A stretch of DNA of 35,371 bases from Prosthecobacter sp. (lineage in GTDB: Bacteria > Verrucomicrobiota > Verrucomicrobiia > Verrucomicrobiales > Verrucomicrobiaceae): positions 1 to 35,371 of the forward strand of contig JAUREI010000020.1 in assembly GCA_030827515.1 (NCBI GenBank), given 5' to 3'. Of the stretch, positions 1-35,371 are shown piece after piece. The number at the start of each line of letters is the position of its first letter. Position 1 is the first letter of the stretch. The notes beneath the pieces are model-generated. The model did not search any database, was not told the DNA's origin, and saw only the letters and a program-made list of their open reading frames with translations. The position numbers were made by a program, and so were the translations under genes.

Positions 1-2181
1 GGCGAAAGAGAGCAGTTTGGAAACGGATTCCCCGTCTTTCAGAGAGCGTCCGATGGTCAATATCTCGTCCTTCGCACCGCCGTTGCGATACTCTCGGGTG
101 CTCCAATGGGATTCACGCTTCAAACTCTCCGGATCGCGATCGGCGAGGGCCTGCCAGGCGAGGTGGGATTTGCCAACAGGGCCTTTGTTGAGAGACTTGA
201 CCAGCTCATCCGTGCCCAGCTTGGTGAAGTCAGGGACTTCACCTTTCGCTCCCTTCGGTTTCACGCGCCAGATTCTGCCCCGCGTCTTGTCGCGGTCGGG
301 ATGGTTTCGCGGGACTTCGTTGTGGGAGATGATCTTGTTGTACCAGTCGACGATGTAGATGCAGCCGTCGGGGCCGTTGGTCATGGCGACGGGGCGGAAG
401 AAGGGGTCGTCGCAGGTGATGAGCTCGGCGGCCTGCTCGAGATTCCAATACGGGCCGTCGCGATGCATGGCGATGGTTTGGACCTTTGAGATGATGGGAT
501 TGGCGACGAACATGCAGAGGTCGTCGGGTTTCACGGTGGGGGTGAGTTTGCGGAAGTCGCCCTCGCCGAGCGCGAGACCGCTCAGGCCTGTGCCGCCCAT
601 GCGGAACTCGGCGGCGGGCGGGAACTCGGGCTGGTAGCTTTTTCTCAGGCCGGCCATGCCGCCGGGGTAGTAGGCGTATTCGTGCAAGGGCATGACGGGA
701 TAGCCGTAGTCGTTGGCCTCCTGGATGAAGGTTTCGCCTTCGCCGGTCATGACGAGGCCCCAGATGTTGTTCGGGCCGGTGCTGGTGACTTCGAACTTGC
801 TGCCGTCGGGCCGCATGCGCGCCATGCTGCACTTGGGCCAGTCGATTTCCTCGTTGCTGCCGGGGTGTTTGACCTTGCTGTTGTTGAAGAGGCCCTGAGC
901 CATCCAGATCCAGCCGCCGGGGGCACGCGTGAACTGGTGCGGGAAGAGATGCGAGTCCTGCACGCCGAAGCCGGTGAGGATGACTTCGCGCTGGTCGGAC
1001 TTGCCATCGCCATCGGTGTCTTTGAGAAGGAGCAGGTCGTGGCCGTGCAGTACGTAGCAGGAGTCGCCCGCGCCCCACGGGAGAATGCCGAGCGGAATGG
1101 CGAGGCCGTCGGCGAAGACGGTCGGATTCGTGAGTCCACCCGCGGGAATCGGCGCATTCACCGACTCCCGCGGATAGACGAGCACCTTGTCCTTGCCGCG
1201 CGCCGCATACACCGCCTCGGCGGCGGCGGGGTTTTCATTCGCATCCACGGGATACTCCAGCGCGGTCTGCGTCCACATTCGCCCGCGCTGGTCAAAGTAA
1301 ACGCTGATGAACTTGCCGATGCCGTCGCTCTCCTTGACGACGAGCTCGATCTCGTAGCCCTCGGGCAGATGAAACTTCTTCAACTGCTCCTCGGCGGTCA
1401 AGGCGGTGCCCTGGACGTTGTTGTAGCTGATGTCGCGCTTCGGTTTGGCTGGGGCCGCGGCCTGCTTCTTCGGCGGCGGGGCGACGAGTTTGCGCGCGGC
1501 ATCGACACCGCCGAGCGATTCCCACGTGGGCGCATTGGGTGTCGGTGGCAGTTCTTCGATCGTAACGTCCTTCACCTGCACGAGGCAAACGCCGCCGCTG
1601 TGAACCTGCGGGCCGATCAGGCCGTCGAGCGCGATGTTTTTGTCCTCTTCCGTGTAGTCCATGCAATGCACGCCATTGATCCAGGTCTGGATGCGCGTGC
1701 CTTCGGCGCGGATGCGGTATTCGTTCCAACCGAAGACGTCGATTGCCTTGTCCAGCGCCGCCTGCTGCTCGGGCGTGGGTGCCCAGATGACCTTGTTGCG
1801 GCGGAATTCGTCGTAGATCTTGCCGAACCAGCCCGCACCGCAATCGACCTGATAACCGGTCATGTGCGCGCCGCCCGGCACGCGCAGGCTGCGGATCTGG
1901 ATGCCGCTGTTGAGCATGCCGGTCTTCGGATCGCCGCTGACCTTGATCTTGAGCTTCAGCTCGAAATTTTGGTAGTTCTTCTTCGTGCAGATGAAGTGGT
2001 TCTCTTTGATCTTCTCCGTCGTCGAACCGCCGGTGATCATGCCGTCCTCGACACGCCAGATTTTGGGATCGTAGTCCCAGCCGTCGAGGGTTTTGCCGTC
2101 GAACAGCGAGACGGGCTCCGCGTGACAGAACGCGGAGAGGGCAGCGAGGGCCAGGAGGGACAGAGGGCGGTGCATGCGCAT
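1..2181 (-). CDS. Secreted DUF1080 (3-keto-disaccharide hydrolase-like) + PVC-type dehydrogenase-domain protein, 3' end cut by window
   Basis: A single open frame runs from an ATG at 2181 to the left edge (727 codons, no stop), so the C-terminus is missing. Residues 1-21 form a signal peptide ending SAFCHA. Residues about 25-212 match the DUF1080/3-keto-disaccharide hydrolase concanavalin-like fold: SLFDGKTLDGW at 25, NSGIQIRS at 91, GLIGPQVHSGG at 187. A Pro/Ala/Lys linker (about 232-250) leads into a PVC-type membrane-bound dehydrogenase/beta-propeller region (LPEGYEIELVV at 272, a DTDGDGK loop near 388, then VKPKG). In this family the propeller is often followed by HEAT repeats and a haem-binding cytochrome c domain, which may lie beyond the edge. 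The role is probably periplasmic oxidation or processing of sugars or polysaccharide fragments; the substrate is unknown. A second ATG two codons in (2175) is an alternative start. No Shine-Dalgarno is seen. An AraC regulator lies 67 bp upstream on the same strand. Confidence 0.88.
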   Translation of the reverse strand, partial: MRMHRPLSLLALAALSAFCHAEPVSLFDGKTLDGWDYDPKIWRVEDGMITGGSTTEKIKENHFICTKKNYQNFELKLKIKVSGDPKTGMLNSGIQIRSLRVPGGAHMTGYQVDCGAGWFGKIYDEFRRNKVIWAPTPEQQAALDKAIDVFGWNEYRIRAEGTRIQTWINGVHCMDYTEEDKNIALDGLIGPQVHSGGVCLVQVKDVTIEELPPTPNAPTWESLGGVDAARKLVAPPPKKQAAAPAKPKRDISYNNVQGTALTAEEQLKKFHLPEGYEIELVVKESDGIGKFISVYFDQRGRMWTQTALEYPVDANENPAAAEAVYAARGKDKVLVYPRESVNAPIPAGGLTNPTVFADGLAIPLGILPWGAGDSCYVLHGHDLLLLKDTDGDGKSDQREVILTGFGVQDSHLFPHQFTRAPGGWIWMAQGLFNNSKVKHPGSNEEIDWPKCSMARMRPDGSKFEVTSTGPNNIWGLVMTGEGETFIQEANDYGYPVMPLHEYAYYPGGMAGLRKSYQPEFPPAAEFRMGGTGLSGLALGEGDFRKLTPTVKPDDLCMFVANPIISKVQTIAMHRDGPYWNLEQAAELITCDDPFFRPVAMTNGPDGCIYIVDWYNKIISHNEVPRNHPDRDKTRGRIWRVKPKGAKGEVPDFTKLGTDELVKSLNKGPVGKSHLAWQALADRDPESLKRESHWSTREYRNGGAKDEILTIGRSLKDGESVSKLLSFA

Positions 2182-2185
2182 AGAA

Positions 2186-2199
2186 CGCCACGATTGGCG
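2186..2199 (-). promoter_or_regulatory. Small hairpin just upstream of the DUF1080/PVC gene start
   Basis: A perfect 5-bp inverted repeat, CGCCA-CGAT-TGGCG on the plus strand, ends 5 nt before the ATG at 2181. It sits in the short spacer between the AraC gene and its downstream neighbour, so it could be part of an operator or a translational element. A repeat this short can also arise by chance. Confidence 0.2.
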
Positions 2200-2248
2200 G
2201 GGGCTTCGCAAGACAACATCCACCGCCGCCTGACTGAAACGCACCCGT

Positions 2249-3115
2249 TCAGCCGCGGCTGCGGTAGTCCGAGGGCAGGCAGCCGACCCAGCGCTGGAAG
2301 GCACGGGCGAAGGCAATCGGACTTTGGTAGCCGACCTCGCGGGCGATGAATTCCTGTTTGTCATCGCTGCGGGTCAGCAACTGCTGGGCGGCGCGAATGC
2401 GCAGGGAGGTCAGGTGGGCCATTGGGCTGCGTCCGAGTTCCTTCCAGCAAAGGCGGCGAAAGTGTTCCTGGCTGACGTGGGCGGCATGGGCCAGGGCGGC
2501 GACGGTCCAGTCTTCGGCCAGTCGGGCTTCCACCTCGTCCCAGAGGCGTCGCAGGCGCTCGTCCTTCTGCCAGGGACTGGCCAGGCGTCGGAGATGCAGG
2601 TGCAGCAATTCCAACCAGTGGTGCAGGGCATGGCTGTCGCGCTCCCCCTGCCATTCGCCCCGCAGCCCCTCCCAGATGTGGGCAAACTGGGCGGCGTCGA
2701 CCTTCAGGTGCACGGGCGAGGCGGCGCTGACGAGCGGCGTCACGAAGACGGGTTCATCGTAGCGAGCCCACAGGAAGCGCCAGCGCTTGCCCTTGACGGC
2801 CTGGAAGGCGTTGACCCCGCGCGGGGGCGCCAGGCAGGCCTGACCGGCGCTCAGGCTCTGCCAGCGACCGTCGAGCAGGACGCGACCGGAACCCTCGACG
2901 CAGACCATGAAAAAACTGCCGGGGGGGCGCAGGCGCACACGCCGGTAGGGATGGGCGGCGTCATCGATGCCGACCCGGGCGAGCCGGACGGCTGCCAGCG
3001 CGGGACAATCCCCGGCTTCCAGGCACCAGCGCTGGCTGCGACGGCCGTCAACCGTGGTTTCGGTCAGGGGCAAGCCTGACGCGACGCGAGCCTGGGCGCC
3101 GCCCGTGCGTCTCAT
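2249..3115 (-). CDS. AraC-family transcriptional regulator
   Basis: A 288-residue protein. Residues 35-120 resemble an AraC-type cupin sensor domain (LRPPGSFFMVCVEGSGRVLLDG around 62-83, then a GQACLAPPRGVNAF turn). The C-terminal 100 residues hold the two helix-turn-helix motifs of the family: WTVAALAHAAHVSQEHFRRL around 203-222, and FIAREVGYQSPIAFARAFQR around 256-275, ending PSDYR. The second motif is very close to the AraC/XylS signature. I chose the ATG at 3115, 5 bp after the preceding stop; a GTG at 3136 would give a slightly longer protein overlapping the upstream gene by 16 bp. Neither start has a good ribosome site. AraC regulators with cupin sensors commonly respond to sugars, and the next gene is a secreted sugar-active protein, so local control is a reasonable inference. 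The ligand is unknown. Confidence 0.93.
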   Translation of the reverse strand: MRRTGGAQARVASGLPLTETTVDGRRSQRWCLEAGDCPALAAVRLARVGIDDAAHPYRRVRLRPPGSFFMVCVEGSGRVLLDGRWQSLSAGQACLAPPRGVNAFQAVKGKRWRFLWARYDEPVFVTPLVSAASPVHLKVDAAQFAHIWEGLRGEWQGERDSHALHHWLELLHLHLRRLASPWQKDERLRRLWDEVEARLAEDWTVAALAHAAHVSQEHFRRLCWKELGRSPMAHLTSLRIRAAQQLLTRSDDKQEFIAREVGYQSPIAFARAFQRWVGCLPSDYRSRG

Positions 3116-3120
3116 GCGGC

Positions 3121-3495
3121 TCAGAACTGCAGCCACTGGCGCATCCAGCCAAGAGCGGCGGTCAGGCCGACCACCACGACGGCCAGCTCCAGATAGAGGG
3201 CGAGGCGACGGTTGCGTTCGGCGCGCAGCTGCTGCAGCGGCTTGCGCTGCTGGGGGCGGGCGCGGGCGGCGGGACCAAGGGGCGGCAGGGTGTTGCGGCT
3301 GGCCAGTCGCTGGCGGGTCATCTCCAGCGGGGCCTGGGTGATGGCCACTTCAAGACGATGGATCTCCGCCTGCAGCTGGCGCGAACGGCTGGTCAGGTCG
3401 CGGATGTCGCGGCCGCCCTGCTGGCGACTCAGGCTTTCCTTGACCGACCGGCTGCGGCTGGAGCGAACGCGTTTGTTGTTGACGGAGAAGGCCAT
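3121..3495 (-). CDS. Hypothetical basic protein with C-terminal membrane anchor
   Basis: A 124-residue protein I do not recognise. The first 30 residues are rich in Arg, Lys and Ser. Residues about 35-60 (SRQLQAEIHRLEVAITQ) look like a short coiled coil. A proline/arginine-rich stretch follows, and one hydrophobic segment near the C-terminus (LYLELAVVVVGLTAALGWM, about 99-117) is followed by only a short tail. This suggests a tail-anchored cytoplasmic protein. It starts 13 bp after the stop of another coiled-coil, tail-anchored protein, and the pair is probably co-transcribed. No enzyme motif is visible. Coding potential is supported by the frame's composition and tight packing, not by homology. 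Confidence 0.72.
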   Translation of the reverse strand: MAFSVNNKRVRSSRSRSVKESLSRQQGGRDIRDLTSRSRQLQAEIHRLEVAITQAPLEMTRQRLASRNTLPPLGPAARARPQQRKPLQQLRAERNRRLALYLELAVVVVGLTAALGWMRQWLQF

Positions 3496-3508
3496 GGCGG
3501 AGTTCGGG

Positions 3509-4174
3509 TTAAAACAGAAGTTTGGCCAGAATGAGACCGAGGATCAGGGTGAGAATGAGGGGCAGCGTGAAGGCGAAGCCGCGCCGCAGCCAGGCGCGCG
3601 TGTCATCCGCATCCGCAGGCTCGGCCTGGCGGCGGGTGGCAGGAGTGGACGCGGCCTCAAGGTTTGCAACGCCCGCCGGCTGGCTGGCGGCGAGCCGGCG
3701 CATGCCCTTTTCAAAACCCGCCTCGGCTTCCATCAGGGAGCCAAGCGCGTTGTCCAGCTCCTGTTCCAGCTGGTGTCGGGGCCAGCGTTCCGGCAGAAAG
3801 CCGCGCAGTTCTTCCAGACGTGCGTGAAAGTCGCGCTGGGTGGCCGTCAACTCCTCCAGATAGTGCCGGGTGCTGTCCAGATCACGGTCAATCGCAACCA
3901 GATGCTGTTCCAGCAGTCCAACCAGGCTCTCACGGCCATGGATGAAGTGTTCCTGCTTTTGCTTGAGGGTCTCCAGCAGTCGACGCTCCTGTTCGATCTG
4001 CTCCTGCTCCTGACGCAGCTTGGCGAGTCGCTCCTGGGCTTCGCGGACCTGGCGCTCGACATTCTCGCCCTGCCGGTCGTCGTCGGCAAAATCGCCACCG
4101 AACTCAGGCGCCTCGTCAAAGCGAAAGACGTTGTCCTGGGCGGATGCGTTGGAAGGCGGCGGGCGTCGAACCAT
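3509..4174 (-). CDS. Hypothetical coiled-coil protein with C-terminal membrane anchor
   Basis: A 221-residue protein. An acidic N-terminal section is followed by a long Glu/Gln/Leu/Arg-rich coiled coil from about residue 38 to 130 (for example VREAQERLAKLRQEQEQIEQ). A linker rich in Ala and Pro follows, then a single very hydrophobic helix at the extreme C-terminus (about 199-221, FTLPLILTLILGLILAKLLF). This predicts a cytoplasmic rod fixed to the inner membrane by its tail. It lies 33 bp downstream of the polytopic membrane protein gene and 13 bp upstream of the smaller tail-anchored protein. I recognise no family; a scaffold or partner of the neighbouring membrane protein is possible but unproven. 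An 8-bp inverted repeat ends one base before its ATG. Confidence 0.75.
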   Translation of the reverse strand: MVRRPPPSNASAQDNVFRFDEAPEFGGDFADDDRQGENVERQVREAQERLAKLRQEQEQIEQERRLLETLKQKQEHFIHGRESLVGLLEQHLVAIDRDLDSTRHYLEELTATQRDFHARLEELRGFLPERWPRHQLEQELDNALGSLMEAEAGFEKGMRRLAASQPAGVANLEAASTPATRRQAEPADADDTRAWLRRGFAFTLPLILTLILGLILAKLLF

Positions 4175-4175
4175 G

Positions 4176-4203
4176 TTTATCGCATTGATAACTTAGCGAT
4201 AAA
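4176..4203 (-). repeat. 8-bp inverted repeat directly before a start codon
   Basis: TTTATCGC and GCGATAAA flank a 12-base loop in the 33-bp gap between the membrane protein stop (4208-4210) and the ATG at 4174. The repeat fills almost the whole spacer, in locally AT-rich DNA. In RNA it would fold over the ribosome-binding region of the downstream gene; as DNA it could be a dyad operator. It lacks a clear GC-rich stem plus U-run, so it is not a typical intrinsic terminator. Confidence 0.5.
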
Positions 4204-4207
4204 AATA

Positions 4208-5923
4208 TTATAGCTTTCCGAGATAATCCAGATGTTTTGTGCGATTTTTTGACAGGTGAAACGGCAGAATGCCGAATAAGACTGTTATTAAGAACACCAA
4301 AATCACGGCGATGGCGTCTGGAATCAGGGAAACTTGTGATGTCGGGCTCAGAATTTGCAGTTTCCAGCGGTAAATGTCAGGAGCGGCCAGCACGCCGGCA
4401 CAAAGCAGAATGTAAAGAAAGCTGCTGATCAGACAGAGGGTGCCGCCAAAGCCGGAAATGATGCGTGCGGGGTTGGATTCTCGGAAGTTCGGCAACCAGG
4501 CGCCGAGGGCCAGGGCCAGGGCATTGAGACCGTGGCTGAGCATGACGACGGCCGTGCCAAAGATGAGGCTGCGTTCCCAGGGCAGGTCGAGGGTGCGGCA
4601 GGATAGCAGGACTAGCAGCAGGGTGAGCAGGGCCATGGCGGCACTGGAAAGGCGCAGCTTGAGGTCCATGACGCGCGCCAGAGACAGCGGTGACAGGCCA
4701 AGGATCCACAAGCGCTGGCCCTCCAGGCTGATTTGCGGAAAAACAAAGCGTGTGGTCAATGTCGACAGGGCCAGGCAGCAGACGAGCAGGTTGAGATGGC
4801 TGATGACGGTAACCCAGAAGGTGCTCTGCAGGTTGTGGCCCAGGCGCTGCAGATTGAGGGTGTAGATCAGCAGCAGGCCAAAGATGACCAGGCATTGGCC
4901 CCACTGGGCCGGTTCGCGCAGGAAGGTGCGGATGTCCTTGGCAAGGAGGGCGCGTTCCGCCCTGCCGCGCCGCGGCGGGCGTTCCGGGACCGGCCGCCGA
5001 AACCAGGGAAGGGTGTCGGAATTGCCGCGAAACCAGGGACCGGCGGTCATCACCCGGTGCCAGGCGGGGTAAAACAGGCGTTCACCGAAACGGGCCGTCA
5101 GGTGCAGGGCGAGGAGCGCGTTGGCCAGCAGGAGCAGGAGATGGAAGACCGCTCTGCCGGCAGGGCTGCGGCCGGCGGCGGCAAACAGCACTTCCGCCAC
5201 CCAGGAGCTTGGCAGCAGGGGGTGGGTGGAGATTTCCGAGTGGCGCATGACAGCCTGCAGGCTCGCGACCAGATCCCGCTGGGAGGGTTTTTCCGGCGTC
5301 GCGCCGAACTGGGACACCAGCCAGATGCCGGCGACGAGCAAAGCGAGGGCGCCAGCGGGTTTCCACCAGGAACGGCGGGCGTGCCTGACCAGCAGCAGCA
5401 GCAGCCAGGTCGACAGGCATGCGGCGAGGCCAACGAGGCAAAGCAGGGCGGGCAGACCGGCCAGGTAGAAAGCGGGACCGGCACCGTAAACCCGGCCGAG
5501 CGCGGCCAGCACGGGAGCGCTGAGCACGAGCAGGCCCCAGCTGGCCAGCAGCATGCCCTCGAGGGTCTTCCACAGCACCAGGCTGCTCCAAGGCAGGGGC
5601 AGGGCCACCTGCCAGTCCATGCCCGTGCGTCGGAAAAGCCCCATGCCGGTGATGGCGGCGTTGGAGACCACCAGCATGACAAAGAAAAAGAAGAACAGAA
5701 GATGCACCAGGCGCTCCACCAGCAGGCCGCCAAACAGGGGCATGGCGGCGACAAACAGCAGCCCCTGGGAGACCAGCAGGTAGGTGGCGACGCAGTAGAT
5801 GACGAGGAACAGGCCAATGGTCGCCACCAGCAGCCGGTTGCCATGCAGGGCGTCCAGAGCCCGGTGCCGTGCCATGCGCAGGTGCGCACTGGCAAGCAGC
5901 AGGGTGGCGGCGGCGGAGGTCAT
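4208..5923 (-). CDS. Polytopic membrane protein, ABC-2/ABC-exporter permease-like
   Basis: A 571-residue integral membrane protein with roughly a dozen hydrophobic segments (for example LLVATIGLFLVIYCVATYLL near 32-51, LLFFFFFVMLVV near 74, and a C-terminal AIAVILVFLITVLFGILPF). A central cytoplasmic loop (about 300-330) is rich in Arg and Pro and leads into RALLAKDIRTFLREPAQWGQ. A motif of that kind is typical of large bacterial ABC-type permeases that pair with a separate ATPase for export. No ATPase gene is adjacent in this window, so the partner must lie elsewhere or the function differs. An AAGGA stretch just upstream of the ATG is a plausible ribosome site. The gene sits 39 bp after the pilT stop and 33 bp before two tail-anchored coiled-coil genes. 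The substrate is unknown. Confidence 0.78.
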   Translation of the reverse strand: MTSAAATLLLASAHLRMARHRALDALHGNRLLVATIGLFLVIYCVATYLLVSQGLLFVAAMPLFGGLLVERLVHLLFFFFFVMLVVSNAAITGMGLFRRTGMDWQVALPLPWSSLVLWKTLEGMLLASWGLLVLSAPVLAALGRVYGAGPAFYLAGLPALLCLVGLAACLSTWLLLLLVRHARRSWWKPAGALALLVAGIWLVSQFGATPEKPSQRDLVASLQAVMRHSEISTHPLLPSSWVAEVLFAAAGRSPAGRAVFHLLLLLANALLALHLTARFGERLFYPAWHRVMTAGPWFRGNSDTLPWFRRPVPERPPRRGRAERALLAKDIRTFLREPAQWGQCLVIFGLLLIYTLNLQRLGHNLQSTFWVTVISHLNLLVCCLALSTLTTRFVFPQISLEGQRLWILGLSPLSLARVMDLKLRLSSAAMALLTLLLVLLSCRTLDLPWERSLIFGTAVVMLSHGLNALALALGAWLPNFRESNPARIISGFGGTLCLISSFLYILLCAGVLAAPDIYRWKLQILSPTSQVSLIPDAIAVILVFLITVLFGILPFHLSKNRTKHLDYLGKL

Positions 5924-5962
5924 GAGTCCTTGGGAAACGCCGCCGAGCCGGTGGTCGGCCGG

Positions 5963-7066
5963 CTACTTTTTCGCCTCGCCACCCCCGGCGTTCGCGAGGG
6001 CCTGCATTTCCGGCGGCAGGAAGGCCTTGAAGCGGCCCTTGTCGATCGCCTTCATGTAGGCCTCCATGGGCGAGACAAAGCCGTCGCGCAACTTGCTCCA
6101 GATGGAGTCGTCCATGAACTGCATGCCCTCGGCCTTGCCGCCAATGATGACGTCGTAGAGCTTCTGGGTGGCGCCTTCGCGGATGATGGCGCCGACGGCG
6201 GGCGTGGACACCATGATCTCGTTGACGGCCACGCGGCCCTTGCCGTCGGCCTTCTTCATGAGCAGCTGGGCGACGACGCCCTTGAGCGAGGCGGCGAGCA
6301 TCGTGCGCACCTGGCTCTGCTGGTCGGCGGGGAAGACGTCGATGATACGGTCGACCGTCTTGCGGGCGTTGTTCGTGTGCAGGGTGCCGAAGACGAGCAG
6401 GCCGGTTTCGGCGGCGGTCAGGGCAAGCGAGATGGTTTCCAGGTCGCGCATTTCGCCGACGAGCGCGATGTCGGCATCCTGGCGCAGGGCGGCACGCAGG
6501 CCGTCGGCGAACGAGGGCGTCTGGATCGGCACCTCGCGCTGGGTGATGATGCTCCTCTTGTTGCGGTGGACGAACTCGATCGGCTCCTCGATCGTGATGA
6601 TGTGGCGGCGGAAGTTCGTGTTGATATAGTCGAGCAGTGCCGCCAGCGTCGTCGACTTGCCTGAGCCCGTCGGGCCTGTGACCAGCACAAGGCCGCTGCG
6701 CAGGTGGCCGAACTCCTTGACCACCGGCGGAATGCCGAGGCTTTCCAGGCTGGCGATCTTGGTTGGAATGATGCGGAAGACGGCGGCGTAGCCGTTCTGC
6801 TGCTTGAGGTAATTGCAGCGGAATCGGTGCTCGGCGTCCATTTCGTAGGCGAAGTCGAGGTCGCCCTTTTCAAGGTAGCGTTCCCAGGCGCGCGGCTCGC
6901 AGATTTCGCGCATCATGGTTTCCATGGAAGAGGCGGTGAGCACCTCCTCGGCGATCGGGCGAATCGAGCCGTGGACGCGAATCTTCGGAGGCTGGCCCTG
7001 GCTGAGGTGAAGGTCGGAGCCGCCGAGCTGGATGAGCTGGTCAAAAAGTTGGTCGATGATGGGCAT
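5963..7066 (-). CDS. pilT: PilT-type type IV pilus twitching ATPase (copy 1)
   Basis: A 367-residue secretion-superfamily hexameric ATPase, predicted to drive type IV pilus retraction at the cytoplasmic face of the inner membrane. The N-terminal PAS-like domain carries the family start (LIQLGGSDLHLSQGQPPKIR, 11-30). Walker A GPTGSGKST is at 131-139, the Asp box IITIEEPIEF at 156-165, Walker B ADIALVGEMRDLET at 198-211, and the His box GLLVFGTLHTNNA at 222-234. I placed the start at the ATG at 7066, where conserved sequence begins; 33 further upstream codons are open but unlike the family and overlap the other pilT. It follows a second PilT-like gene with a 44-bp gap. Pairs of this kind often act as PilT and PilU, but which copy is which cannot be decided by eye. 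Confidence 0.95.
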   Translation of the reverse strand: MPIIDQLFDQLIQLGGSDLHLSQGQPPKIRVHGSIRPIAEEVLTASSMETMMREICEPRAWERYLEKGDLDFAYEMDAEHRFRCNYLKQQNGYAAVFRIIPTKIASLESLGIPPVVKEFGHLRSGLVLVTGPTGSGKSTTLAALLDYINTNFRRHIITIEEPIEFVHRNKRSIITQREVPIQTPSFADGLRAALRQDADIALVGEMRDLETISLALTAAETGLLVFGTLHTNNARKTVDRIIDVFPADQQSQVRTMLAASLKGVVAQLLMKKADGKGRVAVNEIMVSTPAVGAIIREGATQKLYDVIIGGKAEGMQFMDDSIWSKLRDGFVSPMEAYMKAIDKGRFKAFLPPEMQALANAGGGEAKK

Positions 7067-7110
7067 GGCGTGGGGCGTGTTGCCGGACTGGGGTTGGCGG
7101 AAGGTGGGGC

Positions 7111-8214
7111 TCAGCTCTGGAAGAAGGCGCGCATGAGCTGCTTGTCCTCGGCTCGCGATTCGCATTCCTCGCGACTGATCAGGCCCTTGCTGTAGAGCCC
7201 GCGAAGGGAGTCGTCCATGGTGATCATGCCGACGTTTTTGCCGGTCTGCATGACGCCGTTGAGCATGTAGGTTTTGCCGTCTCGAATGCAGGCGGCGACG
7301 GCGGGAGTGTTGACCAGCAGTTCGAGGGCCATGGTGCGGCCATTGCCGTCGGTTTTCGGGACCAGCTGCTGCGAGATGATGCCGCGCAGGGATTCGGAGA
7401 CCATGATGCGGATCTGGTCGCGCTGGTCGGACGGGAAGACGTCGAGGACGCGGTCCAGGGTGCGCGCCGAGTTGCCGGTGTGCAGGGTGCCGAGCACAAG
7501 GTGACCCGTTTCCGCCGCGGTGATGGCCAGGGAGATGGTTTCCAGGTCGCGCATTTCACCGACCATGATGACGTCGGGGTCTTCGCGCAGGGCGCCTCGC
7601 AGGGCGGCCGCAAAGGACTCGGTGTGGCTGCCGACTTCGCGCTGGTTGACGTGACAGCCCTTCGGTTCGATGACATACTCAATCGGATCCTCAAGGGTGA
7701 TGATGTGATCCTGGCGCTCCTTGTTGATCTCGTCGACCAGCGCGGCCAGCGTCGTCGACTTGCCGCAACCGACCGGGCCGGTGACCAGGACGAGGCCGTT
7801 GTGATAGCGGATCAGGGTGCGTACCGTATCCGGCAGGCCGAGTTCGTCGACCGAGCGGATGTTCGTGGTGATGATGCGGAAGGTGATGTCGATGCCCAGG
7901 CGTTGCTGGACGACGGACGCGCGGAAGCGGCCGAATTCCGGCGAGTAGGCAAAGTCGACGTCACCCTTGGTTTCCAGCTGCTGAATCTGCGCTTCCGTGA
8001 GGAAGCTGTAGGCCAGCCGGCGGGTGTCCTCGGTCGTCAGCGCCGCCGAATTGTTCCAGATGGGAGTCAGGTTGCCGTAGCGACGCCAGATCGGCTGGCT
8101 GGCGGTGGCCAGATGCAGATCGGAGGCATCATACTGCATGCAGAAGCGCAGGTAGTCATCCACGTGGCCCAGCACGGGCACGAGGTCTTGGGCGGGAGCG
8201 GCTTGGTCGGACAT
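7111..8214 (-). CDS. PilT/PilU-type type IV pilus ATPase (copy 2)
   Basis: A 367-residue paralogue of the adjacent pilT. Numbered from the ATG at 8214, it has the DASDLHLATASQP entry motif (29-41), Walker A GPVGCGKST at 146-154, Asp box IITLEDPIEY at 171-180, Walker B PDVIMVGEMRDLET at 213-226, and His box GHLVLGTLHTGNS at 237-249, so catalysis looks intact. It replaces the TG of the usual GPTGSGKST with VGC. The C-terminus ends MRAFFQS, differing from the neighbour. A GTG at 8232 would extend it by six residues and create a 4-bp stop/start overlap with the preceding gene, suggesting translational coupling. Either start is possible, and neither has a strong ribosome site. It may be a PilU-like helper motor; this is inference from pairing. 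Confidence 0.93.
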   Translation of the reverse strand: MSDQAAPAQDLVPVLGHVDDYLRFCMQYDASDLHLATASQPIWRRYGNLTPIWNNSAALTTEDTRRLAYSFLTEAQIQQLETKGDVDFAYSPEFGRFRASVVQQRLGIDITFRIITTNIRSVDELGLPDTVRTLIRYHNGLVLVTGPVGCGKSTTLAALVDEINKERQDHIITLEDPIEYVIEPKGCHVNQREVGSHTESFAAALRGALREDPDVIMVGEMRDLETISLAITAAETGHLVLGTLHTGNSARTLDRVLDVFPSDQRDQIRIMVSESLRGIISQQLVPKTDGNGRTMALELLVNTPAVAACIRDGKTYMLNGVMQTGKNVGMITMDDSLRGLYSKGLISREECESRAEDKQLMRAFFQS

Positions 8215-8228
8215 GGAAGGGGCGGATT

Positions 8229-8606
8229 TCACGGCTCAGGGCGTTGGCCTTTGTGCCGTTGGGACGTAGAATGAAGAAAGGTTTGAATCAGCTGATAGCC
8301 CTGCTTCACAGCCACCTGTCGAACGAGGGCGATGAAGGGATTGAGAATTTGCGAAATAAGGCTGTTTTTTGTAGCGGAAGCGCCGGGGATGTCACGCCTA
8401 AACTTGTCCTCCGCAGGATGCAGCAGGCGTCGCGCGAGGAGGAGACCGGCGATGCCGGCGCCGGCGGTCCACAGCCAGCGATGCCGTTCGATGGAGCGGC
8501 GCAACAGGCGATCCGGGCGCCATTCCGCGGCCGCATCCTGCAACTGGCCGCCGAGTTCAGCGCGCGCACGGTCGAGTTCCGCCAAAAGATCGGCCTTGGT
8601 TTTCAT
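8229..8606 (-). CDS. Hypothetical membrane protein, possibly YqjK-like
   Basis: A 125-residue protein. A charged amphipathic N-terminus (MKTKADLLAELDRARAELGG) is followed by a tryptophan/arginine-rich segment, then one short hydrophobic stretch (about 46-60, WLWTAGAGIAGLLLA). The C-terminal half is basic and amphipathic. The ATG at 8606 overlaps the stop of the upstream holin-like gene (ATGA), implying coupled translation; a longer start at 8633 would intrude further. In Escherichia coli the order yqjD-yqjE-yqjK places a small protein of similar architecture after a DUF883 gene and a holin-superfamily gene, exactly as here. The link rests on synteny and general layout, since sequence similarity is not obvious by eye. 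The function is unknown. Confidence 0.7.
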   Translation of the reverse strand: MKTKADLLAELDRARAELGGQLQDAAAEWRPDRLLRRSIERHRWLWTAGAGIAGLLLARRLLHPAEDKFRRDIPGASATKNSLISQILNPFIALVRQVAVKQGYQLIQTFLHSTSQRHKGQRPEP

Positions 8607-8986
8607 GGTTCCGGATTCTGGCCGCGCAACCACACGCGATCCTTTTCAAACTGGCGAAAGGTTTCCTCCAACACTGACAGCCGGCGCAGCCGACGGCGGA
8701 GGAGGGCAAGCGCGACAAGGCCGACAGCCAGATGGGCGACCGCGAGAGCCAGCGCCACCTGGGGCCAAGGCCGGGCGAGGGCGCCGGCCAGCCACCAGAC
8801 CAGAGCCGGCAGGGCGACCAGCCATCCTGCGAGCAGGCAGACGGCCGCGCCAACGGCCAGCGCAAGCAAGGCGGCCAACTGGCTGCCGGCCTCGCGGGCT
8901 TCCAAGTGCAGCAGGCGTCCGCGAGCCTCGGCATAGCGGGCAAGGGCCGCCAGCAGGGCCTTAGTGCGGGAGGTTTCCATGGCCAT
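8603..8986 (-). CDS. Phage holin-superfamily / YqjE-like inner-membrane protein
   Basis: A 127-residue protein. The N-terminal helix (KALLAALARYAEARGRLLHL) is typical of the family that includes YqjE and actinobacterial holin-3-like proteins. Two long hydrophobic segments follow at about 38-60 and 66-95 (LLALAVGAAVCLLAGWLVAL and VALALAVAHLAVGLVALALL), then an arginine-rich cytoplasmic tail ending FEKDRVWLRGQNPEP. Despite the family name, proteins of this type in free-standing chromosomal operons are not known to lyse cells. I chose the ATG at 8986 (MAMETSRT), 17 bp after the preceding stop; an ATG two codons later is equally acceptable. The gene lies between the YqjD-like and possible YqjK-like genes, overlapping the latter by 4 bp. 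Confidence 0.8.
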   Translation of the reverse strand: MAMETSRTKALLAALARYAEARGRLLHLEAREAGSQLAALLALAVGAAVCLLAGWLVALPALVWWLAGALARPWPQVALALAVAHLAVGLVALALLRRRLRRLSVLEETFRQFEKDRVWLRGQNPEP

Positions 8987-9003
8987 CGGGGCGGGGGTCG
9001 GGC

Positions 9004-9366
9004 TCAGCGCTTGAGCAGCAGGCCGACCAGCAGGCCGAGGCCAAAGGCGGTCATCAGCGCCTGGCGCGGCTTCTCGCGGGCCATTTTCTCCGCCTCCGCC
9101 ATGAATTCCTCGCATTGGGCACGTGCTTGCCCGAGCGTTTCACCGGCGATCTCGCGGAATTCATCGGCGCGTTCACCAAGGTCCTGAACGCGCTGGCCGG
9201 CAGCCGCCTTCAGTCGCTCGGCCTGGGCTTCCGCCGCACCGCGCAATTCGGCGGTCTTCTGTGCGGCGGCGGAACGCAGTTCTTCGGCGGCACGCAGGGC
9301 GCTGGCCTTGGCTGCCTGCAGCGGGTCACCGGCGGCGGAGTCGTGGGAAAGGGAGGGTTCGTTCAT
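9004..9366 (-). CDS. DUF883/YqjD/ElaB-like membrane-anchored protein
   Basis: A 120-residue protein. Most of it is an alanine/glutamate-rich amphipathic helix or coiled coil (for example RAAEELRSAAAQKTAELRGA). Near the C-terminus is the family hallmark, a basic EKPRQALMTAFGLGLLVGLLLKR-type segment (split here as EKPRQALMTAFG then LGLLVGLLLKR) forming one transmembrane helix at the extreme end. In E. coli, YqjD and ElaB anchor to the inner membrane by this tail and bind ribosomes, mainly in stationary phase; carrying that role over is inference. I chose the ATG at 9366, preceded by a GGGGG ribosome-site-like run. The open frame extends upstream but looks non-coding. It is the first gene of the minus-strand block, divergent from rpsL. 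Confidence 0.82.
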   Translation of the reverse strand: MNEPSLSHDSAAGDPLQAAKASALRAAEELRSAAAQKTAELRGAAEAQAERLKAAAGQRVQDLGERADEFREIAGETLGQARAQCEEFMAEAEKMAREKPRQALMTAFGLGLLVGLLLKR

Positions 9367-9395
9367 TGCGAACCCCCTTTTATCGCGGACTCCCG

Positions 9396-9425
9396 ATTGT
9401 GGCGACAAAAAAAGCGGTCTGTCAG
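9396..9425 (-). promoter_or_regulatory. Candidate sigma-70 promoter for the minus-strand block
   Basis: Reading the minus strand, CTGACA (9425-9420, 5 of 6 to TTGACA) is followed after 18 bases by CACAAT (9401-9396, 4 of 6 to TATAAT). Transcription would start about 20 nt before the DUF883-like ATG at 9366. It was found by eye only. Confidence 0.4.
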
Positions 9426-9452
9426 CGAATGCTTCCGCGGGTAGGCGGCGGT

Positions 9453-9511
9453 GAAAAAATTCAAAAAAAGCCACAAAAACATCTTGCCAATGTCAGGTTG
9501 TCGGCCATTTT
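9453..9511 (+). promoter_or_regulatory. Candidate UP element and promoter of the ribosomal protein cluster
   Basis: Runs of A at about 9453-9479 resemble an UP element. They lie directly upstream of TTGCCA (9484-9489, 5 of 6 to TTGACA), with CATTTT (9506-9511, only 3 of 6 to TATAAT) 16 bases further on. A-tracts next to a -35 box are common at strong ribosomal promoters. This would leave an rpsL leader of roughly 170 nt. The -10 match is weak, so the exact position is uncertain. Confidence 0.4.
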
Positions 9512-9528
9512 GCGTGCTCCCCGGCCCA

Positions 9529-9570
9529 GGCGCTGCTCGCAGCGCTAGCCCAGCCAGCCGCGCAAGCGGC
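9529..9570 (+). promoter_or_regulatory. Two tetraloop hairpins in the rpsL leader
   Basis: The rest of the 322-bp divergent spacer (9367-9688) carries possible RNA structure. GCGCTG-CTCG-CAGCGC (9530-9545) is followed 11 bases later by GCCGC-GCAA-GCGGC (9557-9570), a perfect 5-bp stem with a GNRA tetraloop. Neither is followed by a T-run, so they are not terminators. Further on, CCGGAAA near 9591 could pair with TTTCCGG near 9638. A structured leader is where r-protein feedback control could act; this is inference. Confidence 0.4.
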
Positions 9571-9688
9571 CCTGACTATCGGAGCAGTGAACCGGAAAAA
9601 CACTGTGCTGACCCTTTCGCAAGGTGGATGCACTGTCTTTCCGGAATTGCCCGACGCGGCCTCCAGACCGGAACGAATTCAACAGACC

Positions 9689-10087
9689 ATGCCCACCATC
9701 AATCAACTCGTCAGACACGGCCGCAAGGACAAGTCGGTGAAGTCGAAGTCGCCTGCGCTCACCAAGTGCCCGCAGCGTCGCGGCGTCTGCCTGCAGGTCA
9801 TGACCCGCACGCCGAAGAAGCCCAACTCTGCGCTCCGCAAGGTCGCCAAGGTGCGCCTGACCAACGGCTTCGAGGTGATTGCCTACATCGGTGGTGAGGG
9901 TCACAACCTTCAGGAGCACTCGATTGTCCTCGTTCGCGGCGGCCGCGTGAAGGACCTTCCGGGTGTTCGTTACCACATCGTTCGCGGCACCCTTGACTGC
10001 CTTGGCGTCGACAAGCGTCGACGCGGCCGTTCGAAGTATGGTGCCAAGCGCCCGAAGGCCGGCGCCGCCGCTGCCGCCAAGAAGTAA
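9689..10087 (+). CDS. rpsL: Ribosomal protein S12
   Basis: A 132-residue small-subunit protein of the decoding centre. The whole S12 signature is present: PTINQLVR at the start, [11 protein letters not shown] at 41-51, then [33 protein letters not shown], and [10 protein letters not shown]. Lysines at 43 and 44 and in VKDLP are the wild-type residues at positions where streptomycin-resistance changes arise in other bacteria, so no resistance allele is seen. The C-terminus carries an extra AGAAAAAKK tail. The start is the ATG at 9689; the open frame continues upstream but the conserved N-terminus begins here. No Shine-Dalgarno is evident. It is the first gene of the plus-strand cluster, 36 bp before rpsG. 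Confidence 0.98.
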
Positions 10088-10123
10088 GTTTCCGCCACTC
10101 CACTCCACTGACCCCATCCGATC

Positions 10124-10597
10124 ATGGCCCGCAGAAAAAGAGTTTACGACAAGCCCGTCCACAAAGACGCCCGCTACGACAGCGAGCTGGTGGCGCACCT
10201 CATCGCCCGCGTCATGCAGTGCGGCAAGAAGTCCCTGGCTGAGCGCATCGTGTACGCCGCCATCGACCAGCTCAATGAGAAGGCCGACTCGGTCGATCCC
10301 CTCGAGCTGTTCAATCGTGCCATTGAAAACGCCAAGCCCAAGGTTGAAGTCAAGGCCCGTCGTGTCGGTGGCGCCACCTATCAGGTGCCCCTTGAAGTGG
10401 CTCCGGCCCGCTCCGAATCCCTCGCCATGCGCTGGATCGTCGGCTATGCCCGCGGTCGCAAGGGTCAGCCCATGCATCGCGCCCTTGCCAATGAATTGAA
10501 GGAAGCCTCACAGGGGCAGGGCAGCGCCGTTCGCAAGCGCGACGACGTTCACAAGCAGGCCCAGGCCAACCGCGCCTTTGCTCACTTCCGCTTCTGA
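10124..10597 (+). CDS. rpsG: Ribosomal protein S7
   Basis: A 157-residue primary binding protein of the 16S 3' major domain and the head of the 30S subunit. It matches S7 throughout: [20 protein letters not shown], the [10 protein letters not shown] helix, the central [20 protein letters not shown] beta-hairpin, and [10 protein letters not shown], with a C-terminus ending [10 protein letters not shown]. Its length is normal. It lies between rpsL and fusA as in the classical str operon, and in E. coli S7 is the autogenous repressor of that operon. No purine-rich ribosome site precedes the ATG. Confidence 0.98.
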
Positions 10598-10638
10598 TTT
10601 ACACCGCATCCGCCCTTTCCGCACCCTTTTCGGCCCCC

Positions 10639-12789
10639 ATGTCCAATCCGAACTCCCCCAACCGCCAGTTTCCCCTGGAGCGCACCCGCAACATCGGGAT
10701 CTGCGCCCACATTGACGCGGGCAAGACCACTCTCACCGAGCGCGTGCTTTTCTACACTGGCATGATCCACAAGATCGGCGAGGTGCACGAGGGTGCCGCC
10801 ACGACCGACTGGATGGAGCAGGAGCAGGAGCGCGGCATCACCATCACTTCCGCCGCCGTTACGGCTTCCTGGAAGCAGCTCAAGGAAGAGGGCATCTACA
10901 AGACCCGCGAGCTTGAGGAGATGCGCATCAACATCATCGACACCCCGGGGCACGTGGACTTCACGGCCGAGGTGGAGCGCTCCCTGCGCGTTCTTGACGG
11001 CGCCATCTTCGTCCTCTGCGGCGTGGCCGGTGTCCAGCCGCAGTCCGAAACCGTCTATCGCCAGGCGGAAAAGTATGGCGTGCCGCGCATTGCCTTCGTC
11101 AACAAGATGGACCGCACCGGCGCCAACTTTGAAAACGTCGTCAAGGATGTGCGCGAGAAGCTGGGTGCCAACGCCTGGCCGATCCTGATCCCGATCGGAG
11201 CCGAGGACAACCTGTCCGGACAGATCGACGTGGTGAACCAGAAGGCCATCATCTACTCCGACAACGACAAATTTGGTTCGACCTACGCCGTGCGCGACCT
11301 GCAGGGCGACGAGGTGGCGAAGGCCAAGCAAGCCTATGATGGCCTCGTTGCGGCGATTTGCGATGTCGACGATGAGCTTGGCATGATGTTCCTTGAGGAG
11401 CAGCCGATCACCGTTCAGGACATCAAGGCCGCGCTGCGCCGGGCCGTCATTGCCAACAAGATCATCCCGATGGCGGGTGGCTCCGCCTTCAAGAACAAGG
11501 GCGTGCAGTACCTGATCGACGCCGTCATCGACTACCTGCCGGGCCCGCTCGACATTCCGCCGCAACAGGGCCAGTCCGTTGACGATCCTGAGGTGAAGAT
11601 CGACGCCGTCCCGGATGACAATGGCAAGTTCATCGCCCTCGGCTTCAAGCTGTGGTCCGACAAATTTGGCCGCCTCGTCTTCTTCCGGGTCTACTCCGGC
11701 TGCGTCAAGAAGGGCGACACCATCTACAATCCCCGCACCCGCAAGAGTGAGCGCGTCGGCCGTCTGATTCAGATTCAGGCCTCGGTTCACAAGGACATCG
11801 ACGCGTGCTATTCCGGCGATATCGCCGCCCTGGTCGGTGTCAAGGATGTGCGCACCGGCGACACCTTCTGCGACGAGGACCTGGACATCCAGCTTGAGCC
11901 CCCGACCTTCCCCGAGCCGGTCATTTCGATGGCCGTCGAACCGAAGACCAAGGGCGACCAGGAGAAGATGGCGAACGCCCTCCAGCGCCTCTCCGAAGAG
12001 GACCCGACCTTCTTTGTCAAGACCGACGAGGAAACCGGCCAGACCATCATTGCCGGCATGGGTGAACTCCACCTGGAAATTCTCTGCGACCGCCTCAAGC
12101 GCGAGCACAAGGTCGAAACCAACACCGGCAAGCCGCAGATCGCCTATCGTGAAACCCTCACGAAGGAAGCCGACGGCGAGGGCAAGCTGGTCAAGCAGTC
12201 CGGCGGTCGCGGTCAGTATGGCCACGTCGTTCTGAAGGTCTTCCCGGGTGAAAAGGGCAAGGGCGTCACGGTCGACAACAAGGTCGTCGGCGGCACCATC
12301 CCGAAGGAATACATCAACGCCTGCAAATCGGGCTGCATGGAGGCCGTGCTCAACGGCATCATCGCCGGCTACCCGGTCATCGACATGCACATCGACCTCC
12401 TGGACGGTTCGAGCCACGAAGTCGACTCCAACGAAAACGCCTTCAAGATGGCCGCCATCTTCGCCGTCAAGGACGCTCTCAAGAAGGCCAAGTGCATCCT
12501 GCTTGAGCCGATCATGGCCGTCGAGTGCTCGACCCCCGAGGACTATCAGGGTGACATCATGGGTGACCTCAACCGTCGCCGCGGCAAAATCCTCGGCATG
12601 GAGACTCGCGGCAACAGCGCCATCCTGCGCGCTGAAGTGCCCCTGGCCGAAATGTTCGGCTACTCCACCGCCATCCGCACCCTTTCCTCGGGTCGCGCCT
12701 CCTATTCCATGCAGCCCTCGCACTTCGAGCAGGTGCCGCAGCAGATCGTCGACCAGATCGTCGAGCAGCGCGGCGGCGGCAAGAACTAA
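10639..12789 (+). CDS. fusA: Translation elongation factor G
   Basis: A 716-residue translocation GTPase. The G domain is intact: P-loop AHIDAGKTT (23-31), DTPGH (101-105), NKMD (155-158), and the [11 protein letters not shown]5 region. Domain II follows ([21 protein letters not shown], split across about 334-354). Later come domain III (the [17 protein letters not shown] stretch), domain IV ([11 protein letters not shown]), and a C-terminal [17 protein letters not shown] segment. All mark bacterial EF-G rather than TetM-like or RF3 proteins. It is slightly longer than average (about 700). It follows rpsG by 41 bp. Normally tuf comes next; here rpsJ follows 35 bp later, so EF-Tu must be encoded elsewhere. 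Confidence 0.98.
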
Positions 12790-12824
12790 CCCCAAGCAGA
12801 AACCTTCAACGTCGGAACACCGTC

Positions 12825-13133
<309 letters not shown>

Positions 13134-13179
13134 TCCGCGCAAATCCGGCTGAATAACTCATACACAGGAGACTCTGAAT

Positions 13180-13830
13180 ATGGCTCTAGGACTGATTGGA
13201 AAAAAGCTTGGCATGACCAAGGTGTACACCGACAAGGGCGTGGCGGTCGCCGTCACCGTCGTCGACGTCAGCGGCAACACCGTGATCCAGGTGAAGCAGG
13301 CGTCGGGCAAGGATGGCTACAGCGCCGTTCAGGTCGGCTATGGCGACCAGAAGGAATTTCGCGTCAACAAGCCTGCCCTTGGCCACTTTAAGAAACACAG
13401 CGTCACCCCCAAGCGTCACATCAAGGAGTTTCGCCTGGCCTCGGACGAGCAGCTTCCCGCGGCTGACGCCACGCTGGACGCCGGCCTGTTCAGCGCCGGT
13501 CAATGGGTTGACGTCATCGGCACGACCAAGGGCAAGGGCTTCCAGGGCGTCATGAAGCGCTGGAACTTCAGCGGACAGCCTGCCACCCACGGCCACATGA
13601 TGCACCGCCGGCCCGGTTCGATCGGCTGCCGACTCACCCCCGGTCTCGTCTGGAAGAACCAGAAGATGCCCGGCCATGATGGCGTCGAGCGCGTCACCAC
13701 CCAGAATCTGAAGGTCGTCCAGAGCCGCCCCGAGGAGGGCATCCTGCTCATCAGCGGCGCCATCCCCGGCAACAAGGGCAGCATCGTCGTGGTGCGTCCC
13801 GCCAAGAAAAAGGCCGCCCCGGCCAAGTAA
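13180..13830 (+). CDS. rplC: Ribosomal protein L3
   Basis: A 216-residue early-assembly protein of the large subunit near the peptidyl-transferase centre. Conserved parts are LGLIGKKLGMTKVY at the start, VIGTTKGKGFQGVMKRWNF in the middle, the GQPATHGHMMHRRPGSIG loop (around 134-151), and MPGHDGVERVT. The loop Gln (in SGQPATHG) is the residue methylated by PrmB in other bacteria. An AGGAG site lies 9 bases before the ATG. The Ala/Lys-rich C-terminus (PAKKKAAPAK) is usual. It is followed 21 bp later by rplD. Confidence 0.98.
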   Translation: MALGLIGKKLGMTKVYTDKGVAVAVTVVDVSGNTVIQVKQASGKDGYSAVQVGYGDQKEFRVNKPALGHFKKHSVTPKRHIKEFRLASDEQLPAADATLDAGLFSAGQWVDVIGTTKGKGFQGVMKRWNFSGQPATHGHMMHRRPGSIGCRLTPGLVWKNQKMPGHDGVERVTTQNLKVVQSRPEEGILLISGAIPGNKGSIVVVRPAKKKAAPAK

Positions 13831-13851
13831 TTCCACAGGAGGTACCGTAAC

Positions 13852-14460
13852 ATGCCAGCAACCGTTCTTTCCCCCGAAGGCGCCCGCCAGGCCAGCCTGA
13901 ATCTGACCGAAGGTCACCAGGGCAAGCAGGCGCTCAACGACGTCGTCGTCGCCTACCGCGCCAATCGCCGCCAGGGCAATGCCCACACCAAGAACCGCTC
14001 GGAAGTTTCCGGCAGCGGCAAGAAGCTCTGGAAACAGAAGGGCACCGGCAACGCCCGCATGGGCAGCAAGCGCTCGCCGATCTGGAGTGGCGGCGGTGTC
14101 GTCTTTGGCCCGCGCAGCCGCGACTGGTCGAAGACCACCACCAAGAATGTCCGCAAGCTCGCCCTGCGCGCCGCGCTCACCGCCCGCATCAATGACGGAG
14201 CCGTGCTCACCGTTGACAGCTTCAGCGTTGCCGACGGCAAGACCAAGAGCTTCGTCGCCACGATCGGCGGTCTTGCCACCCAGAACAAGGTTCTCGTCGT
14301 TGGCCAGGCCTTTGACGAGCCGACCTTCCGCTCCGGCCGCAACGTCCAGAATGTTCAGCTCATTTCCGCCGACGAGGTCAACGCCGAGCACCTGCTCAAC
14401 TACGCCCAGGTGATTGTGACCGCGGACGCCCTGCCAACCCTTGCCCGGAGGACCGCCTGA
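13852..14460 (+). CDS. rplD: Ribosomal protein L4
   Basis: A 202-residue 50S protein lining the exit tunnel. The long internal loop is conserved: RANRRQGNAHTKNRSEVSGS, then KKLWKQKGTGNARMGSKRSP (a form of the usual KPWRQKGTGRARAGS). The globular C-terminal part has LRAALTARINDG and a VIVTADAL strand. In E. coli L4 represses the S10 operon; nothing here shows whether that holds. It has a strong AGGAGGT ribosome site before the ATG. The start codon of rplW lies one base after its stop. Confidence 0.97.
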   Translation: MPATVLSPEGARQASLNLTEGHQGKQALNDVVVAYRANRRQGNAHTKNRSEVSGSGKKLWKQKGTGNARMGSKRSPIWSGGGVVFGPRSRDWSKTTTKNVRKLALRAALTARINDGAVLTVDSFSVADGKTKSFVATIGGLATQNKVLVVGQAFDEPTFRSGRNVQNVQLISADEVNAEHLLNYAQVIVTADALPTLARRTA

Positions 14461-14461
14461 T

Positions 14462-14746
14462 ATGAAAGACCCCCATTCCGTGATTCAATCGATCCGCCTC
14501 AGCGAGAAGGCGACGCGTCTCGGCGAGACCAACAACGAGTACGTTTTCCTGGTCAATCCCCAGGCCAACAAGCTTGAGATCAAGCGCGCCGTCGAGGCTC
14601 ATTTCGGCAAGAAGGTGGAGGCGGTCCGCACCGCCAACTTCTTCGGCAAGGCCCGCCGCGAGCGCCGCGCCGATGCCGGTCGCACCAACCACTGGAAGAA
14701 GGCCGTCGTCCGCCTCAAGGAAGGCGAATCGCTCGACCTCGTGTGA
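14462..14746 (+). CDS. rplW: Ribosomal protein L23
   Basis: A 94-residue protein at the tunnel exit, docking site for trigger factor and SRP. It shows L23 features: IQSIRLSEKATRL near the start, NEYVFLVNPQANKLEIKRAV (around 22-41), and FGKKVEAVRTANFFGK. The loop has the usual basic RRERRADAGRTNHWKKA. I chose the ATG at 14462, one base after the rplD stop; its GGAGG ribosome site lies inside the end of rplD, which suggests coupled translation. An upstream in-frame ATG at 14441 lies inside rplD and is not preferred. Confidence 0.97.
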   Translation: MKDPHSVIQSIRLSEKATRLGETNNEYVFLVNPQANKLEIKRAVEAHFGKKVEAVRTANFFGKARRERRADAGRTNHWKKAVVRLKEGESLDLV

Positions 14747-14787
14747 ACCCCCTTTTCGGAAACCTTTAATCAGAAAGACGCAGAGCC

Positions 14788-15627
14788 ATGGCGCTGAAAA
14801 ATTTCAAGCCCACCACCCCGTCAAACCGGTACAAGGAGTGGAACTCCTTTGAAGAGATCACCAAGAGCGAGCCTCAGCGCAGCTTGACCGTGGCCCTTCG
14901 CAAATCCGGTGGCCGCAACAACACCGGGCGCATCACCTGCCGCCACATTGGCGGAGGCCACGACCGTCGCTATCGCCTGCTTGACTTCAAGCGCGCCCGT
15001 CGCGATGAGGCCGCCAAGGTCATCGGCATCGAATACGACCCGAATCGTTCCGCCCGCATTGCCCTTGTGGAATACAAGGACGGTGAGCGCGCCTACATCC
15101 TCGCCCCCAACAACCTCAAGCTCGGCGCCAGTGTCATGGCCGGCGAAAAGGCGGCCCCGGAAGTCGGCAACTCCCTGCCGCTGCGCCGGATCCCGCTTGG
15201 CACCAGCATCCACAATGTTGAACTGGTCAAGGGTCGCGGAGGTGTCGTCGCCCGTGCCGCCGGCCAGGCTGCCATTCTTTCCAACCGCGAAGGTGACTAC
15301 GCCCTCGTCAAGATGCCCTCCGGTGAAATCCGCAAGATCCACGCCGAGTGCTACGCCACCATTGGCCAGGTCGGCAACGTCGAGCACATGAATGTCGTCT
15401 CGGGCAAGGCCGGCCGCACCCGCTGGCAGGGCACCCGCCCGACCGTCCGCGGCATGTGCATGAACCCCATCGACCACCCGAACGGTGGTGGTGAAGGTCG
15501 CTCGAAGTCCGGTGGTGGTCGCCAGCACCTGCTTAGCCCGTGGGGACACGCCAAGGGCCAGAAGACCCGCAACCCGAAGAAGGCCACCGGCAAGCTGATC
15601 GTTCAGGATCGCCGCGCCAAGAAGTAA
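14788..15627 (+). CDS. rplB: Ribosomal protein L2
   Basis: A 279-residue large-subunit protein needed for subunit association and peptidyl transfer. All family segments are present: [10 protein letters not shown] near the start, [82 protein letters not shown], and the C-terminal [15 protein letters not shown]. The usually invariant DHPHGGGEG reads DHPNGGGEG here; the first His (E. coli His229) is kept and the second is replaced by Asn. The length is normal. There is only a weak purine stretch before the ATG. Confidence 0.98.
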
Positions 15628-15663
15628 TCCGTCAACGCAACCCGATTTCACGCACGCACTTTT

Positions 15664-15942
15664 ATGGCACGCTCCCTCAAGAAAGGCCCCTTCGTTCAGC
15701 AGGCCCTCCTGGAAAAGGTGGACAAGCTCAATGACGCCGGCCAGAAGCGCCCGATCAAGACGTGGGCGCGCAGCTCCATGATCACGCCGGACCTCGTCGG
15801 CCACACCTTCCTCGTCCACAACGGCAAGGATTTCGTGTCCGTCTACGTCACCGAGAACATGGTCGGTCACCGCCTCGGCGAGTTCGCCCTGACCCGTCTG
15901 TTCAAGGGCCACGGTGCCCACACGGTCAAGGCCTCCAAGTAA
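15664..15942 (+). CDS. rpsS: Ribosomal protein S19
   Basis: A 92-residue protein of the 30S head that contacts S13 and the A-site finger. It starts [20 protein letters not shown] as expected. The core [20 protein letters not shown] and the end [20 protein letters not shown] are textbook S19. There is no purine-rich ribosome site. Normally rplV follows directly; here an unrelated exported-protein gene starts 21 bp downstream. Confidence 0.98.
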
Positions 15943-15963
15943 CACCTCCTGATTCCTCCGACC

Positions 15964-16755
15964 ATGCTGACCCCGTTTGCCAACCTCCTCAGGCCCGCCC
16001 TGCCGCTCGTCGCGGCCTGGGTTGGCTGCTGTGGGTTGGTGCGCGCGCAGTCGGCCTTCGAGTATCAGGAATTGAACACCGCCCTGGAGCTTGCCGCGCA
16101 GAAAATCCAGGCTCTCGAATCGCAACTCGCCGCAGCTCAGGGCCGCGGCGAAGCCCTGGCCCAGAGTGCCGCCGCCGCCAACCAGGAAGCCGCCGAACTG
16201 CGCGACCGTCACGACCGCCTGCGCGGTTTGCTGGAAGGACTGGGCATCGCTGCCCTTGAGCAGCAGCCGGATGTCGTTCAGGAGCGCCTGCTGGCTGCCT
16301 TGTCCGACCTGCGTGTCTCTGAAACATCCCGCCAGCGCTTGGCCGACACCCTCATGCAGCTGGCCGAGGTGTCGATTGACTTTGCCAAGACGGTGCCCGC
16401 GCCGGACGCGGCCGCCGAACAGCGGCTCTCGGCCGCCCTCGAGCGCGCTGAGCAGGTGCTTGTCACCGCCAGTGCCGCGCCCGCCCCGGCGGCCGAACCC
16501 GCAAGCCTCCAGGAGGTGCGCGTGGTCAGCCTCAAGCCGGAACTCGGCGTGGCCGTTCTCTCCGCCGGTTCCCGCGACGGCGTCAAGCCTGGCATGCCCT
16601 TTGAAATTTATCGCGAGGACAAACCCATCGCAAAGATTCTTGTCACCGAGGTTCGCAGCTCCGTCAGCGGCGCCATCGTGCAGGAACTCGCAAATCAAGC
16701 TGATCCCGTGAAAGTCGGGGACAGAGGTAAAGTGGACATCAACCGATCATTCTAA
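15964..16755 (+). CDS. Exported coiled-coil protein inserted between rpsS and rplV
   Basis: A 263-residue protein with no ribosomal similarity. Residues 1-29 are a signal peptide (hydrophobic core ALPLVAAWVGCCGLV, likely cut after RAQS or nearby). Residues about 35-90 form a coiled coil rich in Ala, Glu, Gln and Arg, and a further helical stretch runs to about 165. After an Ala/Pro linker, residues about 183-263 form a beta-rich domain (VVSLKPELGVAVLSAGSRDG, VKPGMPFEIYRED, then VGDRGKVDI). That pattern resembles small MreC- or FlgT-like beta domains in exported proteins; this is by eye only. It is probably periplasmic or surface-facing. The stop is 3 bp before the rplV ATG, so the two are surely co-transcribed. 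There is no Shine-Dalgarno. The function is unknown. Confidence 0.9.
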   Translation: MLTPFANLLRPALPLVAAWVGCCGLVRAQSAFEYQELNTALELAAQKIQALESQLAAAQGRGEALAQSAAAANQEAAELRDRHDRLRGLLEGLGIAALEQQPDVVQERLLAALSDLRVSETSRQRLADTLMQLAEVSIDFAKTVPAPDAAAEQRLSAALERAEQVLVTASAAPAPAAEPASLQEVRVVSLKPELGVAVLSAGSRDGVKPGMPFEIYREDKPIAKILVTEVRSSVSGAIVQELANQADPVKVGDRGKVDINRSF

Positions 16756-16758
16756 GTT

Positions 16759-17154
16759 ATGGAAGTGCGTTCGATCTACAAATACGCCCGAATCTCCTCT
16801 CAGAAGGCCCGTCAAGTGACGCGCGCCATCACGGGGATGCCGGTCTCGCAGGCGCTTAGCGTCCTCGATTTCACCCCCAAGAAGGCCGCCCTCCTGGTTG
16901 GCAAAGTGCTGCGCTCCGCCGTCGCCAATGCCGAGAACAACCACGAGCTCGACGCCGAGGAACTCGTTGTGCGCAGTGCCGTCGCCACCCCTGGACCGAC
17001 CCTCAAACGCATCATGCCCCGCGCCCGCGGATCCGCCGCCCCGATCAAGAAGCGCATGACCCACATCACGGTCATCCTTGGTGCCAAGGAAGAAGAAAAG
17101 CCGGCGGCCGCCAAGCCCGCCGCCAAGAAGCGCAAAGCCGCCGTCGCCGAATAA
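16759..17154 (+). CDS. rplV: Ribosomal protein L22
   Basis: A 131-residue exit-tunnel protein. It has the expected YKYARISSQKARQVTRAITG start, AVANAENNHELDAEELVV centre, and the tunnel hairpin and C-terminal strand (PTLKRIMPRARGSAAPIKKR, then MTHITVIL). After residue 108 comes an unusual Lys/Ala/Glu-rich tail of about 22 residues (KPAAAKPAAKKRKAAVAE). It begins only 3 bp after the exported-protein gene and has no ribosome site of its own, so its translation may depend on that gene. rpsC follows 20 bp later. Confidence 0.97.
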   Translation: MEVRSIYKYARISSQKARQVTRAITGMPVSQALSVLDFTPKKAALLVGKVLRSAVANAENNHELDAEELVVRSAVATPGPTLKRIMPRARGSAAPIKKRMTHITVILGAKEEEKPAAAKPAAKKRKAAVAE

Positions 17155-17174
17155 TCCGCCAACACCTCAGATTT

Positions 17175-17942
17175 ATGGGACAGAAAGTCAATCCGATCGG
17201 TTTCCGCCTCGCCGTCACCAAAGACTGGCGCTCCAAGTGGTATGCTCCCGAAAAGGAGTTTGCCGAGGCCCTGCACAGTGACCTCGCCATCCGCAAATAC
17301 CTGAAGGACAAGCTCATGCAGGCCGCCGTTGCGCGCATTGTCATTGAGCGCGCCTGGAACCAGGTCCGTGTTACCCTGCACACCGCACGTCCGGGTCTCG
17401 TCATCGGCCGCAAGGGCCAGGAGATCGAGGTCATGAGCCAGAAAGTCTCCGAAATGTGCGGCGGCAAGCAGGTCAAGATCGACATCTTTGAAATCAAGCA
17501 ACCGGAACTGGACGCCCAGCTGGTTGCCGAGAGCGTGGCCGTTCAGCTCGAGCGCCGAATCTCGTTCCGCCGTGCGATGAAGCGTTCGGTGCAGACCGCG
17601 ATGGACATGGGTGCCGACGGCATTCGTATCCGCGTTGCCGGTCGCCTGGGCGGCGCTGACATTGCCCGCGCCGAGCAGTATCGTCAGGGCAAGGTCCCCC
17701 TTCAGACCCTGCGCATCCCGATCGACTATGGCTTTGCCGAAGCCCGCACGGTTTATGGCATCATCGGCATCAAGGTCTGGCTGAACCGTGGCAACGCCCC
17801 CGAGAACAGCCAGCCCCGTGGTGACCGTCGCCGTGAGCGTTCGGACCGCGGTGATCGCGGTGGCCCCGGACGTCGCGGCGGCGAGCGTTCCGCTCCGGCC
17901 TCCTCCCCGGCTCCCGCGCCGGCCCCGGCTCCCGAGGCCTGA
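17175..17942 (+). CDS. rpsC: Ribosomal protein S3
   Basis: A 255-residue 30S protein at the mRNA entry tunnel. It begins MGQKVNPIGFRLAVTKDWRS. The KH domain GxxG loop is VIGRKGQE (76-83). Later come RRAMKRSVQTAMDMGADGIR and GRLGGADIARAEQYRQGKVP, followed by TLRIPIDYGFAEA. Normal S3 ends near residue 210-235; this one adds an Arg/Gly/Asp-rich then Pro/Ala-rich tail (RRRERSDRGDRGGPGRRGGE and APAPAPAPEA). Such low-complexity tails are seen in some phyla; the role is not known. Confidence 0.98.
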   Translation: MGQKVNPIGFRLAVTKDWRSKWYAPEKEFAEALHSDLAIRKYLKDKLMQAAVARIVIERAWNQVRVTLHTARPGLVIGRKGQEIEVMSQKVSEMCGGKQVKIDIFEIKQPELDAQLVAESVAVQLERRISFRRAMKRSVQTAMDMGADGIRIRVAGRLGGADIARAEQYRQGKVPLQTLRIPIDYGFAEARTVYGIIGIKVWLNRGNAPENSQPRGDRRRERSDRGDRGGPGRRGGERSAPASSPAPAPAPAPEA

Positions 17943-17981
17943 TTTGTCCACTCCAAGACCCCAACTCCGGAATTCTGACTT

Positions 17982-18401
17982 ATGGCTCTTCTTCCCAGTC
18001 GTGTTAAACATCGCAAAACCCAGCGCGGCAGCCGCGCAGGCACCGCTTCCCGTGGCAACAAGCTCGATTTCGGGGAGTTCGGCCTGCAGACGCTGGACCG
18101 TGGTTGGATCAAGAACAACCAGATCGAAGCCTGCCGCGTCGCCATCAACCGTTTCCTGAAGCGCAAAGGCAAGGTCTTCATCCGCATTTTCCCGCACAAG
18201 CCGGTTACCGCTCGTCCCCCGGAAACCCGAATGGGCAAGGGCAAGGGCTCACCCGAATTCTGGGTTGCCGTCGTGCTGCCGGGTCACATGCTGTTCGAAA
18301 TCTCCGGCGTCAATGAGGCGATTGCCAAGGAAGCCTGCCGTCTCGCCGCCAATAAGCTCGGCCTGCGCACCCGCTTTGTCTCACGCGCCGCCGCCCATTA
18401 A
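17982..18401 (+). CDS. rplP: Ribosomal protein L16
   Basis: A 139-residue 50S protein near the A site. It starts [20 protein letters not shown], and carries [20 protein letters not shown], the [20 protein letters not shown] segment that includes the arginine region hydroxylated in E. coli, and [13 protein letters not shown]. Its length is typical. It lies 39 bp after rpsC and 21 bp before rpmC, the normal order. Confidence 0.98.
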
Positions 18402-18422
18402 TCCCACAGAACCGTCACCGAT

Positions 18423-18626
18423 ATGAAGACCAAGGAACTTCGAGAGCTTTCCGTTGAGGAACTGGGCGCCCGCCGCCGCGAGCTGCGCCAGGAAATGCTC
18501 AATCTGCGCGTCCAGCAGCAGATCGGCCAGCTTGAAAACCCGGCCCGCCTCCACCTCCTGCGTCGCGAGGTCGCGCGCATCGAAACCATCCTTTCCGAAC
18601 GCTCCGCCGCCGCCCAGGCCGCCTGA
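18423..18626 (+). CDS. rpmC: Ribosomal protein L29
   Basis: A 67-residue two-helix protein beside the tunnel exit, next to L23. It starts [20 protein letters not shown] and includes [20 protein letters not shown], matching L29, then [12 protein letters not shown]. The frame ends with a short Ala-rich tail. It lies between rplP and rpsQ as usual. There is no Shine-Dalgarno. Confidence 0.97.
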
Positions 18627-18661
18627 GTCGGAGCCACCCCCACCAGCACCCCATTTACATC

Positions 18662-18943
18662 ATGAGCGAGGCCGTCACTGAAGCAGCAGCAAACACCCGG
18701 GCCCCTGTCCGCAAGGAGCGGGTCGGCGTGGTCGTGTCCGACAAAATGTCCAAGACCATCGTGGTCGAGGTCGAGCGTCGCGTCCCGCACCCGCGCTTCA
18801 AGAAAATCATCCGCAAGACCTCCAAGTTCTACGCCCACGACGAGAACGAGCAGGCCAAGGTCGGCGACCGTGTTCTCATCGTTGAGAGCCGCCCGCTGAG
18901 CAAGCTCAAGCGCTGGACCCTCCAGGAGATCCTGAAACACTAA
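18662..18943 (+). CDS. rpsQ: Ribosomal protein S17
   Basis: A 93-residue primary 16S-binding protein with an OB fold. After a 16-residue N-terminal extension rich in Ala and Thr comes the S17 core: [40 protein letters not shown], and [19 protein letters not shown]. Later in-frame ATGs fall inside the core, so the extension is kept. It follows rpmC by 35 bp. Confidence 0.97.
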
Positions 18944-18980
18944 GCCAAGAACCTTTCACCCCCTCTAGGAGAACACCGCC

Positions 18981-19347
18981 ATGCTGCAGATGGAATCCTC
19001 AATTCCGGTGGCCGACAACACCGGAGCCCGCGTCGCCAAAATGATTGGCGTGCTCGGCAAGAAGAACACGCGCCACGCCTTTGTTGGCGACATCATCACC
19101 GCCCACGTTCGCGAGTCCACCCCGAGCCAGCGTCAAGAAGGGTGAGGTCGTCCGCGCCGTCGTCGTGCGCACCGCGCACCCGATCCGCCGCTCCGACGGC
19201 TCCATCCTGCGCTTCGACCGCAACGCCATCGTCATCATCGACAAGGACAACAATCCGAAGGGAACCCGCATCTTCGGTCCCGTGGCCCGCGAGCTGCGCG
19301 ACAAGAACTTCATGAAGATCGTTTCCCTCGCCCCCGAAGTGCTATGA
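18981..19347 (+). CDS. rplN: Ribosomal protein L14, reading frame broken as given
   Basis: The first part, from the ATG at 18981 with AGGAG just upstream, encodes [19 protein letters not shown] through [15 protein letters not shown] and then hits a TGA at 19143-19145. The rest of L14 continues one base out of frame from about 19126: [42 protein letters not shown], ending VSLAPEVL at 19347. The join lies around 19122-19130. Restoring two missing bases there would give 122 residues, the usual L14 length; removing one would give 121. L14 is essential and both halves are well conserved, so an assembly or sequencing error is most likely. A true mutation or programmed shift is less likely. The stop overlaps the rplX start (ATGA). 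Confidence 0.93.
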
Positions 19348-19619
19348 GCCGCATCAAAACCCACGTCAAGAAGGGTGACAACGTCACCGTCATCGCCGGA
19401 GCCCACAAGGGTGCCCAGGGCGTCATCCTGGAAGTCCAGCCCGCCAAGGCCCGCGTCCTCATCGAGGGCGTGCGCATGATCAAGAAGACGGTGCGCCCCT
19501 CGCAGGAGCGCCCGAACGGCGGGATCATCGAAAAGGAAGGCCCCATCCACATTTCCAACGTCAAGCTCGCCGAAACCAAACCAAAAACGGCGAAGAAGAA
19601 GGTTGCGAAGAAGAAGTAA
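19344..19619 (+). CDS. rplX: Ribosomal protein L24
   Basis: A 91-residue assembly-initiator protein of the 50S subunit with a KOW motif. It shows [20 protein letters not shown] (KOW), [20 protein letters not shown], and [17 protein letters not shown]. The C-terminus is a Lys/Ala run ([11 protein letters not shown]). The ATG overlaps the rplN stop by 4 bp, indicating translational coupling. After it comes an 82-bp gap, one of the longer gaps in the cluster, in which I see no convincing promoter or terminator. Confidence 0.97.
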
Positions 19620-19701
19620 TCCCCCAAATTGCCTCCCCCTCCGTTTCCGTCCGGCCACCGCCGGGCCCGCTGAGGAAAGGCGGCACAGCCCAAACTGAAT
19701 C

Positions 19702-20274
19702 ATGGAACCCCAGCTACAGACTCTCTACAAGGAGCAACTCCGCGCCCAGCTCAAACAGCAGCTTGGCCTTGCCAATGTCCACCAGGTCCCCAGCCTCGAG
19801 AAGATCGTCGTCAACTGCGCCGTCGGCTCCCAGGGCGAGCGCAAGCAGGCTGTCGAGGACGCGGTCAACGAAGTCGCCCTCATCACCGGCCAGAAGCCCG
19901 TGATCACCCTCAGCAAGAAGGCGATCGCCAACTTCAAGCTGCGCGCCGGTGAACCGGTTGGCGTCAAGGTCACCCTGCGCGGCCGACGTATGTATGACTT
20001 CCTCATGCGCCTGGTGAAGACCGCCATTCCCCGCATCCGCGACTTCCGCGGTGTTGCCCCGAAGGCCTTCGACGGCCGCGGCAACTACACGCTGGGCATC
20101 AACGACCAGTCCATTTTCCCGGAGATCGAGCTCGACAAGATCAAGCGCACGCTGGGCTTTGACATCACCTTTGTCACCTCCACCGGCAACGATGACCATG
20201 CCCGCGAGCTGCTGCGCGCACTCGGCATGCCGTTCCGCGGCAAAACCGCCGTCGCCAAGGCCGACGCCGCCTAA
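19702..20274 (+). CDS. rplE: Ribosomal protein L5
   Basis: A 190-residue 5S rRNA-binding protein of the central protuberance. Conserved parts are [79 protein letters not shown], and [20 protein letters not shown]. The C-terminus has a short extra KADAA. It is directly followed, after 27 bp, by rpsH; rpsN, which normally lies between, is absent. Confidence 0.98.
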
Positions 20275-20301
20275 TTCTGAAAAGCCGACCCTTCGCGCAC
20301 C

Positions 20302-20691
20302 ATGACCGATCCCATTTCCGATTATCTCACCCGCATCCGCAACGCTGCCTCCGCCGGCCAGCAGGAGGTGTTCGTGCCGTTCTCCAAGATGAAGTCCGAA
20401 CTCTCCCGCATCCTGCAGGAGGAAGGCTACATCTGGAGCTACGAGCTGGACACCAGCGCCGCGCATCCGCGCCTGAAGCTCAAACTCAAGTACCAGGGCA
20501 AGGCCCCCGTTATTCGGCACCTCTCGCGCGTCAGCAAACCGGGTCTGCGCAAGTACGTCTCCACTGACGAGATCCCGCGCGTGCTCGGCGGCCTCGGCAT
20601 CGCCATTCTCTCGACCTCGCGCGGCATCATGACCGGCGCCCGCGCCCGCAAGGCCAAGGTCGGCGGCGAACTGCTCGCCCAAGTCTGGTAA
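20302..20691 (+). CDS. rpsH: Ribosomal protein S8
   Basis: A 129-residue 16S central-domain protein. It begins with DPISDYLTRIRNA, and the C-terminal RNA-binding half has VLGGLGIAILSTSRGIMTGA and RARKAKVGGELLAQVW. In E. coli S8 is the repressor of the spc operon; regulation here is not visible. There is no purine-rich ribosome site. The length is typical. Confidence 0.98.
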   Translation: MTDPISDYLTRIRNAASAGQQEVFVPFSKMKSELSRILQEEGYIWSYELDTSAAHPRLKLKLKYQGKAPVIRHLSRVSKPGLRKYVSTDEIPRVLGGLGIAILSTSRGIMTGARARKAKVGGELLAQVW

Positions 20692-20713
20692 CCCCCACCA
20701 AGGATTCATCATC

Positions 20714-21253
20714 ATGTCACGCGTTGGAAAACAACCCATCCCCCTGCCCGAAAAGGTCACCGTCAAGATTGGCGAAGACCGCAGTGTCCTCGTCGAGGGC
20801 CCCAAGGGCAAGCTTACCTGGACCCTGCCGGCGGGCATCACCGTCGAATCCGGCGAGGGCGCCCTCAGCGTCACCCGCGCCAACGACGAACGCACGGTCC
20901 GCGCCATGCACGGCACCAGCCAGCGTCTGATCGGCAACATGGTCGAGGGCGTCAGCAAGGGCTTCCGCAAGGATCTCGAAATTCACGGCGTCGGCTTCCG
21001 CGCCGCCGTCAAGGGCACCGTCATCGACCTCAGCCTCGGCCAGTCGCATGACCGCCTTCACCCCATCCCCGAAGGCGTCAAGGTGACCGTCACCGACAAC
21101 ACCAAGATTGCCATCGAGGGCATCGACAAGCAGGTCGTCGGACAGCTCGCCGCTGACATCCGCGCCTACTACCCGCCGGAGCCTTACAAGGCCAAGGGCG
21201 TCCGTTACGCCGGCGAGCAGATCCGCCGCAAGGCCGGCAAGAGTGTGAAGTAA
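20714..21253 (+). CDS. rplF: Ribosomal protein L6
   Basis: A 179-residue large-subunit protein of the factor-binding region. It starts MSRVGKQPIPLPEKVTVKIG, continues with VEGPKGKLTW and MVEGVSKGFRKDLEIHGVGF, and has the family C-terminal signature GQLAADIRAYYPPEPYKAKG followed by VRYAGEQIRRKAGKS. A modest AGGA stretch lies before the ATG. It is 22 bp after rpsH and 18 bp before rplR. Confidence 0.98.
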   Translation: MSRVGKQPIPLPEKVTVKIGEDRSVLVEGPKGKLTWTLPAGITVESGEGALSVTRANDERTVRAMHGTSQRLIGNMVEGVSKGFRKDLEIHGVGFRAAVKGTVIDLSLGQSHDRLHPIPEGVKVTVTDNTKIAIEGIDKQVVGQLAADIRAYYPPEPYKAKGVRYAGEQIRRKAGKSVK

Positions 21254-21271
21254 CAACAGGAGAGACTCATC

Positions 21272-21628
21272 ATGGCTGTCAAGAACCGCAAACTGACCCG
21301 CGCGCGCATCCACGCCCGCATCCGCAAGACCCTCCAGGGCACGCCCAAGCGTCCCCGTCTTGCCGTCTACTTCTCCAACACGAACGTCTATGCCCAGTTG
21401 ATCGACGACGAAGCCGGCCGCACGCTGGTTTCCGCCTCGACCAAGGAAAAGGGCTTCGGCGAGTCTCGCGCCAACGTTGCGACCGCGACCCGTGTCGGTC
21501 AGACCGTCGCCGAGCGCGCGCTGGCCCTGAACATCACCGAGGTGGTCTTCGACCGCGGCGGCTTCATCTACCACGGCAAGGTCAAGGCACTTGCCGACGC
21601 CGCCCGCGAAAAGGGTCTGAAATTCTAA
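21272..21628 (+). CDS. rplR: Ribosomal protein L18
   Basis: A 118-residue 5S rRNA-binding protein. It shows [40 protein letters not shown], and the C-terminal [20 protein letters not shown], then AREKGLKF. The ribosome site AGGAGAG precedes the ATG. Order and spacing are normal for a spc operon. Confidence 0.98.
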
Positions 21629-21650
21629 TTCCACCGAGCACGCACATCCT

Positions 21651-22184
21651 ATGGCAGAAGCTACTCTCAGTCCCGCCTTTGGCGAATCCGCAGGCGAGTC
21701 ACGTCCGGACACCATCGAGAAGGTGGTTCACATCAACCGCTGCGCCAAGGTCGTCAAGGGCGGCCGCCGCTTCAGCTTCTCCGCGCTCGTCGTCGCCGGC
21801 GACCAGCAGGGCAGAGTGGGCTGGGGCTTTGGTAAGGCCAACGAGGTGGCGGATGCCATCAAGAAGGCCACGGAAGCCTCGCGCAAGAAGATGAGCCAGG
21901 TTCACCTCGACAACGCCACCATTCCCCACGAGGTGGTTGGCGAGCACGGCGGCGGACACATCATGCTCAAGCCCGCCGCTCCCGGTACCGGCATCATTGC
22001 CGGCGGTGGCGCCCGTGCCGTCCTTGAAGCAGCCGGAGTCCGTGACGTCATCGGCAAGTCTCTCGGCTCCAGCAATCACGCCAACGTGGTCAAGGCCACC
22101 CTTGCCGCCCTTACCGCCCTGCGGCCCAAGGACGAGATCCTCCGGTCCCGTGGCAAGACGCCGCGCGAACGCCAGGCGCTCTGA
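21651..22184 (+). CDS. rpsE: Ribosomal protein S5
   Basis: A 177-residue 30S protein involved in accuracy and mRNA entry. The N-terminal domain has [20 protein letters not shown] and [20 protein letters not shown]; the C-terminal domain has [40 protein letters not shown], and [14 protein letters not shown]. The VKGGRRF loop where spectinomycin-resistance changes occur in other species looks ordinary. The next gene is rplO, 35 bp on; rpmD (L30), often between them, is absent. Confidence 0.98.
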
Positions 22185-22219
22185 GCAACCCCCATTCACT
22201 TCACTTTCATTTCATCTCC

Positions 22220-22660
22220 ATGAGACTTCACGACGTACAACCCCGCCCGGGAGCCAAGAAGCGCCGCAAGCGCATTGGCTGCGGCGAAAGCTCCGGTCAC
22301 GGCAAGACTTCCTGCAAGGGCCACAAGGGCCAGAAGGCCCGCGCCGGCAAGGGCATCCGCCCCGGCTTTGAGGGTGGCCAGATGCCGCTGCACCGACGCC
22401 TGCCCAAGAAGGGCTTCAGCAACGCCATGTTCCGTGACGTTTATGAAGTCGTCAATGTCGGCGACCTGAATGCCTTCGAGGACGGCGCCACCGTCAACGA
22501 GCAGGCGCTGCGTGAAAAGGGCCTGGTCAACCGCACCTGCGACGCCGTCAAGATTCTTGGCTGCGGTGAACTGACCCGCAAGCTCACCATCCAGGTGGAC
22601 AAGGTCAGTGCGTCAGCCCGCGAGAAGATCGAAAAAGCCGGTGGCAGCATCGCCGCCTGA
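22220..22660 (+). CDS. rplO: Ribosomal protein L15
   Basis: A 146-residue late-assembly 50S protein. The glycine/lysine-rich N-terminal part is typical: MRLHDVQPRPGAKKRRKRIG, CGESSGHGKTSCKGHKGQKA, RAGKGIRPGFEGGQMPLHRR, and LPKKGFSN. The C-terminal globular part ends with SASAREKIEKAGGSIAA. It is followed by a 94-bp spacer before secY, with no convincing promoter. Confidence 0.98.
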   Translation: MRLHDVQPRPGAKKRRKRIGCGESSGHGKTSCKGHKGQKARAGKGIRPGFEGGQMPLHRRLPKKGFSNAMFRDVYEVVNVGDLNAFEDGATVNEQALREKGLVNRTCDAVKILGCGELTRKLTIQVDKVSASAREKIEKAGGSIAA

Positions 22661-22754
22661 GCCCCGGACAGACTTCATCAAGCCAGCGGGCCGGTCACGG
22701 ACGAACCTTCAGGGTTGTCAGTTGGCCGAGCCCGTTTTCTCTTAGCCCACTCTC

Positions 22755-24257
22755 ATGATCTCCGCCTTTGCCAACGTCTTCAAAGTCCCCGAACTGAGGT
22801 CCCGCATCCTCTTCACCCTGGCGATGATCGTCATTGTCCGGGTCGGCACCGCCATCACCCTTCCCGGGGTTGATGCCACTGTTCTCGACGAGTGGGTCAG
22901 CAGCCGCACCTCCGACGCCAGTTCGGGCGCTGCCCAGGTGGCGGCCCTGCTCAACGTGTTCAGCGGCGGTGGCCTGGCAAATTGCGCCATCTTCGCCTTG
23001 GGCATCATGCCCTACATCAGCGCCTCGATCATGCTGCAGCTTCTCACCGCCGTGGTGCCGCGGCTGAGCAAGCTGGCCCGCGAGGATGGCGGCCGCCAAA
23101 AGATCACCCAATACACCCGCATCGCCACCATCGTGCTGTGCCTGTTCCAGGGCTACCTGCTTGCCAAATCCCTGCAGAGCCCGGGTCAGAACATCTTCCT
23201 TGGCGGACTCCAGGAGGTCATCGACCGCCTGCAGCGCCCGCTGGTCCCAAACTTTGGTTTCTTTGAGTTCGTCCTGCCCACGGTGATCACCATCACCGCC
23301 GGCACCATGCTCATGATGTGGCTGGGTGAGATGATCACCGAGCGCGGCATCGGCAACGGCATCTCGCTGCTGATCTGCGTCAACATCGTCTCCGACCTGC
23401 CCGGTGCCCTCGTTCAGGTCTGGCAGACCTACGTTGGCAACGTTGGCGGCGACATGACCCGCCCGGCGATGCTGGTGCTGCTGCTCGCCTTCATGGTGGC
23501 GGTCATCGCCGGCGTCATTGCCCTGACCCAGGCCACCCGGCGCATTGTCATCCAGTATGCCAAGCGCGTGGTCGGTCGCAAGGTCTATGGCGGGCAGACC
23601 CAGTATCTGCCGCTGAAGATCAATTATTCCGGCGTTATGCCGATCATTTTCGCCCAGGCAATCCTACTCTTCCCCTCGCAGATCATCTCCTCGATGTTCC
23701 CTGACGTCGGCTGGATCCAGCGCTTCTCGGCCGCGATCGCCTCCGGCTGGATCTATTACACCATCTCCGCGGCGCTGATTTTCTTCTTCAGCTACTTCTG
23801 GGTCGCCACCATGTTCCAGCCGACCCAGATCTCCGAGGATCTCAAGAAGAGCGGCGGTTACATCCCTGGCATCCGCCCAGGCAAGCCGACCGCCGACTTC
23901 CTCGATTTCACGATGAGCCGTCTCACCTTTGCCGGCGCCATCTTTCTGACCCTCCTCTACATCATGCCCGGCGTGGTCAGCGCCGCGATGGGCATCGCCC
24001 CGCAAACCGCCCAATTCTTTGGCGGCACCAGCCTGCTGATTCTGGTCGGCGTCGTTCTTGATGTCATGCGCCAGGTCGAAACCCACCTGCTTCAGAGCCA
24101 TTACGACGGCTTTCTCAAGAAGGGACGCATCCGTGGCCGCTTTGACCGCATCCAGCAGACCGGCAAGGTTGCGGACGCGACCACTCTCGTCCGCCTCTGG
24201 ATTGCCATTGCGGTGATGACCCTGATTGGCGTCGCCTGGTTCATCGCCGGCAAGTAA
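22755..24257 (+). CDS. secY: Preprotein translocase subunit SecY
   Basis: A 500-residue channel subunit of the Sec translocon with about ten transmembrane helices. It starts FANVFKVPELRSRILFTLAM; helix 2 has ALGIMPYISASIMLQLL. Later come LGEMITERGIGNGISLLICV, QYAKRVVGRKVYGGQTQYLP, LKINYSGVMPIIFAQAILLF, and EDLKKSGGYIPGIRPGKPTA, all SecY signatures. At 500 residues it is longer than the E. coli protein (443), mainly through a longer first periplasmic loop, a loop around residues 135-170, and a short C-terminal extension. It follows rplO and precedes map, as usual. Confidence 0.98.
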   Translation: MISAFANVFKVPELRSRILFTLAMIVIVRVGTAITLPGVDATVLDEWVSSRTSDASSGAAQVAALLNVFSGGGLANCAIFALGIMPYISASIMLQLLTAVVPRLSKLAREDGGRQKITQYTRIATIVLCLFQGYLLAKSLQSPGQNIFLGGLQEVIDRLQRPLVPNFGFFEFVLPTVITITAGTMLMMWLGEMITERGIGNGISLLICVNIVSDLPGALVQVWQTYVGNVGGDMTRPAMLVLLLAFMVAVIAGVIALTQATRRIVIQYAKRVVGRKVYGGQTQYLPLKINYSGVMPIIFAQAILLFPSQIISSMFPDVGWIQRFSAAIASGWIYYTISAALIFFFSYFWVATMFQPTQISEDLKKSGGYIPGIRPGKPTADFLDFTMSRLTFAGAIFLTLLYIMPGVVSAAMGIAPQTAQFFGGTSLLILVGVVLDVMRQVETHLLQSHYDGFLKKGRIRGRFDRIQQTGKVADATTLVRLWIAIAVMTLIGVAWFIAGK

Positions 24258-24261
24258 ATCC

Positions 24262-25080
24262 ATGCTCGCGGGCAAGATTCCGATTCGACACGGTGCCCAG
24301 CAGCAGGGCATTCGCACCGCCTGTCACATGGCACGTGACATCCTGCTGGAGACGGCTGCCCAGGTGCGCTCCGGCATCACCACCGGCGAGGTTGACCGTT
24401 TTGCGGCTGCCGTGATGAAGGCGCGCGGTTGCAAGAGTGCCTTCCTCGGTTACCGCAAATTTCCCGGGCATATCTGCATCTCAATCAATGAGGAGGTCGT
24501 CCATGGCATCGGCGGCCCACGGGTCATTCAGGATGGCGACATTGTCAAAATTGATGTCGGCATCGAATTCCAGGGGTGGATTGGTGACAATGCCCTCACG
24601 GTGCCGGTGGGCGAGGTCGACCGTGAAACCCTTCGACTGATGGCCGCGACGGAGGAGTCCCTCCACGTTGCCATCAAGTTCGCCCGCGATGGCTGGATGC
24701 TTGGGGATTTGTGCCACTCAGTTGAACACCATGTGATCCAGTATGGCTTTACCGTGGTCCGCGAATTTGTGGGGCATGGTGTCGGTCGCAAGCTGCACGA
24801 AGAGCCACAGGTGCCCAACTACGGGCAGAAGGGAACCCGCCCCCGCCTCAAGGCCGGCATGACCCTGGCCATCGAGCCGATGATCAACCTCGGCACGGCT
24901 AGGACACGCATCCTCGCCGACGAGTGGACTGTGGTCACCCTCGATCGCAAGCCGAGTGCCCACTACGAGCATGTGGTCCTGGTGACGGAGGGCGAACCGG
25001 AAATCCTGACATTGCGCAAGCGCATGTTCCCACGCGGGATGGAAGATCTCACGCCTCTGGCGGTGAGCGCGCTCGCCTGA
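24262..25080 (+). CDS. map: Type I methionine aminopeptidase
   Basis: A 272-residue cytosolic enzyme that removes the initiator methionine. The five metal ligands are visible: Asp98 and Asp109 (KIDVGIEFQGWIGDNALT), His172 (GHGVGRKLHEEPQVPNY), Glu205 (TLAIEPMI), and Glu236 (HYEHVVLVTEGEPEILT). The active-site His81 (EEVVHGI) is also present. I chose the ATG at 24262, four bases after the secY stop, where family sequence begins; an ATG at 24226 lies inside secY. There is no clear ribosome site. It is the last gene of the ribosomal block; infA, rpmJ and the alpha-operon genes do not follow. Confidence 0.97.
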   Translation: MLAGKIPIRHGAQQQGIRTACHMARDILLETAAQVRSGITTGEVDRFAAAVMKARGCKSAFLGYRKFPGHICISINEEVVHGIGGPRVIQDGDIVKIDVGIEFQGWIGDNALTVPVGEVDRETLRLMAATEESLHVAIKFARDGWMLGDLCHSVEHHVIQYGFTVVREFVGHGVGRKLHEEPQVPNYGQKGTRPRLKAGMTLAIEPMINLGTARTRILADEWTVVTLDRKPSAHYEHVVLVTEGEPEILTLRKRMFPRGMEDLTPLAVSALA

Positions 25081-25190
25081 GGCCTCAACGCAGCCTTGCG
25101 CCCGCCCCCGGAAACCCGGACACAGCAAGTCTTAGCGCATTGTGAATAAAGGAAATCCCTTTTTCTGATGAACTAAAAAAACTTGGAAGG

Positions 25191-25200
25191 AAGGATCCTT
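25191..25200. repeat. 10-bp perfect palindrome in the spacer after map
   Basis: AAGGATCCTT is self-complementary with no loop. It lies in AT-richer DNA between map and the giant gene, upstream of an AATAAT (25225-25230) that could be a -10 box, though I see no matching -35. It may be an operator, but chance is possible. Confidence 0.25.
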
Positions 25201-25240
25201 TATGTTTCAAATGAGGAATTACTGAATAATCGCGTTAAAA

Positions 25241-25286
25241 AGCCTTGGCCTGTCCCGAGGCTGTCCTTGTTTCTTTTTTGCTTTTC
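25241..25286 (+). terminator. Terminator-like hairpin upstream of the giant surface protein gene
   Basis: AGCCTTGG (25241-25248) pairs with CCGAGGCT (25255-25262), giving 8 pairs including one G-T, with a 6-base loop. A T-rich run follows (about 25266-25286, including six Ts in a row), and AAAA precedes the stem. It lies about 160 bp after the map stop and 36 bp before the ATG at 25322. It could end the ribosomal transcript, or act as an attenuator if the giant gene's promoter lies upstream of it. The T-run begins a few bases after the stem, so strength is uncertain. Confidence 0.45.
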
Positions 25287-25321
25287 TCACCCCTTTCGAT
25301 CTCAACTCCAAACTTCATTCC

Positions 25322-28300
25322 ATGAACAAGGCTTTTCCCATCTCCATCCTAAAGGGAATTCGATGCATTGGATTGCTTGCCCTGCTTTTGCTTGGCACCG
25401 TGGTTCGTGCTGACACCTGGCAGCAGTTTGAATCTGGAACGCACAGCTGGCAGACTTCATCGAACTGGAGCACTGGCCTGATCCCGAGCGGCATGGCGGC
25501 AACAGCGGTCTTCAGCTACAATCCGTTCGGAGCGCAGACCATCACGCTTGATGGAAATGTCATCCTTGGCAGCCTCAGTTTCAGCAACTCCAAGGGATCC
25601 TACAGCCTGATTCCCAACGTTCTGACCGAGAGCATCACGCTCGACAACGATGGGAACGGCGCGACGATTTCGAACCTCGGAACCGCAAGTAATTTCATCT
25701 CGGCGGATGTCAGCCTGGCGGATGCGACACACACCTTCAATGTTGCCGACGGTCGTCTGGTCATGGACGGGGTGATCAGCGGTGCCAACGGAATCATCAA
25801 ATTGGGCAACGGCTGGTTGGTGCTGCGTCGGACGAACACCTACACAGGGGAAACTTCCTTGGAAGGAGGTATCACATTGGTGTCTCAGGCGGAAAATGAC
25901 AATGCCGTGCTTGGTGCCACGGGAGCCGGCAACGGCACGATCATTCTGGCGGGTGCCACTCTCGCCCTGGTGAATGACGGCAGCAACACCGCAAGCAGCA
26001 CCACAGGTGGTGCGAGCCTCAACACGGAGGCGGTTTCGGTGAGCGGCGCCGGCCACCTCAATCAGGGCGCCATCCGCAGCTATGGCGGTCGCGAGCAAAA
26101 TCAGCTCACCGGTGTCATTACCGCCACCGGAGACACCCGGTTCCAGTCTCAGGCCGGCACGCTGGCCTTCACCAACACGGTGAATCTTGGAAGCAACAAC
26201 CTTCGCGCGGGCGGCGTCGGATTCGTCTCGCTGAGCGGTGCAGTTCAGGGCAGCGGCACCATCACCCATTTCGGCATCAACGGTTTCCGCATGCAGAACA
26301 CCGGGGCCAGCAACACCTTCAACGGTGCGATTGTTTCCGAACTCGGCGAAGTTCGGGCGGAAAACACCGACGGCACGACGGGTGCAACCCCCTATGACAA
26401 TGTGTCGTCGCTGACCCTCAAGAACAGCTACCTCAACATCCTGGCCCCGACCTCCGGTACCTTTGCCGTCAAGAATCGTGTGCCCGACAGCTTGCCCATC
26501 ACGATTCAGGCCGGCCGCATCCGCATCGAAAGCACGAGCTTCAACGGCACCAACGGTTTTGCCTGGGATGAGAAGGTGGGCGACGTCACCGCGACCCTCG
26601 GACACATCTACTTTGATTTTCGCGATACCAATGCCGACAGCGGCACACGCGTGTTGACCGTCAACAGCCTGACCCGCTCCAATCCTTCCGTCACCTTCCG
26701 CCTCGGTGGCGACGGCAATGCCGCCACCAACATCGGCAATGGCACCCTCGGAAACCGCTATCGCTTCTACAATGCTGCTCTGGATGGAGGCGGTAACGTG
26801 CCGTTCGTGGGTGGTTGGGCCTACCTGAACGCGGAGTTCATGAAATACAATGACCAAGCCGGCGGAGGTAATGGTTACCGGGCCCTTGAGCCGGCCGACT
26901 ATTTCATCGATCAGGCGGAAGCCACCTGGGATGCCACCAAAAACGTCAAAATCACTTCGGGCAACCGCACAATGGCCGTCGACACGACCGTTCAGTCGCT
27001 GAACATCCTCAGCACCACCGGTCGCACCTTGAGCGGTTCGAGCGGTGTCACTCTTGAAATCGGTTCAGGAGGCTTGCTTACCAGTGGCACCACCCACACC
27101 CTGTCCGTGCCCTTCCTCACCGCCGGCGCTGCCAGCCAGTACCACCTCTATGACATTGCCTGGAGCAGCAACATCTTCCGTTCCGTCATCGCCGACAATG
27201 GCGGTAATCCCGTGTCCTTCGTCAAGGCCGCAGGCGGTACCACGTCGTTTTATGCGGCCAACACCTACACCGGCACCACGGACATCCAGGAGGGGATTCT
27301 GCGAGACGTCATTGGTGCCCGCAACATGGTGGGCCTTGGCTCCGGCAATCTGACCTTCTCGGGATCGCAGATCAACCAGTCGGTCTATGAAAACGACCGC
27401 GACTTCACCCGTGCGCTTGGCTCCGGTGCCGGTCAGGTGCAGTTTCTCAGCGGCCAGGGGGTCGGCTTTTCCGCTTATGGCGCGCCGATGAATGTGAATC
27501 TTGGCGGAGCCGGGGGCACGGTGGTCTGGGGCTCGACCCATTTCAATCCCGGCATCTTCACCCTCAACGGCGGCAACGCCACGCACGTGGTCACCCTGGT
27601 CAACCCCGTCGATTTGGGCAACGAGCAGCGCTATATTCGTCTGGATGGCAATGCGTCGGGTGGCAATCGTGCCTCGATAGGCATCATGGCCGGTGATCTC
27701 ACCAACGGCGGTGTTGTCAAGCGCGGTGGGGGCGTGCTGGTGTTTGACTCCGCCAAGTCCTACAACCAGAGCACCATCATCAACGAGGGTGAAGTCTGGT
27801 TGAAGGGGCAGGGCACGGCGGGTGCCAATGTGGTTGGCAATGACATCCTGATCGGCGGTGCCTCCCGCCTCAAACTGGACGGTCCATGGAACGTTGGTTC
27901 GCGCCAGCTCATCTCGATGGCCAACACCGATGACAACAATGCCGCGGCGATCTCCTTTGGTCCCGGCTACGGTGACGGTAGCAAGATCCGTTTTAACACC
28001 TTCCTGACCGACGCCGCCAATGCCGGCCAACTCGGTGCCTACGACATTTACCTCCAGAACCAGCAGACCGGGGACAGTCGTCGCAATCGTGTCGCGGTTC
28101 AGATTAGCGGCCTGCACAACTTCTCGGGAGATGTGATGGACCAGATCTTCAATGTCGCGCCTGATGTGGAGGCCTGGTTTGGTGCTGACACGGGTAACGG
28201 TACTTTCACCGGCACCTCCCTGTCAGCCACCGGACGCACCAAGACCGGCGGCAACACCTTTTTCCGTCTCGGCAGCGGTGGCGGCACGATCACAATCGCC

Positions 28301-31300
28301 AATGCCAACGTGCTCGACGGTGCCTATCCGCTCATTGTCGGCGCCGAGGACAACAACGGCCGAGTCAACATCGGCGGCCTCGTCTACCTGCCGCAGGCGC
28401 AGAACTACAGCGGCACGGTCGCGCAGACGGTGGGCACGGCCCTGACGGCCGGCAACCTGATCGGCGCGGGCGGTGTGCTTGTGGTCGGCCAGAATGGTGC
28501 ACTCAATAGCGCCAACAACAACATCTCCCTGCGCGGCGGTGAAATCCGCTTCGGGATCGACAGTGCAAATTCCTTCCTCGGCGGGGTCGACAGCCAATAT
28601 GCGGCACGCAACATCTTCGTCAAAAGTGCCAATGCGGTGGTTCGCACCATCCCCCTGACAGGCGGCAGCAACGGCGTTCTCCAGCTCAATGGATTCACGA
28701 TGCGCATGGATGACGCCGACCGTGTTCTCACCCTCAACTCGATTGGCACCCACTACACCCAGACGGTCATAAATGGCGCGGCAACCTTGGAAAACAATGC
28801 GACCGCCCGTAATGCCTACTTTGATGTTGGCAATGACAACAGCTATCAGTCCGGGATCGGAATCCTGGTCTTTAACCAAGCCATCACCCAGACGGGGGCG
28901 GGCGCCGTGAATCTTCAGAAGCGCCAGGGCGGCGTTCTAGTGCTCAAGGGCGACAGCACTTATGCCGGTACCACCAACGTCCAGCAGGGCAGGTTGGTCA
29001 TTGCTCACGAAGGTGCGGCGGGCAATGCCGGCACGACGATCAACATGAACACGAACAATGATCGGCGCTCTGATCTGGAGTTCCTCCTCGATGGGGCTGG
29101 TCCATTCGTGGTCAACAACACCGTCAACACCAACGGCGGCAATGACGGTTCGACACGCGTCATTCGCGTAGGCTCCATCGACGGTTCCACCAGTAACAAG
29201 GAGATCAGTCTCACGAGTCTGGTCAGCAATGCGGGATTCACCACTGCAGCCGCAACAGGCAACTCCGCCTCCGCCATCTATTTCGACGCCAACAACGGCT
29301 ACACATTGAAGATCACGGGAGCCACGACCCTGACCCGCACACTGACCGACTTCCGAACCCGCGGAGCGATGGTGACGCTGGCCGGTGCTGTCGGCGGAGC
29401 CGGCGCCTTGAACAAATACGAGCAGGGCACGCTTGTGCTCTCCGGGAACAATACTTACACGGGATCCACCGCCGTCTACAACGGCTACGTTGTTGCCGCC
29501 AGTGACGCCGCCTTTGGAAACACCAGCAGCGCCATCACCTTCAATGGGACTTCGTTTGCTCAAATCCTCGCATCCGGAACGCGCACCATCAACCGTGCCA
29601 TCACCAACAGCGGCACCGGCAGCACCCAGACCGTAGGCGGCCTTGACACCGGGGACAAGACCTTCAGCGGCGCGGTGACGCTGACTCGTGGCATCAACGT
29701 GACGGCGGTGCCGAGCGGCGACGTCACCTTCAGTGGCGTGCTCAGCGGGGCTGGTGGCGTCAACAAGGTCGGCACGGGTTCAGTGGTCCTCAACAACAGC
29801 AACATCTACACGGGCACTACCACGGTGGCCAACGGTACCCTGATTGGCCGCGCCCAGGCCAGTGGCAGCCCCTTCGGTGTCAACAGCGTCTTTACCATCA
29901 CCAACGGCACTCTGATCCTTGAAAACACGACGGGGGGCACAAACACAACCACCACCACGGGCGCCCTCAACATCAGCAGCGGCAATGCGACGATCTTCGT
30001 CGACAACAAGACCAGCACAGGCACGACCCTTGAATTCGGTTCCCTCGTCCGGACCAACAATGCCACCATGGTGATGCGTGGAGCCACCACCGACATCGGC
30101 ACGGCCGGCAACGAAAAGCTGGCCTTTACTTCGGCGCCTGCCGTGGCCAAGGGCACCATCGGCACCTGGGCGGTTCTCCAAAACAGCGGCAATCAAGGGC
30201 AATATGCGGGAGTTGCTGGCAGCAACATCGTCACTGCGACGTATACCGCGACTGGGGTCGATCTTGACACCTCTTCCGGCGACACCGCCTTGCTTGACCT
30301 TGCCGGCTTGGGCGGCAACCTGACGGCCAACCGCTCGGTGTATGCCTTCCGCACGAATGCCGGAGTGGATCTCAATGGCAACACGCTCAAAGTCGGTGAT
30401 GCCCCCTCGGGCACCGTCGGACAAGCGGGCATGATCCTGAACAATGGCGCCGACGTCACCGACGGAACGGTCGACATCGGCACCAACACCCTGAGCATCT
30501 ACACGGATGACGCCGCCATCTCCTCTTTCGACGCCTCGATCACCAACTTCCGCAACAACGCCAACAACAACCTGACCACCCGCCTGGTGAAGTTCGGTCC
30601 CGGCACGTTGGAGATCTCCAGCGCCGCCAGCACCTATCAGGGCAACATCCAGGTCAGCCAGGGCACGCTCAGCCTGACGGCTCCGAATGTCATCCCAACC
30701 TTCTCCAACCTGAATGCCGTCACTGGTTCAACGGTCATCATCCAGCCGGGTGCCGCCGTGAAGCTGAATGACAACAACCAAGAGTTCGGCAACTTCTCGG
30801 GAACGGTGGTCGTTAGCCCGGTGCTCAACACCGCAGGCACCCTTGATCTCGGAAGTGCCACACTCACCTTTGGTCGTCAGGGAAGCAGCACGACCTTTTC
30901 CGGCCAGTTGATCGGCGGGGCAGGCTCGCGCCTCGTCAAGATTGGCGCCGGTCGCCTCACTCTCGACAACTGGGATGCCAGCCGTCCTAACTCGCTTGGC
31001 ACGCTGGACGTGCTGCAGGGCGTCGTTCAGTCCTGGCACAATGACAACTCTTGGGCGACCCCGAACGGATTCGCCAGCAGCCTGCCTTCGACGACCCAGA
31101 TTCTTCTGCGTGGTGGCGAATGGGAAGCCTACGTCGTCGGGGACAACACCAGCAACTTCCAGTTCATCCCGATGGGCCAGAGCATCACCGCACGCGACGG
31201 CAACTCCGTTTTCGACACTAACCGCTGGCAGGGTGGTGCCGCCAACAAGATCCTGGGTTTTGACACGCTGACGGTCGACAAAAACATCCTCACCATCACC

Positions 31301-34300
31301 GGTGGCAACGCCATTTATCCGCGTTTCGGCGGCGCCTTCACGATGACCGCCAACGCCCGTCTGCAGACGGATGCCCCCCTGCTTCTTGGCGGCACCATCA
31401 ACGGCCACTACACCCTCACCAAAACAGGTGGCAGCAACCTGGAGATCAATGGCGACAACAGTGCGTGGTCCGGCGGCACCGTGTTGCATGACGGCACACT
31501 TCTGTTTGGCAGCCGCACGCCCGAGGTGGGCGAGCGATACATGGCGAGCACCAATCTGTTCAGTTACAGCGCCACCGCCAACCTCGGCACCGGCGACATC
31601 GTGGTGAACCGCAGCACGGTCATCCGACTCAACGCACCTTCCAACATCCTCAGCTCCCAGGGGCAGCGTGTGCAGACGTTCAGTTCGCTGAACAATGGCC
31701 TCGCCCGCGTTGACATCGGCATGAACGCGCCGGTCACGGACTACGGCCTTCGTTCCACCACCAATGGTGCCCTCACGATCGGTCTGAACGACGGCTTTTA
31801 CACCCACCCTCTGGATCAGTCCATGATGGGCAATGGTCGCTGGGTCCTTGGCGCCTGGGTAACCACCTTCTACACCGCCCAGAAGCTCGGTTACGGCATT
31901 GACAACACCTATCGATTTGGCGGTACCAACGGCGTTTTCAACGTCACCCAAGCCAATGCACTGTCCGGGCCGGGCAGTGTCGAAGTTGGTCTCGACATGA
32001 CGCAGAACGGTTACGCCATCAACAATGGCAACGCCCAGGTCCAGCTCTATGGCGATCAGTCCTACACGGGCAACACCATCGTCCGGCGCAACCGGGAAAC
32101 GGGCAGCACCCAAAACTTCCTGGCCTTCCACGGCGACCTGGCCTCGCCGGTCATTGATGTGTATGGACGCCTGATGGCTCGTGGTGCCGGGCGGTTCACC
32201 AACGACGCCGGCACCCAAGTCAACACCGTCAACCTCTACCCGGGCTCGACTCTGCGCTTTGACTACAACATGGATGTCAATGATTCCATGCTGACCTCGC
32301 GTCTGGAAAATTCCAGCCTCGGGCTGGCGGCAACGGAAAACAAGTGGGGTGACACCACGCCGATGCTGCTTGACGGTGCCACCTTCAACCTGCTGGCATC
32401 CGGCGGCCGTGTGAACCGCGAGACGATTGGTGCCATCACCGTGCGTAATGGCGCGGCTGTCTATCTTGAACGCAATGGCACCAACAGCCAGATCATCGTT
32501 GAGACGCCCAGCATCACCCGTGAGGGGCAGGCGGTCTTCGCCGTTCGCGAAAACGCCAATGAACTCGGCCGCGTTGACCTTCAGGGGCAGAAGTTCTTCA
32601 TCGACAACGGTACCTCGATGCTCGACGCCCAGGGGTTGATGCCGGTGTGGATGACGAATCCAAGCCGCAACACCTTCCTCACCTACAACGAGAATTTTGG
32701 GGTGCAGAACGCCAATTTCACCCATTCGACGACGACCGCCGCCACCGGTGCCAGCTTCCTTGCGGGGTTGAGCCTCACCAGTGTCGCCAACTACGGTGTT
32801 GGCGTTGGTGACGCGACCGTGGCCGGCACGGCCAACGTCTATGCCCTGCGCATTGCCCACGAGGCCTCCGGCAATGATGCCACCCTGACGGGCGGCCAGA
32901 TCAACATTCACAGCGGTGGCCTGATCGTCGACAACCGCGACAACGCCCGTGTCAATTTCGACACCACGGCGGTGTATTTCGGCAATGGCACAGTGCCAAC
33001 CGAAGCGGTGGTCTACTCCGACCAGAGCAACATCACCACGCGCTTCGGCGGCGTGGTCACGGCGGCGAACTTCACCATGCACGGCGCCGGCAACGTCCAG
33101 CTCACCAACACGGCCAACGCCATCACCGGCAACATCCAGATGAACGGGGGCAAGCTCTTCCTCGACGGTGCCGGCACCGCGGGCACCAGCAATGTTTCCA
33201 TCACCCTCGCGGGCGACTGGCTGCAAAACAACGACGGTCAGCAGATGGCCGAACTTTGGCTGCGCACCAACAACAATGCCAACACCACCTGGAACAACTC
33301 GCTCGTCGTCGCCGCCAATGTGCCCTATGCCCGCATCATCGGCGGTCGCTACACCGGCACCTCGACGTCCACAGCCACGAACACCATCTCCGGTTCACTG
33401 ACCATTCAGGGCACCAACAGCCTGCAGGGTACTTCGCTCATCATCGGCAGCACCGGCACGGGCAGCAGTGAAAACACCCACAACCTGACCATCACCGGCA
33501 CGACCACGATTGGCGGCACTGCACCGGTCGGCATCCGCGTCGAGCAAAGCGGCCGAATCCTGCAGCTCACCGGTGCCGTCACCGCTTCGGCTCCGATCAT
33601 GAAGTCCGGGGACGGTACCCTGCGTCTCGACAACAATAACATCAACCTGAGCAGCCCGGTCACCCTCAACCGCGGTGAAATCCGGGGCTTTGGCCCGAAC
33701 AACAACACCAACAATCTGTTTGGCACCGGAGATTACACGCTGAACTTCGGAACCCTTCGCATCAGTGCAGGCATCCTCACGAGTGGTTCCATGGTGGCGC
33801 AGTTTGCGGCCCCCAACCAGGATTTGATCTTTGGCGGCGCGGTCAATTTCGTCAACGACCGCGGCTCAAGCACGGGCATCGGGCGAACTTTGGTCATCGG
33901 CACAAACAACGGCACCAACACGGTGCGTACCATCAACGGTGCCAACTGGCGTGTTTCCTCCGACTCGGGCGACAGCGTGGTTTTTGAGAGCAAGGTGATT
34001 GTCAACGATGCGGCGATCTTCTACACCGACAACGCGCCAACCTTCTTCCGTGACACCTTCGAAGGCGGAGGACGCTTCACCAAGACTGGTATCAGCCAGC
34101 TCCTTTTTGACAACAACGTCGCCAACTCGAACTGGACGGGCACCATCGACATCCAGGCCGGCTACCTCCGTGTGCAGCAGGCCAACCAGACGCTTGGCGG
34201 TTCCGGAAGCGCGATCATCGTGAATCCGGCGGCCGGTCTGAGTGTGCGTCGCGTTGAAAACCTTGGCACCGGTCAGGGCATCACCCAGTTGCGCACAACC

Positions 34301-35371
34301 TCGCGCACCAGCGCCACGGTCCTCGGCGGCATGATCGCGGCAGATTTCGACAACCTGCGGGCCCACTACAACGGCCTGACATCGATCGGCACGGGGGCCG
34401 GCATTCTCACCATCAACGGCAACCAGAGCTACGCGCCCGCGGATCCGGCCTTTATGGCCAATTTCCGCGATGGCAATTGGTATCTAGGCACCCTGCACGA
34501 TACTGGAACGCTGACCATCAACAGCCTTTCCCCCTGGGGCCCGGGCGGCAACAAGTTCCTGCTCGGTGGCGGCAGTTCGACACTCAGCCTCAACCCGGCG
34601 ACCGCCGGTTCGGCCCAGCTCGGCGGCGCCGGCAACCAGGCGATCATCGGTATCCCGCAGACCTATTTCGGCTACTCGACTGTGGTCTTTGGTGCCAACG
34701 CCAACAACAGCTTTGACGGTGGCACGTTTGTGACCCGCTCGCGCAACCTGGACGGCAGCTATCGTGGCACGCCGCTGTCCTTGCAGGGCGGCGCGGTTGG
34801 GACAACCACCAACTTCTACACGCCGCTGGGCAGTGGCCCGGTGGATGTCTTCGGTGAAATTCGCATTGAAGGTGCCTCCGGCACGGCGGCGAACAGCGAA
34901 ACCACCAACGCCAACGCCTGGACCTTCCACCCGGGCACCCGCATCCGCTTCGACAACAACACGCCGTTCACCGGCAGCGGTACCACCGGCAATCTGGCCA
35001 CTGGCACCCTTGGTGGTGGCGGTCGCTGGGGTGACAGCGTTGGCATCGACCTGAATGCCTCTGTGCTCGAACTTTACGGCGACAACACGGACCACATCGC
35101 CAACCGAGAAGTGGTGGGTGATATCAGCGTCAATCGTGGTTCGGAAGTTGTCATCCGGCGCAACACCACCTTCTGGGCAGAAATCTCCGCTGGCGCGCTG
35201 ACCCGCGGCACAAACGGCACCCTCATGCTGACCACGATGGTGGACGGCACCAACACTGCCGGCATTCTCGGCACCGTATCCGGTGCTGCCAGCGCCACAC
35301 GCTTCCTCATCAGCAACAGCGGTGCCCTGATCAGCAACAACATGGTTGCCCCGTGGATCATCAGTCGCAAC
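25322..35371 (+). CDS. Giant exported PATR-repeat protein (autotransporter-like passenger), 3' end cut by window
   Basis: One frame stays open for 3350 codons from the ATG at 25322 to the right edge. Residues 1-30 are a signal peptide (basic start, core CIGLLALLLLGTVV, cut after VRA). The mature start DTWQQFESGTHSWQTSSNWS is typical of Verrucomicrobial proteins of this class. The rest is rich in Gly, Asn, Thr, Ser and Ala in short beta-strand units, as in a long beta-helix. Autotransporter-associated repeats of the form KxGxGxLxLxxxNTYTGxTxVxxG recur, the clearest near residues 151, 1191, 1358 and 1472; looser copies occur near 797, 1755, 1869, 2030, 2760 and 2918. By eye I found no cysteine after the signal peptide. 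The C-terminus, where a beta-barrel or sorting tag would lie, is outside the window. There is no Shine-Dalgarno. It is probably a surface protein; the ligand is unknown. Confidence 0.9.
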   Translation, partial: MNKAFPISILKGIRCIGLLALLLLGTVVRADTWQQFESGTHSWQTSSNWSTGLIPSGMAATAVFSYNPFGAQTITLDGNVILGSLSFSNSKGSYSLIPNVLTESITLDNDGNGATISNLGTASNFISADVSLADATHTFNVADGRLVMDGVISGANGIIKLGNGWLVLRRTNTYTGETSLEGGITLVSQAENDNAVLGATGAGNGTIILAGATLALVNDGSNTASSTTGGASLNTEAVSVSGAGHLNQGAIRSYGGREQNQLTGVITATGDTRFQSQAGTLAFTNTVNLGSNNLRAGGVGFVSLSGAVQGSGTITHFGINGFRMQNTGASNTFNGAIVSELGEVRAENTDGTTGATPYDNVSSLTLKNSYLNILAPTSGTFAVKNRVPDSLPITIQAGRIRIESTSFNGTNGFAWDEKVGDVTATLGHIYFDFRDTNADSGTRVLTVNSLTRSNPSVTFRLGGDGNAATNIGNGTLGNRYRFYNAALDGGGNVPFVGGWAYLNAEFMKYNDQAGGGNGYRALEPADYFIDQAEATWDATKNVKITSGNRTMAVDTTVQSLNILSTTGRTLSGSSGVTLEIGSGGLLTSGTTHTLSVPFLTAGAASQYHLYDIAWSSNIFRSVIADNGGNPVSFVKAAGGTTSFYAANTYTGTTDIQEGILRDVIGARNMVGLGSGNLTFSGSQINQSVYENDRDFTRALGSGAGQVQFLSGQGVGFSAYGAPMNVNLGGAGGTVVWGSTHFNPGIFTLNGGNATHVVTLVNPVDLGNEQRYIRLDGNASGGNRASIGIMAGDLTNGGVVKRGGGVLVFDSAKSYNQSTIINEGEVWLKGQGTAGANVVGNDILIGGASRLKLDGPWNVGSRQLISMANTDDNNAAAISFGPGYGDGSKIRFNTFLTDAANAGQLGAYDIYLQNQQTGDSRRNRVAVQISGLHNFSGDVMDQIFNVAPDVEAWFGADTGNGTFTGTSLSATGRTKTGGNTFFRLGSGGGTITIANANVLDGAYPLIVGAEDNNGRVNIGGLVYLPQAQNYSGTVAQTVGTALTAGNLIGAGGVLVVGQNGALNSANNNISLRGGEIRFGIDSANSFLGGVDSQYAARNIFVKSANAVVRTIPLTGGSNGVLQLNGFTMRMDDADRVLTLNSIGTHYTQTVINGAATLENNATARNAYFDVGNDNSYQSGIGILVFNQAITQTGAGAVNLQKRQGGVLVLKGDSTYAGTTNVQQGRLVIAHEGAAGNAGTTINMNTNNDRRSDLEFLLDGAGPFVVNNTVNTNGGNDGSTRVIRVGSIDGSTSNKEISLTSLVSNAGFTTAAATGNSASAIYFDANNGYTLKITGATTLTRTLTDFRTRGAMVTLAGAVGGAGALNKYEQGTLVLSGNNTYTGSTAVYNGYVVAASDAAFGNTSSAITFNGTSFAQILASGTRTINRAITNSGTGSTQTVGGLDTGDKTFSGAVTLTRGINVTAVPSGDVTFSGVLSGAGGVNKVGTGSVVLNNSNIYTGTTTVANGTLIGRAQASGSPFGVNSVFTITNGTLILENTTGGTNTTTTTGALNISSGNATIFVDNKTSTGTTLEFGSLVRTNNATMVMRGATTDIGTAGNEKLAFTSAPAVAKGTIGTWAVLQNSGNQGQYAGVAGSNIVTATYTATGVDLDTSSGDTALLDLAGLGGNLTANRSVYAFRTNAGVDLNGNTLKVGDAPSGTVGQAGMILNNGADVTDGTVDIGTNTLSIYTDDAAISSFDASITNFRNNANNNLTTRLVKFGPGTLEISSAASTYQGNIQVSQGTLSLTAPNVIPTFSNLNAVTGSTVIIQPGAAVKLNDNNQEFGNFSGTVVVSPVLNTAGTLDLGSATLTFGRQGSSTTFSGQLIGGAGSRLVKIGAGRLTLDNWDASRPNSLGTLDVLQGVVQSWHNDNSWATPNGFASSLPSTTQILLRGGEWEAYVVGDNTSNFQFIPMGQSITARDGNSVFDTNRWQGGAANKILGFDTLTVDKNILTITGGNAIYPRFGGAFTMTANARLQTDAPLLLGGTINGHYTLTKTGGSNLEINGDNSAWSGGTVLHDGTLLFGSRTPEVGERYMASTNLFSYSATANLGTGDIVVNRSTVIRLNAPSNILSSQGQRVQTFSSLNNGLARVDIGMNAPVTDYGLRSTTNGALTIGLNDGFYTHPLDQSMMGNGRWVLGAWVTTFYTAQKLGYGIDNTYRFGGTNGVFNVTQANALSGPGSVEVGLDMTQNGYAINNGNAQVQLYGDQSYTGNTIVRRNRETGSTQNFLAFHGDLASPVIDVYGRLMARGAGRFTNDAGTQVNTVNLYPGSTLRFDYNMDVNDSMLTSRLENSSLGLAATENKWGDTTPMLLDGATFNLLASGGRVNRETIGAITVRNGAAVYLERNGTNSQIIVETPSITREGQAVFAVRENANELGRVDLQGQKFFIDNGTSMLDAQGLMPVWMTNPSRNTFLTYNENFGVQNANFTHSTTTAATGASFLAGLSLTSVANYGVGVGDATVAGTANVYALRIAHEASGNDATLTGGQINIHSGGLIVDNRDNARVNFDTTAVYFGNGTVPTEAVVYSDQSNITTRFGGVVTAANFTMHGAGNVQLTNTANAITGNIQMNGGKLFLDGAGTAGTSNVSITLAGDWLQNNDGQQMAELWLRTNNNANTTWNNSLVVAANVPYARIIGGRYTGTSTSTATNTISGSLTIQGTNSLQGTSLIIGSTGTGSSENTHNLTITGTTTIGGTAPVGIRVEQSGRILQLTGAVTASAPIMKSGDGTLRLDNNNINLSSPVTLNRGEIRGFGPNNNTNNLFGTGDYTLNFGTLRISAGILTSGSMVAQFAAPNQDLIFGGAVNFVNDRGSSTGIGRTLVIGTNNGTNTVRTINGANWRVSSDSGDSVVFESKVIVNDAAIFYTDNAPTFFRDTFEGGGRFTKTGISQLLFDNNVANSNWTGTIDIQAGYLRVQQANQTLGGSGSAIIVNPAAGLSVRRVENLGTGQGITQLRTTSRTSATVLGGMIAADFDNLRAHYNGLTSIGTGAGILTINGNQSYAPADPAFMANFRDGNWYLGTLHDTGTLTINSLSPWGPGGNKFLLGGGSSTLSLNPATAGSAQLGGAGNQAIIGIPQTYFGYSTVVFGANANNSFDGGTFVTRSRNLDGSYRGTPLSLQGGAVGTTTNFYTPLGSGPVDVFGEIRIEGASGTAANSETTNANAWTFHPGTRIRFDNNTPFTGSGTTGNLATGTLGGGGRWGDSVGIDLNASVLELYGDNTDHIANREVVGDISVNRGSEVVIRRNTTFWAEISAGALTRGTNGTLMLTTMVDGTNTAGILGTVSGAASATRFLISNSGALISNNMVAPWIISRN
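25772..25888 (+). repeat. PATR (autotransporter-associated beta-strand) module 1
   Basis: Residues about 151-189 of the giant protein: VISGANGIIKLGNGWLVL, then NTYTGETSLEGGITLVSQ. It fits the passenger-associated repeat, with a lysine-glycine turn, a hydrophobic strand, NTYTG and a closing strand. Confidence 0.7.
28892..29008 (+). repeat. PATR module 2
   Basis: Residues about 1191-1229: GAVNLQKRQGGVLVLKGD, then STYAGTTNVQQGRLVIAH. It has the same layout as module 1, with STYAG in place of NTYTG. Confidence 0.7.
29393..29503 (+). repeat. PATR module 3
   Basis: Residues about 1358-1394: GAGALNKYEQGTLVLSGN, then NTYTGSTAVYNGYVVAAS. It is one of the closest matches to the family pattern. Confidence 0.75.
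29735..29857 (+). repeat. PATR module 4
   Basis: Residues about 1472-1512: GVLSGAGGVNKVGTGSVV, then NIYTGTTTVANGTLIGRA. It is the best match to the repeat consensus in this window. Confidence 0.8.

Follow-up and report, generated by a model that had tools for sequence, protein, structure and literature searches.

A predicted exported coiled-coil/barrel protein encoded between rpsS and rplV in the S10 operon of Verrucomicrobiota

Few features of bacterial genomes are as stable as gene order in the S10 cluster. What, then, is a gene for a predicted exported protein doing between rpsS and rplV in a Prosthecobacter sp. draft genome, and is it a real gene at all? The window analysed here is an entire contig (C90; 35,371 nt) of that draft, which consists of 315 contigs. 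An earlier reading made without database searches (the sequence-only reading) had described a 263-aa open reading frame that starts 21 bp downstream of rpsS and stops 3 bp short of rplV, and these coordinates were confirmed: the gene, here called X, spans 15964-16755 on the + strand (263 aa plus stop, ATG start, TAA stop), with the rpsS stop codon ending at 15942 and the rplV ATG at 16759. The identities of the neighbours rpsS (uS19; 15664-15942, + strand; TIGR01050, E 1e-39) and rplV (uL22; 16759-17154, + strand; TIGR01044, E 2e-36) were confirmed with Pfam and NCBIfam.

A conserved gene at the rpsS-rplV site

Long antisense ORFs occur in the window (e.g., one of 625 aa at 14821-16698, minus strand), thus ORF length alone is no proof that X is a gene. 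A chance ORF was ruled out by homologues in relatives and by purifying selection on X, and an assembly join, an error that the sequence-only reading had proposed to check, was ruled out by the same gene order in many loci, including isolate and single-contig genomes. X is a real gene at the rpsS-rplV site, and it is neither an assembly join nor, as detailed below, a recent insertion.

In the Prosthecobacter genome itself, BLAST found a single copy of X, and a profile search gave two weaker candidates elsewhere (L214 and L215) among the matches listed. In the search of relatives, a set of 56 genomes that counts the Prosthecobacter genome itself, X was matched at E <= 0.001 in 53 and in all 44 near-complete ones; the weak match in G006 (2.4e-4) is probably a paralogue. 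The order rplB-rpsS-X-rplV-rpsC is kept in 60 of 65 loci (L001-L065; overlapping collections, with about 40 distinct proteins in 62 of these loci), the other five being cut by contig ends, so that X is not absent from all close relatives, an outcome that the sequence-only reading had allowed for. Thirty-five fetched loci are labelled as Verrucomicrobiaceae, Prosthecobacter, Brevifollis or uncultured Verrucomicrobia. The same order recurs in 27 of 28 loci (L066-L093; one cut by a contig end) from several families of the same order and, for three loci, from other orders. Loci with the conserved order include the isolate genome of Brevifollis gellanilyticus NBRC 108608 (L035) and four single-contig genomes (L070 = G039, L073 = G042, L077 = G046 and L084 = G054).

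Tabulation of the rpsS-rplV interval across Verrucomicrobiota had been set beforehand as a test, and X proved to be conserved at the site far beyond the genus. Within the class, BLAST matched X in 108 of 188 genomes, and in the 119 whose interval was scored, X lies between rpsS and rplV in 71; one other has the markers on different contigs, one is matched only at another place and the remaining 46 gave no BLAST match. Fifteen of these 46 have a gap of 387-469 bp, and all 12 large-gap loci fetched from them (L094-L105) encode a short exported-type protein of 108-130 aa. In the large-gap genomes G101 and G152 the profile match falls between rpsS and rplV; the large-gap genome G231 was left out of the locus reading. 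A thirteenth short form (L109) comes from a genome outside the 119. By hhalign, the short forms share homology with the C-terminal domain of long X (probability 98.3, E 2e-14), and in Opitutales-like families they consist of a predicted signal peptide and barrel without the coiled coil. X ranges from 108 to 310 aa in the loci studied. A gap of 23-143 bp without X was found in 28 of the 119 scored genomes, and three of the 46 have other gap sizes and no recognised X.

The phylum survey covered Verrucomicrobiota, and outside the class rplV was found in 93 of 96 genomes. X lies <=400 bp upstream of rplV in 41 of the 93, with rpsS just upstream in 15, elsewhere in 25 and not found in one. The remaining 52 comprise 22 genomes with rpsS and rplV linked and no X (adjacent in most), five linked with a match only elsewhere, 12 split without X, 11 split with a match only elsewhere and two without rpsS. 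Lineages without X thus exist repeatedly alongside X-bearing ones.

Where rpsS and rplV are split, a count that includes drafts with rpsS on another contig, X is found beside rplV in 25 of 48 genomes. A looser profile detected X upstream of rplV in five more split loci (L174, L176, L191, L193 and L208) and in none of 16 other fetched split loci (L175, L177-L190 and L192); the split loci read in this way showed no rpsS match within the approximately 2 kb fetched upstream (1.4 kb in L209). Among the profile matches listed, X lies beside rpsS in no split genome. In the single-contig genomes G290 and G313, rpsS and rplV are far apart. When 20 loci, all but one from outside the class, were read directly, X adjoined rplV in 18 and rpsS adjoined X in 16; the other two are paralogue pairs elsewhere. 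X stays with rplV when the S10 operon splits. The phylum-wide range, the coil-less short forms, the retention with rplV after fission and the repeated absences go beyond the sequence-only reading.

Across L174-L213, which come from other classes, the break in the S10 operon lies upstream of rplV, and X often heads the rplV-rpsC-rplP part.

Evolutionary history and selection

The tree was built from rplV, rpsC and rplP (186 tips, 426 columns; midpoint-rooted, no outgroup). Its tips were picked for variety, hence the presence of X in 124 of the 186 is not a prevalence. L120 and L137 were left out for missing markers, and L153 was set by hand to X present, since X lies about 360 bp from rplV there, beyond the search span; its split flag stems from the limits of the stretch that was fetched. 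Presence and absence of X require 17 changes on the tree, whereas 200 shuffles all needed 42 or more. At equal costs the root state is nearly tied (17 changes with X present versus 18 with X absent), and it is X-present more clearly if a gain is costlier (21 versus 25 at cost 2, and 23 versus 33 at cost 5). Operon splitting takes four changes, and a single clade of 39 tips, 25 of them with X, holds most of the split ones; fission may thus be largely one event, and the counts of X-rplV retention are not independent.

In 63 loci, distances between X proteins track those between ribosomal proteins (Mantel r 0.668 against a permutation maximum of 0.149), with a divergence about 3.8 times that of the ribosomal proteins. 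The median dN/dS of X is 0.096 and the maximum 0.237 in 173 pairs, which are not independent and were kept from 215 computed after a dS filter of 0.05-2; X is under purifying selection. Searches for X in a phage collection, a plasmid collection and PHROGs gave no match. The sequence-only claim that X is not a recent mobile insertion holds, given the same site across the phylum, the Mantel correlation and the empty phage and plasmid searches; such an insertion was ruled out by the presence of X in close relatives, its vertical-like divergence and the lack of a phage or plasmid match. Together, the tree changes, the Mantel test, the dN/dS values and the empty searches indicate that X is old, mainly vertically inherited, under selection and lost many times. 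It appears to have been kept at the site for most of the history of the phylum. Many lineages lack X and have rpsS and rplV adjacent, therefore X is dispensable over evolution.

This history bears on whether the position of X has any meaning. X could be a passenger, an envelope gene with a useful function that at some time inserted into a strong operon and has remained because S10 gene order changes slowly, with no regulatory significance. Presence and absence of X are both widespread, the inertia of the S10 cluster can account for most of the retention, and the low codon adaptation of X described below suggests that it is not needed at ribosomal-protein levels. However, X has been kept beside rplV through fission, across families and classes, and its losses leave rpsS and rplV adjacent, yet no intact copy has been recognised elsewhere (the G194 match, at L221, is of a paralogue type). 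We regard this passive account as possible but the less likely one.

Predicted architecture and resemblance to known proteins

The sequence-only reading had proposed a signal peptide, a coiled coil and a C-terminal beta domain, all of which are backed by our own signal-peptide heuristic and by structure prediction. The heuristic, which looks for a hydrophobic stretch followed by small residues, predicts a signal peptide at residues 1-28 (15964-16047, + strand), with cleavage perhaps at VRA|Q, although the exact site is uncertain. A signal-peptide-like stretch was found in 121 of 123 long loci, in 13 of 13 short forms and in 21 of 23 split-operon members (20 of these 21 with cleavage-like residues) versus 2 of 15 ribosomal and FusA proteins used as controls. 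A helical, coiled-coil-like region at about residues 30-170 (16051-16473, + strand) is modelled at moderate confidence, with helices at 10-92, 94-100, 102-114, 120-142 and 149-170. It is followed by a predicted six-strand, FlgT_C-like beta-barrel at about residues 183-260 (16510-16743, + strand). The full-length model, in which the barrel occupies residues 185-257, has a mean pLDDT of 71.2 and a pTM of 0.33, with pLDDT of about 80-89 in the barrel, which modelled alone reaches a mean pLDDT of 86.6 and a pTM of 0.75.

The genomic company of X, with secY downstream in the same cluster (22755-24257), could point to a direct role with the ribosome or translocon, e.g., in membrane attachment of ribosomes. 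The signal-peptide-like N-terminus, the envelope-type barrel and a divergence far above that of ribosomal proteins all speak against such a role, which we consider highly improbable.

The best structural matches of the barrel are FlgT chains (Z 10.7-11.6, rmsd 1.9-2.5 Å, 75-79 residues), with F1-ATPase barrels following within about 1 Z; with the two so close, the match defines a type of fold and indicates no single function. A review likens the FlgT C-domain to an F1-ATPase domain and describes its topology as that of periplasmic adaptor barrels (PMC4446572). To the FlgT C-terminal domain in particular (PF16538; PDB 3w1e, 8z5n), the X barrel is alike at Z 11.0-11.6 over 77-79 residues, and 12 of 35 members of the X family give weak sequence matches (best 6.2e-5). 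However, the best singly scanned member (L093) scores 23.8 bits, below the Pfam gathering cut-off of 27, the window protein itself has no match, X has neither the N-terminal nor the middle domains of FlgT, and its gene sits in the S10 operon with no flagellar context.

The layout of X, an N-terminal hydrophobic segment followed by a coiled coil and a barrel, also resembles that of MreC. NCBIfam NF010520 matches 5 of 35 X members (best 4.4e-7; none at 0.001 in 10 rescanned), and Foldseek pairs the X barrel alone with 2j5u at E 5e-3; the PF04085 match of L128 reaches 18.2 bits, below the cut-off of 28. MreC has two barrels, whereas the models of X show one, and the gene context of X differs. A profile search of solved structures recovered, apart from mostly coiled coils, TsaP, the type IV pilus secretin-associated protein (PDB 3jc8), weakly (E 6.6e-4 over 40 residues of the X barrel). 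TsaP bears a LysM domain, and none was found in the domain scan of the window protein. The same collection gave no relative up to E 1 in phmmer with the window protein and nothing credible with the short-form profile. The scores seen for FlgT_C and for the Pfam MreC family stay below the curated cut-offs, and the window protein passes none in the Pfam and NCBIfam scans.

Like the non-ribosomal genes of the S10-spc-alpha clusters, such as secY, X is embedded on the same strand with short gaps and conserved neighbours, but it lies inside the S10 core, is predicted to be exported and has a range established here within the one phylum surveyed. It recalls the PVC signature protein (CT421.2 homologues), likewise lineage-marking and of unassigned function in the same superphylum, but PMC3444138 describes that protein as ~53 to >80 aa, whereas X has 108-310 aa, a predicted signal peptide and a predicted barrel. 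Judged from sequence and models, X would represent a family of exported coil/barrel proteins, new and as yet without a name, whose genes lie within the S10 cluster. Non-ribosomal genes in ribosomal operons were already known; what would be new is a predicted exported coil/barrel family in the S10 core. Our literature queries, in which chloroplast papers swamped the rpsS-rplV terms and subscription journals were mostly uncovered, returned no report that a gene separates rpsS from rplV in Verrucomicrobiota.

Barrels of this kind belong, in known proteins, to envelope machines, which leads us to read X as an exported coiled-coil/barrel envelope scaffold, an old and mostly vertically inherited gene expressed from the S10 ribosomal operon (probability roughly 0.6). 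X would be transcribed within the operon just ahead of rplV and exported, probably to the periplasm. There, the coil, variable in length and sometimes absent, could oligomerise, and the FlgT_C-like barrel, as the conserved working part, would dock to a partner in an envelope assembly, for which the wall-elongation machinery, a pilus/secretin complex or similar are candidates; the most likely action of X is structural. Against the scaffold reading stand the many lineages with rpsS and rplV adjacent and X absent, codon adaptation below that of its neighbours, a root state nearly tied at equal costs on a midpoint-rooted tree without an outgroup, no family match above a curated cut-off among the scores compared, and a barrel fold that is not specific to a function.

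A second family, found elsewhere in some of the genomes, combines the same barrel with helices and a membrane-anchor-like segment at the N-terminus. This membrane-anchored paralogue type was located at L216:3378-5017, L217:4601-5347, L218:4499-5248, L219:4820-5614 and L221:4052-4816, and L216 holds two tandem copies. A relocated X was considered for genomes without a copy at the site and rejected, as the G194 match (L221) and those of L216-L219 are of this type. Tandem pairs of large barrel proteins were also seen away from ribosomal genes (L165:1810-3535 and L166:1591-3564); in the corresponding genomes, G249 and G240, a gap of about 120 bp separates rpsS from rplV and X is absent from it.

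Expression and the association with rplV

Co-transcription of X with its neighbours is suggested by the shared strand, the short gaps and a simple scan of 15600-17250, in which the stretch from rpsS to rplV showed neither a promoter-like site nor a terminator-like one on the + strand. Transcription in the same operon would tie the production of X to that of ribosomes, and the growth-rate-linked envelope role put forward in the sequence-only reading stays a conjecture. The statement that the composition of X fits the operon stands for overall GC but fails for codon adaptation, which at 0.51 is below all 15 ribosomal and fusA genes (0.578-0.773), and for GC3 (0.764 versus 0.836). From the lower codon adaptation, X is probably made at a lower level than the ribosomal proteins.

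The sequence-only reading had also suggested that rplV, having no ribosome site of its own, may depend on translation of X. The absence is real, but strong anti-Shine-Dalgarno pairing was seen only in rplC, rplD and rplW of the 16 operon genes tested (10639-20691); 13 of 16, X, rplV, rpsS, rpsC and rplB included, are equally without it, hence the argument for coupling is weak. In loci with X, a strong Shine-Dalgarno sequence precedes rplV in 7 percent of 110, rpsS in 11 percent of 123 and rpsC in 11 percent of 120, versus 37 percent of 71 for rplV and 62 percent of 72 for rpsC in the mixed remaining loci. The spacing from the X stop to the rplV start has a median of 19 nt and a range of 0 to 132 (123 loci). 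In the genus set the rplV start is slightly less accessible than those of the four other genes compared (0.49 versus 0.58-0.64), but this does not hold in the wider set. No distinctive structure was found at the rplV start.

These data bear on whether X might act in cis, as a SecM-like monitor whose own translation and export are sensed and determine how strongly rplV and the genes downstream of it are translated; ribosome synthesis would then follow secretion capacity. Known arrest peptides act in the exit tunnel, which L22 lines. Such a regulator would agree with the retention of X beside rplV, and not rpsS, after fission, with the short median gap, with the rarity of a Shine-Dalgarno sequence at rplV in X loci and with the signal peptide and C-terminal domain kept in all forms. 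The likeness to SecM is nevertheless one of position only (a predicted signal peptide and a place just upstream of rplV): 55 aligned members, inspected by eye, share no conserved C-terminal arrest sequence, their last residues vary and the conservation resides in the folded barrel. Moreover, the gap is variable, rpsS and rpsC in X loci are equally poor in Shine-Dalgarno sequences, the accessibility signal is confined to the genus set and the retention counts may go back largely to one fission event. We judge a cis-acting role quite improbable.

A broader proposal is that X works together with rplV as a conserved functional pair, in which export of X would report secretion or envelope capacity to the synthesis of L22 and the genes downstream, or X would proportion envelope growth to ribosome output. 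Its main support is that X stays with rplV when the operon breaks, a pattern that may go back to few independent events, and we hold the proposal to be doubtful. If true, the pair would be a phylum-specific, hard-wired link of ribosome production and envelope building that survives breakage of the S10 operon.

A phylum-spanning, predicted exported protein inside S10 that is kept by rplV after a break suggests a connection between ribosome supply and the envelope. This connection is open to testing in a tractable species, Verrucomicrobium spinosum, in which gene essentiality has been screened with transposons and targeted mutagenesis is established (PMC12283558). For Verrucomicrobiota, a phylum with few genetic studies, X also provides a marker and a new uncharacterised family.

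In the window, Rfam gave no match at the gathering threshold and a tRNA search found none. The rplN gene is frameshifted in the draft contig (18981-19347), with its first part running to an early stop and the remainder in another frame, which is probably an assembly or sequencing error.
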